Assembly: GCA_018970165.1 (NCBI GenBank)
Contig: JAGWWZ010000035.1
Span: 1 to 35,229 of the forward strand
DNA from: Planctomycetota bacterium
Lineage (GTDB): Bacteria > Planctomycetota > Planctomycetia > Pirellulales > Pirellulaceae
Direction: 5' to 3'
DNA: 35,229 nt
Shown here: positions 1 to 35,229 of the stretch, piece after piece
Layout: every line of letters starts with the position of its first letter
How positions within the stretch are numbered: the stretch's first letter is position 1
Translations under genes and position numbers: made by a program
Notes under the pieces: model-generated
The model's database searches: none
Seen by the model: the letters and a program-made list of their open reading frames with translations, nothing else
What the model was told of the DNA's origin: nothing

Positions 1-27
1 CGGCCGAGAAGAACCCCTCACCCCCGG

Positions 28-54
28 CCCCTCTCCCCGAAGCGGGGCGAGGGG
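28..54. repeat. C/G-rich palindrome (intergenic hairpin)
   Basis: A 12-base arm (28-39, CCCCTCTCCCCG) is followed by a 3-base loop and a matching arm (43-54, CGGGGCGAGGGG) with one mismatch. The flanking CCCCTCACCCCC-type sequence looks like a widespread short intergenic repeat seen in many bacterial genomes. No T-run follows on the plus strand, so it is not a standard intrinsic terminator. It may be the end of a transcript whose gene lies left of the window. Confidence 0.55.
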
Positions 55-128
55 AGAGAGAAAATGGGTGGAGTCGTTGCTAGCGGTGATCCTTGGCTTC
101 CGGTCGCACAAGGCAACCGTGGAGCAAA

Positions 129-242
129 CAGCCACCCGAGTGCTTGCGCACTTCGGCTAACATTAAAACCAAACAGCCGCCGGTTGAAACCGGGACGAAG
201 AACCCGAACAGCCACCCGAGGGCTTGCGCCACTACGGGTAAC
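129..242 (-). repeat. Two outlying copies of the RAYT-associated REP family
   Basis: Copies at 129-164 and 209-242 begin with CAGCCACCCGAG and run through GCTTGCGC. The first ends in TTCGGCTAAC, matching the reverse-oriented units of the 9752-11265 array. The second ends in a degenerate ACGGGTAAC. Both are in the same orientation, separated by 44 bases holding a small GCCGGTTG/CAACCGG-type inverted region. They lie about 9.6 kb from the transposase gene. The stretch 243-574 is C/T-rich, contains no convincing gene, and is the leader of the DUF1501 operon. Confidence 0.7.
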
Positions 243-574
243 AAAAACCCAACGACGCGGAGCGTCGTTCCACTTTTTGCATCCTGCCCTTCCCTAAAGC
301 CTAACGTCTAAGGTCTAAAGCCTCCCCTTACACCCCTACATCCCCTACCCCTTTCCAGACTTTCCAACCCAGGAATTCCAACGAAAGTCACGATTCCCCG
401 GACTTGCGTCCGAACTACTTCTAAGACCATAATATAAGTCGGCTGAATGATTGGGCGTCTCACGGCCCACGCTCGCAATCGACTCGGCCTCACTCACCAC
501 CGGATAGGCTGTTGGATACAATGTCTCCAACGGTTCTATCTCCCGCCAATAACCTCCATTTCCGGAATCGCACC

Positions 575-1918
575 ATGCTCAATTTATTGGGTGGTTCGGA
601 TCGATTGTGCAGCGGCCTGTCGCGCCGCAGCTTCCTGTCGATTGGCTCGCTCTGCTTCGGGATGGGTGGCTTCACCCTCTCCGATCTCCTTCGTGCGGAA
701 GATGCGGCCGGGAAGCGGAACTCGCACAAAGGTCTCATCAACATATTCCTGGGCGGTGGTCCTCCCCATCAAGATATGTGGGAAATCAAAACCGATGCGC
801 CCGCCGAAATCCGCGGTGAGTTCAGCCCCATCGCAACCAATGTCCCAGGCATCCAAATCTGCGAAGTCTTTCCGCAACTGGCCCAACGGATGGATAAAGC
901 GGTCGTCATCCGATCTGTCGTCGGATGCAAGGATCGTCACGAATCGAACCAGTGCATGAGCGGCTGGTTCCCGGACGACCTGAAAGCGCTCGGCGGCCGA
1001 CCCTCGATCGGCTCGGCTGTCGCGAAACTGCATGGGACGGTCGACCCCGCCGTACCACCCTTCGTCGGACTCGCCGCCCGCACTTCGCACGTTCCCTGGT
1101 CCCACTCCGGCGATGCAGGTTTCCTCGGCGCAGCCTATTCGCCGTTCAAACCCGACGGACCGGGTATGGAGAACATGAAGCTGCACAACATCAGCCTCGA
1201 TCGATTGCGAGATCGACGTCGATTGCTGACCAGCCTCGATACCATGCGACGCGATATCGATACCAGTGGCATCATGGCGGGTATGGATGCCTTCGAACAA
1301 CGGGCCCTCGACGTGCTGACCAGCAGCAAACTGCTCGATGCCCTCGACCTGAGCAAAGAAGACCCGAAGATCGTCGAACGCTACGGCGATGGCAAACCCT
1401 ACAAATATCAATACGACGGTGCCCCAACCTGCAACGATCATCTGCTGATCGCTCGCCGTTTGATCGAAGCTGGCGTGCGCGTGGTGAGCCTCAGCTACGG
1501 CCGATGGGATTCGCACGGCCAAAACTTTGACCTGGTGCGCGACCACGGTACGAAACTCGATCAATGCCTCAGCGCCCTGATCGATGACCTCAGCGTTCGA
1601 GGGATGCTCGATGATGTCACCATCGTCGTCTGGGGCGAGTTCGGCCGCACACCGAAAATCAACAATGGTGCAGGTCGCGATCACTGGGCTCAAGTCAGCT
1701 GCGCCTATCTCGCCGGCGGCGGTATGCGAACCGGCCAAGCCATCGGCGCGACCAACCGCCTCGGTGAATATGCCAAGGAACGACCGGTCCATATGCAGGA
1801 AATCATCGCCACCCTCTATCACAACCTCGGGATCAACGTCGCTGCGTCCACCATCGTCGATCCCACAGGCCGACCTCAATTCCTGGTCGATCACGAACCA
1901 ATCCGCGAACTGATTTGA
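575..1918 (+). CDS. DUF1501 family exported protein (Tat substrate)
   Basis: A 447-residue protein of the DUF1501 family, which has an alkaline-phosphatase/sulfatase-like fold and is greatly expanded in planctomycetes; its substrate is unknown. The start at 575 places a twin-arginine signal, SRRSFL (residues 16-21), before a short hydrophobic stretch ending near LRAED. An in-frame ATG at 512 would add 21 residues without a visible benefit. Family signatures are visible: GGGPPHQDMW near residue 55, GCKDRHES near 120, SYGRWDSHG near 310, and near the C-terminus VVWGEFGRTP followed by GRDHW. It overlaps the stretch before the next gene (stop at 1918, next ATG choices from 1927). It is the first gene of a four-gene plus-strand operon; in planctomycetes DUF1501 genes regularly pair with DUF1549/DUF1553 genes, as here. 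Function beyond export is inferred only. Confidence 0.9.
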   Translation: MLNLLGGSDRLCSGLSRRSFLSIGSLCFGMGGFTLSDLLRAEDAAGKRNSHKGLINIFLGGGPPHQDMWEIKTDAPAEIRGEFSPIATNVPGIQICEVFPQLAQRMDKAVVIRSVVGCKDRHESNQCMSGWFPDDLKALGGRPSIGSAVAKLHGTVDPAVPPFVGLAARTSHVPWSHSGDAGFLGAAYSPFKPDGPGMENMKLHNISLDRLRDRRRLLTSLDTMRRDIDTSGIMAGMDAFEQRALDVLTSSKLLDALDLSKEDPKIVERYGDGKPYKYQYDGAPTCNDHLLIARRLIEAGVRVVSLSYGRWDSHGQNFDLVRDHGTKLDQCLSALIDDLSVRGMLDDVTIVVWGEFGRTPKINNGAGRDHWAQVSCAYLAGGGMRTGQAIGATNRLGEYAKERPVHMQEIIATLYHNLGINVAASTIVDPTGRPQFLVDHEPIRELI

Positions 1919-1974
1919 TCCATCCCATGACTATGACTCGATGCACTGCCGTGGGACCAAGGAACTGGATACCA

Positions 1975-4566
1975 ATGCGATTGCCTGCGATCGCTCTCGC
2001 GATGTTGTGTTGGTGCGTCGCGTCGCTCGTGAGCTTGATCTTGTTGTCCGATACGATCGCTACGATTGCGTATGCGGAAGAAGCGGCCACCACCGCCAAC
2101 AGTTCGCCACTCCGATTTGAACACGCGCGAGTGACCCTGAACGGACAAGATGCTCGCCATCAATTGCTGCTGAGTTTCGGTGGCGATACCGGCCCCGTGA
2201 TCGATCGAACACGCGAAGCGCGATTCGAATGTGAACCCGCAGGAATCGTAGCCGTCGATGCGCAAGGCCTGGTCGCTCCGATTCAGTCTGGTCATGCCCT
2301 GATCAAAGCAACCCTCCCCGATGGCACGACGGCGACTACCGAAGTCGATGTCCAAGTCGGCAGCAACGATGCGCTGGTCAATTTCCCGAACCAAATCGTG
2401 CCGATCTTTACCAAGTTCGGATGCAACGGAGGTGGTTGCCACGGCAAGATCGCGGGTCAGAACGGGTTCCGCCTTTCGCTCCTTGGGTTCGAACCTCGCG
2501 AAGACTATGAGCATCTCGTTCGCGAAACGCGTGGTCGACGATTGTTCCCCGCCGCACCCGATGCGAGCCTGCTGCTGCAAAAGTCGATCGGTTCGGTCCC
2601 TCACGGAGGTGGCCAACGGATGGATCTCGACTCGCATGAGTACCGTGTGCTGCGACGCTGGATCGCTCAAGCCATGCCCTATGGCAACGACAGCGATCGC
2701 AAAGTCACCGCAATCATCGTCACACCGAGTGTTCGCCAAATGGTCCGCAACTCGGAACAACAACTTTCGGTCACCGCGACCTACTCCGATGGATCGACCG
2801 AGGATATCACGCGGACAGCCCAATACGAATCGAACAACCTCGACATGGCCGAAGTCACCCAAGCAGGACTCGTGAAGGTCCGCGACTTGGCCGGCGAGGT
2901 ATCGATCATGGCTCGCTACCAAGGGCAAGTGACCGTCTTCCGCGCGAGCATTCCGCTCGGGACCTCGGTGACCGATTTCCCAATCGCTCGCGGGCCGGTC
3001 GATCAAGCCGTGTTTGCGAAACTGCAATCGCTCGGCATTCCGCCGTCGGGATTGTGCGATGACGCGACCTTCCTAAGACGGGCCACGCTCGATATCACGG
3101 GTCGTTTGCCAACCATTGCAGAGGTCGAAGCCTTTCAACGCGAGTCCGCTGCCTCCAACGATCCAGATACTGCTGCTGCGACGCAACGCCGACGCGAAGC
3201 CCTGGTCGATCGCCTGCTTCAAAGCGGTGAGTATGCGGATTACTTCGCGAGCAAGTGGTCGGCAATCCTTCGCAACCAACATGTGAACGAGGAGACTCGC
3301 TACGGTGCCTATGCATTCCATGATTGGATTCGGCAAAGCATCTTTGAGAATAAACCGATCGATCGATTCGTGCGTGAGTTGTTGACTGCATCGGGCGATG
3401 TCGAAACCAATCCGGCCGTGGTGTGGTTGCGTCAAGTCAGCAACACCGAATCGCGCATCGAGGACGCGGCCCAGTTGTTCCTAGGCCAACGTCTGCAATG
3501 CGCTCGATGTCACCATCACCCGTATGAGAAATGGGGACAGGGAGACTACTATCAAATGGCCGCGTTCTTCTCGACCGTTGAACGCAAGGATGGCGGCTCC
3601 GCATCCGAACCTCGCTTCGTATCGCGAGTCGCCAAGGCCGCGGCGCAGAATCCGAAATCGGGTCAAGCGATGTCTCCCGCAGGGCTCGATGCTCAGCAGA
3701 CGGAACTCAAGACCTACGATGATCCGCGGGCCGCACTCGCCGATTGGATGACCGCTCCGAACAATCCGTTCTTTGCCAAGTCGATCGCGAATCGTTATTG
3801 GAAACACTTCCTCGGTCGCGGATTGGTCGAGCCCGAGGATGATATGCGGATCACGAATCCTCCGAGCAACCCAGAACTGCTCGATGCACTGTCGCAGCAT
3901 CTGGTGCAATCCGGATTCGATACCCGATCGCTGATCCGCGCGATCTGCACATCGAGCACCTATCAGTTGTCGTCGTCCGCAAATGAACTGAATCTGCGCG
4001 ATACGAATTGCTATTCGCGGTACTATCCGAAGCGGCTCAACGCAGAGGTGTTGCTCGATGCGGTCGACGATATCTCGGGATCGCGAACACCGTTCGATCG
4101 CATGCCCGCTGGAACACGCGCGGTGCAGTTGCCGGATACGGCGTTTGCATCCTACTTCTTGACCGTGTTTGGACGACCCGATTCGTCGACAGCCTGCGAA
4201 TGCGAACGGATGAGTTCCGCAACACTCGCTCAGAGCCTGCATCTGCTCAACTCGAAAGAGATGCAATCTAAACTTGGCGCCGACGGTAGCTATGCCGCGC
4301 GATGGAGCGCTGCAGGGCAGAGCAATGCTGCGCCAACAGACGGTGGTGCGAATGCGGCGGCGTTGACCCCTGCGGAGCAATTGCGAGCCACCGCGCCGCA
4401 GCGGATCCGCGAACTGTATCTGCGAGCCTTTAGCCGCGAGCCGAGCCCATCGGAAGCAACCGTTGCTCTCGAATACCTCATTCAAAAATCCAACAATGTG
4501 CGGGAAGCCTACGAGGACTTGATCTGGGGAGTGGTCAACAGCAAAGAATTCCTCTTCAATCATTGA
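1975..4566 (+). CDS. DUF1549/DUF1553 cytochrome-like secreted protein with Big2 domains
   Basis: The start at 1975 gives 863 residues with a clear signal peptide (MRLPAIALAM onward, ending near AYAEE) and an AAGGAA upstream at 1959-1964. Starts at 1927 or a TTG at 1915 overlapping the previous stop are possible. In order: a bacterial Ig-like segment (about 45-125), a CNGGGCH motif (C150, C155, H156), a second Ig-like segment (about 245-330), DUF1549 (about 340-550) with CARCH (C509, C512, H513) followed by HHPYEKWGQGDYY, and DUF1553 to the C-terminus (WMTAPNNPFFAKSIANRYW, RLNAEVLLDA). The second motif fits CXXCH haem attachment; the first is CX4CH, which is recurrent in this family but not a classical haem site. 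The product should act outside the cytoplasm. Its biochemical role is not established. Confidence 0.9.
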   Translation: MRLPAIALAMLCWCVASLVSLILLSDTIATIAYAEEAATTANSSPLRFEHARVTLNGQDARHQLLLSFGGDTGPVIDRTREARFECEPAGIVAVDAQGLVAPIQSGHALIKATLPDGTTATTEVDVQVGSNDALVNFPNQIVPIFTKFGCNGGGCHGKIAGQNGFRLSLLGFEPREDYEHLVRETRGRRLFPAAPDASLLLQKSIGSVPHGGGQRMDLDSHEYRVLRRWIAQAMPYGNDSDRKVTAIIVTPSVRQMVRNSEQQLSVTATYSDGSTEDITRTAQYESNNLDMAEVTQAGLVKVRDLAGEVSIMARYQGQVTVFRASIPLGTSVTDFPIARGPVDQAVFAKLQSLGIPPSGLCDDATFLRRATLDITGRLPTIAEVEAFQRESAASNDPDTAAATQRRREALVDRLLQSGEYADYFASKWSAILRNQHVNEETRYGAYAFHDWIRQSIFENKPIDRFVRELLTASGDVETNPAVVWLRQVSNTESRIEDAAQLFLGQRLQCARCHHHPYEKWGQGDYYQMAAFFSTVERKDGGSASEPRFVSRVAKAAAQNPKSGQAMSPAGLDAQQTELKTYDDPRAALADWMTAPNNPFFAKSIANRYWKHFLGRGLVEPEDDMRITNPPSNPELLDALSQHLVQSGFDTRSLIRAICTSSTYQLSSSANELNLRDTNCYSRYYPKRLNAEVLLDAVDDISGSRTPFDRMPAGTRAVQLPDTAFASYFLTVFGRPDSSTACECERMSSATLAQSLHLLNSKEMQSKLGADGSYAARWSAAGQSNAAPTDGGANAAALTPAEQLRATAPQRIRELYLRAFSREPSPSEATVALEYLIQKSNNVREAYEDLIWGVVNSKEFLFNH

Positions 4567-4577
4567 GCTTTCAGCCC

Positions 4578-6743
4578 ATGCGTTCGTTGTCGTCTCTCGT
4601 GTTTGGTTTGGCATGCGCGCTGTGCGCATGTGGCGATGTCGGTTTCGTGACGATTGCACGGGCCGAGACGCCGACTCTCGCCGTGCAAGAGATCTTCCCA
4701 CCTGTTGTTTCGGCAGGGCAAGCGACGAATGTCAAAGTCGTCACGGGTCGCTTCACGCAAGATGTCGATTCCCTGATCTTTTCGCATCCGGGCATTCAAG
4801 CAACCCTGGAAAACGGACCGAACCTCCCGTTCGATGATCAGCCGCAACCGAACTACGGTAGCTTTCAAGTAACGGTCGGTGCCGATGTTCCGGAAGGGAT
4901 CTACGATGTGTGGGCTGCCGGCCGATATGGTATTTCGAATGCTCGATCGATCGCGGTGGTGCATCGACCTGTAGTGATGTTGGCTGCGGACGCGAATCCA
5001 ACACCTCTGCCTCGATTGAAGCCCGGAACGGTCTATGTCGGACACACGCAGGCCAATGCTCGGTTGGCCTTTCAAGTAGAAAGCCCCACACCTGCGCCTC
5101 GCATCGCGGTGATGGCGAGCCAGTTGGAATCGCTCGCGATCCCGGCTCTTCTGGTCAAGGACAGCGATGGTCGGACGCTGGCTCAAAAGCGAACGCATTC
5201 GGAACCGACGCTCATGATCGAGCGATCGGAGTATCGCGCGCATGAATCGAGTGAGACATTGATCTACGGACTCTATGATTTTCTATATCGCGGCGGCAGT
5301 GGATTTGCCTTTGCCGTAGAGATCGAACCGGATCCATCGAAGGTATGGTTTACTGCTGCGGATCGAAAGCTGTCGGTCCTCGCGAGTCGAGGTTTGCAGG
5401 AATGGCCGGCGACCCATGGGACGCGAGCCTGCGATACATGTCCCATCACGATGCCTGCTCCACCCTGGAGCACTGTCGTGGAACTGGGCCCCGGAGTGTC
5501 TCGAACTGCATTGGAGTTCACTCCCGAAGAAAACGTCGCTTATGAACTCGAGGTCCTCTCCTCATCGCCGCGGGGAGCCACCGATCTTCGCGCAGTGATC
5601 GAACGAATCACGACTGCTGCCGATAAGACCACGACAGAAATCGTTTCCGTTGCCGAGGACTCGCCGACGATTGGTTCACGCGGGGTTCGATGGCTGTCCA
5701 ACGATCCGCTGACAACGATCCCTGGCGGACCGATGGCTAAGAATGTTCGGATCACGTTGATCGATGTGCTCGATACACCTTCGAAACGGACGGGGCCCAA
5801 GGCGATCGTCCGAATCGGGCCGGCGGTTCCACGGTTTCATGCGGTTGCGCACTGGACTCCCGATACCAATCAACCGCCTCAATCGCAAATGACCGGAGCG
5901 TGTCTGCGTCGCGGAGGGCAGTTGGGATTGCATGTCATGGTCCGACGTGCGGGAGGATTCAATGGTCCGTTGAATATTACGCTCGAAGGATTGCCACCCG
6001 GCATCACTGCGGAACCTGCCGTGATCGCTGAAGGGCAATCGGAGACCGAGTTGGTGCTGTACGCCGATGAAAACGCGGCGGCATTCACCGGCCCGATCCG
6101 CGCGGTGGCTCGTGCGACCATCAACGGTGCCGAGGTGGTGCAAGGGATCGAGCCAGCGACGATATCGACATCCGCCAGCGGAGATCGCGGGTACCCGGAA
6201 TCCCGTGTGGCATCGCAATTGATGCTGCGAGTTCTTGAACAAGAAACTGCACCGATGCAGATCCGGGCAGGTCAGGGTGCTGTTATCGAAGTCCAACAAG
6301 GGGCAAACATTCCGATCCCGGTGCGAGCCGTTCGTCGCACGGGTGGCGAGGCAAAATGCATTCTGCGACCTCAAAGTGTTCCTCCAAAAGTAACATTCGG
6401 AGAATTCGAACTGGCACCGGGTGCTGTCGAAGCGAACCCGGAAATGAAGGTCGCGGCCGACGCACCCGTCGGCGAATACACGGTATGGTATGTGGTTGAG
6501 ATGACGGTCAAGTTGCCCCTTCATCCGGAGTCCCATGCTCGATGGATTGCCTATCGAGATCGCTTGCAATCTCGGCTTGCGGATCCATCATGGAATGGAG
6601 ACCGACCCGCATTGGAGAAGGCGATCGCCGAGGCCCAGCCTCGTGCCGATGCGTTAGCGAAAGAGACCGCACCTCGCGATTTCCCCACCTTTTTCTCCGC
6701 AGCGAGTTTTCGCGTGCGGATCCTGCCCGCCCCACCAAAATAA
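4578..6743 (+). CDS. Large secreted beta-rich protein of the planctomycete cytochrome operon
   Basis: A 721-residue protein with an N-terminal signal peptide (MRSLSSLVFGLACALCACG, cleavage near ARAET). The TTG at 4563 that overlaps the previous stop codon is less likely than the ATG at 4578. After the signal, TLAVQEIFPPVVSAG and repeated V/G/P-rich strands look like stacked Ig/IPT- or pre-peptidase-like beta domains. No catalytic triad, haem motif or metal site was recognised. Segments near residues 450-500 (GGFNGPLNITLEGLPPGI) resemble planctomycete pre-peptidase-type sequences. The C-terminus has a charged region (WIAYRDRLQSRLAD) followed by a beta strand. It lies 11 bases after the DUF1553 gene and 74 bases before the WD40-cytochrome gene. 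A structural or binding role in the same extracytoplasmic assembly is inferred; no function is assigned. Confidence 0.8.
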   Translation: MRSLSSLVFGLACALCACGDVGFVTIARAETPTLAVQEIFPPVVSAGQATNVKVVTGRFTQDVDSLIFSHPGIQATLENGPNLPFDDQPQPNYGSFQVTVGADVPEGIYDVWAAGRYGISNARSIAVVHRPVVMLAADANPTPLPRLKPGTVYVGHTQANARLAFQVESPTPAPRIAVMASQLESLAIPALLVKDSDGRTLAQKRTHSEPTLMIERSEYRAHESSETLIYGLYDFLYRGGSGFAFAVEIEPDPSKVWFTAADRKLSVLASRGLQEWPATHGTRACDTCPITMPAPPWSTVVELGPGVSRTALEFTPEENVAYELEVLSSSPRGATDLRAVIERITTAADKTTTEIVSVAEDSPTIGSRGVRWLSNDPLTTIPGGPMAKNVRITLIDVLDTPSKRTGPKAIVRIGPAVPRFHAVAHWTPDTNQPPQSQMTGACLRRGGQLGLHVMVRRAGGFNGPLNITLEGLPPGITAEPAVIAEGQSETELVLYADENAAAFTGPIRAVARATINGAEVVQGIEPATISTSASGDRGYPESRVASQLMLRVLEQETAPMQIRAGQGAVIEVQQGANIPIPVRAVRRTGGEAKCILRPQSVPPKVTFGEFELAPGAVEANPEMKVAADAPVGEYTVWYVVEMTVKLPLHPESHARWIAYRDRLQSRLADPSWNGDRPALEKAIAEAQPRADALAKETAPRDFPTFFSAASFRVRILPAPPK

Positions 6744-6817
6744 CCGTTCGCCGATCACTGCGATCTGACGAACACCAAAACCCATTTGCTATTTGCCCCG
6801 CAGTTAAGGTTGCATCC

Positions 6818-9727
6818 ATGACGATGTTCTTCCGCTCGGTCCGCAGTTTCTCCCTATCGATCGCCTTATGCGCGATGGGAATCGTGTCGGTTCCGGTATT
6901 GGCCCAAGAGCCAGCACCCGCGCAGGCACAGCCTGCCGCGCAGCCTCAGCCTCCTGCGCAGCCTCAGCCTCCTGCGCAGCCTCAGCCTCTTGCGCAGGCA
7001 CCTGACTTTGTGAATCGTGTGCTGCCGCTGTTGCGAGCCAACTGCCAAGCGTGCCACAACGCGCAGAAGTCGGAGGGTGGCCTCAACTTGGAGACGTTGG
7101 CGTTGTTGACCAAGGGTGGAGACAGCGGTGCGTCGATCGTAGCTGGCAAGTCGGCTGAAAGTGAGTTGCTCGTGCGGATCTTGGCAACCGACGAGAGCGC
7201 GATGCCTCCGGCGAACAACTCCGTCGGTGCGAAGCGATTGACTCCTGAGGAAGCTGCGTTGGTTGCTGCGTGGATCGATGCAGGTGCGCCCGAGGGTGTG
7301 ATGGCTGCTGCCAACACCATGCAATGGAAACTGCTTCCCGATGGTGTGCGACCGATCTACACGATCGATGCGACGGGCGACAGCCAATTCGTCGCCGTGG
7401 GGCGAGGCAATCTGGCTTCGGTCTATCGCTGGCCGGGGCTGGATGGTGCCAAGGATGTCTTTCCGTTGATCGATCCTGCAACACAAGCGGAACTGCAAAC
7501 CACATCTCCGGTTTCTCATTTGGACTTGGTTCAGTCGATTGCGATCAGCCCGGATGGTTCGCGTGTTGCATCGGGCGGGTTTCGGGATCTGAAGATTTGG
7601 CGGCGCGATAGCGGTCCGTTCACGGACAGTTTGGTCGAAATGATGCGAGGCAGTCGATTGCTGCTCAGTTCTCCCGACAGCGCTCGGATCGCGAAGGCAA
7701 CGCATACTCCCACGATTGAGATCCTGAAGACTTCGCCCGCTCAGGTGACACATCGTTTGATTTGTCCTGCTCCAGTTACCGGTATGGCGTGGTCTCAAGA
7801 TGGTCTTCGATTGATCGTGGCGACTGCGGATACTTCGGTGCATCAATTTGTTATGAATTTTGAGGAGGGGGCTGAAGTCCGCGAGGTCCGACCTCAATGG
7901 ACCGCCAAAGTGGAACAGGCGCTGACCGATTTGGTGGTTGTCGATGCTCAATCGTTCGTAGGGCGAACCGCAGATCGCAAACTGCAATGGTGGACGGCGA
8001 CTCCGGGGGCCGATGCGAGTCAAGTGACTCTGGCGAAACAAGAACGATTGCTGGATATCGCCGATTCGACGGGGTTGTGCCGATACGAAGAGGGTGGCCA
8101 GCCACGATTGGCGATTGCGCTGGCTGATGGTTCTGTCCGGATCGTGAACGGGGCCGATGGAGCAACGATTCGCGCGCTAGCGCACGGTGCGGCGATCGCC
8201 GCGATCGCTGCGTCGGCCGACAATACCAAGCTGGTGACTGCAGGTGCCGACGGTGTGATCAAGGCATGGAATGTTGCTGATGGTGCGATGCTGTGGGAAC
8301 AGCGAAACGATTACGAATGGGAACGCAAACTGGAGCGGGCCGAGGCGCTGGCTGCTCGGCAAAAGGCGAAAGTGGATCGAGGCACGGCCAAGGTACCGGA
8401 ACTGGAAAAAGCCAAGCAAGCCGAGATGGATGCTCAGACCAAACTGCAAGCGACTCGTGCGATGATCGCGGAGGATCTCGGTAAGAAGCAAGGGGAACTC
8501 GAAGCCCAAGATAAATCGGTTGCCGAAGGGCAGGCAGCGATGGATGCCGCGAAGAAAGCGGTTGAAGAAGCGATGAAGCGGGTCGAGCAAACTCAAAAGG
8601 ATCTCGAGGCTCGTCAGCAAAAACAGCTCGCTGCGCAAAAAGCCAAACAAGATGTCGAGATGAAGCTGGCGACCATGGACAAGACGATCGCGGGTGCTGC
8701 CGCCGCGATCGAAAAGGCCGCTGCAACGTTAGCTCAATTCCAAGCATCGCTGGAACAGGAGAAGGTGAAACTTGCAACGCTCGACCAAGATTCGGCGCAG
8801 ACCAAGATGAGTCAAACACTGGTGCCAGCGGTGAAGACTTTGTTCACCTCCGATCATCGATTTGTGGTGACCGCCCATAACGACGGCTCGATTCGATGGA
8901 TGCGGGCCGATAAGGGAACGACGCAGGCAATCATGCGCGATGGATTCGCGAATTACGTCGGCTGTGTCGCGACGCAGCAGGGAGCATTGCTGGCCGCAAC
9001 CGAAGATGGTCGCGCTGCTGGTTGGCAGTTCGGAAATCGTTGGCGATTGGAGCGAGTGATCGGCAACGCCAAAGAATCCCCATTCAGTGATCGAATCACC
9101 GCACTCGATTGGAGTCAAGATGGCGAGATGCTTGTCGTAGGGAGTGGCGCTCCGAGTCGCTTCGGTGATTTGAAATTGGTTCGGGCTAATGATGGAGCGA
9201 TCGTTAAGGATTGGGGGCAGGTCCACAGCGATTCGATTTTGGTGGCTCGATTCTCACCGGACGGAACGATGATCGCGACGGGAGCCGCGGACAAACTGGT
9301 GCGACTGCATCGTGTAGATGCCGACGTCCCCGCACGGGCCCTAGAGGGTCACACTCATCACGTGCTCGGCGTTGCGTGGCATGACGATGGTCATTGGTTG
9401 GCAAGTTCAAGCGCGGATAATAGCGTCAAGGTCTGGGATGTGGAGACCGGTTCGGCGGTTCGAACGATCCCTGGGTTTGGCAAGGAGGTGACGGCGTTAT
9501 CGTTTGTGGGTCGATCTACGCAAATCTTATCGACTTCGGCCGATCAGCAGACGAGGTTGCATGATGCAGCCAACGGGAACTTGATCCGAGCGATGGGTGG
9601 TCCTGGGGATGCGATGTACTGTGCGATCGCCGCGGGCAAGTCGGCGTTAGCATTCGCAGGCGGCCAAGAAGGAGTCCTATGGGTCTGGCAACTCGACAAC
9701 GGCCAAGCGCTGCAACAGTTGAAGTAG
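6818..9727 (+). CDS. c-type cytochrome (PSCyt1) / WD40 / coiled-coil protein
   Basis: The reading frame is open from 6542, but the start is placed at 6818, where a signal peptide begins (MTMFFRSVRSFSLSIALCAM, cleavage about A29); this gives 969 residues. Residues 30-61 are a Pro/Gln/Ala linker encoded by three 18-bp repeats. A PSCyt1-type domain follows with CQACH (C76, C79, H80) and the partner segment SEGGLNLETL. WD40-like repeats occupy about 160-500 (SPDGSRVASGG, DGVIKAWNVADGAML). A long Lys/Glu/Ala/Gln coiled coil covers about 501-661. More WD40 repeats follow to the end (FSPDGTMIATGAADKLVRL, SSSADNSVKVWDVETG). It closes the four-gene operon. Haem binding and a scaffold role are inferred from the family. 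The coil splitting the propeller is the notable feature. Confidence 0.88.
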   Translation: MTMFFRSVRSFSLSIALCAMGIVSVPVLAQEPAPAQAQPAAQPQPPAQPQPPAQPQPLAQAPDFVNRVLPLLRANCQACHNAQKSEGGLNLETLALLTKGGDSGASIVAGKSAESELLVRILATDESAMPPANNSVGAKRLTPEEAALVAAWIDAGAPEGVMAAANTMQWKLLPDGVRPIYTIDATGDSQFVAVGRGNLASVYRWPGLDGAKDVFPLIDPATQAELQTTSPVSHLDLVQSIAISPDGSRVASGGFRDLKIWRRDSGPFTDSLVEMMRGSRLLLSSPDSARIAKATHTPTIEILKTSPAQVTHRLICPAPVTGMAWSQDGLRLIVATADTSVHQFVMNFEEGAEVREVRPQWTAKVEQALTDLVVVDAQSFVGRTADRKLQWWTATPGADASQVTLAKQERLLDIADSTGLCRYEEGGQPRLAIALADGSVRIVNGADGATIRALAHGAAIAAIAASADNTKLVTAGADGVIKAWNVADGAMLWEQRNDYEWERKLERAEALAARQKAKVDRGTAKVPELEKAKQAEMDAQTKLQATRAMIAEDLGKKQGELEAQDKSVAEGQAAMDAAKKAVEEAMKRVEQTQKDLEARQQKQLAAQKAKQDVEMKLATMDKTIAGAAAAIEKAAATLAQFQASLEQEKVKLATLDQDSAQTKMSQTLVPAVKTLFTSDHRFVVTAHNDGSIRWMRADKGTTQAIMRDGFANYVGCVATQQGALLAATEDGRAAGWQFGNRWRLERVIGNAKESPFSDRITALDWSQDGEMLVVGSGAPSRFGDLKLVRANDGAIVKDWGQVHSDSILVARFSPDGTMIATGAADKLVRLHRVDADVPARALEGHTHHVLGVAWHDDGHWLASSSADNSVKVWDVETGSAVRTIPGFGKEVTALSFVGRSTQILSTSADQQTRLHDAANGNLIRAMGGPGDAMYCAIAAGKSALAFAGGQEGVLWVWQLDNGQALQQLK
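6941..6994 (+). repeat. In-frame 18-bp tandem repeat, three copies
   Basis: Three copies of CAGCCTCAGCCTCCTGCG (6941-6958, 6959-6976, 6977-6994; the last differs by one base) encode QPQPPA units in the linker between the signal peptide and the cytochrome domain. Copy number is a likely site of length change between strains. Confidence 0.9.
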
Positions 9728-9751
9728 TCGGCAGTGGGCTTTTTGGTTTTT

Positions 9752-10233
9752 GTTAGCCGAAGTGCGCGAGCACTCGGGTGGGAACTGAGGTAAACATTGC
9801 GATGTCCTGCGCACTTCCACCCGGCTGCTTGCGCATCTCGGCTAACATTTTATGGGTGCTTTGCACCGGGCGGATTTGGATTTAATGCTAGCCGAATGGG
9901 CGCGAGCCCTCGGGTTTGAAGTGAGGCAAACGTGGCGATGTCTTGCGCGCTTCCACCCGGATGCTTGCGCATCTCGGCTAACATTTTATGGGTGCTTCGC
10001 ACCGGGCGGATTTGGATTTAATGCTAGCCGAATGGGCGCGAACCCTCGGGTGGCTGTTGGTTCTAATGTTAGCCGAAGTGCGCGAGCACTCGGGTGGGAA
10101 CTGAGGTAGACATTGCCATGTCGTACACACTTCCACCCGGCTGCTTGCGCATCTCGGCTAACATTTTGTGGGTGCTTTGCACCGGGCGGATTTGGACTTA
10201 ATGCTAGCCGAATGGGCGCGAGCACTCGCGTGG
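9752..10233. repeat. RAYT-flanking REP array, left half (about 135-bp period)
   Basis: Forward REP-like elements (GTTAGCCGAA...GCGCGAGC...CTCGGGTGG, about 30 bases) start at 9752, 9887, 10023, 10068 and 10203. Reverse copies (CCACCCGG...GCTTGCGC...CGGCTAAC) lie at 9817-9846, 9953-9982 and 10133-10162. Between a forward and its reverse copy is a conserved stretch of about 35 bases beginning GAACTGAGG or GAAGTGAGG. Between a reverse copy and the next forward one is a conserved stretch of about 40 bases with a small hairpin, GGTGC-TTT-GCACC (for example 9855-9867). Complete units repeat every 135-136 bases. No protein is credible here. Confidence 0.9.
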
Positions 10234-10279
10234 CTGTTTCACTGCGGTGACTCATGTCTTACAGGAAGGACTTCCAAAA

Positions 10280-10789
10280 ATGTATAGCGATCCACTGTCT
10301 TTCTTCATTACGTGGACTTGTTATGGAACTTGGCTACCTGGCGACGATCGCGGTTGGACAAAATGGCAAAAGGGAGAGAGTATCCCACAACCGCGTCTTG
10401 CTGATTGGTGTCGTGAGCACATGACTGAGAACCCACTATTTTTAGATGAAAACCAACGGAACACCGTCAATGATACGGTTGCTCTGCATTGCCAAATCCG
10501 TGGATGGTATCTTCACGCAGTGAACTGCCGATCGAATCACTGCCACACCGTTGTTACAGCTAGTAGTCATGATGGTGAACAAGTACGAGATCAGTTGAAG
10601 TCATGGTGCAAACGCAAGCTCAAGGATGCGGACAAGTCTCGCGGGATCGACGATACGGGGCTACGCGAGAAATGGTGGACTGGTAACGGTAGCGTCAGAT
10701 ACTTGTTTGACGAGGAATCGCTCGAAGCAGCCATACGATATACGCTTGAGGCACAGGATGCCGGTGGCTCGACAGGTGCCTTGGATTAG
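10280..10789 (+). CDS. REP-associated tyrosine transposase (RAYT, Y1/HUH family)
   Basis: A 169-residue single-strand DNA transposase-like protein. An AGGAAGGA at 10263-10270 lies 9 bases before the ATG at 10280, making this a better start than the GTG at 10247. Visible signatures are ITWTCYGTWLPGDDRGW at the N-terminus, LHAVNCRSNHCHTVV (the HUH metal-binding motif as HCH), SWCKRKLKDAD, WWTGNGSVRYLFDEESL and the C-terminal helix AIRYTLEAQD carrying the likely catalytic tyrosine. The length is usual for the family, so the gene appears intact. In other bacteria RAYTs recognise and cleave REP hairpins and are usually single-copy and flanked by REPs, as here. The gene is more A/T-rich than its neighbours, suggesting transfer. 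It lies between two directly oriented REPs (ending 10233 and starting 10810). Confidence 0.88.
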   Translation: MYSDPLSFFITWTCYGTWLPGDDRGWTKWQKGESIPQPRLADWCREHMTENPLFLDENQRNTVNDTVALHCQIRGWYLHAVNCRSNHCHTVVTASSHDGEQVRDQLKSWCKRKLKDADKSRGIDDTGLREKWWTGNGSVRYLFDEESLEAAIRYTLEAQDAGGSTGALD

Positions 10790-10809
10790 CAAAAAAGCAT
10801 GAATTCGTT

Positions 10810-11265
10810 GTTAGCGGAATGAGCGCGAGCACCCGGGTGGCTGTTCGGATTTTGTTAGCCGAATGGGCGCGAGCCCTCGGGTGGGAACTGAGGCAAACGT
10901 GGCCATGTCGTACACACTTCAACCCGGATGCTTGCGCATCTCGGCTAACATTTTATGGGTGCTTCGCACCGAAGAGTGGGGGCCAATGTTAGCCGAATGG
11001 GCGCGAGCCCTCGGGTGGGAACTGGGGTAGACATTGCGATGTCGTACACACTTCCACCCGGATGCTTGCGCATCTCGGCTAACATTTTACGGATGCTTCG
11101 CACCGGGCGAATTTGGGTTTCATGTTAGCCGAACGGGCGCGAGCCATCTTGCCCTACGTGAATCATCGAGGCATCCATCAACCGGAACGCGCTAGCGTCT
11201 GGTTCGAGCCGTCAGGAACATTGCCACGTTTGCCACAGTTCAAACCGGGGGCTTGCGCCGGCTAA
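10810..11265. repeat. RAYT-flanking REP array, right half
   Basis: Forward elements start at 10810, 10854, 10988 and 11124 (the last truncated after GCGCGAGCC at 11145). Reverse copies lie at 10920-10949 and 11054-11083, with a degenerate one at 11241-11265 (AAACCGGGGGCTTGCGCCGG). Starts at 10854, 10988 and 11124 keep the 134-136-base period of the left half. The conserved inter-element stretches, including the GGTGC...GCACC-type hairpin, are present at 10957-10970 in altered form. The array decays towards 11265. Confidence 0.88.
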
Positions 11266-11267
11266 CG

Positions 11268-11392
11268 CCCTGCGGCTGATGAGGTGGTCGATTGACTAGC
11301 AGCCCAAGAATTAGGATCGATTGCAAAACGACCACGGCTGCGCCAGCGATGAGGAATCCTCGGTATTCGCCTGCCACTGCACAATGAGTTAG
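11268..11392 (-). pseudogene. Possible remnant of a sensor histidine kinase transmembrane segment
   Basis: On the minus strand a frame of about 40 codons opens after a stop at 11393-11395 and reads AGEYRGFLIAG followed by AVVVLQSILILGLLVNR. This pattern of a single hydrophobic helix with LLxQSxLIxGLLxxR resembles the membrane segment that precedes the kinase module in some sensor histidine kinases. There is no start codon, no kinase motif and no continuation on either side, since the REP array begins at once. It may be debris left when the repeat region formed, or chance. Confidence 0.3.
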
Positions 11393-11395
11393 TCA

Positions 11396-11701
11396 GGTAT
11401 TCGCTCCATTTTCAGTGATGATCAGCCCCTAAAGCATCCCGCAAAGGGGATACACGCGACTTTTACACTCGGGGCAGGGCAGAATATCCTACATTTCCCT
11501 CTGCTAAGGGTGAAAATGCACTATACTTGGGCCTGAGTGGCGATGCATTTTCCTGTCGCCTCGTGGTGGCATCAGAATGCTTCGATTCGGACAGTTCCTA
11601 TGGTCCATCATTGATGCATGGCGATCGAGTCGATCGCAGTTTCTGGTGGGAACACCTTGGAATTTTGTGATTTCTCTTCCTTGTTTTCTTGGAGTGCATG
11701 C
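11396..11701 (+). other. Non-coding leader upstream of the sulfatase gene
   Basis: About 300 bases without a credible gene. It is less G/C-rich than the surroundings and holds several A/T-rich spots, such as TTTTACAC near 11460 and CACTATACTTGGG near 11520, that could be part of a promoter. No spacing of paired -35/-10 boxes was convincing. The upstream in-frame start at 11618 falls in this stretch and is judged not used. Confidence 0.35.
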
Positions 11702-13462
11702 ATGAGTTTCTTCGGTTGCTGTTCTCGTTATATGGGACTGCTAATTAGCGGAGGTTTGGGAGGACTGGTTTTAGCGATTGGCCTAGCGACATCCTCGCCA
11801 CAAGTGAAGACTGCAGAGAAAGAGTCTGTGATCCCGGCTCCGGTAGCGTCCGTAGCCATGACGGCACAAGACGAGGCGCTGAGCCTCTCGCCTGCCGATC
11901 GAAAGGTATTGGCCAATCACAATCGTCTAGTTTCTTCCACTGTTGCGCAAACGGGCAAGAAACCCAATATCATTGTCCTTTGGGGGGACGATATCGGAGT
12001 CCATAACATCAGTGCCTATAACCATGGCATCATGGGCTACCGAACACCGAACATCGATCGGATCGCGAAGGAAGGAGCCCTCTTCACCGACGCGTACTCG
12101 CAACAAAGTTGCACCGCGGGTCGCGCTTCCTTCATCCTCGGACAGCATCCATTCCGCACCGGATTGCTCACCATCGGTATGCCTGGCAGCCCACACGGGA
12201 TCCCCGATTGGACCCCAACTATCGCCGATCTTCTCAAGGAGCAGGGATACTCAACGGGCCAGTTCGGAAAGAATCACCTGGGCGATCAAGACAAACACCT
12301 GCCCACCCTGCACGGGTTCGATGAATTCTTCGGCAACTTGTATCACCTGAACGCCGAAGAAGAACCAGAGACCTATTACTATCCTAAGGATCCCGAGTTC
12401 CGCAAGAAGTATGGACCTCGTGGTGTGCTGTACTGCAAGTCAGACGGTAAAGGAGGCCAGACGATCGAAGACACCGGTCCGCTAACTTCCAAGCGGATGG
12501 AAACCATCGATGAGGAAGTTCACGCGAAAGCGATGGACTTCGTGGATCGCAACGCCAAAGCGGGTAAGCCATTCTTCTTGTGGTACAACAGCACCCGAAT
12601 GCACGTATGGACTCACTTGAAAAAAGAGTCGCAAGGCAAAACCGGTATTGGTCTCTATCCAGATGGCATGGTCGAGCACGACGGCTTTGTCGGAGGTGTG
12701 CTCAAGAAACTGGATGATCTCGGGCTGGCTAACAACACCATCCTGGTCTATGGAACTGACAACGGTGCGGAGACCGCGACATGGCCCGACGGGGGGATTA
12801 CCCCGTTCCATGGCGAAAAAGGAACCACCTGGGAAGGTGGGTTCCGCGTTCCAATGCTCGTCCGTTGGCCTGGTGTGATTCAACCCGGCACCACAATCAA
12901 CACGATCTTCTCGCAAGAAGATTGGCTGCCAACCCTGCTGGCCGCCGCCGGCGAACCCAACATCGTCGAAAAGCTCAAGCAAGGGCACAAGGCCAATGGC
13001 AAGACATTCAAGGTCCATGCCGACGGTTACAACTTTATCCCCTTCTTCAAGGGTGAAGTCGAAAAGGGACCGCGTGAACAGATCTTCTACTTCGGCCAGG
13101 GTGGTGAATTGAATGCCGTCCGATGGAATGACTGGAAAGTCAATTTCGCATCGATGGAAGGGAACATCGCGACCGGCACACGCATGGTGACCGGATGGCC
13201 GCTGATCGTGAATCTCAAAGCAGATCCCTACGAAAAGATGCCGCACGAATCTGCCATGTATCTCCGCTGGTATGGAGACAACATTTGGCTCTTCGTCCCC
13301 GTCCAAGCGGAATTGAAGAAGTTCCTGATGACGATCCCGCAATTCCCGTTCCAACAGGGAAGCAGCCTCAATGCGGCAGGGATCAACTACCAGACCCTCA
13401 AAGCAGCCGAAGCTTTGAAACGGCTGAACGAGCTGGAATCCTTAGGGACACCCGGTAACTAG
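11702..13462 (+). CDS. Arylsulfatase (type I, formylglycine-dependent)
   Basis: A 586-residue sulfatase from the ATG at 11702, which has a TTGGAG about 10 bases upstream and opens a hydrophobic export segment (YMGLLISGG onward). A frame extension to 11618 would bury that segment. It hydrolyses sulfate esters, using a cysteine converted to formylglycine: CTAGR at C137 matches C-x-P/A-x-R. Metal-site residues are visible in NIIVLWGDDIG and YGTDNGAE, and GKNHLGD carries the usual Lys/His. The chain is full length for the family, and the C-terminal part (RWNDWKVNFAS) matches the sulfatase second domain. It needs an external formylglycine-generating enzyme, not seen in this window. Planctomycetes carry many such enzymes for sulfated polysaccharides; the actual substrate is not visible. 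A strong terminator follows directly. Confidence 0.93.
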   Translation: MSFFGCCSRYMGLLISGGLGGLVLAIGLATSSPQVKTAEKESVIPAPVASVAMTAQDEALSLSPADRKVLANHNRLVSSTVAQTGKKPNIIVLWGDDIGVHNISAYNHGIMGYRTPNIDRIAKEGALFTDAYSQQSCTAGRASFILGQHPFRTGLLTIGMPGSPHGIPDWTPTIADLLKEQGYSTGQFGKNHLGDQDKHLPTLHGFDEFFGNLYHLNAEEEPETYYYPKDPEFRKKYGPRGVLYCKSDGKGGQTIEDTGPLTSKRMETIDEEVHAKAMDFVDRNAKAGKPFFLWYNSTRMHVWTHLKKESQGKTGIGLYPDGMVEHDGFVGGVLKKLDDLGLANNTILVYGTDNGAETATWPDGGITPFHGEKGTTWEGGFRVPMLVRWPGVIQPGTTINTIFSQEDWLPTLLAAAGEPNIVEKLKQGHKANGKTFKVHADGYNFIPFFKGEVEKGPREQIFYFGQGGELNAVRWNDWKVNFASMEGNIATGTRMVTGWPLIVNLKADPYEKMPHESAMYLRWYGDNIWLFVPVQAELKKFLMTIPQFPFQQGSSLNAAGINYQTLKAAEALKRLNELESLGTPGN

Positions 13463-13494
13463 ATCGACATCTTGAACGTTGATTGATCGATCAC

Positions 13495-13531
13495 ACCGGT
13501 CGTCGGATTCAGGTCCGGCGACCGGTTTTTT
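13495..13531 (+). terminator. Rho-independent terminator after the sulfatase gene
   Basis: ACCGGTCGTCGGA, a 6-base loop (TTCAGG) and TCCGGCGACCGGT form a 13-bp stem with one U-G pair, ending in a run of T (13525-13531). It begins 33 bases after the sulfatase stop codon. Confidence 0.9.
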
Positions 13532-13538
13532 GTTGGCC

Positions 13539-13580
13539 CAGCGAAGCTGGCAAACCCACCAGCGAAGCTGGCAAACCCAC
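13539..13580. repeat. Perfect 21-bp tandem duplication
   Basis: Two identical copies (13539-13559 and 13560-13580) of a 21-base unit each contain the palindrome CCAGC-GAA-GCTGG or its core AGC-GAA-GCT. It lies between the sulfatase terminator and the second REP family, in a stretch with no gene. Confidence 0.85.
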
Positions 13581-13645
13581 TCGACTATGTAATCAACCTC
13601 GCCCTCACCAACCTCGCCTGCTCAATACCTTGGTCGGGATTATCG

Positions 13646-13773
13646 TAACCCGACGCGTGAGCGAGGGACGCACGAGGGAAAACATCCGCGATCGACGTAA
13701 GTCCATCCCTCGCTTACGCTTCGGGTTAGGATCAACTCGAAAAGCTTTACTTCAAAGCTCACGCTTCGGGTTG
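13646..13773. repeat. Second REP-like family: inverted pair plus a third half-copy
   Basis: A 23-base element at 13646-13668 (TAACCCGACGCGTGAGCG...) has an inverted copy at 13706-13728 differing at two positions, separated by 37 bases. A third, partial copy in the inverse orientation is at 13757-13773 (GCTCACGCTTCGGGTT). The element type, with CCCGA..CG..AGCGAGGGA, looks like an abundant planctomycete intergenic repeat. It is unrelated to the 9752-11265 family. The stretch 13463-13919 holds only these repeats and the terminator. Confidence 0.8.
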
Positions 13774-13919
13774 GGATGGGGTTGAATCCAAAGCGGTAAG
13801 AATATTGCTAGCTATCCGAGACGTTCATTTCGGTCGAGCGATTGAAAATTTTTGAAGATCGGCGCATGCACTCAAGGCAATATTTTCTACGATCCCGCTG
13901 GAAGTATGCATTGGTCAGC

Positions 13920-13927
13920 GAGGAGGG
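13920..13927 (+). promoter_or_regulatory. Strong Shine-Dalgarno that decides the porin start
   Basis: GAGGAGGG ends 4 bases before a GTG at 13932. No other candidate start in this frame (TTG 13842, ATG 13866) has a comparable site. Confidence 0.7.
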
Positions 13928-13931
13928 TACC

Positions 13932-15332
13932 GTGGCAATAGACTGCGCACTGAAATGCACGGCATGGAAACAACTGCGCAATGTATGTTTGGCATGGATG
14001 TTCGGCATGTCCACGGCTTTTGGGCAAGACTTCTTTGTAACGCCCAGCGAAGAGATTGCGTTACCGGATCTAGCGGTAACGGAAAACGCCCCTTTCATGG
14101 ACTCCAATGAAACCACCGTCGAGTACCCTGCTGCGGAAATGGATTCCAGCAAGGATCCATCTTGGGATGTGGGTTACGACCGCGGGTTTTTTCTGCGAGG
14201 CACTCAGAATGATGAATCGTTCGAACTGAAAACCAACATGCGTTTGCAGTTTCGGTTCATCACGTTTTCGCGAAATGCGGACTCATGGACCAATAGTGCC
14301 GGGGTGGTTTCGCCTATTCGGGACCGTCAGTACTTCGACATTGAGAGAGCCCGTCTCGTCTTTTCTGGCCATGCTTTCTCGCCAAAGATCAGTTACTCCT
14401 CGCAATTCGATTTTGATACCGACAGTCGGCACGTTGCAACCCTTCTGGATGGTTGGGTGGCATGGGAGTATCGCGATAAGCGTTTCGTGCAACTCGGGAA
14501 GAGAAAAGTACCGGGAACGCGGAATTGGATTTTGGGAGCTTTTGACACCAGGCTCGTTGATCGCCCTTTCTCGAATGAATTCTTTCGCCCGAGTCGAACG
14601 ACTGGCATTTGGTTAACCGGCGATCCCGACCCATACACCCGTTATGAATTCATGATCGGACAGGGCTACAACACGGAGGGATTGACTCCGCAAGAGTTTG
14701 GTAACAATTTTGCGACAGCAGGTAGCATCTATCGCGATGTCATCGGAAATTATGGTCCGATGCGGCCGACCGATTATGAGTACCATGAGGAGCTAGCTGT
14801 CAGGCTCGGCATGTCGGCCGTAGCATCCATCGAGGGAACTCCAGGTCGACAATTGGAGGAAACGGACTTTCTTCGCTTGACCGACGGCACGCGAATCACA
14901 GACCCCAATGCATTAGCCCCGGGTGCCACCGTTGAGAGCTTTCAAGTTTACTTGCTGGCGGTCGATGCAGCGTATAAGTACCGAGGTTGGAGCGCGAACG
15001 CCGAGTACTTCATCCGATCGATTGATAATCTGAGCGCCAACATTCCCGTCCCTTCGGTTGGCTTGCAACACGGCTTCTATACCGAGGGTGGCTTTTTTGT
15101 TGTCCCTAAACGATTCGAACTCAATTCTCAATACGCCTTCGTCACCGGAGACCAAGGGTCCTCCAACAGTTATGCGACAGGCTTTTCCTATTACCCGCGA
15201 GGCGCCACGTTCCTCAAGATATCCATGGATGGAACCTATATCGACGGCAGCCCGGTCAATAGCACGGGGACCAATATCCTGGTCGGCGACAAAGGCTTCA
15301 TGTTTCGTTGCCAGTGGCAAGCTCTTTTCTAA
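13932..15332 (+). CDS. Porin, phosphate-selective porin O/P-like (outer-membrane beta-barrel)
   Basis: With the GTG start at 13932 the product has 466 residues and a signal peptide (CLAWMFGMSTAFG, cleavage near GQ/D). The mature part has the usual O/P porin opening: GYDRGFFLRG, FELKTNMRLQFRFITFSR and RQYFDIERARLVFSGHAFSP, followed by alternating polar/hydrophobic strands and a C-terminal aromatic residue (FRCQWQALF), typical of outer-membrane barrels. In this superfamily some members carry phosphate or polyphosphate; substrate choice cannot be read from the sequence. An alternative ATG at 13866 would add 22 residues ahead of the signal and looks wrong. It lies between the sulfatase and a second outer-membrane-like protein; a shared role is only suggested by position. 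Confidence 0.85.
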   Translation: MAIDCALKCTAWKQLRNVCLAWMFGMSTAFGQDFFVTPSEEIALPDLAVTENAPFMDSNETTVEYPAAEMDSSKDPSWDVGYDRGFFLRGTQNDESFELKTNMRLQFRFITFSRNADSWTNSAGVVSPIRDRQYFDIERARLVFSGHAFSPKISYSSQFDFDTDSRHVATLLDGWVAWEYRDKRFVQLGKRKVPGTRNWILGAFDTRLVDRPFSNEFFRPSRTTGIWLTGDPDPYTRYEFMIGQGYNTEGLTPQEFGNNFATAGSIYRDVIGNYGPMRPTDYEYHEELAVRLGMSAVASIEGTPGRQLEETDFLRLTDGTRITDPNALAPGATVESFQVYLLAVDAAYKYRGWSANAEYFIRSIDNLSANIPVPSVGLQHGFYTEGGFFVVPKRFELNSQYAFVTGDQGSSNSYATGFSYYPRGATFLKISMDGTYIDGSPVNSTGTNILVGDKGFMFRCQWQALF

Positions 15333-15421
15333 CTCTCTCGGGATTCCAACTTGTTGAGTCCTCGATCAGCAGATGCTTCAGGGAGTCGTTTGCAAGCAAA
15401 ACTCGGATGGCGCGAAGATCA

Positions 15422-15520
15422 ATGCGTCTCTTCACCTATCTTGCCCTGTTTCTGAGCTTTGCCGATTTTGCCAAAGGGTCAGACTCGCGATTGCAGAATC
15501 CCCTTGAGTTCGGTCGATGA
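15422..15520 (+). CDS. Possible small exported peptide
   Basis: A 32-codon frame reads MRLFTYLALFLSFADFAKG and then a short polar tail. The first part looks like a signal peptide with nothing substantial after it. It has no strong ribosome-binding site and lies in the 236-base gap between two beta-barrel genes. It could be a short peptide, the ruined start of an exported protein, or chance. Confidence 0.2.
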   Translation: MRLFTYLALFLSFADFAKGSDSRLQNPLEFGR

Positions 15521-15568
15521 AGCTGTTATTCGAATTGCTCCATTGTCGCTTCAAAACCGATCCGTTCT

Positions 15569-16600
15569 ATGCATCATTTCCACCGCAGTGTTTCACTTGC
15601 AGTCCTAGTTGCCGTCGCTTGTCTGGTGATCGGAACTGGGTGGGTGCATGCACAGAACTTGGTGTACCCGGCTGAGGCGGCGCTACCCGTCCAGGTGGAA
15701 CCTTCCTACGAACACGCGGCCGTACCCTACCAAGAGGAGTCGGTCGAAGAGATTGAGATACCTGAGAACATCGACACCTCAGAACTGAAGACCATCGACG
15801 GATTTTCGGGTGGCTTTTGCACAGAGGAATTTTGCATCCCGAAAAGCCGACGGTACACGAGCTATCGTCAGAGCGAGAGCATATGGTCCTATCTCCCCGG
15901 CGATGGCGATCAGTTTGGATGGCTCGACTTCGAAGATACTCCCTACATTAGTCGAGGAGAGAAGTCAGGGTGGTCGGTCGGTATGGGGCTGCATCTATTG
16001 TCAGGCCCTAACGCTGTCCCGTTGCCGCCACGACTATGGGACTTTGTTTTGGGATACCAAATGCGAAACACCATCTCCGACCGTTTCAGCTATGACCTTG
16101 CCGCTACCCTTGGCGTGTACAGCGACTTCGAAGATTCGGCCCGAGATGGAATTCGATTTCCCGCTCATGCAGTGGGTATCCTGCACATGAGCGATTCCTG
16201 GGATTGGGTTGGCGGAGTTGACTATCTCGACCGCGATGACTACAAGATCCTGCCGGTAGCTGGCTTCTCATGGCACAGTCCCGATTTTCCTAATCTGACG
16301 ATGGACCTTGTATTCCCGCGTCCTCGGGTCGATTTTGCATTATCCGCAACCGAGCGGATGTATATCGGTGGCCTTCTGGGAGGTGGGACCTGGGATATCG
16401 AAATGCCGGGCGACGTGAACGACGTCATGACCTATCGCGATTTTCGACTCCTCTTCGGGTTGGAAAAACTTTACGACAAAGGAAGATTGTCTGGCCTCGA
16501 GCTAGGTTACGTCTTCGGACGCCAGGTCGATTTCCGCACTCTGCAACCGGGCGTGGAGTTCGACGACGGTTTCGTGATCCGTTGGGTATCGCGCCACTGA
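15569..16600 (+). CDS. Exported protein, probable outer-membrane beta-barrel (DUF6268-like)
   Basis: A 343-residue protein with a signal peptide (HRSVSLAVLVAVACLVIGTG, cleavage at VHA/Q). An acidic stretch (about 45-75, EESVEEIEIPENID) follows, and then many amphipathic strands: GWSVGMGLHLLSG, LWDFVLGYQMRN, FSYDLAATLGVYSDFE, RMYIGGLLGGGTWDIE and FRLLFGLEKLYDKGRLSGLELGY. It ends with VIRWVSRH. The pattern, including LELGYVFGR near the end, resembles the planctomycete outer-membrane beta-barrel family DUF6268; this assignment is from memory of the family and moderate. No ribosome-binding site is clear before the ATG. No function is known. Confidence 0.7.
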   Translation: MHHFHRSVSLAVLVAVACLVIGTGWVHAQNLVYPAEAALPVQVEPSYEHAAVPYQEESVEEIEIPENIDTSELKTIDGFSGGFCTEEFCIPKSRRYTSYRQSESIWSYLPGDGDQFGWLDFEDTPYISRGEKSGWSVGMGLHLLSGPNAVPLPPRLWDFVLGYQMRNTISDRFSYDLAATLGVYSDFEDSARDGIRFPAHAVGILHMSDSWDWVGGVDYLDRDDYKILPVAGFSWHSPDFPNLTMDLVFPRPRVDFALSATERMYIGGLLGGGTWDIEMPGDVNDVMTYRDFRLLFGLEKLYDKGRLSGLELGYVFGRQVDFRTLQPGVEFDDGFVIRWVSRH

Positions 16601-16718
16601 AGAAGACCAAGGCCCACTTCCAAGGTGCAACTTCGGCGCACTGACTTGTTAATTCTCTCAGGCAAGTGTATGCCTTCGGGTGCGTCAGCAAAGACGCCAA
16701 CGATCAACTCTGCCTCGA

Positions 16719-18122
16719 CTACTCGGCGGGATCGCTTTGCGGTCGATCTTCAGAAGGGGGCTGTTCGTTCGGATTGGTACATGCGATGGTCTTGATTCCC
16801 AACGCATTGAGCTTCTCCGCGAGCACTTGACGGGGACGATATTCGCCGTGAACGAGTCGTATCTCTTTGGGGGGACTCTTCATTCCTTGCACGAAACGAA
16901 GCAGATCGTTTTGATCTGCGTGCGCCGAGTAGCCTGTGAGTGTATGGGTCTTGGCCCGCACTAAGAATTCCTCCCTGTCGATCGAAACTCCGCATTTACC
17001 GCCATGACAATCCTGGATCTTTCGCCCTAGGGTCCCGTACGCTTGGAAGCCGACAAAGATGATGTCGGTGGTAGGCTTGGAGATAAATGTCTTGAGGTAT
17101 TCGACGACGCGGCCTCCGGTGCACATACCGCTTCCAGCGATCACGATCGCCGGTTTGCCCGATCGCTTGAGATATTCGATATTCCCTCGCGATTCCCCGG
17201 CTTGATCCAACTCCACCAGGTTTTTGAACACGAAGGGCTGACGATCCACGGTCAGGATTTCATTGGCTTCTTCGCTCCAGTATTCCGACATCTGTTCATA
17301 GATGTCGGTCAGTTTGATCGCCATTGGCGAGTCGACGATGATATCGATGGCGTGGAGCATGGAGCAGTTGGTTCGATGATCGATCCCTTCCATGATTTGA
17401 TTGAGTTCAAAGAGTAGCTCTTGCGTGCGTCCCAAACTGAATGCCGGGATGATCGTGACTCCGCGATTCTCCATCGTTTCGCACAGGATCGCTTCAAGCC
17501 TTGCAAGTCGCGTTTCCCTTCCCTCATGAAGCCGATCTCCGTAGGTACTTTCGAGGACTAGCACGTCGGCACGCTCTGGGCTAGCCGGTTCGCGGAGGAT
17601 TGGTGTGCATCGAGAACCAATGTCGCCGCTGAAAACGAATCGCTCATCGCCGTGATCGAAATCGATGTAAGCAGAACCGAGAATATGGCCGGCAGGTGAA
17701 TAGCGAAAGGAAGCTCCGCGCGGCAAGGGCTGCCACTTGCCATACGGAACGGCCTTGATCAACGAGTTGACCTCCTTGAGGATCTGCGCCACGACCTTCT
17801 TGTTGCGCGTGATCCCGAGCCGTATCGAATCCTCGAGCATGATCGGCAGGAAACGAGCTGTCGGAGGAGTGCAATAAATCGGCTTGTTGAATCCCGCTTC
17901 GAGCAAATAAGGAATGCGACCGATGTGATCGATGTGAACGTGCGTCAGCACGAGCGCCTGAATACCATCGAGTGGAAACTGAATCTCCGCGCTCGGAAAC
18001 CGTCGAGCATCTCGACCTTGAAAAGATCCACAATCGACCAGGACCGAATCGTTGTCGTTGTAGTGCAACTGGTGACAAGAACCGGTAACGCCCTCGTTAC
18101 CGCCATGATGCGTGATGTGCAT
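16719..18122 (-). CDS. Beta-CASP metallo-beta-lactamase-fold ribonuclease
   Basis: A 467-residue protein, starting at the ATG at 18122 that opens the first strand (MHITHHGGNEGVTGSCH). The frame is open further upstream but the extension has no family resemblance. Metal motifs are LTHVHIDHIGRIPYL (HxHxDH), SPAGHILGSAYIDF and FSGDIG. The beta-CASP signatures follow: ESTYGDRLHE, IPAFSLGRTQELL, DSPMA, GSGMCTGGRVVEYL and the late His in GYSAHADQNDLL, then an RMMBL tail (IRLVHGEYRPRQVLAEKL). The family (archaeal CPSF-like and bacterial homologues such as Thermus TTHA0252) cleaves RNA with two zinc ions in the cytoplasm. The last 15 residues are Pro/Glu/Asp-rich. It lies downstream of the DedA gene on the same strand with a 245-base gap, so it may have its own promoter. 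Confidence 0.9.
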   Translation of the reverse strand: MHITHHGGNEGVTGSCHQLHYNDNDSVLVDCGSFQGRDARRFPSAEIQFPLDGIQALVLTHVHIDHIGRIPYLLEAGFNKPIYCTPPTARFLPIMLEDSIRLGITRNKKVVAQILKEVNSLIKAVPYGKWQPLPRGASFRYSPAGHILGSAYIDFDHGDERFVFSGDIGSRCTPILREPASPERADVLVLESTYGDRLHEGRETRLARLEAILCETMENRGVTIIPAFSLGRTQELLFELNQIMEGIDHRTNCSMLHAIDIIVDSPMAIKLTDIYEQMSEYWSEEANEILTVDRQPFVFKNLVELDQAGESRGNIEYLKRSGKPAIVIAGSGMCTGGRVVEYLKTFISKPTTDIIFVGFQAYGTLGRKIQDCHGGKCGVSIDREEFLVRAKTHTLTGYSAHADQNDLLRFVQGMKSPPKEIRLVHGEYRPRQVLAEKLNALGIKTIACTNPNEQPPSEDRPQSDPAE

Positions 18123-18234
18123 GTCTACGGAATTTCGTCGATGGAAGGGTTGATGGAAAGACAATGGAAGGTTGTCAAACGATACGGTCTCAGGAACATG
18201 CCTGCTACCATGTCCGCTCGACAGACGCATGACG

Positions 18235-18276
18235 ACATGACCGTGATTACATGATCGTGATGACATGATCGTCATA
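18235..18276. repeat. Three tandem 14-bp repeats upstream of the beta-CASP nuclease gene
   Basis: Units at 18235-18248, 18249-18262 and 18263-18276 follow ACATGAYCGTSATN, with 2-3 differences between copies. They lie 113 bases upstream of the nuclease start codon and are partly self-complementary (ATGATCGT...GATCAT-like). Their place fits an operator or promoter-proximal element, but no known regulator site was recognised. Confidence 0.55.
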
Positions 18277-18367
18277 GTATAATTGTCGCAGCATTGTAAC
18301 CGATAGAATCGCCAACGACTGTGATGCGGGCAACACGCTGAGGATCGGTCAGAGCCCATCCTTGGTT

Positions 18368-19012
18368 CTATGCTCGAGATTCCCGACGAGCCTGGTACCA
18401 CTCCCATGCAACTGGCAGAAGGCTGACGAAAATGATTCCAATCGTCACCAAGAAGAAATTCTTCTGGACGATCTCCCACGTTCCCATCCAGTAGCCTGCG
18501 ACGAGGAACAGGGTTACCCAAACCACGCCGCCGACGATGTTATAAAACCAGAATCGGAGAAAATTCATTCGACCGATCCCTGCTACGAACGGAGCAAACG
18601 TCCGTACGATCGGGATGAACCGGGCGAGCACAATCGCTTTGGAACCGTAGCGATCGTAAAAAGCTTGAGCTCGTAGAAGATGGTTTTTGTTGAACCATCG
18701 GGAGGTTTCGCTGCGGAAGACGCGAGGCCCCAGATAATTTCCGATCCAATAGTTGACGGCATCCCCGGCGATAGCGGCGAAGCAAAGCAGCGGCAACATC
18801 ACCCACAGACTTAGCGGACTCCCCTCGATCGCACACAACGCTCCTACGGCGAACAAGAGGGAATCGCCGGGTAAAAATGGGGTCACGACCAATCCGGTCT
18901 CGCAGAAAACGATCACTGCCAACACCAAATACAACCAACCCGGCCCAATCGCCTCCATCAATTCGCGCAAATGGCGATCCACATGAAGAATCCACTCGAT
19001 CAAGCTGGACAT
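18368..19012 (-). CDS. DedA family membrane protein (SNARE-associated/VTT domain)
   Basis: A 214-residue integral membrane protein. The ATG at 19012 is preceded by GAGGG about 8 bases upstream and is followed at once by MSSLIEWILHVDRHL; the longer frame to 19129 is unlikely. Family landmarks: FCETGLVVTPFLPGDSLLF, FAAIAGDAVNYWIGNYLG, and the charged loop RAQAFYDRYGSKAIVLARFIPIVRTFAPFVAG with its conserved G-x-x-x-R-x-x-P-x-x-R pattern. Several hydrophobic helices follow. DedA proteins act in the cytoplasmic membrane as lipid transporters or flippases (undecaprenyl phosphate and phospholipids in studied bacteria). The gene is divergent from the EF-G gene. Confidence 0.92.
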   Translation of the reverse strand: MSSLIEWILHVDRHLRELMEAIGPGWLYLVLAVIVFCETGLVVTPFLPGDSLLFAVGALCAIEGSPLSLWVMLPLLCFAAIAGDAVNYWIGNYLGPRVFRSETSRWFNKNHLLRAQAFYDRYGSKAIVLARFIPIVRTFAPFVAGIGRMNFLRFWFYNIVGGVVWVTLFLVAGYWMGTWEIVQKNFFLVTIGIIFVSLLPVAWEWYQARRESRA

Positions 19013-19381
19013 TCCAGTGCCCTCGAGAAGCCACGAAAAATCAAAGGGAGTAACCAATATCGGACGGGAAACCTTAGGTCGCATTCGGGTGCGGGGCCAG
19101 TCCAGTTCTGAAGCAAAGGCGGAATTCAATCCGTTGCGCTACCTTGAAAAAGGGGGTAGCGTCGGAGCGCCCAAGGCTTTCAGCCATGATTTTGGCCTTT
19201 CCCCCGTGAACCTCCACGATAAACTAATTGACGATTGTTCTAGGAAATCCATGGGATTGAGCGTTTCTATCGGGTGGTCGACGTCGGCTGCCACCGTGGA
19301 TGATTTACCTAGGGAACAGACTGGTTGGATCCTGGGGTTGGACTCGGGATACCCCCCGTCGCATTGTCAAAAAGTGGATTT
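19013..19381. other. Divergent intergenic region between dedA-type gene and EF-G gene
   Basis: 369 bases hold the leaders of two divergent genes. In-frame upstream extensions of both neighbours exist but show no family similarity. No convincing -35/-10 pair, riboswitch or hairpin with a T-run was seen. Confidence 0.4.
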
Positions 19382-21475
19382 ATGGACCTCAGCAAACTTC
19401 GAAACATCGGTATCAGTGCACACATCGACTCGGGCAAAACGACCCTTAGCGAGCGGGTTCTGTTCTATGCTGGCCGAATCCACAAAATCGAGGAAGTCAA
19501 AGGGGACGGCGACGGAGCCACCATGGATTACATGGAACTCGAGAAAGAGCGTGGGATCACCATCACCAGCGCCGCCACCCAACTCCAGTGGAAAGACCAC
19601 ATCATCAATTTGATCGACACCCCGGGCCACGTCGACTTCACCATCGAAGTCGAACGCTCTCTCCGCGTGCTCGATGGAGCCGTGCTGGTTCTATGCTCCG
19701 TCGGTGGCGTGCAAAGCCAATCTCTCACCGTCGATCGCCAAATGCGTCGCTATGGCGTGCCACGTCTCGCGTTCGTGAACAAGATGGACCGAACCGGCGC
19801 TGATGCCTACCGCGTCGCGCAGCAAGTCCGTGACAAACTGCACGCCGATGCCGTCATGATGCAGATCCCTATCGGGGCTGGCGAAACGTTTGAAGGTGTC
19901 ATCGACTTGGTGACCATGAAGGCCTCCTTCTTCGATGGCAAAGACGGCGAAAACGTTCGGGAAGAAGAAATCCCCGCTGACTACAAAACCAAAGCTGCCG
20001 AAATGCGTCAAAAGATGCTCGAGAGCTTGGCGATGTACAGCGACGAACTGATGGAGCTCCTCCTCGCCGAAGAGTCTGTTTCGGAAGACCTGATCTACAA
20101 GGTCTGCAAAGACGCTACGCAGCAACGTCGGATCACCCCCGTGTTCTGTGGATCCGCCTACAAGAACAAAGGGGTGCAACTGCTGCTCGATGCTGTTCTT
20201 CGTTATTTGCCCAGTCCCCTTGAGCGAGACATTACCGCCCGCAAAGTCGGCGATGAAACGGTCAAGCTCGATCTGAAACCCGACCCGAACCTGCCGTTCG
20301 TCGGGATGGCGTTCAAGATCGTGGAAGATCCGTTCGGTCAGCTGACCTTCATGCGTATCTACCAAGGGAAGATCAACAAGGGCGAAATGTACATCAACCA
20401 GCGTACAAGCAAGAAAGAACGCTTCAGCCGAATCGTTCGTATGCATGCCGACAAACGCGAAGAAATCGACACCGCAGAAGCTGGCGATATCGTCGCTATC
20501 ATGGGGATCGACTGCGCCAGCGGCGAAACCTACAGCAACGATCGCGATTACTGCACCCTGGAAAGCATGTTCGTTCCCGATCCTGTGATCAAAGTCGCCG
20601 TGACTCCCGCCAGTCGCGCCGATGCGGACAAGATGAGTAAAGCCCTCAACCGATTTCGCAAAGAGGATCCGACTTTCCAAGTCTACAACGACGAAGAAAC
20701 TAGCGAGACGATCATCTGCGGGATGGGTGAACTTCACCTAGACATCTACGTCGAACGGATGCGTCGCGAATACAAAGTCGAAGTCCAAGTCGGTGCCCCA
20801 AAGGTCAGCTATCGCGAAACCCCCGGCGTCGCTCAAGAATTCAACTACAAACACAAGAAGCAAACCGGTGGATCGGGGCAGTTCGCTCACATCGTCGGCA
20901 AACTCTCCCCCATGGACCCCGAAGGAGAAAAGACTTTCGAGTTCGAAGACCATGTCACCGGCGGACGCATTCCCAAGCAGTTCATCCCACCGGTCGAAAA
21001 AGGCTTCCGCGACTCGATGGGTAAAGGCCCCTTGGCCGACTTCCCAGTCGTTGGTGTGAAAGTCGACCTCAACGATGGTAGCTACCACGATGTCGATTCG
21101 AGCGAACGCTCATTCTACATCGCAGCATGCGACTGCTTCCGCGAAACCATGCGAGCATCCAATCCGCTTCTCCTCGAACCGATCATGAAGTGCGATATCG
21201 AGTGTCCAGAGAACGACCAAGGGTCAGTTGTCGGTGACATCATCTCCCGTCGTGGCTTGGTCAACAATACCGATGCTCGCGATGGAGTCTCGTACATCAC
21301 CGCAGAAGTTCCCCTCGCCAATACCTTCGGATACGCAACGGACCTCCGGAGCATGACCAAGGGCCAAGGTACCTTTGCAATGGAACTGGCACGCTACGCC
21401 CCAGTGCCAAGAAACCTGCAAGACGACATCATTGCGGAACGCAAGAAGCAACTGGCCGCCCTCGCTAAAGCCTAA
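19382..21475 (+). CDS. fusA: Elongation factor G, mitochondrial EF-G1-like (spdEFG1 type)
   Basis: A 697-residue translational GTPase. The start at 19382 gives MDLSKLRNIGISAHIDSGKTT (P-loop residues about 9-19). The other GTPase motifs are DTPGHVDFT and FVNKMDR; domains II-V follow (FVGMAFKIVEDPFGQLTF, GMGELHLDIYVERMRREY, KKQTGGSGQFAHI, LLEPIMKCDIECPE, LRSMTKGQGTFAM). EF-G moves tRNA and mRNA on the ribosome after peptide transfer. Serine in AHIDSGKTT, the switch I region EVKGDGDGATMDYMELEKER, and GGVQSQSLTVDRQMRRY match mitochondrial EF-G1 and the bacterial spdEFG1 group rather than the standard fusA product (AHIDAGKTT, GGVEPQSETV). It does not sit with rpsL/rpsG/tuf, unlike typical fusA. 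The symbol is by broad homology; a second EF-G may exist elsewhere. Confidence 0.93.
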   Translation: MDLSKLRNIGISAHIDSGKTTLSERVLFYAGRIHKIEEVKGDGDGATMDYMELEKERGITITSAATQLQWKDHIINLIDTPGHVDFTIEVERSLRVLDGAVLVLCSVGGVQSQSLTVDRQMRRYGVPRLAFVNKMDRTGADAYRVAQQVRDKLHADAVMMQIPIGAGETFEGVIDLVTMKASFFDGKDGENVREEEIPADYKTKAAEMRQKMLESLAMYSDELMELLLAEESVSEDLIYKVCKDATQQRRITPVFCGSAYKNKGVQLLLDAVLRYLPSPLERDITARKVGDETVKLDLKPDPNLPFVGMAFKIVEDPFGQLTFMRIYQGKINKGEMYINQRTSKKERFSRIVRMHADKREEIDTAEAGDIVAIMGIDCASGETYSNDRDYCTLESMFVPDPVIKVAVTPASRADADKMSKALNRFRKEDPTFQVYNDEETSETIICGMGELHLDIYVERMRREYKVEVQVGAPKVSYRETPGVAQEFNYKHKKQTGGSGQFAHIVGKLSPMDPEGEKTFEFEDHVTGGRIPKQFIPPVEKGFRDSMGKGPLADFPVVGVKVDLNDGSYHDVDSSERSFYIAACDCFRETMRASNPLLLEPIMKCDIECPENDQGSVVGDIISRRGLVNNTDARDGVSYITAEVPLANTFGYATDLRSMTKGQGTFAMELARYAPVPRNLQDDIIAERKKQLAALAKA

Positions 21476-21528
21476 CGGTCCAGTCTCTGCTCCCACAGAC
21501 AGCTTTCCAGTCTCACTTTACAATGCTA

Positions 21529-21551
21529 GCACTCGGCTCGTTCCCGAGTGC
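21529..21551. promoter_or_regulatory. Hairpin in the cysD leader (first)
   Basis: GCACTCGG, a 7-base loop and CCGAGTGC form a perfect 8-bp stem between the EF-G stop and cysD. No T-run follows, so a leader structure or mRNA end-stabilising hairpin is more likely than a terminator. Confidence 0.45.
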
Positions 21552-21563
21552 CATGGGGTGAAG

Positions 21564-21589
21564 GGGAGTGGATATGTCTACCCGCTCCC
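21564..21589. promoter_or_regulatory. Hairpin in the cysD leader (second)
   Basis: GGGAGTGGATA pairs with TACCCGCTCCC across a 4-base loop (TGTC), with one G-U pair and one mismatch. It lies about 115 bases upstream of cysD and may be part of its leader; no known riboswitch was recognised. Confidence 0.35.
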
Positions 21590-21705
21590 AGACTCGCCAA
21601 GATATGCTCTACTCAAGTTGTCGCGGAAGATCGCCGACAAGCATGAACGGTTCTTCATCTGCAGAGTTCGGTTTGGGATTCCAAGAGTCGCTACTGGAGT
21701 AATAG

Positions 21706-22617
21706 ATGCATTCCTACAACCTGACCCACCTCAAACAGCTTGAGGCAGAGAGCATCCACATCATTCGCGAGGTAGCCGCGGAGTTCAAAAAGCCGGTCAT
21801 GCTCTATTCGATCGGTAAAGATTCCGCAGTGATGACCCACTTGGCATTGAAGGCCTTCTACCCGGGCAAGCCGCCGTTTCCCTTCATGCACATCGACACC
21901 ACTTGGAAGTTCAAGGAGATGATTCAGTTCCGAGACACCTATGTAAAAAATGAACTCGGTATTGAATTGATCGTGAACATCAACCATGAGGGATTGAAAC
22001 TCGGGATCGACCCGTTTGAGAACAGCGATAAACACACCGAGGTGATGAAGACCGACTCTCTGAAATCGTCTCTCACCAAGTACGGTTTCGATGCCGCGTT
22101 TGGCGGAGCTCGTCGCGATGAAGAGAAGTCTCGAGCCAAGGAACGGGTCTTCTCGTTCCGCGATCGCTTTCACCGCTGGGATCCCAAGAACCAACGACCC
22201 GAGCTTTGGAATCTGTACAACGGACGCGTCAACCCAGGGGAATCGATCCGTGTGTTCCCCCTATCCAATTGGACGGAATTGGATGTGTGGCAGTACATCT
22301 ACCTCGAGAAGATCCCACTGCCCGACTTGTACTTAGCGAAAATCCGTCCGGTCGTGGAACGCAACGGAGTACTGATCCATCCCAACGACGATCGATTCCA
22401 ATTGCGACCGGGTGAAAAGATCGAGAACAAGATGGTGCGATTCAGGACCCTGGGATGTTGGCCGTTGACAGGAGCAGTGGAGTCCAACGCAACCACGCTG
22501 CCGGAAATCATTCAGGAAATGCTCCTGACCAAGACGTCCGAACGCCAAGGTCGCGTGATCGACAAAGACGGCGGCGGCGCAGGTATGGAACTCAAGAAGA
22601 TTCAAGGATACTTCTGA
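21706..22617 (+). CDS. cysD: Sulfate adenylyltransferase subunit 2 (CysD)
   Basis: A 303-residue protein of usual length. The ATG at 21706 has GGAG 6 bases upstream. CysD makes adenosine 5'-phosphosulfate from sulfate and ATP in the cytoplasm, driven by GTP hydrolysis in CysN. The PP-loop [19 protein letters not shown] (about 33-51), the [15 protein letters not shown] segment, [18 protein letters not shown] (about 133-150), [28 protein letters not shown] and the C-terminal [14 protein letters not shown] match the family throughout. The gene ends one base before the next ATG (TGA-G-ATG), so translation is probably coupled with cysNC. Upstream lie two hairpins that may be regulatory. Confidence 0.97.
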
Positions 22618-22618
22618 G

Positions 22619-24556
22619 ATGTCACATCAAAGCGAATTGATCGCCAAGGATATCTTGGCCTACCTCGAACAGCATGAGCGCAAGGAACTGCTCCGTTTCA
22701 TCACTTGCGGGAGCGTCGATGACGGCAAGAGCACACTCATCGGCCGCTTGCTATACGACAGCAAGATGATCTACGAAGATCACTTGGCACAGCTAGAAAA
22801 CGAGAGCAAGGTGCATGGCACCACCGGAGGCAAGTTCGACCCTGCCTTGGTGACCGATGGTTTGCGAGCGGAGCGCGAGCAGGGAATCACGATCGATGTC
22901 GCCTACCGTTATTTTTCCACCGCCAAACGCAAGTTCATCATCGCCGACACACCAGGCCATGAGCAATACACTCGCAACATGGCCACGGGGGCATCGACGG
23001 CAGACCTCGCGATCATCCTGATCGACGCGCGCCATGGCGTTTTGACACAGACCAAACGCCACAGCTTCATCGTCTCCCTTCTCGGGATTCGACACGTGAT
23101 TGTGACTGTGAACAAGATGGACTTAGTGGAATACAGCCAAACGCGATTCGATGAGATCTGCGAGGACTACAAGGACTTTGCATCGCGGCTCGATTTGCCT
23201 GACCTGCACTTCATTCCATTAGCTGCTCTCCATGGCGAAAACGTCGTTGATCCAAGCCCGAATATGCCCTGGTATCGCGGTAGCACGCTGATGAGTTTCC
23301 TTGAGTCGGTCTACATCGGTTCCGATCGCAATCTCGAGGACTTCCGGCTTCCGATTCAGTATGTCAATCGCCCCAATCTCGACTATCGAGGATTCTGCGG
23401 CACCATCGCCTCCGGGATCGTTCGCAAGGGAGACGAGATCATGGTCTTGCCATCCAAACGAACGAGCCGCATCAAACGGATTGTGACTTTTGATGGGGAT
23501 ATCGACGAAGCGTTTTGTCCGCAGTCGGTGACGTTGGTTTTGGAGGATGAGGTCGATTGCTCGCGCGGCGATATGATCGTTCGTCCAGGAAATGTGCCCA
23601 AGGTGTCGAATACTTTCGATGCGACCATCGTATGGCTCAATGCCGATGCGATGATTCCCGGCAAAACCTATTTATTCAAACACACCACGCAGACCGTTGC
23701 AGGACAGATCGATTCACTTCGATACCGAGTGGATGTGAACACTCTCCACCGCACACCCTCACCCGAGTTGCAACTCAACGAGATCGGACGTTGCTCCATC
23801 ACGGTCAACCAGGATCTATTCTTCGATGCGTATCGCCGCAACCGCGGAACAGGGTCGTTTATCATCATCGACCGTATCACGAATGCGACCGTCGGAGCGG
23901 GGATGATCTCCGATCGCGATACCGTACGCCAGCGCACGGCATCGTGGGAAGCCGAAGAAAAGGAGAGCGATGCGGGGATCGTGCGATCGGATGTGACGAG
24001 CGACGAGCGGCAGGCCCGTTTTGGTCAAAAGCCAGCGACGGTTCTTTTGACCGGACTGACGGGCACCGGCAAATCGACAATCGCGCGAGCCACCGAACGA
24101 CTCCTATTCGATCGAGGCCGGGCAGTCACCGTAATGGATGGCGAATTGATGCGCCGAGGGGTCAACGTCGACTTGGGTTACTCGACCGAAGATCGAAGCG
24201 AAAACCTGCGGCGTTCTTCCCACATCGCGAAACTGTTCAATGATGCGGGACTGCTATGCATCGCAGCGTTCGTAGCTCCGAGCCAATCCGTTCGAGATCG
24301 GGTCGCTGATGTTATCGGACGGGATCGATTCCTTGTGATTCACTGCGATGCAGACGAGTCGACGCGGAAAGCTCGCGACACCAAAGGGCATTACGCACAA
24401 GCCCTGTCGGGTAAGATGCCGAACTTCCCCGGTGTCAGCGCTCCCTACGAAGCCCCGGAAAACGCCGACCTAATTCTCAACACGGCAGAGTTGTCTATAT
24501 CCCAATGCGCTGAAGCAATCGTTGATTTGCTCGCGAAACGAGGATTCGTTCGGTAA
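22619..24556 (+). CDS. cysNC: Bifunctional sulfate adenylyltransferase subunit 1 / APS kinase (CysN/CysC)
   Basis: A 645-residue fusion. The N-terminal GTPase (about 20-450) has [37 protein letters not shown] and VNKMDLVE, then EF-Tu-like beta-barrels. A linker (about 445-470) leads to an APS kinase domain (about 475-645) with [18 protein letters not shown] as P-loop, [26 protein letters not shown] and the C-terminal [11 protein letters not shown]. Together the domains activate sulfate to APS and then phosphorylate it to PAPS for reduction or sulfation. Several usually constant kinase positions differ: DGDN is DGEL, FISP is FVAP (removing the phosphorylatable serine), and NFTGID is NFPGVS. 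The ATP-site residues look intact, so activity is likely but not certain. It forms a two-gene operon with cysD. Confidence 0.94.
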
Positions 24557-24572
24557 TAAGCGACGTCACTGC

Positions 24573-24599
24573 ATGCCTCGCTGATGCTTCGGGTTGAGA
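24573..24599. repeat. Degenerate copy of the second REP-like family
   Basis: The stretch CCTCGCTGATGCTTCGGG followed by TTGAGATCA closely follows the element at 13709-13734. It lies in the 69-base gap between the convergent cysNC and coaE genes, where it may help end transcription from both sides. Confidence 0.5.
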
Positions 24600-24625
24600 T
24601 CACCTGGAAACGTGCAGCTTCAAAT

Positions 24626-25252
24626 TTAGGATTGATGCTCGGGCACGATCGATTTCCACCACGCTTCGATGTTTCCCCGCAATTGCTCGGGAGAACCGGA
24701 GTTGTCGAGGCAGTCGGTGGCTGCGTCCCGTTTTTTCTCGATATCGACTTGTGACGCTTCACGCGCGTCGAACTGCGTTTCGCTCCACCCCCGTTGCTTG
24801 GCTCGCTCGCGGCGTATGTCGAGGGGCGAGTCGACAAAGACCACGCGATCGCAACTGTCAATCCATCCCGATTCGATCAACAGTGGAACATCGAGCACGA
24901 TCATGTCGAGATCTGGATTTACCCGGGCGTGATTCAGCGATTCCCGGATCCGTTCTCGGATGCGAGGATGAGTAATACTCTCCAGAAACGTTCGATTGGA
25001 GATTGCGGTCGGTTCCTCCCCGAATACGATCGCCGCCACTTTCGATCGCTCGATCTGACCTGTGTCTGGGTTGAGGATCTGATCGCCGAATCGATTGCGT
25101 AGGATATCGATGACCTCGGTTTCGCGCAGGACCTCGTGCCCGATGGCATCGGCGTGAATCACATGTGCCCCCAGATGCTGCAGATGCCGAGTCACCTCGC
25201 TCTTTCCGCTCGCAACACCACCGACAATGCCTACGACCAAGGGGTGCTTCAT
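24626..25252 (-). CDS. coaE: Dephospho-CoA kinase
   Basis: A 208-residue cytoplasmic kinase that phosphorylates the ribose 3'-hydroxyl of dephospho-CoA, the last step of coenzyme A synthesis. Motifs: VVGIVGGVASGKSEVTRHL (P-loop, residues 7-25), HVIHADAIGHEVL (the DADxIxH substrate site), ITHPRIRERI and the lid-region DSPLDIRRERAKQRGWSE. Length and domain order are normal. Its start codon overlaps the polA stop by four bases (ATGA), so expression is probably coupled to polA translation. The polA-coaE pairing also occurs in other bacteria. Confidence 0.96.
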   Translation of the reverse strand: MKHPLVVGIVGGVASGKSEVTRHLQHLGAHVIHADAIGHEVLRETEVIDILRNRFGDQILNPDTGQIERSKVAAIVFGEEPTAISNRTFLESITHPRIRERIRESLNHARVNPDLDMIVLDVPLLIESGWIDSCDRVVFVDSPLDIRRERAKQRGWSETQFDAREASQVDIEKKRDAATDCLDNSGSPEQLRGNIEAWWKSIVPEHQS

Positions 25253-28143
25253 ACCGGTTCACATTCCGACCAATTACGACCGCTTTTGACATCGACCTTT
25301 AACGGAACTCGCAGCGGCATGACGCGAGTCATTTCCGTGCGAACGATATCGGCCAACGCTGCTCGATCCTCGGGATGAACCTCGAATAGCAGTTCGTCAT
25401 GGATCTGCAACAGCATCTGGGCTCGCAGCTTTGATTCCTTCAGTCGTTTCGCCACACTGATCATGGCCAGTTTGATCATGTCTGCCGCCGACCCTTGGAT
25501 CACGGTATTGACCGCCATCCGTTCCGGCTCGAGGAGTTGTTTTTTCTTGGCCTCGTCCAAGGTATTGAAATCGCGGATCCCTTTCAGGTATCTCCGTCGT
25601 CCTGACATAGTGGTTACATAGCCGCGGGCTCGGCAGTCGATCAGGGTTTGCTTAATGAACGCGCGGACGTTCGGATATCGCGCAAAGTATTCATCAATGA
25701 ACGTGCTGGCTTCACCTCGCGAGATCCCCAACCCTTTGGCCAGCCCAAACGGGCTTTGACCATACAGGATGCCGAAGCTGACCGCTTTGGCATTGCGCCG
25801 CATCGCCGAGGTCACTTGCTCGAGAGGAACGCCATGCACTTGGGCAGCCACCGAGGTGTGGATATCGACATCCTCTTCGAAGGCCTTGCTCAAGTTTGGA
25901 TCTCCGCAGCAGTGGGCCAGGACCCGCAATTCAATTTGCGAGTAATCGGCCGTCAGCAACAACCAATCCGTCTCCCCTGCGATGAATGCGGATCGAATCG
26001 ATCGACCCTCGGGAGTTCGCACAGGTATGTTCTGAAGGTTCGGGTCAACACTGCTAAGTCGCCCGGTGGCAGCGATATCTTGTCGATACGAAGTGTGAAC
26101 TCGGCCCGTATTGGGACTGACCAATCTAGGAAGAGATTCGACATAGGTGCTGAGCAATTTCGCAAGTTGACGATACTCGATGATTTTTGCTGGCAACGGA
26201 TGTTCGACCGCTAGTTCTTCGAGCACTTCGGCATCGGTGCTGGGGCCTGTCTTAGTTTTCTTGACCACGCGCAAACCGAGTCGTTCAAACAAAATCTGCC
26301 CTAATTGTTTTGGGCTATCGGGATTGAACGACTCCCCTGCAAGCTCGATCACTTGCGATCGAAGCGATTCCAATTGCGATGCGAATTGGGAGTGCAACTC
26401 GGCCAGCCGCTGTGTATCGATCCGGATACCGAGGAACTCCATGTCTGCCAAGACATCGATCAGCGGCAATTCCAAAGTTTCCATGAGTGGCAGCAGGGAC
26501 TCGGCAACCAACCGTTCTCGCATGGGTTCGCGGCAACGCATCGGAATGTCGACATCCTCGGCGGCATATTGGCCAACATCCAAGATCGGAATCTGATCCA
26601 TCGTCTTTTGATTCTTGCCGGTTCCGATCAGCGTTTCGATGGCGACCGAGTCGACACCGAGCCAACGTTTGGCAATATCCCCGAGATCGTGGTTTCGCCC
26701 GCCAGCATCGAGCAGATAGTCGGCTACCATCGTGTCGAAGGCGATGTTCTTGATCGGCATGCCATGAGCGCGCAATACAATCGCATCGAACTTGATGTTT
26801 TGGCCGATCCAGTGCTTGCCCGTATCGGTGAGGTATGGCAACAGGGCGCTGCGCACTTGCTCGAGTTCCATGCATACCGATCCTGATGGACCCTTAACGG
26901 GAATGTAGGCCGCTTGGCCAGGAGCCCAGCACAGACTGATCCCCACCAACGATGTATCGCGAGGACGCGTCGATGTGGTCTCGGTATCGATAGCGATGAT
27001 GCTGGCGGCGTTCAGATCAACGCATAATCCGTTGAGTTCATCAGTCGATTGAATGAGTCGATAACCCTCGGTACTAAGACGTGCTCTGGGCTTGTTCGAT
27101 TCCGACTCCGATCCCATTGCATCGCCCGAGGGATTGAGAAAAACCTCGGCCAGTCTTCGAAACCCGAGGTCCCGAAAGAGTTTCTCCAACTCCGATGCAT
27201 CAGGTTTGCCGGGCCGCATATCCTTCCAATCGATAGGGAGAGGAACATCGGACTTGAGCCGAACCAGATCGCGGCTCAGATAGGCGTCGTTGCGATGTTC
27301 GGCCAGTTTCTCTCGCTTCTTGTCCCCGACCACTTGGTCCAGGTGCGTGTAGATTTCATCGAGAGATCCGAATTGTTCGAGCAACTGTTGGGCGGCCTTG
27401 GGGCCAATGCTCGGTACACCGGGCACATTATCGACCGAGTCCCCGACCAACGCTTGAAAATCGACCACTTGATCGGGCCGGATCGCCCAAGTTGCCATCA
27501 ACTCCTCTTCGCCGAAGAGTTCGTTCTTGCGAAGATTCAGCATCTTGACCTTCGGGGTGATCAATTGGCGACAGTCCTTGTCGCTGGTCACCAGCAACAC
27601 GCGTGCTCCATGGGGTGCGGCTCGATGCGCGATGGTAGCCAAGATATCGTCTGCCTCAAAACCCGCGACCGATACACGAGGAACCCCCAGGATACGAAGA
27701 GAATCGACGATCAATCCCATCTGGGCTCGCAGCGCTTCGGGCATCTCTTCGCGATGTGCCTTGTAGCGATCATACATCTCATTGCGAAATGTGATGTCCG
27801 ATTCGTCGAAGGCGCAAACCAAATACTCCGGCTTCCATTGTTGCAGGAGATTCGCGATATCGCGCAGGAACCCATGAACGGCCCCGACCTCCACTCCTTG
27901 CGGGCTCGTCATCGCAGGGAGTGCGTGAAACACCTGATAGATCAGCGAATGCGAATCGACCACGACGATTAGGTCATCGGGATGGGGACTGTCGCCTGAA
28001 TGGGGATTCGAAGGTGTTTGGGATTGAGAAGCAGGCTCAACGGGCGCTCTCTCATCGGGGGACATAGGCACCGTAGCTGCCGTCTCCTCGTCAAAGGAAA
28101 ACAGCATCGGTTGTCGCGAGGAGGATGTGGATTTTTTTGGCAT
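25249..28143 (-). CDS. polA: DNA polymerase I with N-terminal extension
   Basis: A 964-residue polymerase for Okazaki-fragment processing and repair. Residues 1-56 are a Ser/Pro/Gln-rich extension, including RQPMLFSFDEE; the 5'-nuclease begins at about 57 (IVVVDSHSLIYQVFHAL, D63; AGFEADDILATIA; VTSDKDCRQL). The 3'-5' exonuclease shows its acidic residues in AIDTETTSTRP (about D386, E388), IGQNIKFDAIVL and YAAEDVD, so proofreading looks intact. The polymerase has motif A LTADYSQIELRVLAH (about 732), the O-helix RRNAKAVSFGILYG (about 782) with Phe at the sugar-selection site, and motif C QIHDELLFEV (about 913). The coaE start overlaps the polA stop. The small gene 40 bases upstream is on the same strand. 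Long antisense frames across this gene are shadows. Confidence 0.97.
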   Translation of the reverse strand: MPKKSTSSSRQPMLFSFDEETAATVPMSPDERAPVEPASQSQTPSNPHSGDSPHPDDLIVVVDSHSLIYQVFHALPAMTSPQGVEVGAVHGFLRDIANLLQQWKPEYLVCAFDESDITFRNEMYDRYKAHREEMPEALRAQMGLIVDSLRILGVPRVSVAGFEADDILATIAHRAAPHGARVLLVTSDKDCRQLITPKVKMLNLRKNELFGEEELMATWAIRPDQVVDFQALVGDSVDNVPGVPSIGPKAAQQLLEQFGSLDEIYTHLDQVVGDKKREKLAEHRNDAYLSRDLVRLKSDVPLPIDWKDMRPGKPDASELEKLFRDLGFRRLAEVFLNPSGDAMGSESESNKPRARLSTEGYRLIQSTDELNGLCVDLNAASIIAIDTETTSTRPRDTSLVGISLCWAPGQAAYIPVKGPSGSVCMELEQVRSALLPYLTDTGKHWIGQNIKFDAIVLRAHGMPIKNIAFDTMVADYLLDAGGRNHDLGDIAKRWLGVDSVAIETLIGTGKNQKTMDQIPILDVGQYAAEDVDIPMRCREPMRERLVAESLLPLMETLELPLIDVLADMEFLGIRIDTQRLAELHSQFASQLESLRSQVIELAGESFNPDSPKQLGQILFERLGLRVVKKTKTGPSTDAEVLEELAVEHPLPAKIIEYRQLAKLLSTYVESLPRLVSPNTGRVHTSYRQDIAATGRLSSVDPNLQNIPVRTPEGRSIRSAFIAGETDWLLLTADYSQIELRVLAHCCGDPNLSKAFEEDVDIHTSVAAQVHGVPLEQVTSAMRRNAKAVSFGILYGQSPFGLAKGLGISRGEASTFIDEYFARYPNVRAFIKQTLIDCRARGYVTTMSGRRRYLKGIRDFNTLDEAKKKQLLEPERMAVNTVIQGSAADMIKLAMISVAKRLKESKLRAQMLLQIHDELLFEVHPEDRAALADIVRTEMTRVMPLRVPLKVDVKSGRNWSECEPV

Positions 28144-28183
28144 CCCACCATCGTCCTGCGAAATCGAACGGATGGCAACCGCC

Positions 28184-28507
28184 CTAGCGAGCAGACCGAT
28201 GCGGATTGTAGACCATCATCCGATCGGGGTCGATTTGATAGGTGCCACCGTAGGGAGTCCGATGCAATCTTTGGTCGGATAATCCCACGCGAAACAGTTC
28301 GATCATGTTCAAATCGGGGTTGCGGCCGGTCTGTTGTCGATATTCCGCCACCATGCGGTTGAGCCGTTCAAGATTCTCCTGATCGGCCGCTTCCCGATAC
28401 TGTTCCCATTGCCAGACCCCCAACGATACCACGACCGTCGCGAAACTGAGCCAAGAAGCCGGGGCGAGAATTTTCGAAAAGGCAAACGAAATTACAGAAT
28501 GAATCAT
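28184..28507 (-). CDS. Small membrane-anchored protein, pseudopilin-like head
   Basis: A 107-residue protein with one N-terminal hydrophobic segment (about 8-30, FSKILAPASWLSFATVVVSL) and a charged helix (WEQYREAADQENLERLNRM). The C-terminal part, YRQQTGRNPDLNMIELF and TPYGGTYQIDPDRM, resembles the soluble end of type II secretion pseudopilins (a T/S-G-x-P site, then P-x-G-G-x-Y). It lacks the G-F-[ST]-L prepilin-peptidase site, so it is probably anchored rather than assembled. It is 40 bases upstream of polA on the same strand and likely shares its transcript. No function is assigned. Confidence 0.7.
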   Translation of the reverse strand: MIHSVISFAFSKILAPASWLSFATVVVSLGVWQWEQYREAADQENLERLNRMVAEYRQQTGRNPDLNMIELFRVGLSDQRLHRTPYGGTYQIDPDRMMVYNPHRSAR

Positions 28508-28672
28508 GATGCGGTTTCCGAAAAGCTGACTTCCCTCAGAAAGACTAGCTCGCGAATTCCGCCCTTGGCAAATCCGTTTTGGTGTCGATCCTCACACTCG
28601 AGTCCACCTGTAGCGTTCGTACCGAAGAAACCCTTCTCACCACTGCACTGGACTCTAGGGTAGCAATTCTCT

Positions 28673-31318
28673 TTACCGGCCGCCCCCTTCGTCCATGTCG
28701 TCTTCTTCCTCCTCTTCCTCCTCCTCCTTCAGTTCCGCGAACACAAACGCTGCCCGCACGGGTGGAGGCATGGGGCTGTTGGGACCGCGGACGCTGCGCC
28801 ACACGATATCGCCCAGGAGCAAATCGTCGGCGGCATCTTCTTTGCTCAAGTCGAGTTTCTCGGACATCTCCGCGCCCCAGGCCAAGGCATTATTGGTTTC
28901 GAACAAATCGACTTGAGCCGGGAGAGCCGTATAGGGTGCCAAGTCCGGTGTCTTGCCAAAGCTGGTGTACATCGGGTTGGCTGCGGCATCGAACTGCGTC
29001 ATCGGCTCGAGCCCCAAGATCAGTTCCATCGTGCGCAGCATGCTCGATGTCGTATACAGGGTCGAGTCGACTGTCCCTTTTCGAATGTAAGGACTGATCG
29101 CAAGAGCAACTGTTCGGTGCGCATCGACATGGTCCGATCCATTTTGGGCATCGTCTTCGATCACGAAGATCGCAGACTCTTTCCAATAACGACTCTTGGA
29201 AATCGTTTCGACGATCTGACCGAGTGCAACATCGTTGTCTGCAACCATGGCAGTCGGAGTTTTCTTGCCGATCCGTGTGCCGCTGGTGTGGTCGTTGCCG
29301 ATGCGAAGAACGACAAACTGAGGCAGATTATCTTCGCGATCGAACTGGGCCAACCGCTCGGCGAATCGTTTGGCTCGATCGATATCCATGTAATCCAAAT
29401 CGTAGGATCGATACATCGGATCGAAATGACCTTCGAGCGTTGCGATATTGGCCTTTCCAGGATCGTTTGGGGTAGGTCCGTTGCTGATGAACTCGCCGAA
29501 GCTGTAGTAGCTGACCCCAGCCTTCTTGCATTGATCCCAGAAGTAACCGCTCGATGGCGCAGCGATTTCGTACGCACCTTCGGAGGTATAACCAATCTTG
29601 CTGCGTCCTCCGCGATAGCTCAATGGCCATCCCCGTTCAACGAAGTCGGTCGCATAGGCGGCCATCGTCCATTCGTGACCATCGGCGCTCACCTCGCTTT
29701 CGACGTAAAAATTATCCAGGGTCACATACTCGCGAGCTAACGCGTGATGGTTGGGAGTCACCTTCTCGGGAAAGATGCACAACTCCGGATCGCCGTTGCC
29801 TCGATCCTTCATGTCGCCAAAGACTTGATCATATGTTCGGTTCTCTTTGATGATGTAGAAGCAATACTTGATCGGGCATGGATCCCCGACGCGCGATGGG
29901 ATCACGGAATCGGCAGCGGTCGGTTTCAGGTTCGGATTGGAATCATGTTTGAAAGGGGAACAGGCATAGGCATCTTTGGTCCACTGGGCCATGGTGACTG
30001 GATCGGGGTTGGGGATCACACTGAGGGATCCTCGGAACAGCCCTCCGATGTATTCGCGAGTCGAACGCGGAGGATCTCGAAGCGGGTTGGGACCCTTCCT
30101 GTTGTCTCGCGATGTCAGCCCTTTACCGTTTGCGACCAAGATCTGTTCGCCATCGCGAGTCATGGCCAATGCGGTGGGATACCAACCGACGGGTATGAAG
30201 CCGAGAGACTTGGTTTGGCCGCGTTCGCGTATGTCGAATACTGCGACGTTGTTGTTATCGGCGTTGGCTGCGATCAGAACATTTCCGTCGGGTGAGACAG
30301 CGATGCTGTTAGGAGTGCTGCCGTTCTTGCGGCTTGCATATAGCGATGTCGTGATGACTTCCTTGGCAGCACCCATAGCCGCATCGAGCAAGACGACCGC
30401 ATTGTCGTCGGTACAACCCACCAACAGATGTTTTCCTTCGTCGAGAAACAACATCTCAGTCGGATGGCTACGTACAGGCCACGTAGCGATGACCGACTTT
30501 TTCTCCAAGTCGACGACCGCTACCGAGGCCGCGCCCCACAGGCTGACCATGGCACGGCTTCCATCCGGTGTCACAATGACATCGACGGGGAAGCTGTTTT
30601 CGGGTAATTCGATCCGAACACTATCGACAACATTTTTAGGAGTCACGGGTGTACGTGGCCGGTTGTTGCGATCGGGTTGCGGCTCATTAGGGGTACGTGT
30701 ACGCGATCGAACTTCCGGCTTGCGAGTGACCAAGTCGATGATTTCCAGTTGATTGGAAAGAAGTCCGCATACCAGCAATTTCTTTCCATCGGGCGTGGTG
30801 GTTAATCCAGCTACCACCGACTTGCGATCCGAATCGATCAATTGCATCGTGTCGACCAGCGATAGATAGCCGTCTCGATGTTCATAGACAAAGACCGCTT
30901 CGTCCTCACCGCGGCTGACGTACAGGCGGCTGCCATCGGGAGAGAAACATAGACCTTGAAAGGCCTGATCCACAACCACACTCGATGTCACGGTTGCGTC
31001 AGCGATTGAGACCATGCGCACTTCGTGAGTTCCCCATCCCGTATGGAGAATCGCGGCATAGCGACCATCGGGGGTCAGTTTCATGCGACTCGGAAAATCA
31101 CCCAGTTCAATCTGCTTGCCCACCGGCTTTAGGCTCCAACCATTGGGAAGAAGTGTTTCACCTCTCCCTTGGAATCCGGGAAGCTGAATGGCAGGTGGGT
31201 CCCCTTTATCCTGCGCATAGAGCTTATTCTGTGCACAGAGCGAAAGGGTGCCGGATATCAAAGATAGCGCCAGGAATATCCCTGCCGCTCGTTCTACACG
31301 GGAATAAATCAATCGCAT
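28673..31318 (-). CDS. Secreted beta-propeller / phosphoesterase (PF04185-like) fusion
   Basis: An 881-residue protein with a signal peptide (AAGIFLALSLISGTLSLCAQ, cleavage near LYAQD). The first half (about 55-430) is a YncE/lactonase-like propeller with repeats such as CFSPDGSRLYVSRG, VTPDGSRAMVSLWG and AVSPDGNVLIAANAD. The second half is a phosphoesterase domain: YCFYIIKENRTYDQVFGDM, SEVSADGHEWTMAAYATDF, LRIGNDHTSGTRIGKKTP and IFVIEDDAQNGSDHVDAHR, typical of the phospholipase C/acid phosphatase superfamily. It should act outside the cytoplasm on a phosphoester; the substrate is not visible. The C-terminus ends in eight consecutive Glu then DDMDEGGGR, coded by a GAG/GAA microsatellite. It stands alone, with gaps over 140 bases to both neighbours. 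Confidence 0.88.
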   Translation of the reverse strand: MRLIYSRVERAAGIFLALSLISGTLSLCAQNKLYAQDKGDPPAIQLPGFQGRGETLLPNGWSLKPVGKQIELGDFPSRMKLTPDGRYAAILHTGWGTHEVRMVSIADATVTSSVVVDQAFQGLCFSPDGSRLYVSRGEDEAVFVYEHRDGYLSLVDTMQLIDSDRKSVVAGLTTTPDGKKLLVCGLLSNQLEIIDLVTRKPEVRSRTRTPNEPQPDRNNRPRTPVTPKNVVDSVRIELPENSFPVDVIVTPDGSRAMVSLWGAASVAVVDLEKKSVIATWPVRSHPTEMLFLDEGKHLLVGCTDDNAVVLLDAAMGAAKEVITTSLYASRKNGSTPNSIAVSPDGNVLIAANADNNNVAVFDIRERGQTKSLGFIPVGWYPTALAMTRDGEQILVANGKGLTSRDNRKGPNPLRDPPRSTREYIGGLFRGSLSVIPNPDPVTMAQWTKDAYACSPFKHDSNPNLKPTAADSVIPSRVGDPCPIKYCFYIIKENRTYDQVFGDMKDRGNGDPELCIFPEKVTPNHHALAREYVTLDNFYVESEVSADGHEWTMAAYATDFVERGWPLSYRGGRSKIGYTSEGAYEIAAPSSGYFWDQCKKAGVSYYSFGEFISNGPTPNDPGKANIATLEGHFDPMYRSYDLDYMDIDRAKRFAERLAQFDREDNLPQFVVLRIGNDHTSGTRIGKKTPTAMVADNDVALGQIVETISKSRYWKESAIFVIEDDAQNGSDHVDAHRTVALAISPYIRKGTVDSTLYTTSSMLRTMELILGLEPMTQFDAAANPMYTSFGKTPDLAPYTALPAQVDLFETNNALAWGAEMSEKLDLSKEDAADDLLLGDIVWRSVRGPNSPMPPPVRAAFVFAELKEEEEEEEEDDMDEGGGR
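28695..28729 (-). repeat. GAG/GAA microsatellite encoding a poly-Glu tail
   Basis: A low-complexity run (TCTTCTTCCTCCTCTTCC-type on the plus strand) gives eight Glu codons and two Asp codons near the C-terminus of the phosphoesterase. It could vary in length by slippage. Confidence 0.8.
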
Positions 31319-31464
31319 GATGATTTTGAGCCAGATGTCGTAGGAAGTGAATCGTGCTAACGACGAACGTTATACCAAGAGCTTCCTCGTTAGATACGAT
31401 GATCCACCAGTCCTAGTCCCGAGAATCATCAATTCTTCACTCGTGGCCTGGGCAACAGACCCGT

Positions 31465-32661
31465 CTACCACACCCACGGCTGAGACCACCACTGTTTCCA
31501 CGTCCATCCAGGAGGGGGAATGAACGGGATGGCGGTATACCAGGGCTGGTCATCGAGCGAGACCGGATCGCTTGGTCCGATCGGGGGCTCGCTGGATACT
31601 TCACCCGCGGTTGGCATCGGCGGGTCGGGAAGGGACCATCCGGTCGACGGCGACGGCAATTGAAAGGCCTCATGGTATTGCCGTTGCTGTTGCTCGATCC
31701 AGACCAAGGTATCGCGAGATCCGTCGCCCGGCCAATACTTCCAGTCCGCATGCTTCAAGCGATCGCGTGCGAGCGTGAAGTCTTCGCGGGCAACGGCGGC
31801 AATCGATAGATTCTTCCATGCGGCCGTGTTCCAATTATGCGCATCGGCTGCATCCTGCCACGTCCTTTCTGCCATCTCCCATTGCCCGACACGCGCGTAA
31901 GCGTTTCCTTTACGAACGGCCGAAGAACCTGGTGCAAACCATGGCAGATCGATCAATACATCGGTCGCTCGCGTGGTTGGAGCAACCAACTCCCACGATC
32001 GTCTCGCGGAGGCCGCAACAACCTTCGCGCTACCATCGCTCTGGAACGCAAGGTCCGGAAACTGTCTATCCACTTCTCGATGCGCCATCGTTACGGTGTG
32101 CTCCCCCACACGCTGGCCACTGTCCACTTGATAAACACACCAGCGAACCGTGAGCGTCTCGGATGGGCCCGGTTTGCGGAGAAAGGAAAACAAACTCGGA
32201 CGTTTCGGTCGCGGTTGAGGAAGATCCAGCCGATGCGATACGACTTCGCCGGTCAACAGATAATCTGCGCCCGCTCGCCGAGCCGCACCAAGCGAAGCCA
32301 TCTCACTTGGTTGACCATCGTAGGCAACCAATTGAATGCCGCTCGCACTCTCCAACTCACTCGGAGTGATCACTGCCAATTGCGGCAGGCTCTGCGGACG
32401 AGACAGTTCCATCGCCCGTTCAAGTCGCTCTGCAACATCGGGTTCCCCTCCGATCGGAGATACCGCGACGCGAATAGTACCCGTGTTCCTAGAACTCATG
32501 CCCGCAGCAGTTGCAACAGCAGGGTTTGTGCCAGCAGCGTTTTGACGGGCGATCGACGAGGGTCTCCATACATGGATGGGAGCGGTCATCTGGCAACCGG
32601 TGACTATGCACAGCATGAGGGCTGCGCCTAGGGAGCTAGTGGTTTTATGTAGATGTTCCAT
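31465..32661 (-). CDS. Lipoprotein with TPR-like helices and Trp/Pro-rich tail
   Basis: A 398-residue protein starting MEHLHKTTSSLGAALML, with a lipobox ending LCIVTGCQ, so it is probably membrane-anchored. Residues about 60-175 (TIRVAVSPIGGEPDVAERL, GADYLLTGEVVSHRLDLP) resemble a nucleotide-free Rossmann/CsgG-like fold that collects paralogous signals in lipoproteins. Residues about 265-345 (KGNAYARVGQWEMAERTWQDA, AAWKNLSIAAVAREDFTLA) fit TPR helices. The C-terminus is striking: after PPPGW it is mainly Trp and Pro (TWKQWWSQPWVW). No enzyme motif was found. It is divergent from the M48 protease gene with a 179-base gap, so the two may share a control region. Domain labels are inference. Confidence 0.75.
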   Translation of the reverse strand: MEHLHKTTSSLGAALMLCIVTGCQMTAPIHVWRPSSIARQNAAGTNPAVATAAGMSSRNTGTIRVAVSPIGGEPDVAERLERAMELSRPQSLPQLAVITPSELESASGIQLVAYDGQPSEMASLGAARRAGADYLLTGEVVSHRLDLPQPRPKRPSLFSFLRKPGPSETLTVRWCVYQVDSGQRVGEHTVTMAHREVDRQFPDLAFQSDGSAKVVAASARRSWELVAPTTRATDVLIDLPWFAPGSSAVRKGNAYARVGQWEMAERTWQDAADAHNWNTAAWKNLSIAAVAREDFTLARDRLKHADWKYWPGDGSRDTLVWIEQQQRQYHEAFQLPSPSTGWSLPDPPMPTAGEVSSEPPIGPSDPVSLDDQPWYTAIPFIPPPGWTWKQWWSQPWVW

Positions 32662-32840
32662 GACAATCGTTTCCCAAAACCAGTGGGCACTGAACGGGTG
32701 TTTGTGGTCTATCGATAACCGCTTCGCATTCCTCCCAACAATCGAAGATGGGAGACTTGGTAAGGAAAGGAAAGCTGCGAATCATTTTTCGTTCAAATTG
32801 CTCTTGGGATCGTCGCGAAAAATTTGTTATCCCAATATGG

Positions 32841-33671
32841 ATGGAGACGTACCCTTCCTGGAATCGAAGAGCATGGATCGCCGCAGCGATTGCGGCACCG
32901 ATCACATTCTGTTGCGGATGCAGAACTACTCCGGTCACCGGACGCAAGCAACTGCGATTCATCCCCAAGTCGATGGAGATGTCCCTCGGCGAACAAAGCT
33001 ATGCGGAAGTGGTCAACCAAAACAAGCGATCGGAAAACCAAGCTTGGATAGACGCCGTTCAACGGACCGGATCCCGCATCGCTGAAGTTGCCAACGCTCC
33101 CGACTTCCAGTGGGAATTTCGATTGTTGGCATCGGAAACAAAAAACGCGTTTTGTCTACCGGGTGGCAAGGTTGCCATTTATGAAGGCATTATTCCCTAC
33201 TGCCAAAACGAAGCCGGTCTGGCGGTGGTCATGAGTCACGAAATCGCTCATGCGTTAGCGCATCACGGCGCGGAACGTATGAGTCAACAAGCGGGTGTCA
33301 AAGGAGTCGGCTCGGTCATCGGTTGGGCTATGAGCGATTATTCCCCTGCGACTCGCGAGCTAGCCCAGCGAGCCTTCGGCACCGGTGCACAATACGGCGT
33401 GCTACTCCCTTACAGCCGCAAACATGAAAGCGAGGCCGATGAGATCGGTCTGCACCTCATGGCCCGCGCCGGGTACGATCCTGCTGAAGCTCCCTTGTTC
33501 TGGGGGCGATTCGGTGCTGCCAAGCAAGGATCCCAGGCACCGCCGGAATGGGCGTCGACCCATCCGAGCGACGATCGACGAGCTGCCGATTTAGCGGCAA
33601 AGCTTCCCGAAGCGATTCAGCTCTATCAATCCTCGCCAGCACAACATGGTCGAGGCGAACTACTCGCCTGA
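32841..33671 (+). CDS. M48 family metalloprotease lipoprotein (LoiP/Oma1-like)
   Basis: A 276-residue zinc protease. The ATG at 32841 opens a short signal peptide ending FCCGC (lipid-modified Cys about C27, with an unusual Cys at -3), then RTTPVTGRKQLRF, the opening motif typical of this subfamily. The zinc site is MSHEIAHALAHHGAERM (H133-E-x-x-H137) with the third ligand in HESEADEIGLHLM (E196, D200). Upstream in-frame codons back to 32748 give no better start. Relatives (E. coli LoiP, yeast Oma1) degrade misfolded membrane or periplasmic proteins; a quality-control role is likely, but its targets are unknown. It is divergent from the TPR lipoprotein and is followed by another lipoprotein gene. 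Confidence 0.9.
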   Translation: METYPSWNRRAWIAAAIAAPITFCCGCRTTPVTGRKQLRFIPKSMEMSLGEQSYAEVVNQNKRSENQAWIDAVQRTGSRIAEVANAPDFQWEFRLLASETKNAFCLPGGKVAIYEGIIPYCQNEAGLAVVMSHEIAHALAHHGAERMSQQAGVKGVGSVIGWAMSDYSPATRELAQRAFGTGAQYGVLLPYSRKHESEADEIGLHLMARAGYDPAEAPLFWGRFGAAKQGSQAPPEWASTHPSDDRRAADLAAKLPEAIQLYQSSPAQHGRGELLA

Positions 33672-33797
33672 ACGAATCGTCGTGATGCTCCATAAATCGC
33701 TCTTTCGCTCGCCATGCGATTTTGATATCTCCTACGGATAACCGAGTCCGGATCACGGATTGATCCGGGCGAAAATAGGGATGACTCGATCGGCGGT

Positions 33798-34286
33798 ATG
33801 GATACGCAATCGTTTCTCAAAACGCATCGAAAGACGCTTCACCACCTGCGAATGTGGGTGATGTGCTGTGGGATTGCATCGCTGTTCACCGGCTGTCAAC
33901 AGTGGCCAGGAACGCAAGCTATGAAGCAGTATCAGCTCGAAAGCGACCGACTCCTGTCCGAGTTTCGGTCTCAAAAGAAGCGAGCGGAAGAGTTCGAGCA
34001 ACGAAATCAGCAACTTGAGAAACGGCTTGGCGAAAGCGAACGGATGATCGCCAAATTGCAGGGCCGCCCCTCATCGCGAACAGCAGACCGGTCGGGCGAT
34101 CGAACGTTGGCCGATATCAGCAAAGGGGCGCCGAGCTCGACACCCAAACGGATATCCGGGTCCGGACTTCCTGATGCGACCCCACCCACCCCCGGCAGAT
34201 TCACTTCGGGCGGTTACAATAACGGCGAGGATCTCAAGGGAGATCCGTCCCGATCCAATCAATGGCGTCCCATTAACGGACGCTAA
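33798..34286 (+). CDS. Coiled-coil lipoprotein of unknown function
   Basis: A 162-residue protein with an N-terminal hydrophobic segment and a lipobox LFTGCQQ (Cys about 33). The rest contains a coiled coil (about 45-90, LLSEFRSQKKRAEEFEQRNQ and following Gln/Glu/Arg heptads), then a Ser/Pro/Gly-rich disordered tail ending RSNQWRPINGR. It is probably anchored to a membrane with the coil projecting outward. It lies 126 bases after the M48 gene and 8 bases before the GNAT gene, so it likely belongs to that transcription unit. No family was recognised. Confidence 0.72.
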   Translation: MDTQSFLKTHRKTLHHLRMWVMCCGIASLFTGCQQWPGTQAMKQYQLESDRLLSEFRSQKKRAEEFEQRNQQLEKRLGESERMIAKLQGRPSSRTADRSGDRTLADISKGAPSSTPKRISGSGLPDATPPTPGRFTSGGYNNGEDLKGDPSRSNQWRPINGR

Positions 34287-34294
34287 GCTGTTTC

Positions 34295-34774
34295 ATGAAG
34301 TCCGATGCAATCCACGTTCTCGCAACGCTCGGTGCAGAACGTCTCGATGTTGTGAGAAAACTGCGTTTCGAAGTGCTGCGCGAACCGCTAGGGATGCCCT
34401 ATGAGGATACTCTCTTCTCCGGCGATGAACTCCCCACGACGCAGCATTGGCTCGCTTATGCGGACGATCAGCCGATCGGATGCCTGACGCTCTTGATCCC
34501 GGATATCGCAGGAGCGGTGTCCGGCGATGGCCCGATCAAGGTACAATTGCGAGGTATGGCAGTTCTCAAGCAAACCCAAAACCACGGTATCGGCAGCCGC
34601 ATGCTCGATGAAGTGCATCGACTCGCGATTGAAAAGAAATGGCTTCTGTGGTGCAATGCGAGGCAAGCCGCCGTCCCCTTCTATGCAAAGAACGGATGGC
34701 AAGTCCATGGACAACCATTCGACATCCCCAAAATCGGACCTCATTACGTCATGTGCTGGGAGCCTCGCGCGTGA
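34295..34774 (+). CDS. GNAT family N-acetyltransferase
   Basis: A 159-residue cytoplasmic enzyme, expected to transfer an acetyl group from acetyl-CoA to an unknown amine. It shows the family core: VVRKLRFEVLREPLGMPYEDT, QPIGCLTLLIPD, LRGMAVLKQTQNHGIGSRML (motif A with Q-x-x-G-I-G) and WCNARQAAVPFYAKNGWQVHG. The length is normal, and the region resembles ElaA/YitI-type proteins. It begins 8 bases after the lipoprotein gene, and its stop overlaps the next start (GTGA), suggesting coupled translation with the enolase-superfamily enzyme. Confidence 0.88.
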   Translation: MKSDAIHVLATLGAERLDVVRKLRFEVLREPLGMPYEDTLFSGDELPTTQHWLAYADDQPIGCLTLLIPDIAGAVSGDGPIKVQLRGMAVLKQTQNHGIGSRMLDEVHRLAIEKKWLLWCNARQAAVPFYAKNGWQVHGQPFDIPKIGPHYVMCWEPRA

Positions 34775-35229
34775 AACTCACTTTCCATCCCTTCGAAGTT
34801 CACAAAAGCGTACCTCTCGCGATCAGTCGCGGAACGCAGGCGACCTCCCGAGGATGGGAAGTCCGCGTTCTGCACGATGGGATCGAGGGTCTAGGAGAAG
34901 CATCCGAGTTTTCGATCCCAGGCCATGAGCAAACGGCGGATACCGTTCAAGCCGCATTGGAACTCGCAGTACCACTCCTTCGATCGGCCTCTCCTTGGCA
35001 ACGCATGGAAGTCGAATCGATGTTGCGTCAGCATTCGATCGAATCGTCAGCGATCAATGGAATCGACATGGCCCTCTACGATTGGATGGGCAAGGCGACT
35101 CAACAACCTGTGTGGCGACTGCTGGGCCTCAGTTCGGAGGTCCGCGTTGCGAACTCGGTCACCATCGGTATCTCTTCTCCCGAATCGGCCCAGCAGCGAT
35201 TGGTCCGCTGGCTCGAAGTCGGTGTCATT
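34771..35229 (+). CDS. Enolase-superfamily enzyme (dipeptide epimerase/MLE-like), cut by the window end
   Basis: 153 codons from a GTG that overlaps the GNAT stop codon by four bases; the frame is open to the last base. The product reads KLTFHPFEVHKSVPLAISRG, then an N-terminal capping domain, then INGIDMALYDWMGKATQQPV and WRLLGL, followed by VANSVTIGI. These match the cap and start of the barrel in the mandelate racemase/muconate lactonizing enzyme group; the SRGT and SVTIGIS pattern points towards dipeptide epimerases. The catalytic Lys and metal ligands lie past the window. Pairing with a GNAT gene suggests a peptide or amino-acid modifying route, which is inference. Confidence 0.82.
   Translation, partial: MKLTFHPFEVHKSVPLAISRGTQATSRGWEVRVLHDGIEGLGEASEFSIPGHEQTADTVQAALELAVPLLRSASPWQRMEVESMLRQHSIESSAINGIDMALYDWMGKATQQPVWRLLGLSSEVRVANSVTIGISSPESAQQRLVRWLEVGVI

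Follow-up and report, generated by a model that had tools for sequence, protein, structure and literature searches.

The window analysed here, 35,229 nt of contig JAGWWZ010000035.1 from a Planctomycetota bacterium, contains an array of REP sequences on both sides of a single-copy gene for a predicted HUH/Y1 nuclease of 169 aa. We read this locus, with a probability of roughly 0.8, as a class 3 REPtron whose nuclease would move REPINs in trans and around whose gene REPINs were multiplied as blocks. The initial annotation had already described a regular REP array with a 135-base period around a RAYT gene. This observation is real and was partly confirmed, and the interpretation given to it is partly supported: a RAYT-like gene, of class 3 type, does sit within a REPIN/BIME-like mosaic.

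Anatomy of the array

The array lies between a WD40/planctomycete-cytochrome gene (stop codon 9725-9727) and a sulfatase gene (ORF from 11618), in a stretch that contains 14 REPs and a single ORF. Nine of the REPs are forward, with starts at 9752, 9887, 10023, 10068, 10203, 10810, 10854, 10988 and 11124, and five are inverted, with starts at 9819, 9955, 10135, 10922 and 11056; five base-shuffled windows gave no REP matches. Most of these REPs belong to five units, each composed of a forward REP, a core, an inverted REP and a linker, with REPINs of 97-98 nt and linkers of 36-38 nt (Table 1). All five units have the same orientation and, together with several single REPs, they flank the gene. 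A GGCTGTT tail marks the single REPs before U3 and at either side of the gene.

Table 1. Features of the REPIN array and its surroundings in the window
Feature	Position	Strand
Decayed REPIN and REP singles, same family, outside the array, near the left end of the window	78..243	
Unit U1: REPIN 9751-9847 and 38-nt linker, hairpin 9855-9867	9751..9885	+
Unit U2: REPIN 9886-9983 and 38-nt linker, hairpin 9991-10003	9886..10021	+
Single forward REP (10023-10051), short GGCTGTT tail	10022..10066	+
Unit U3: REPIN 10067-10163 and 38-nt linker, hairpin 10171-10183	10067..10201	+
Single forward REP (10203-10231), GGCTGTT tail, immediately upstream of the gene	10202..10238	+
Class 3-type TnpA-Y1 / RAYT-like HUH nuclease gene, 169 aa	10280..10789	+
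Single forward REP (10810-10838), CGGA foot, GGCTGTT tail, immediately downstream of the gene	10808..10852	+
Unit U4: REPIN 10853-10950 and 36-nt linker (type common to other loci), hairpin 10958-10970	10853..10986	+
Unit U5: REPIN 10987-11084 and 38-nt linker, hairpin with one stem change	10987..11122	+
Array end: broken forward REP and decayed REPIN half (model match 11176-11267)	11123..11267	+

Successive REPs of the array start 67, 68, 68, 68, 45, 67, 68, 607 (across the gene), 44, 68, 66, 68 and 68 nt apart, so the 135-nt period is mostly the result of a REP orientation that alternates every 66-68 nt. The tandem-repeat check that had been proposed for the region came out positive: TRF reported periods of 136 (2.2 copies, 9754-10053), 180 (2.0 copies, 9876-10238) and 134 (1.9 copies, 10853-11105), plus a 45-base period. 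Eight starts of complete units had originally been listed. All eight are forward REPs and one further forward REP, at 10810, had been missed, but only five of them (9752, 9887, 10068, 10854 and 10988) begin complete units. At 10023 and 10203 there is just one REP with a short tail, and the REP at 11124 is broken and has a decayed REPIN half behind it. Similarly, a spacing said to be always 134-136 nt holds within runs but not between 10023 and 10068 (45 nt) or between 10810 and 10854 (44 nt), and the small hairpin ascribed to every unit is exact in four of the five (loop TTT in two, TTC in two), the fifth carrying one stem change.

The stretch 9737-10047 aligns with 10839-11148 at 85% identity over 312 columns; the same two-unit block is therefore present in the same orientation on both sides of the gene. 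As linkers and orientation are shared and the two halves are repeated, the array arose by block duplication, which bears out the earlier suggestion that whole units were amplified.

The 169-aa nuclease

The gene has a single copy in its own genome, and its ATG is preceded by the purine-rich sequence AGGAAGGA. The protein carries the HUH motif as HCH at residues 87-89, the catalytic Tyr154 and Gln159. In alignments of 24 and 74 proteins H89 and Y154 are invariant and H87 is found in at least 90%; Q159 is invariant in the 74 aligned proteins, and all of the 75 stop-free relatives have the Y....Q motif. As the window's protein stays under the cut-offs of the family models (NF047646 19.7 bits, cut-off 80; Y1_Tnp 14.8 bits, cut-off 23), its assignment is based on relatives, motifs and predicted structure. 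Among the 24 aligned proteins, the window's included, 19 match Y1_Tnp, 17 the NCBIfam IS200 model and 15 the RAYT model (E up to 0.01).

A search for solved relatives by sequence was discarded, as it gave one insignificant IS200 match only (E 0.38). An AlphaFold2 model of the protein (pLDDT 89.4, pTM 0.84) was compared with known structures by Foldseek: the leading hits were ISDra2, IS608 and other IS200-type TnpA proteins, and E. coli TnpA-REP (4er8) was found at rank 15 with E 2.2e-3 and a probability of 1.00. TM-scores by query length were modest, 0.49-0.53 for the best hits and 4er8. The product is most probably an HUH/Y1 nuclease that acts on single-stranded DNA.

Class 3 TnpA-Y1 proteins were described in 2018 as occurring mainly in Planctomycetes, with a Y----Q motif and with CnGA-foot hairpins around the gene that can be multi-copy in the genome (PMC6006769). 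The present locus fits this class by its Y....Q motif, its planctomycete host and the several CnGA-foot hairpins at the gene. It does not fit class 2 RAYTs (TnpA-REP), given its NF047646 score and a foot that is CCGA (once CGGA) and not GTAG or GTGG. Nor does it behave as an IS200/IS605 insertion sequence: the gene is single-copy, and 72,556 plasmid records contained no match to it. The same genome also holds one match to the RAYT model NF047646 with E 4e-19, probably another gene because the window's protein reaches just 19.7 bits.

The REPIN family in the genome

In the 5.2-Mb, 330-contig assembly a REPIN model matched 67 places, some full and others decayed, spread over 41 contigs. This number takes in REPIN halves in decay and poor matches (approximate E-values as high as 0.01), and it may still be low because the first look at copy numbers in the own genome scored 150 of 2689, 40 of 57 and 33 of 57 candidates (150 of 2689 for the REPIN model). 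The inverted REP pair in one hairpin unit is thus a dispersed, multi-copy element, as expected of a REPIN. Ten pairs of REPIN starts are less than 250 nt apart, four of them in the array. When 67 places were put at random into a tenth of the genome the mean was 2.1 close pairs, and ten were reached in 0 of 5000 trials; for the remaining 60 places at least six close pairs occurred in 32 of 5000 trials. Nine of the ten close pairs share their orientation, the exception being the decayed half at 11176. A second 134-nt REPIN pair, with a different linker, is located on contig C74.

Covariation in the REP stems is strong. Of all stem cells 95.7% are paired, and double-sided changes were counted in 16 cells compared with 4.5 in shuffles (0 of 500 shuffles as high); they affect 5 of 16 stem pairs, with variants such as GTGC/GCAC, GGGC/GCCC and CAGC/GCTG among others, and sliding the partner strand abolishes pairing. 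Among 25 aligned REPINs, 19 of 24 forward REPs and 24 of 25 inverted ones have the CnGA foot; in the array itself 14 of 14 REPs have a CCGA or CGGA foot, the latter once. In four folds covering three units, REPINs folded as single-stranded DNA and compared with shuffles gave z-scores of -4.0 to -7.9, the lowest for 10067-10163 on the + strand. The hairpins whose single-stranded folding was to be checked are accordingly well supported for the REPIN, while the linker folds just slightly better than shuffles (z -1.9 and -2.4). The best REPIN fold is one long hairpin, although the form that is cleaved need not be this one.

The small linker hairpin was also considered as a general repeat, an idea that was rejected: the exact sequence GGTGCTTYGCACC occurs seven times in the genome, in all seven cases at a distance of exactly 7 nt from a REPIN, on the side of its inverted REP, and therefore belongs to the REPIN family. 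Behind the hairpin the linker continues in one of two types. A GGGCGGATTTGG-like part is common to U1, U2, U3 and nearly U5 and was found in 0 of 17 dispersed copies with flanks inspected; a GARGAGYGGGG-like part is found in U4 and on contigs C79 and C74. On average the array units are 90% identical to each other and 81% identical to 20 dispersed copies. A search of the genome for the 135-nt unit, suggested earlier, hence gave a divided answer: the full unit with the array-type linker was found here only, whereas the REPIN and the REPIN with hairpin also occur elsewhere. A known structured RNA was rejected as well, since no Rfam family exceeded its gathering score (E up to 0.1); the only match was to a plant microRNA family, with 25.9 bits against a gathering score of 62.

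The family is specific at the level of the genus. The window's REPIN was sought in 27 genomes of the genus and found in three, its own, G025 (one place, together with an 84%-identical partial gene) and G023 (one 27-nt match); 24 of the 26 other genomes gave no match. The REPIN unit of another locus, L048, likewise has 75 matches in its own genome G026 and 0, 0, 4 and 0 in four others. REPINs are narrow in range, unlike class 3 REPtrons.

REPIN places are within 250 nt of a contig end in 13 of 53 cases on contigs of known length (about 3% expected). Assembly breaks thus track the family, and because REPINs are so often near contig ends, arrays may be collapsed in the assembly. Contigs with REPINs at their ends are C95, C57, C116, C230, C234, C257, C165, C253, C93 and C90.

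Relatives of the nuclease gene

Matches to the gene were obtained in 30 of 60 genomes searched, its own included; a fragment in G004 (L058), a fragment in G053:C48 and the second pieces of split genes were left out. A scan of named genomes confirmed 441 places, of which the best 80 were kept. The titles of these best 80 of 441 are planctomycete apart from three labelled just 'bacterium', and five of the 80 have a stop within the matched stretch. Four relatives in the complete genome G036 are mutually divergent and not copies of one another.

In a tree of 42 rows the 15 members of the genus, the window's gene included, are scattered, requiring 11 changes of which at least seven are forced by well-supported branches; after shuffling of the genus labels the result was equally good in 111 of 500 cases. 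Such REPtrons were thus exchanged or sorted among lineages. The window's gene belongs to a supported set of nine rows (100/98), with L129 and L128 nearest to it; seven of the nine are not from the genus, and some of these carry the label Planctomycetaceae.

CnGA feet were found in 15 of 61 relatives by a strict hairpin rule. Counted by hairpins, several of which may share a locus, CnGA is the commonest foot around relatives, with 62 of 370 (16.8% versus 6.3% in controls). A strict scan for CnGA and a CGG tail proved too narrow for the relatives, and self-comparison was used instead.

Arrays at other loci

About 2.3 kb around each gene was compared with itself in two sets of 41 loci (the own one included) and 61 loci. 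Loci with flanks below 400 nt were dropped (8 of 49 and 19 of 80, respectively) and genes with a stop retained; the sets are not independent, as the second partly repeats the first with the same contigs. Direct repeats of at least 40 bits bridge the gene in 29 of 41 and 54 of 61 loci but in 1 of 110 control windows, which were taken from 20 regions and are unmatched in intergenic content to the gene loci. For inverted bridging repeats the numbers are 28 of 41 and 47 of 61 versus 0 of 110, and for strong tandem repeats (100 bits) 10 of 41 and 19 of 61 versus 2 of 110.

For comparison we used RAYT loci above the NF047646 cut-off from the same order (29 usable out of 30), which are best matches and not a random draw and are called class 2 type from this model alone. 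Here direct bridging repeats were found in 16 of 29, inverted ones in 18 of 29 and strong tandems in 4 of 29 loci. Arrays are therefore a property of REPtrons generally. Direct bridging at 40 bits is more frequent for class 3 (54 of 61 versus 16 of 29, p 8e-4); stronger bridging repeats were rejected as a class 3 trait (p 0.11 at 60 bits, 0.47 at 100 bits), as were tandem arrays special to class 3 (19 of 61 versus 4 of 29 at 100 bits, p 0.12).

Bigger arrays than the present one exist. One G036 locus combines two repeat lengths: on one side of the gene a 29-nt unit has 5.1 copies and a 90-nt unit 5.9, and on the opposite side a 29-nt unit has 3.0 copies and a 91-nt unit 4.5. In Neorhodopirellula pilleata a 65-nt repeat with 9.4 copies faces a 32-nt repeat with 13.8 copies across the gene. 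At L133 (Pirellulaceae MAG M30B19, 1833-4489), with a 62%-identical gene, REP units of 35-38 nt are nested with units of about 210-245 nt on both sides. Several relatives, L031, L038 and L114 among them, have as their main repeat an inverted pair near the gene, on either side of it. In addition, contig 1 of G036 contains at 3985232-3986208 a tandem array of nine near-full and two partial 91-nt units without a match to the gene; it is made of the REPIN family that also forms the gene-bearing array, from which it is 31 kb distant, and has the opposite orientation.

Proposed mechanism and alternatives

By analogy with TnpA-REP and the IS200/IS605 enzymes, the nuclease would recognise REP hairpins by their CCGA (CnGA) foot and stem when these are exposed as single strands, e.g. 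on the lagging-strand template, and would cut beside them through Tyr154. It could thereby move REPINs in trans to many sites in the genome. Within the array, the REPIN together with hairpin and linker would have been multiplied in tandem as a block, leaving the gene between halves of the same orientation. Growth may have proceeded by duplication between same-orientation copies, through slippage or unequal crossing-over. What seeded the array was perhaps cutting by the nuclease, or else re-insertion next to a REP already present.

One may ask instead whether the REPINs landed singly by the gene, their regular spacing being a by-product of insertion-site choice, for example always at a fixed distance from the foot of an existing REP. 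This would agree with an even REP spacing of 66-67 nt at contigs C74 and C326 too, and with the mixture of unit types (GTGC stems in U1 and U3, GGGC stems in U2, U4 and U5), as if their origins differed. However, single landings would hardly give units of one orientation that share a linker missing from the dispersed copies inspected and resemble each other more than those copies, nor blocks that align across the gene, and we regard such independent insertions as quite unlikely. It is also unlikely that gene and flanking REPs are a transposon of the IS200/IS605 type, with REPINs as its deletion derivatives, even though REPs of the same orientation stand directly at both sides of the gene, the inverted main pairs at L031, L038 and L114 would suit such an element, and class 3 has been proposed as a possible IS-REPtron intermediate (PMC6006769). 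IS608 and ISDra2 do share the HUH/Y1 fold and hairpins whose 5' foot is read on the single strand (PMC6006769), but IS200/IS605 elements transpose as whole elements, whereas here only the repeats are multi-copy: one gene faces 67 REPIN places, plasmid records hold no match, and even the four relatives within G036 are not copies.

That the hairpins mainly serve as RNA or DNA structures regulating expression of the gene or of its neighbours, mobility having been lost, seems very unlikely to us. A REP ends 48 nt ahead of the start codon, the folds are very stable, and REP hairpins have been suggested to down-regulate RAYTs (PMC3733652), so some effect on expression may exist; such a role leaves the dispersed, genus-restricted copies and the tandem growth unexplained, and no Rfam family comes near its gathering score. 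Block multiplication around the gene of a putatively REPIN-moving nuclease remains our preferred explanation.

Ordered tandem clusters of REPINs are known from P. fluorescens SBW25, where Bertels and Rainey reported in 2011 16 clusters of nearly identical REPINs with their flanking sequence, as well as REPIN clusters adjoining each of its three RAYTs (PMC3116915). Tandem near-identical REPINs and flanks beside a single-copy RAYT, with dispersed REPINs elsewhere, are common to both systems; SBW25 differs in the type of RAYT and, as described, in clusters that adjoin the gene instead of enclosing it between two array halves. E. coli BIMEs, often consecutive tandem copies (PMC8266576), share inverted REP pairs, tandem mosaics and a cognate nuclease with our locus, whereas the E. 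coli REPtron has a GTAG foot, bulged stems and three REPINs at the gene (PMC8266576, PMC6006769). The view that the present array is far more regular than those known was consequently abandoned, and its uniqueness is rejected by these reports and by the comparison with other RAYTs. As other RAYT loci are bracketed too and tandem REPIN clusters have been published since 2011, we consider the locus a well-developed REPtron of a known kind.

Compared with class 3 as described from 10 proteins (24 with additions) and 'several atypical secondary structures' (PMC6006769), the window's locus adds REPINs, tandem units with a linker hairpin and bracketing of the gene in the same orientation. In a full-text literature search we recognised no publication that describes tandem arrays of REPINs either for class 3 or from Planctomycetes, and a systematic bracketing of class 3 genes by arrays appears undescribed in the literature searched. 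The plethora of tyrosine transposase genes with flanking repeats reported for R. baltica (PMC3733652) may include the class 3 kind. Class 3 systems have hardly been studied, yet a single motif scan sufficed to confirm 441 relatives. The way in which REPs and REPINs multiply is not yet settled; class 3 arrays hold a readable record of local amplification, and comparison of strains and assays with these small enzymes make it testable whether a nuclease amplifies repeats beside its own gene. It is doubtful, though conceivable, that class 3 genes of Planctomycetota lie as a rule inside a same-orientation tandem array of their own REPINs whose growth the nuclease drives. If so, such an array would be a nursery of new REPIN variants with a built-in exit: recombination between its halves would delete the gene and leave a 'solo array'. 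The gene-free array in G036 is possibly one left after such a loss.

Other repeats

A second palindrome, ACGACGC-GGA-GCGTCGT-G, is found at 19 places in the own genome with up to two mismatches (e.g. G000:C57:8263-8280 and C277:3820-3837), standing by itself at some of them and lying immediately 3' of a REPIN at others. In the window, an 18-base tandem repeat of 4.3 copies (6920-6997) encodes a Pro-Gln rich stretch of the WD40/cytochrome protein, and a perfect 21-base repeat of two copies (13538-13580) is located just past the sulfatase gene.
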